From the NCBI GenBank assembly GCA_020438595.1, contig JAGQUI010000131.1, forward strand, positions 1-7,245: a stretch of 7,245 nucleotides of DNA, in the 5' to 3' direction. Of this stretch, positions 1 through 7,245 are shown one piece after another; position 1 is the first letter of the stretch; each line of letters begins with the position of its first letter. A program made the translations under genes and the position numbers. The notes beneath the pieces were generated by a model. It did no database searches. It saw nothing but the letters and a program-made list of their open reading frames with translations, and was not told where the DNA came from. The stretch is from Propionibacteriaceae bacterium. Lineage in GTDB: Bacteria > Actinomycetota > Actinomycetes > Propionibacteriales > Propionibacteriaceae.

Positions 1-1
1 A

Positions 2-91
2 ATCGCCGATCCGTTTGAGCCGCTTAAAACTCTGCGCGCCTATTGTGAGGGCGGGGCGGATGCGATTTCCGTCCTGACAGATGAACGGCTT
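2..91 (+). pseudogene. trpC: Fragment of indole-3-glycerol-phosphate synthase (TrpC), out of frame with the next gene
   Basis: Frame 2 translates to about 30 residues ending in GGADAISVLTDERL. This matches the beta-strand segment of indole-3-glycerol-phosphate synthase (tryptophan biosynthesis), whose family signature is a run like GGAxAISVLTDE. The preceding IADPFEPLKTLRAY fits the segment after the SPSKG loop, usually 'I..DFDP..lA..Y'. The match stops near base 91, where TrpC proteins normally continue with an FxGG-type motif that is absent here. The piece is about 59% GC, uses codons such as CTT, AAA, ACT and TGT that are rare in the rest of the window, and is in a different frame from the mmsA sequence it runs into. 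It is either foreign sequence joined by a chimera or a rearrangement breakpoint. The family call is fairly sure; the biological reality of the join is doubtful. Confidence 0.7.
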
Positions 92-1100
92 GATGATCAT
101 CGCGGCCGGCAACGCGGTGATCATCAAGCCGTCGGAGAAGGACCCGTCCGCGGTGAACGCGATCGCCGAGCTCTGGCGCGAGGCCGGACTCCCCGCGGAC
201 GTGATGAACGTCGTGCACGGCGACAAGGAGGCCGTGGACGCACTGCTCGACAACCCCACCGTGAAGGCCGTGTCCTTCGTCGGCTCCACCCCGATCGCCC
301 ACTACGTGTACGAGCGCGGCACGTCCAACGGCAAGCGGATCCAGGCCCTCGGCGGGGCCAAGAACCACATGCTGGTGCTCCCGGACGCCGACCTCGAGCT
401 CGCCGCGGACGCCGCGGTGAACGGCGGCTTCGGCTCCGCGGGTGAGCGCTGCATGGCCGTCTCGGTCATCCTGGCCACCGACTCGATCGCGGACGAACTG
501 ATCGAGAAGATCAGCGAGCGCGTCCGCACGCTGCGGATCGGGGACGGGACCGCCGGCGTCGACATGGGCCCGATCGTCACCGGGCAGGCCCGCGACCGGA
601 TCACCGGCTACATCGCGGCCGGCGCCGAGGCCGGCGCCAACTTAGTCATCGACGGCAGGGAAGGCCCCTTCGAGGGCGACCCGAACGGCTACTTCGTCGG
701 CCCCACCCTGTTCGACAAGGTGAGCACCGACATGAGCATCTACACCGACGAGATCTTCGGCCCGGTGCTCTCGGTGGTGCGGGTGTCCGGCTTCGAGGAG
801 GGCCTCGACCTGATCAACGCCAGCCCCTTCGGCAACGGCTCGGTGATCTTCACCAACGACGGCGGGGCGGCCCGCAAGTTCGAGATCGAGGTGCAGGCCG
901 GCATGGTCGGCATCAACGTGCCCGTGCCGGTGCCGATGGCCTACTACTCGTTCGGCGGCTGGAAGAACTCGCTGTTCGGCGACTCCCACGCCCACGGGAC
1001 GGAGGGCGTGCACTTCTACACCCGGTCGAAGACGGTGACCCGGCGCTGGCCTGACCCGAGCGCCCGCGGGTTGCAGCTGGGCTTCCCGCAGAACAACTGA
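81..1100 (+). CDS. mmsA: Methylmalonate-semialdehyde dehydrogenase (CoA-acylating), 5' end missing
   Basis: CoA-dependent aldehyde dehydrogenase that converts (methyl)malonate semialdehyde to propionyl-CoA or acetyl-CoA with NAD+ in valine and inositol catabolism; cytosolic. The 339 codons from the ATG at 81 cover the C-terminal two-thirds of a protein normally near 500 residues. Visible in order: AAGNAVIIKPSEKDPS (NAD site, Lys16), the FVGST nucleotide-binding turn (67-70), QALGGAKNH (88-96) and GSAGERCMA with catalytic Cys124. The QALGGAK motif has Ala where ordinary aldehyde dehydrogenases have the general base Glu (ELGGK), as expected for this CoA-acylating subfamily. The EIFGPVL and FGNGSVIFT motifs and the C-terminal FGGWKNSLFGD are intact to the stop at 1098-1100. 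The true start is not here: homology begins near base 98 and the bases before it are junction sequence, so the ATG at 81 is probably not used. Downstream lie a CsoR-like palindrome and a large inverted repeat. Confidence 0.93.
   Translation: MNGLMIIAAGNAVIIKPSEKDPSAVNAIAELWREAGLPADVMNVVHGDKEAVDALLDNPTVKAVSFVGSTPIAHYVYERGTSNGKRIQALGGAKNHMLVLPDADLELAADAAVNGGFGSAGERCMAVSVILATDSIADELIEKISERVRTLRIGDGTAGVDMGPIVTGQARDRITGYIAAGAEAGANLVIDGREGPFEGDPNGYFVGPTLFDKVSTDMSIYTDEIFGPVLSVVRVSGFEEGLDLINASPFGNGSVIFTNDGGAARKFEIEVQAGMVGINVPVPVPMAYYSFGGWKNSLFGDSHAHGTEGVHFYTRSKTVTRRWPDPSARGLQLGFPQNN
86..131. repeat. Inverted repeat at the trpC/mmsA junction
   Basis: The arm at 86-103 (CGGCTTGATGATCATCGC) is the reverse complement of 114-131 (GCGGTGATCATCAAGCCG) with one mismatch in 18, separated by 10 bases. 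The right arm encodes the conserved VIIKP segment of mmsA. The left arm sits where mmsA should encode a Pro-Met-Trp-Phe-Phe-Pro-like stretch, and instead reads like an inverted copy of the right arm. Fold-back copies like this are typical of chimeric joins made during amplification or assembly. A chance match is possible because GATGATCATC is itself palindromic. Confidence 0.75.
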
Positions 1101-1104
1101 TACG

Positions 1105-1120
1105 ATACCCCCTGGGGTAT
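1105..1120. promoter_or_regulatory. CsoR/CstR-like operator palindrome
   Basis: ATACCCCCTGGGGTAT is a 7-2-7 palindrome (ATACCCC / GGGGTAT). It has the G-tract core flanked by TA-rich ends known for operators of CsoR-family repressors (copper-sensing CsoR, persulfide-sensing CstR). It starts 4 bases after the mmsA stop and 117 bases before the start of the membrane-protein gene. A TACGAT hexamer at 1101-1106 could be an overlapping -10 element, which would suit repression, but no convincing -35 is visible. No csoR or copper gene is in the window, so the regulator is unknown. Confidence 0.5.
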
Positions 1121-1127
1121 GAGTTAC

Positions 1128-1201
1128 CCGTCGGCCGAGCCGGCGGCCGGTCCCTGGCTGACTCACACGAACGGGACCGACCGACGCGGCTCGGCCGACG
1201 G
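1128..1201 (+). other. Large stem-loop in the leader of the membrane-protein gene
   Basis: Positions 1128-1141 (CCGTCGGCCGAGCC) and 1188-1201 (GGCTCGGCCGACGG) form a perfect 14-bp inverted repeat. A second 7-bp stem is nested inside: CGGTCCC at 1148-1154 with GGGACCG at 1173-1179. It could be the transcription terminator of mmsA, although no T-run follows, or a structured leader RNA for the gene at 1237. It lies directly behind the CsoR-like palindrome, so a transcript started there would carry it whole. Confidence 0.55.
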
Positions 1202-1236
1202 CCATTTCCACCGCCGTTGGGCGAGAGGAGTCGTCG

Positions 1237-1668
1237 ATGGGGTCACCGGAGGAGTTCTTCGGAAGCGTGCCCCGCGCGCTCGACACCGTCCGACCCGAGA
1301 AGCTCTCCGGGCTCGCGTACTGGCGCACGGCCTGGGGAACCCGGCAGACCGTTGCCGCGATCGTGCTCACGGTTGCCCTGCTGCCCGCCTACGCGGCGGT
1401 CGCCGGCTGGCCGGAGGACCCGGCGGTCCTGACCGTGCTGGCCCTGCTGTCGGGGCTGGGCGCCATGATCGGCGCGAGCTACGTGCCGTCCCCCGGCACG
1501 CCGGCGGTGACGAGCCCGTGCGCGGCCGGCCCGCTGTTCCTGCTCGTCGGCACCTTCATCCTGCTCGGCCGCGGCCCCGTCACCCTGAGCGGGGTGCTCT
1601 TCGCCGGACTGCTCGTCGTGCCCGCGCTGCTGCTGCGCGCGTTCGGCCCCACCACCTGCCCTTCCTGA
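1237..1668 (+). CDS. Small four-helix membrane protein of unknown function
   Basis: 143 residues starting at the ATG at 1237, chosen because GAGAGGAG sits 7-8 bases upstream. A soluble N-terminal stretch of about 35 residues, with acidic and basic residues, is followed by four hydrophobic segments at roughly 38-57, 63-83, 95-111 and 115-134; the tail is about nine residues. Cys95 (in SPCAAGP) opens the third helix and Cys141 is near the C-terminus. I do not recognise a family. The only context is the CsoR/CstR-like palindrome and the long stem-loop upstream; if the palindrome is real the gene could respond to copper or persulfide, but that is inference. Longer overlapping frames here lack the ribosome site and translate to arginine-rich shadow protein. 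The gene converges on the minus-strand fusion gene 320 bases away. Confidence 0.7.
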   Translation: MGSPEEFFGSVPRALDTVRPEKLSGLAYWRTAWGTRQTVAAIVLTVALLPAYAAVAGWPEDPAVLTVLALLSGLGAMIGASYVPSPGTPAVTSPCAAGPLFLLVGTFILLGRGPVTLSGVLFAGLLVVPALLLRAFGPTTCPS

Positions 1669-1718
1669 GCCCCGCGCTCCCCGAGCAGGCTCGCAACCCC
1701 CCACTCGCTCCCTGAGGA

Positions 1719-1741
1719 GGCTCGCGAGGAACGAGCGAGCC
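1719..1741. repeat. Short inverted repeat after the membrane-protein gene
   Basis: GGCTCGC (1719-1725) pairs with GCGAGCC (1735-1741) around a 9-base loop. Just before it, TCCCTGAGG at 1709-1717 is the reverse complement of CCTCAGGGA, the core of the tandem repeat at 1809-1985. The small hairpin therefore seems to belong to the same intergenic repeat family in opposite orientation. Confidence 0.5.
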
Positions 1742-1778
1742 GTCACGAAGGGCGCGCACGACACCGCCCTTCGTGACG
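1741..1778. terminator. Strong hairpin between convergent genes, probable bidirectional terminator
   Basis: CGTCACGAAGGGCG (1741-1754) and CGCCCTTCGTGACG (1765-1778) form a perfect 14-bp stem with a 10-base loop. There is no T-run on either side, as is common for terminators in high-GC actinobacteria. Its place between the ends of a plus-strand and a minus-strand gene fits termination of both. Confidence 0.6.
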
Positions 1779-1808
1779 CGGCGTCCTTCGCGCGCTCAGA
1801 ACGCCGCT

Positions 1809-1985
1809 CCTCAGGGACCGGTGGGGAAAACCACGCGCCGCCCTCAGGGACCGGTGGGGAAAACCACGCGCCGCCCTCAGGGACCGGTGGGTAGACCACG
1901 CGCCGCCCTCAGGGACCAGTCGGCAAACCACGCGCCGCCCTCAGGGACCGGTGCAGGGGAACCGCTCCTCAGGTACCGGTGTGCG
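1809..1985. repeat. Tandem repeat of about 33 bp, six units
   Basis: Units start at 1809, 1842, 1875, 1907, 1939 and 1967, each with CCTCAGGGACCGGT or a one- or two-base variant. They mostly run on through a GGGGAAAACCACGCGCCGC-like half. The spacings are 33, 33, 32, 32 and 28 bases, so the first copies are nearly identical and the last two drift. The array ends four bases before the stop codon of the fusion gene. On the minus strand a 33-base period keeps a frame open (repeating PVPEGGAWFS), but there is no plausible start or ribosome site and the 32-base steps break the frame, so I treat it as non-coding. The remaining bases of 1669-1988 hold only the hairpins listed separately. Confidence 0.9.
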
Positions 1986-1988
1986 GCG

Positions 1989-4583
1989 TCAGATGGTGCG
2001 GGTCGTTCCGCCCGCGTCGGTGGCGGTGATCGTGAACGACTCGGACGCCAGGTCGGCGTCCAGCCTCGCGACCAGGTCACCCCTGCGCCAGGTCACCACC
2101 AGCCGCCCCGGCCCGGTGTCGGCCACCTCGCAGTCGGCATCGAAGCCGAACGCGCCGAAGGTGTTGCGGAACCTCAGCAGCTCCAACTGGCGCTGCACCA
2201 CCGGCTGCCGCAGCCCGGCCGCGACGTCGTCCGCGCCCAGGTTCGACCGGTTGATCTCCTTGTGGCCGCCCGAACCGGCCCTCTCGACCGCCGCGTGGTC
2301 GTTCTTCCCCGCGAACAGGTCGAGGTACCACACCTGCGGCTTGCCGGGCATGAACAGCTGCACCGCCCGGGCCAGCAGCAGCCGGGCATCGCTCTCCCCC
2401 AGCGCGCTGTAGTAGGTGGCGTTCACCTGGTAGTACATGTTCTTCGCGCCGTGCAGGTCCTTCACGTAGCCGCCGCGGCCGACGATCGTCTGGATCAGCG
2501 CCTGGATGCGCTCCTCGTCGAGCAGCCCCTTCAGGTCGAGCAGCGGGATGCCGTCGTGGCACCCGAGCATGTTCACCGTGTGGATGTCCTTCGCGAGCAA
2601 CTCGGCGATCCACCGCTTCAGGGTGGACGCGTCGCGCCGGTCGAGCGCGTCGATCAGCAGCCCGGGCAGGAAGAAGTCGTAGGTCAGGAAGCCCTTCGCC
2701 GCCAGCACCTCGTGGATGCCCTCTGCGTAGGTGGAGTGGATCTCGGGCAGCAGCTTGAGCCCGCGCCGGTCGGCCAGCTCCTTCACCTGCGCGAGCAGGT
2801 CCCACGTGCCGGGGTCGTTGAGGAAGTTCTTCAGCCCCGGCTCCTTGGGCGCGTAGGCGAACGCGTCCAGCCGGACGATCTGCGCGCCGTAGCCGGCCAG
2901 CTTGTCCAGGGTGTCGGCGTAGAACTCCCACACCAGCGGACTGGAGATGTTCAGGTCCATCTGGCCGAGGTAGGTGCGGTTGCCCTCGACCAGGTCGACC
3001 ACCGCGTCCCGAGCGTCCTCGTAGCCGGCGAAGTCGGCCTCGCCCGGACGTTGCCCGGACGCGAGCGCGGCGGCCACCCGCCCGGCGAGCACCTGGGCGC
3101 GTCCGTACTGCAGCCCGGTGGCCTTCATCAGGTCCTGGGTGCCCGGGGCGGTGTAGCGCACCTCCTGGTAGAAGGTGTTCCAGTACGGCTTCTCGGTGCC
3201 GTCGGGCAGGCGCACCATCAGGATCGGCAGGCCCGGCTTGCGGAAGAACATGTCCTTGATCAACTCGGGCGCGGGCTGGATGTACCCGTCGGCGGTGAGC
3301 TCGCCGTGGCCCGCCCAGAAGGCGTTCCAGTCGATGAAGAAGTCCTTGTACGCCGACCGCTCGCCGTGGGCGAGGATGTCCTGGAACTGCGGGGACAGCA
3401 CCGAGGCGTGGTTGAGGATGAAGTCGAAGGCGAAGTCGACGCCCTCCTCCGCCAGCGCATCGAGGTCGGCCCGCGTCGCGAACTGCTCGGACAGGTTGTA
3501 GTCGATCACGGAGAAGCCGCGGTCGAGGTCGGTGTTGAACACGCTCGGCAGCAGGTAGGCGGAGCTGAACACGTCCGCGAGCTCGGGACGCCGCACGAAT
3601 GCGACCAGGTCGGACAGGGTGCCGCCGATGCTGTCGGGGTAGACGTTCAACATCACGCCCGCTCCGGGCAGGTCGGCCCCCATCGCCTTCAGGTAACCGT
3701 CGTAGTCGAGCAGTTCGCCGGACTTGGCGACGATGATCCGGGCCTTCGGCGCCTGCGCGTGCAGCTTCGCCTGCTCGAGCTCGAGCACCATCGTGGTGAA
3801 CGGGCTGTCCACCGCGCCGTCGCGGCTGCGCGAACGGCGGTGGGCGAGGGTCTCCTCGGGCGTGCTGTTCAGCAGGATCGGGATGTCGACGCCGGCCAGG
3901 AACCCGGAGTTGCCGTGCGTCCACTCCACGACGATCACCCGGGTGTCGCGGACGTCCACCGCGTCGTACCAGAGCGCGTCCGGCGTGCGTCCCATCCGCT
4001 TCAGCATCAACTCGGGCGCGCCCTCGTGGAACGCGGCCAGGATGCCGCTCACCTCGTCGAAGTCGGTCTCGACCGGGGTGCCGAGGTAGCCGGCCAGCGC
4101 CCGGCGTCCCGCCCTCTGGTAGATGGCCAGCCACGGGTGCGCGGCGACCTCGGCCGGATCCGCGTCCCGGTCGGACGCCACCAGCGCGGCCAGTTCCTCC
4201 CGGACGGCTTGGCCGTAGGCGCCGCGGGCGACCAGCCCCTGCACGCCGCCCACGCGGAACGTGCGCAGCCGCTCGGCGTCGTTCACCGCGGGGATGCGCC
4301 GGGGGTAGTTGTCGCCGGAGAGCACGTAGGCGCCGACGCCGAGGGCGTTCAGGCCGTAGGCCAGCAGGGAGCCGGTCTCGGACTTGCCCACGCCCGACCC
4401 GCCGCAGACGGCGACGACCGCGCGCCCGCCGTCGGCCAGCAGCGGTTCGAGCAGCCGCCACAGCTCGGGGAAGACCACCCGCGCCTTGGCGAGGTGGGTC
4501 TCCTCGATCTGGACCTTGTCGCCGGGCATGTCCCCGGTGGGCACTGCGGCCAGGTCGGTCACGTCAGGGAAGCGCACGTCCAT
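1989..4583 (-). CDS. Fusion of a P-loop kinase and a GH13_18-like alpha-glucoside phosphorylase
   Basis: 864 residues. The start is the ATG at 4583, with GAGGAG five bases upstream; an in-frame start 38 codons earlier lacks a ribosome site. Residues ~50-300 form a P-loop kinase of the uridine kinase/phosphoribulokinase type: Walker A GGSGVGKSE (61-69), SGDNYPRRIP (89-98, with an Asp resembling the acceptor-site Asp of that family), VIVVEWTHG (216-224), and an Arg-rich lid-like region (HRRSRSRDG, 248-256). Residues ~310-864 are a GH13 barrel closest to sucrose/glucosylglycerate phosphorylases: FDFILNH (386-392), RLDAFAY with nucleophile Asp573, LLPEIHSTY with acid/base Glu614, GCHDGIPLLD with transition-state Asp677, YYQVNATYYSALG (717-729) and KEINRSN (775-781). 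All catalytic residues are present. About 60 residues (~478-540) are inserted between the NTFYQE and DLNISSP segments compared with sucrose phosphorylase. Predicted cytosolic: phosphorolysis of an alpha-glucoside to glucose 1-phosphate, plus phosphorylation of a small molecule, perhaps the released acceptor. The substrate is not readable; the domain calls are firm. Confidence 0.9.
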   Translation of the reverse strand: MDVRFPDVTDLAAVPTGDMPGDKVQIEETHLAKARVVFPELWRLLEPLLADGGRAVVAVCGGSGVGKSETGSLLAYGLNALGVGAYVLSGDNYPRRIPAVNDAERLRTFRVGGVQGLVARGAYGQAVREELAALVASDRDADPAEVAAHPWLAIYQRAGRRALAGYLGTPVETDFDEVSGILAAFHEGAPELMLKRMGRTPDALWYDAVDVRDTRVIVVEWTHGNSGFLAGVDIPILLNSTPEETLAHRRSRSRDGAVDSPFTTMVLELEQAKLHAQAPKARIIVAKSGELLDYDGYLKAMGADLPGAGVMLNVYPDSIGGTLSDLVAFVRRPELADVFSSAYLLPSVFNTDLDRGFSVIDYNLSEQFATRADLDALAEEGVDFAFDFILNHASVLSPQFQDILAHGERSAYKDFFIDWNAFWAGHGELTADGYIQPAPELIKDMFFRKPGLPILMVRLPDGTEKPYWNTFYQEVRYTAPGTQDLMKATGLQYGRAQVLAGRVAAALASGQRPGEADFAGYEDARDAVVDLVEGNRTYLGQMDLNISSPLVWEFYADTLDKLAGYGAQIVRLDAFAYAPKEPGLKNFLNDPGTWDLLAQVKELADRRGLKLLPEIHSTYAEGIHEVLAAKGFLTYDFFLPGLLIDALDRRDASTLKRWIAELLAKDIHTVNMLGCHDGIPLLDLKGLLDEERIQALIQTIVGRGGYVKDLHGAKNMYYQVNATYYSALGESDARLLLARAVQLFMPGKPQVWYLDLFAGKNDHAAVERAGSGGHKEINRSNLGADDVAAGLRQPVVQRQLELLRFRNTFGAFGFDADCEVADTGPGRLVVTWRRGDLVARLDADLASESFTITATDAGGTTRTI

Positions 4584-4610
4584 GTGGACTCCTCGTGGTT
4601 GTCGCCACCA

Positions 4611-4629
4611 GCAGGTTAGCCAACCCGGG
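4611..4629 (-). promoter_or_regulatory. Candidate promoter -10 and overlapping imperfect palindrome of the fusion gene
   Basis: On the minus strand TAACCT (4618-4613) is a fair -10 hexamer about 30 bases before the ATG at 4583; I see no good -35. It overlaps the imperfect 12-base palindrome GGTTAGCCAACC (10 of 12 symmetric). GCAGGTTAGCC resembles the left half of a DtxR/IdeR iron box (TTAGGTTAGSC), but the right half is shifted by a base and fits poorly. It is a weak iron-box candidate or an unrelated operator. Confidence 0.3.
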
Positions 4630-4651
4630 GACGCACGTCTGCCCCTCTGGC

Positions 4652-4663
4652 TAAATCGATTAA
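4652..4663. promoter_or_regulatory. Candidate LacI-type operator upstream of the fusion gene
   Basis: TAAATCGATTAA is an AT-rich palindrome with a central CG (10 of 12 positions symmetric) inside otherwise GC-rich DNA, about 70-80 bases before the fusion-gene start. LacI/GalR repressors of sugar genes bind AT-rich palindromes centred on CG. A glucoside-phosphorylase gene is the usual kind of target. No LacI-family gene lies in the window. Confidence 0.4.
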
Positions 4664-4670
4664 CCTGATC

Positions 4671-4838
4671 GTACGGGGCGCGACGCGGGCGCCGCAACTC
4701 GCGCGTCCTCCCGAAACCCCTCGAGAACGCCGGACGCGAGCACGGTCCGACTTCGTGATGTACGACGACACGGCCGTGCTGGGGCTCGGTCGCCGCGTGG
4801 TGCGGCGACGGCTGGGCGTGGAGACCCCGGACATGTAA
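4671..4838 (+). pseudogene. Possible 3' remnant of a gene, or a 26-residue peptide
   Basis: A plus-strand frame is open up to the TAA at 4836-4838 and ends in MYDDTAVLGLGRRVVRRRLGVETPDM. From about 4746 onward nearly every third position is G or C, as in the coding genes here, and a strong hairpin begins two bases after the stop, as after a real gene. The only in-frame starts are GTG 4755 and ATG 4758, giving 26-27 residues, with no clear ribosome site. The residues before them (ARPPETPRERRTRARSDFV) look like the inside of a protein. It may be the tail of a degraded gene; I do not recognise the family. Confidence 0.35.
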
Positions 4839-4840
4839 AT

Positions 4841-4871
4841 GGTTCCTGCCCGGGGGGATGGGGCAGGAACC
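4841..4871 (+). terminator. Hairpin terminator after the plus-strand remnant
   Basis: GGTTCCTGCCC (4841-4851) and GGGCAGGAACC (4861-4871) form a perfect 11-bp stem with a 9-base loop. It begins two bases after the TAA at 4836-4838. There is no T-run downstream on the plus strand. On the minus strand ATTTAC follows, so it may also help stop trxA transcripts. Confidence 0.65.
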
Positions 4872-4897
4872 TGACTCGAGTATAGGTCGGGAAACCG

Positions 4898-4927
4898 GCG
4901 CGTGTCACCCCAATGGGTGACACGCGC
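4898..4927 (-). terminator. Hairpin terminator of trxA
   Basis: GCGCGTGTCACCC (4898-4910) and GGGTGACACGCGC (4915-4927) form a perfect 13-bp stem with a CAAT loop, 13 bases beyond the trxA stop. A short T-run (CGGTTTCCC) follows on the minus strand. With the hairpin at 4841-4871 it makes a pair between converging reading frames. Confidence 0.8.
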
Positions 4928-4940
4928 TCAGTGTTTCTGC

Positions 4941-5306
4941 TCAGTTATTGTTCGCGGCCTCTGCCTCCGCCTTCAACTTCTCCATGTCGAGCGCCTTCAC
5001 CTGCTCGACCAGGCTCGTGAACTGGCTCTTGTTCAGGGCACCGGCCTCACGGTAGACGAGGTAGCCCTCGCGGAACGCCATCAGCGTCGGGATCGAGGAG
5101 ATGCCGAGCCCGCCCGCGAGCGCCTGCTCGGCGTCGGTGTCGACCTTGGCGAACACCGCGTCCGGATGCGACTCGGACACCGACTCGAACACCGGGCCGA
5201 ACATCCGGCAGGGCCCGCACCAGGCCGCCCAGAAGTCGACGAAGACGACGTCGTTGTCCTTGATGGTGTCGCCGAAGTTGGCTTCGGTAACGGTCGTGGT
5301 TGCCAT
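4941..5306 (-). CDS. trxA: Thioredoxin
   Basis: 121-residue cytosolic thioredoxin that reduces protein disulfides and is itself recycled by thioredoxin reductase, which is not in the window. The active site is WCGPC (Cys30, Cys33) after VDFWAA, and the cis-proline is Pro73 in SIPT. KVDTDAEQALAGGLGISSIPTLMAF is typical thioredoxin core. The C-terminal helix runs on about 15 residues past the usual end (MEKLKAEAEAANNN), charged and alanine-rich. The ATG at 5306 is preceded by AAGGAAA about nine bases upstream; the longer open frame upstream is a shadow of dtxR. It follows dtxR in the same direction after 82 bases, but a candidate SigR/SigH-type promoter lies in that gap, so it is probably transcribed on its own under thiol stress. 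A hairpin terminator follows. Confidence 0.97.
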   Translation of the reverse strand: MATTTVTEANFGDTIKDNDVVFVDFWAAWCGPCRMFGPVFESVSESHPDAVFAKVDTDAEQALAGGLGISSIPTLMAFREGYLVYREAGALNKSQFTSLVEQVKALDMEKLKAEAEAANNN

Positions 5307-5348
5307 GAAATCAGTTTCCTTCGGTTTCGTCGCTACTACTCGGAGGGG

Positions 5349-5375
5349 AACACCACCGCGCGGGGCCACTATTCC
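5349..5375 (-). promoter_or_regulatory. Candidate SigR/SigH-type oxidative-stress promoter of trxA
   Basis: On the minus strand GGGAATA (GGAAT at 5375-5371) is followed after 19 bases by GTT (5351-5349), about 43 bases before the trxA ATG. Streptomyces SigR and mycobacterial SigH recognise GGAAT with GTT about 18 bases away, and thioredoxin genes are classic targets. The spacer is one base longer than the commonest. Confidence 0.5.
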
Positions 5376-5388
5376 CGCGGCGTCCCGG

Positions 5389-6078
5389 TCACGCGACGGC
5401 GACGAAGAGGTGCTCCGCTGTGACCCCGGGCAGGACGGTCTCCGTGTCCCCCTCGCCCAGCACGAGCGAGTGCCCCACCATCGCCGCGCGGACCGGCTGC
5501 CCGGGCAATGCCCCGGCCGTCCGGATCGCCGCCAGCAGCCCGGGCTCGTTCTGGATGTGCTCCCCCATCCGGAGCACCTCGACCCGGTGCGGCTCCCGAT
5601 CCGCCAGGCGCAGCGAGAGCAGCTCGGTGCCGTCCAGGAAGCCGTCCGTGGCGGGGGCGACACCCAGCTCCTCGAGCGCGGGGATCGGGTTGCCGTAGGG
5701 CGAGCGCACCGGATGGTCGAGGATGGCCACCAGCCGGCGCTCGACGTCGGTGGAGATGACGTGCTCCCACCGGCAGGCCTCCTCGTGGACCAGCGTCCAG
5801 TCGAGGCCGATCACGTCGGTGAGCAGCCGCTCGGCGAGCCGGTGCCTCCGCATCACCCGCGCCGCGAGTTCCTCACCCTTCGGGCTGAGCACGAGATGAC
5901 GATCCGGATGCACGGAGACCAGGCCGTCGCGCTCCATCCGGGCGACCGTCTGGGACACCGTCGGGCCGCTCTGGCCGAGCCGCTCCGCGATCCTGGCCCG
6001 CAGGGGAGGCACACCCTCCTCGCCGAGCTCGTAGATGGTACGCAGGTACATCTCGGTCGTGTCGATGAGGTCGCTCAT
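5389..6078 (-). CDS. ideR: DtxR/IdeR-family iron-dependent transcriptional repressor
   Basis: 229-residue DNA-binding repressor that, with Fe2+ bound, shuts off iron-uptake genes. The N-terminal winged helix (1-~73) includes the recognition segment [16 protein letters not shown] (37-52). The dimerisation and metal domain (~74-140) has [16 protein letters not shown] and RSPYGNPIP. All metal ligands of Corynebacterium diphtheriae DtxR occur at the same numbers: Met10, Cys102, Glu105 and His106 for one site; His79, Glu83 and His98 for the other. Cys102 points to iron rather than manganese (MntR) sensing. Residues ~148-229 fit the C-terminal SH3-like domain and are less conserved. The start at 6078 is set by GGGAGGAG 4-5 bases upstream and by alignment with DtxR. 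It diverges from the acVLRF1 gene across 37 bases, and trxA follows 82 bases downstream. The symbol dtxR would be equally correct. Confidence 0.96.
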
Positions 6079-6115
6079 GCTCTCCTCCCTGCGGGTCGGT
6101 TGCCAGACTATAGCC
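6079..6115. promoter_or_regulatory. 37-bp divergent intergenic region with a shared -10-like element
   Basis: CTATAG at 6108-6113 gives TATAGT on the minus strand, about 29 bases before the ideR ATG: a good -10, though no convincing -35 is visible. The plus strand reads TATAGC in the same place, only two bases before the acVLRF1 ATG at 6116. That is too close to be its own -10 unless translation begins further in (GTG at 6143 or 6149). The ideR ribosome site GGGAGGAG lies at the left end. Confidence 0.45.
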
Positions 6116-6766
6116 ATGGGAACGTTGCCGGGGCCGAGAACGGTGAGGGTGGGCCCGCACCGTCTCGCAGGGTGGCTGGACGGCTTCGCCGAGCGGCACG
6201 GGCGCCCCCGGATCGAGGTCGGGACGGACGCGGTCGTGCTGGCCGCCCCGGACGGGGCCACGGCCCGGATCGGCCTGGCCTGGGGGCCGTTGGCCGGCGC
6301 CGACCCGATCGCCGAACTGGTCGAGGCCGTGACCCGTCCCCGGCTGGTCGGCGCGCTGATCGTGCGGCGCAAGGCGCACGCGGTGGGGGTGTTCGACGGC
6401 GACGCGCTCGTCGCGGGTCGCCACGGCAGCCACTACGTGCAGGGACGCACGAAGGCCGGCGGCTGGTCGCAGCAGCGCTACGCCCGGCGCCGGGCCAACC
6501 AGGCCGGACGCTCGTTCGACGCCGCCGCGGACGATGCGGCCGCCGTGCTGCTGCCGGAGGTCGATCGGCTCGAGGCACTGGTCACCGGGGGCGACCGCGC
6601 CGCCGTGGCCGCCGTCCTCTCGCACCCGGGCCTGGCGCGGCTGGCCGATCCGGCGCTGCGCCGCGGCTTCGGCACCTTCGCCGTGCCGGACCCGAACGCG
6701 CGGGTGCTGGCCGGCTTCGCCGAGGTGTTCCGGCAGGTGCCGATCGAGCTGAACGAGCTCGCCTGA
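6116..6766 (+). CDS. acVLRF1: actinobacterial Vms1-like release factor / peptidyl-tRNA hydrolase
   Basis: 216 residues related to the actinobacterial branch of the Vms1/ANKZF1 release-factor family, eRF1-like proteins thought to release nascent chains from tRNA on stalled ribosomes. The hallmark is [18 protein letters not shown] (104-121), followed by YARRRANQA (122-130). The GGWSQQ stretch is the counterpart of the catalytic Gln loop of Vms1 (GGQ-like in eRF1). The N-terminus [22 protein letters not shown] (8-29) and the C-terminal [18 protein letters not shown] (190-207) fit the family. The ATG at 6116 leaves about seven extra residues before the conserved start, but no ribosome site is visible; leaderless or GTG starts at 6143 or 6149 are possible, while the longer open frame to 6035 overlaps ideR. 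It is divergent from ideR and its stop is six bases from that of the convergent gene. Confidence 0.87.
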
Positions 6767-6772
6767 GCAGTC

Positions 6773-7102
6773 TCAGCGGCGGCGGATGAACACCACCAGC
6801 GCCGCGAGCAGCGCGAGCGCTGCGGCCCCGCCGAGCGCGATCAGCGTGGCCGAGTTGTCCGGGGCCTCGTCCGGGGTGTCCGCGACGCTGGTGTCACCGT
6901 CCACCCCCGACGACGGGTCGGCGCTGGCGGTCGAGGACGGGTCGGCGCTGGCGGTCGAGGACGGATCGGCGCTGGCGGTGCTGCCGGTCGTCGGCGAGGG
7001 CGACTCCGCGTACGCCACGGTGGTGACGACGGACTGGACGCCGAGTCCGGCGACCAGGCCCACGAGCAGCCCGGCCAGGGCGCGACGGACAGCCACGATC
7101 AT
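6773..7102 (-). CDS. Small exported, membrane-anchored protein with a Ser/Ala/Asp/Pro repeat
   Basis: 109 residues. The N-terminus is a signal peptide: RR at 6-7, a hydrophobic core ~8-29 and probable cleavage after VAYA (residue 32). Residues 33-85 are a low-complexity Ser/Thr/Pro/Asp linker with three copies of STASADPS, expected outside the cell. A hydrophobic helix at ~86-106 ends in FIRRR, a stop-transfer anchor. This is the shape of a cell-wall-sorted surface protein, but no LPXTG sorting motif precedes the helix. The 24-bp DNA repeats that encode the linker make length variation likely. The start (ATG 7102) has only a weak upstream GGTAGG. It follows the 31-residue membrane gene by nine bases, probably in one operon, and converges on acVLRF1. 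Function unknown. Confidence 0.75.
   Translation of the reverse strand: MIVAVRRALAGLLVGLVAGLGVQSVVTTVAYAESPSPTTGSTASADPSSTASADPSSTASADPSSGVDGDTSVADTPDEAPDNSATLIALGGAAALALLAALVVFIRRR
6912..6983. repeat. In-frame 24-bp tandem repeat, three copies
   Basis: GACGGGTCGGCGCTGGCGGT followed by CGAG repeats at 6912-6935 and 6936-6959. A third copy with one change (GACGGATCGG) spans 6960 to about 6979 before diverging. It lies within the small exported gene and encodes the STASADPS units of its linker. The first two copies are identical. Confidence 0.9.
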
Positions 7103-7111
7103 GGCCGGAGC

Positions 7112-7207
7112 CTACCTGCCCAGTCCCAGCACGCTGCCCACCACCACGAGGATGAGCAGGAACACGAGCGCGCCGGTCACGACGAGGCGTCGGGATCGCG
7201 GGTTCAC
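7112..7207 (-). CDS. 31-residue single-pass membrane protein
   Basis: GTG-started frame MNPRSRRLVVTGALVFLLIL followed by VVVGSVLGLGR. A positively charged N-terminus (Arg4, 6, 7) is followed by one hydrophobic helix (~8-28) and a terminal Arg, which gives an inside-N orientation by the positive-inside rule. GGGG lies 4-7 bases before the GTG at 7207. It ends nine bases before the start of the exported protein on the same strand, so the two are likely co-transcribed. Such very short membrane proteins are easily missed; I do not recognise a family. Confidence 0.6.
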   Translation of the reverse strand: MNPRSRRLVVTGALVFLLILVVVGSVLGLGR

Positions 7208-7245
7208 GACCCCAAATCTATGCCAGGGCGGTTAGCGTGGTGCCA
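7208..7245. other. Edge intergenic region, possible promoters
   Basis: On the minus strand CATAGATTT (around 7217-7225) could supply a -10 (TAGATT) for the small membrane gene, about 12 bases before its GTG. On the plus strand TAGCGT (7233-7238) could be a -10 for a gene beyond the window. Neither has a visible -35, and the sequence ends here. Confidence 0.25.

Follow-up and report, generated by a model that had tools for sequence, protein, structure and literature searches.

The stretch of DNA analysed here, in the following called the window, comprises 7,245 nucleotides from a Propionibacteriaceae bacterium and carries on its reverse strand a long gene, the features of which are compiled in Table 1. 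The encoded protein of 864 amino acids consists of an N-terminal P-loop kinase (residues ~1-300) followed by a C-terminal GH13_18 phosphorylase (residues ~305-864). Since the reading frame is unbroken and both domains are intact, the preliminary description of the locus, in which a kinase and a GH13_18-type phosphorylase had been recognised in one polypeptide, was borne out, and the same holds for the Walker A motif (GGSGVGKS, residues 61-68) and the three catalytic acids named there. An AlphaFold2 model of the full-length protein showed a mean pLDDT of 84.5 and a pTM of 0.65, with the lowest values at residues 254-256 and 449-451. Both halves were barely detected by Pfam, with the Alpha-amylase model under its cut-off and AAA_33 at an E-value of 0.05, and the NCBIfam model sucrose_gtfA (E of 1.6e-93) stayed with 313.9 bits just under its cut-off of 334.4. 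A search against Rfam gave no match. The neighbouring genes in the window (semialdehyde dehydrogenase, DtxR, thioredoxin and acVLRF1) comprise no sugar genes.

Table 1. Features of the kinase-phosphorylase gene and its upstream region, with positions in the window
Feature	Position	Strand	Basis
Gene of the kinase-SPP fusion (864 aa and stop codon)	1989..4583	(-)	uninterrupted ORF from ATG
Ribosome-binding site AGGAG	4589..4593	(-)	5-base spacer before ATG
Palindrome GGTTAATCGATTTAGC	4650..4665	(-)	upstream of fusion gene
Kinase domain, residues 1-300, PRK/uridine kinase/pantothenate kinase P-loop fold	3684..4583	(-)	AgaSK-type kinase-domain homologue
Walker A GGSGVGKS, residues 61-68	4380..4403	(-)	G61, G62, S63, G64, G66, K67 in 102/102
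Asp91 of SGDNYPRR, acidic residue, putative role	4311..4313	(-)	conserved 102/102
EWTH, residues 220-223, putative Walker B-like strand end	3915..3926	(-)	conserved 102/102
R249-D255 (RRSRSRD), putative lid-like Arg cluster	3819..3839	(-)	R249, R252, R254, D255 in 102/102
GH13_18 domain (residues 305-864 and stop codon), predicted sucrose 6F-phosphate phosphorylase of the IcSPP type	1989..3671	(-)	sequence and structure matches
Arg448 = IcSPP Arg152, phosphate ligand	3240..3242	(-)	alignment
Asp573, catalytic nucleophile	2865..2867	(-)	alignment with GH13_18
Glu614, acid/base = IcSPP Glu264	2742..2744	(-)	alignment
Asp677, third catalytic acid = IcSPP Asp327	2553..2555	(-)	alignment
Lys708 = IcSPP Lys364, phosphate ligand	2460..2462	(-)	alignment
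Loop A KNMYYQ, K714-Q719, strict-SPP signature KxxYYQ	2427..2444	(-)	K714 87/92, YYQ 92/92
Lys775 = IcSPP Lys434, phosphate ligand	2259..2261	(-)	alignment

The best PDB sequence match of the phosphorylase half was the sucrose 6F-phosphate phosphorylase (SPP) of Ilumatobacter coccineus (IcSPP, 6S9U), with an E-value of 1e-183 and a GH13_18 alignment in two blocks. Structure prediction and a comparison of the acceptor loops had been suggested in the preliminary description; the modelled GH13 half superimposed on 6S9U with a TM score of 0.93 by target length, and loop A reads as in the strict SPPs. Since the GH13 catalytic triad lies in a GH13_18-like domain, the half can be assigned to GH13_18. 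Asp573, Glu614 and Asp677 align with the GH13_18 acids and were invariant in a 34-row alignment of fused proteins as well as in 92 of 92 SPP domains, the window being included in both. These residue counts refer to SPP domains with more than 430 aligned residues and exclude nine loci in which the SPP is incomplete.

According to published work, loop A of the strict SPPs carries the distinguishing motif KxxYYQ, and fructose 6-phosphate is bound by Arg152, Lys364, Tyr377 and Lys434. The window protein carries this signature together with the corresponding ligands R448, K708, Y718 and K775, where Y718 and Q719 are the counterparts of IcSPP Y377 and Q378. Throughout the 92 SPP domains R448, K708, Y717, Y718 and Q719 were invariant, and K775 was present in 90, with gaps in the other two. 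Judged by these residues, the phosphorylase half matches the strict SPPs and would be expected to share their activity. Of more than 30 acceptors offered to IcSPP, fructose 6-phosphate alone is reported to have been used, and RgSPP reportedly formed products from sucrose 6F-phosphate only and none from sucrose. The promiscuous TtSPP (6S9V) resembles the window half in belonging to GH13_18 and in the reaction itself. IcSPP shares with it the fold, the catalytic acids, KxxYYQ and the fructose 6-phosphate ligands, but is a single-domain protein of 523 amino acids, and its kinase is encoded by a separate, divergent gene with a 4-nt overlap. In the text of the IcSPP paper the word "kinase" appears once, in a general sentence of the introduction.

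The kinase half, modelled alone, showed a pLDDT of 92.9. Its structure matches are of the PRK type, including type I pantothenate kinase, uridine kinase, D-glycerate 3-kinase and phosphoribulokinase, and both the fold and the Walker A motif place it in the PRK/uridine kinase-like P-loop class; the 50 matches listed share 8-20% identity with it, and a common substrate is not proposed. The matched folds are those of kinases of primary hydroxyls, including uridine kinases acting on the 5'-OH of a ribofuranose. Within the Walker A motif, position 65 and the final Ser varied among the 102 kinase rows, window included. The Pfam PRK model exceeded its cut-off in the relatives L110, L111, L148 and L165, and the window protein was not among its matches. 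A homologous kinase domain occurs in RgAgaSK, the GH36 alpha-galactosidase/sucrose kinase of Ruminococcus gnavus. This homology was established via the AgaSK-type locus L111, the GH36 part of which aligns near-identically with the solved RgAgaSK structure 2YFN across all 720 residues; 2YFN comprises the GH36 part only, and the E1 kinase sequence itself lay outside the comparison. The window kinase and the L111 kinase domain share 39% identity over 237 columns (E of 2e-51), and an insert of ~46 residues sets the window kinase and the AgaSK-type kinases apart. Due to this low identity and the insert, the substrates could differ.

Separate searches with the full-length protein and its domains, as the preliminary description had advised, revealed that the fusion is widespread. 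The full-length search yielded 5969 matches at E <= 1e-10, including the window itself; as candidates of 0.55-1.75 times the query length were admitted, these are not fused proteins alone. The 120 of them listed were all 856-887 amino acids long at a query coverage of 98-100%, and Propionicimonas, Propioniciclava, Tessaracoccus and Actinotalea are among the listed genera, the cultured Propionicimonas paludicola being one of the carriers. In a scan of named genomes 399 relatives were found, the best 80 of which were taken as loci. Fused genes were present in 36 of these 80, all from Actinomycetota, and the 44 unfused loci belong to Bacillota except for two MAG contigs, one from Gemmatimonadaceae and the other from Bacteroidales. 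A GH13_18 reading frame starts at most 400 nt from the kinase end on the same strand in 43 of the 44 unfused loci, and in the remaining one (L068) the sequence stops 52 bases past the kinase. A sample of 299 Lachnospiraceae genomes (the family of L079) contained the kinase in 22, and in all 22 GH13_18 was fused (4) or adjacent.

Combined, these data comprise 101 loci with a close kinase, in which the SPP was fused in 40, directly downstream in 60 and uninformative in 1. The linkage extends over Actinomycetota and Bacillota and, with a single MAG contig each, over Gemmatimonadota and Bacteroidota. The count excludes L087, L092, L094, L095, L098, L099, L101 and L102, for which the longer L110-L117 stand in, as well as L081 (identical to L079) and L103-L109 (second pieces of the same matches); it includes both of the near-identical L071 and L083, and the Actinomycetota sample described below was tallied apart. 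A chance fusion or an assembly artefact is ruled out by the number of fused loci and the uniform length of the listed matches. The search with the kinase half gave 3507 matches at E <= 1e-4 among length-limited proteins, those listed being mostly ~300-325 amino acids long and, if they bear a name, called adenylylsulfate kinase, ATP-binding protein, alpha-galactosidase or, in jgi records, also "hypothetical protein". The names given to standalone kinases in the sources, adenylylsulfate kinase, ATP-binding protein and alpha-galactosidase, do not fit the linkage to SPP. The fusion was not described in the titles or abstract openings listed by a literature search, the scope of which did not extend to subscription papers. 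The novelty lies in the fusion as a new architecture, and the enzyme types themselves are known.

All 35 actinobacterial fusions, including that of the window, fall into a single group of the SPP tree with an SH-aLRT of 99, and the fusions L113/L114 and L117 from the Lachnospiraceae sample were placed outside of it. The fused state requires three changes on this tree, at least two of them forced by well-supported branches, and four changes on the kinase tree, of which at least three are forced in this way. Both trees are quick ones with some long branches and contain the fetched loci only, without characterised GH13_18 members of other specificities. The Lachnospiraceae fusions look independent of the actinobacterial ones, and losses of the fusion are also compatible with these numbers of changes. 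If these genes had fused more than once, this alone would point to a linked function. The correlation between the kinase and SPP trees (r of 0.65 over 92 rows compared to at most 0.18 in 500 permutations, and r of 0.46 for the 54 unfused pairs) is given little weight, because shared descent alone can produce it.

In a sample of 396 genomes from Actinomycetota, the phylum of L015, a GH13_18 match (E <= 1e-40) was found in 23 genomes, comprising 4 fusions, 3 proteins of the IcSPP type (47-53% identity) and 16 distant ones (at most 40%). One of the IcSPP-type genomes is that of I. coccineus, with an SPP identical to 6S9U across 523 residues. In all three, a kinase gene for 217-219 amino acids lies directly upstream and overlaps the SPP gene by 4 nt, the I. 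coccineus kinase (217 aa) sharing 26% identity with the window kinase. A GH32-like gene adjoins the pair in I. coccineus. The kinase search of the same sample detected 22 genomes at E <= 0.001: the four fusions with E-values below 1e-130, the three partners of IcSPP-type proteins with 9e-12 to 5e-8, and 15 others with 5e-9 to 9e-4. Six of these 15 (L160-L165) were examined, and GH13_18 was absent from the fetched stretch in all six. In five of them the kinase shares 59-62% identity with its I. coccineus counterpart, from which it follows that kinases of the wider family are not bound to an SPP partner. In L160, L162, L163 and L164 the kinase is followed, with a 4-nt overlap, by an uncharacterised gene for ~700 amino acids; the L160 and L162 genes agree in length with the protein matches P0278 and P0308, and the L163 gene agrees by its N-terminus. 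In L165 a related kinase adjoins a GH65 phosphorylase. Altogether, the close kinase family accompanies SPP wherever this is visible, and the divergent family also serves other partners. Given the neighbours of these relatives, the wider kinase family is probably not limited to sucrose.

The surroundings of the unfused pairs were surveyed by 125 same-strand reading frames of 200-1000 amino acids from 41 of the 44 loci. ABC permeases were matched by 32 of them, GH36 alpha-galactosidases by 8 and a putative esterase family by another 8, and AraC and LacI regulators as well as solute-binding proteins form recurrent clusters. In Agathobacter rectalis, for example, the gene order is AraC, solute-binding protein, two permeases, "alpha-galactosidase" (946 aa) and "sucrose phosphorylase". 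GH32 was not among the 25 commonest families of these neighbours, 74 further families lying outside that listing. It is the family of the sucrose-6-phosphate hydrolases. Since the importers found near the pairs are of the ABC type, the sugar would enter unphosphorylated, and a kinase would be needed, so that the adjoining one suggests itself as the source of the SPP substrate. Around the fused genes, few neighbours are conserved.

Based on the intact domains, their homology to characterised families, the specificity residues and the linkage, which indicates that the product of the kinase is the substrate of the SPP, we consider it highly probable that one protein combines the activities of a sucrose 6F-kinase and a sucrose 6F-phosphate phosphorylase and represents a conserved kinase-spp gene pair in fused form. 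The kinase would act first and move the gamma-phosphate of ATP onto the fructosyl half of sucrose, at its C6 hydroxyl, giving sucrose 6F-phosphate and ADP. With Pi, the phosphorylase would then split sucrose 6F-phosphate into glucose 1-phosphate and fructose 6-phosphate. Such a single protein would offer a route with the net reaction sucrose + ATP + Pi -> Glc1P + Fru6P + ADP, the products of which could enter glycolysis via phosphoglucomutase and phosphofructokinase. In ATP, this route costs as much as sucrose phosphorylase combined with fructokinase; the gain may be the trapping of sucrose and the avoidance of free fructose. We infer both activities and the 6F position, and likewise channelling between the domains, if there is any. 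The idea that the glucoside is phosphorylated before its cleavage had been raised as an alternative in the preliminary description and is the one now favoured.

The position of the phosphate is the point at which this proposal departs from the literature. Phosphorylation of sucrose is reported both for RgAgaSK (Km of 3.1 mM) and for its kinase domain alone (Km of 1.0 mM). In published statements the position is given as C6 of glucose; a section of a 2020 paper identifies the product by mass spectrometry. In contrast to the window protein, for which a 6F product is proposed, the RgAgaSK kinase is joined to an upstream alpha-galactosidase rather than to a phosphorylase; as in the window, an SPP is at hand in L111, as the next and overlapping gene. 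A strict SPP should not cleave the glucose-C6 product, and the published position therefore counts against a 6F-kinase. On the other side, the linkage argues for fructose C6 and leaves the published regiochemistry in doubt.

If the published position were correct, the kinase could make sucrose 6-phosphate in one branch and the SPP act on imported sucrose 6F-phosphate in another, and pathway models of this kind have been published for R. gnavus. However, separate branches predict neither a kinase that is joined to SPP or its immediate neighbour in 100 of the 101 loci counted nor a divergent kinase overlapping SPP in three of three IcSPP-type genomes, and both the ABC-type importers and the rank of GH32 among the neighbour families speak against them, the GH32-like gene of I. 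coccineus notwithstanding. This explanation is considered unlikely. Still less likely is the main idea of the preliminary description, in which sucrose, glucosylglycerate or glucosylglycerol is phosphorolysed and the kinase traps the released fructose, glycerate or glycerol. The strict ligand set of the 92 SPP domains (K775 in 90, with two gaps) and the reported specificities of IcSPP and RgSPP speak against it, and glycerate kinases are not the closest folds among the matches listed. Glucosylglycerate phosphorylases are described as carrying Glu in loop A where others have Gln; Gln719, taken as this position, was found in 92 of 92 domains. The fused kinase-phosphorylase of the preliminary description stands, and its glucosylglycerate hypothesis is unlikely. 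A kinase acting on another sugar, the phosphorylated form of which is cleaved by the GH13 domain, is very improbable despite the relatives beside GH65 and the ~700-aa family, since the IcSPP-type site is reported to be specific for the Fru6P moiety in glucosyl transfer, leaving sucrose 6F-phosphate as the natural substrate.

Returning to the bifunctional 6F-kinase/phosphorylase, its implications reach beyond the window. A 2019 paper on gut Firmicutes reports that the SPP activity accompanies a kinase of the same cluster, and the AgaSK locus has been described as confined to few species of the gut; with the present data, the link reaches many Actinomycetota, among them I. coccineus. A review leaves open where sucrose 6F-phosphate comes from, and a kinase tied to or beside the phosphorylase in several phyla suggests a simple source. 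We give about even chances to the combined proposition that the kinase is the founder of an ATP-dependent sucrose 6F-kinase family providing the missing sucrose 6F-phosphate for strict SPPs, that the glucose-C6 assignment of AgaSK is wrong, and that the pairing exemplifies a more general pattern, in which a glycoside is primed by a sugar kinase of the PRK type for its own phosphorylase (GH13_18, and possibly also GH65 or the undescribed ~700-aa family). Both the origin of sucrose 6F-phosphate and the regiochemistry of AgaSK become directly testable.

The palindrome upstream of the fusion gene presumably resembles an operator of the LacI family. In the 36 fused loci, with 508,762 bases altogether, its core AATCGATT occurs 8 times, and 6 of these copies lie at most 260 bases upstream of the fused gene. 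With three loci left out, the comparison of upstream regions comprised 33 fused loci, among which 6 carried the core within this distance and 27 did not. In phages, tblastn (E of 1e-20) detected two partial matches, one of them a 7-kb record with the kinase-to-SPP sequence in two pieces. Matches were found in 323 plasmid records, 15 of which were listed, and one covered more than 80% of the query, namely the AgaSK-SPP locus of Agathobacter rectalis.

In four Actinomycetota loci (L160, L162, L163 and L164) in which the fetched stretch contained no GH13_18 match, the kinases shared 60-62% identity with the divergent 217-aa kinase of I. coccineus, and each was followed by a gene of about 700 codons overlapping the kinase gene by 4 nt. 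The copy in L163 is incomplete, since it reaches past the contig end. The L164 product comprises 724 aa and gave no match in Pfam, NCBIfam or PDB; 1633 homologues were found, and among the 120 matches listed, all named ones were annotated as 'hypothetical protein'. The product is a candidate for an undescribed enzyme partnering a sugar kinase.

The related kinase of L165 showed 30% identity to the I. coccineus kinase. Here, the kinase-then-phosphorylase logic is possibly repeated with a different phosphorylase family, GH65.

In the Lachnospiraceae sample, the kinase was also found fused to SPP (predicted sucrose 6F-phosphate phosphorylase), and the fusions of L113, L114 and L117 were separate from the actinobacterial fusions on the SPP tree.

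Features of the window and of related loci
Feature	Position	Strand	Remark
Methylmalonate-semialdehyde dehydrogenase	window 81-1100		N-terminal third absent in this reading frame
Palindrome, presumably LacI-operator-like	window 4650-4665		upstream of fusion gene
Thioredoxin	window 4941-5213
DtxR-type repressor	window 5389-6279
acVLRF1 release-factor-like protein	window 6035-6766
Kinase locus	L165:1-4759		ABC permease-like genes upstream (judged by eye); beta-phosphoglucomutase-GH65 fusion downstream
Divergent kinase, then ~700-aa gene	L164:4957-7775
PF00144 serine hydrolase domain, kinase fused behind	L112:4197-6347	-	SPP is next gene
Kinase-SPP fusion	L113:3389-5893		GH36 gene two genes away
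Kinase-SPP fusion	L114:3216-5585		adjoins GH36 gene
Kinase-SPP fusion	L117:583-3030

The core of the palindrome, which we take to resemble a LacI-family operator, was common to 6 of the 33 compared loci encoding kinase and SPP as one protein. The dehydrogenase, thioredoxin, DtxR-type repressor and acVLRF1 genes flank the fusion gene. The open frame at the window start (2-81) begins IADPFEPLKTLRAYCEGGADAISVLTD, presumably resembles indole-3-glycerol-phosphate synthase and directly precedes the truncated dehydrogenase; two genes may join here, or the end of the contig may be chimeric.
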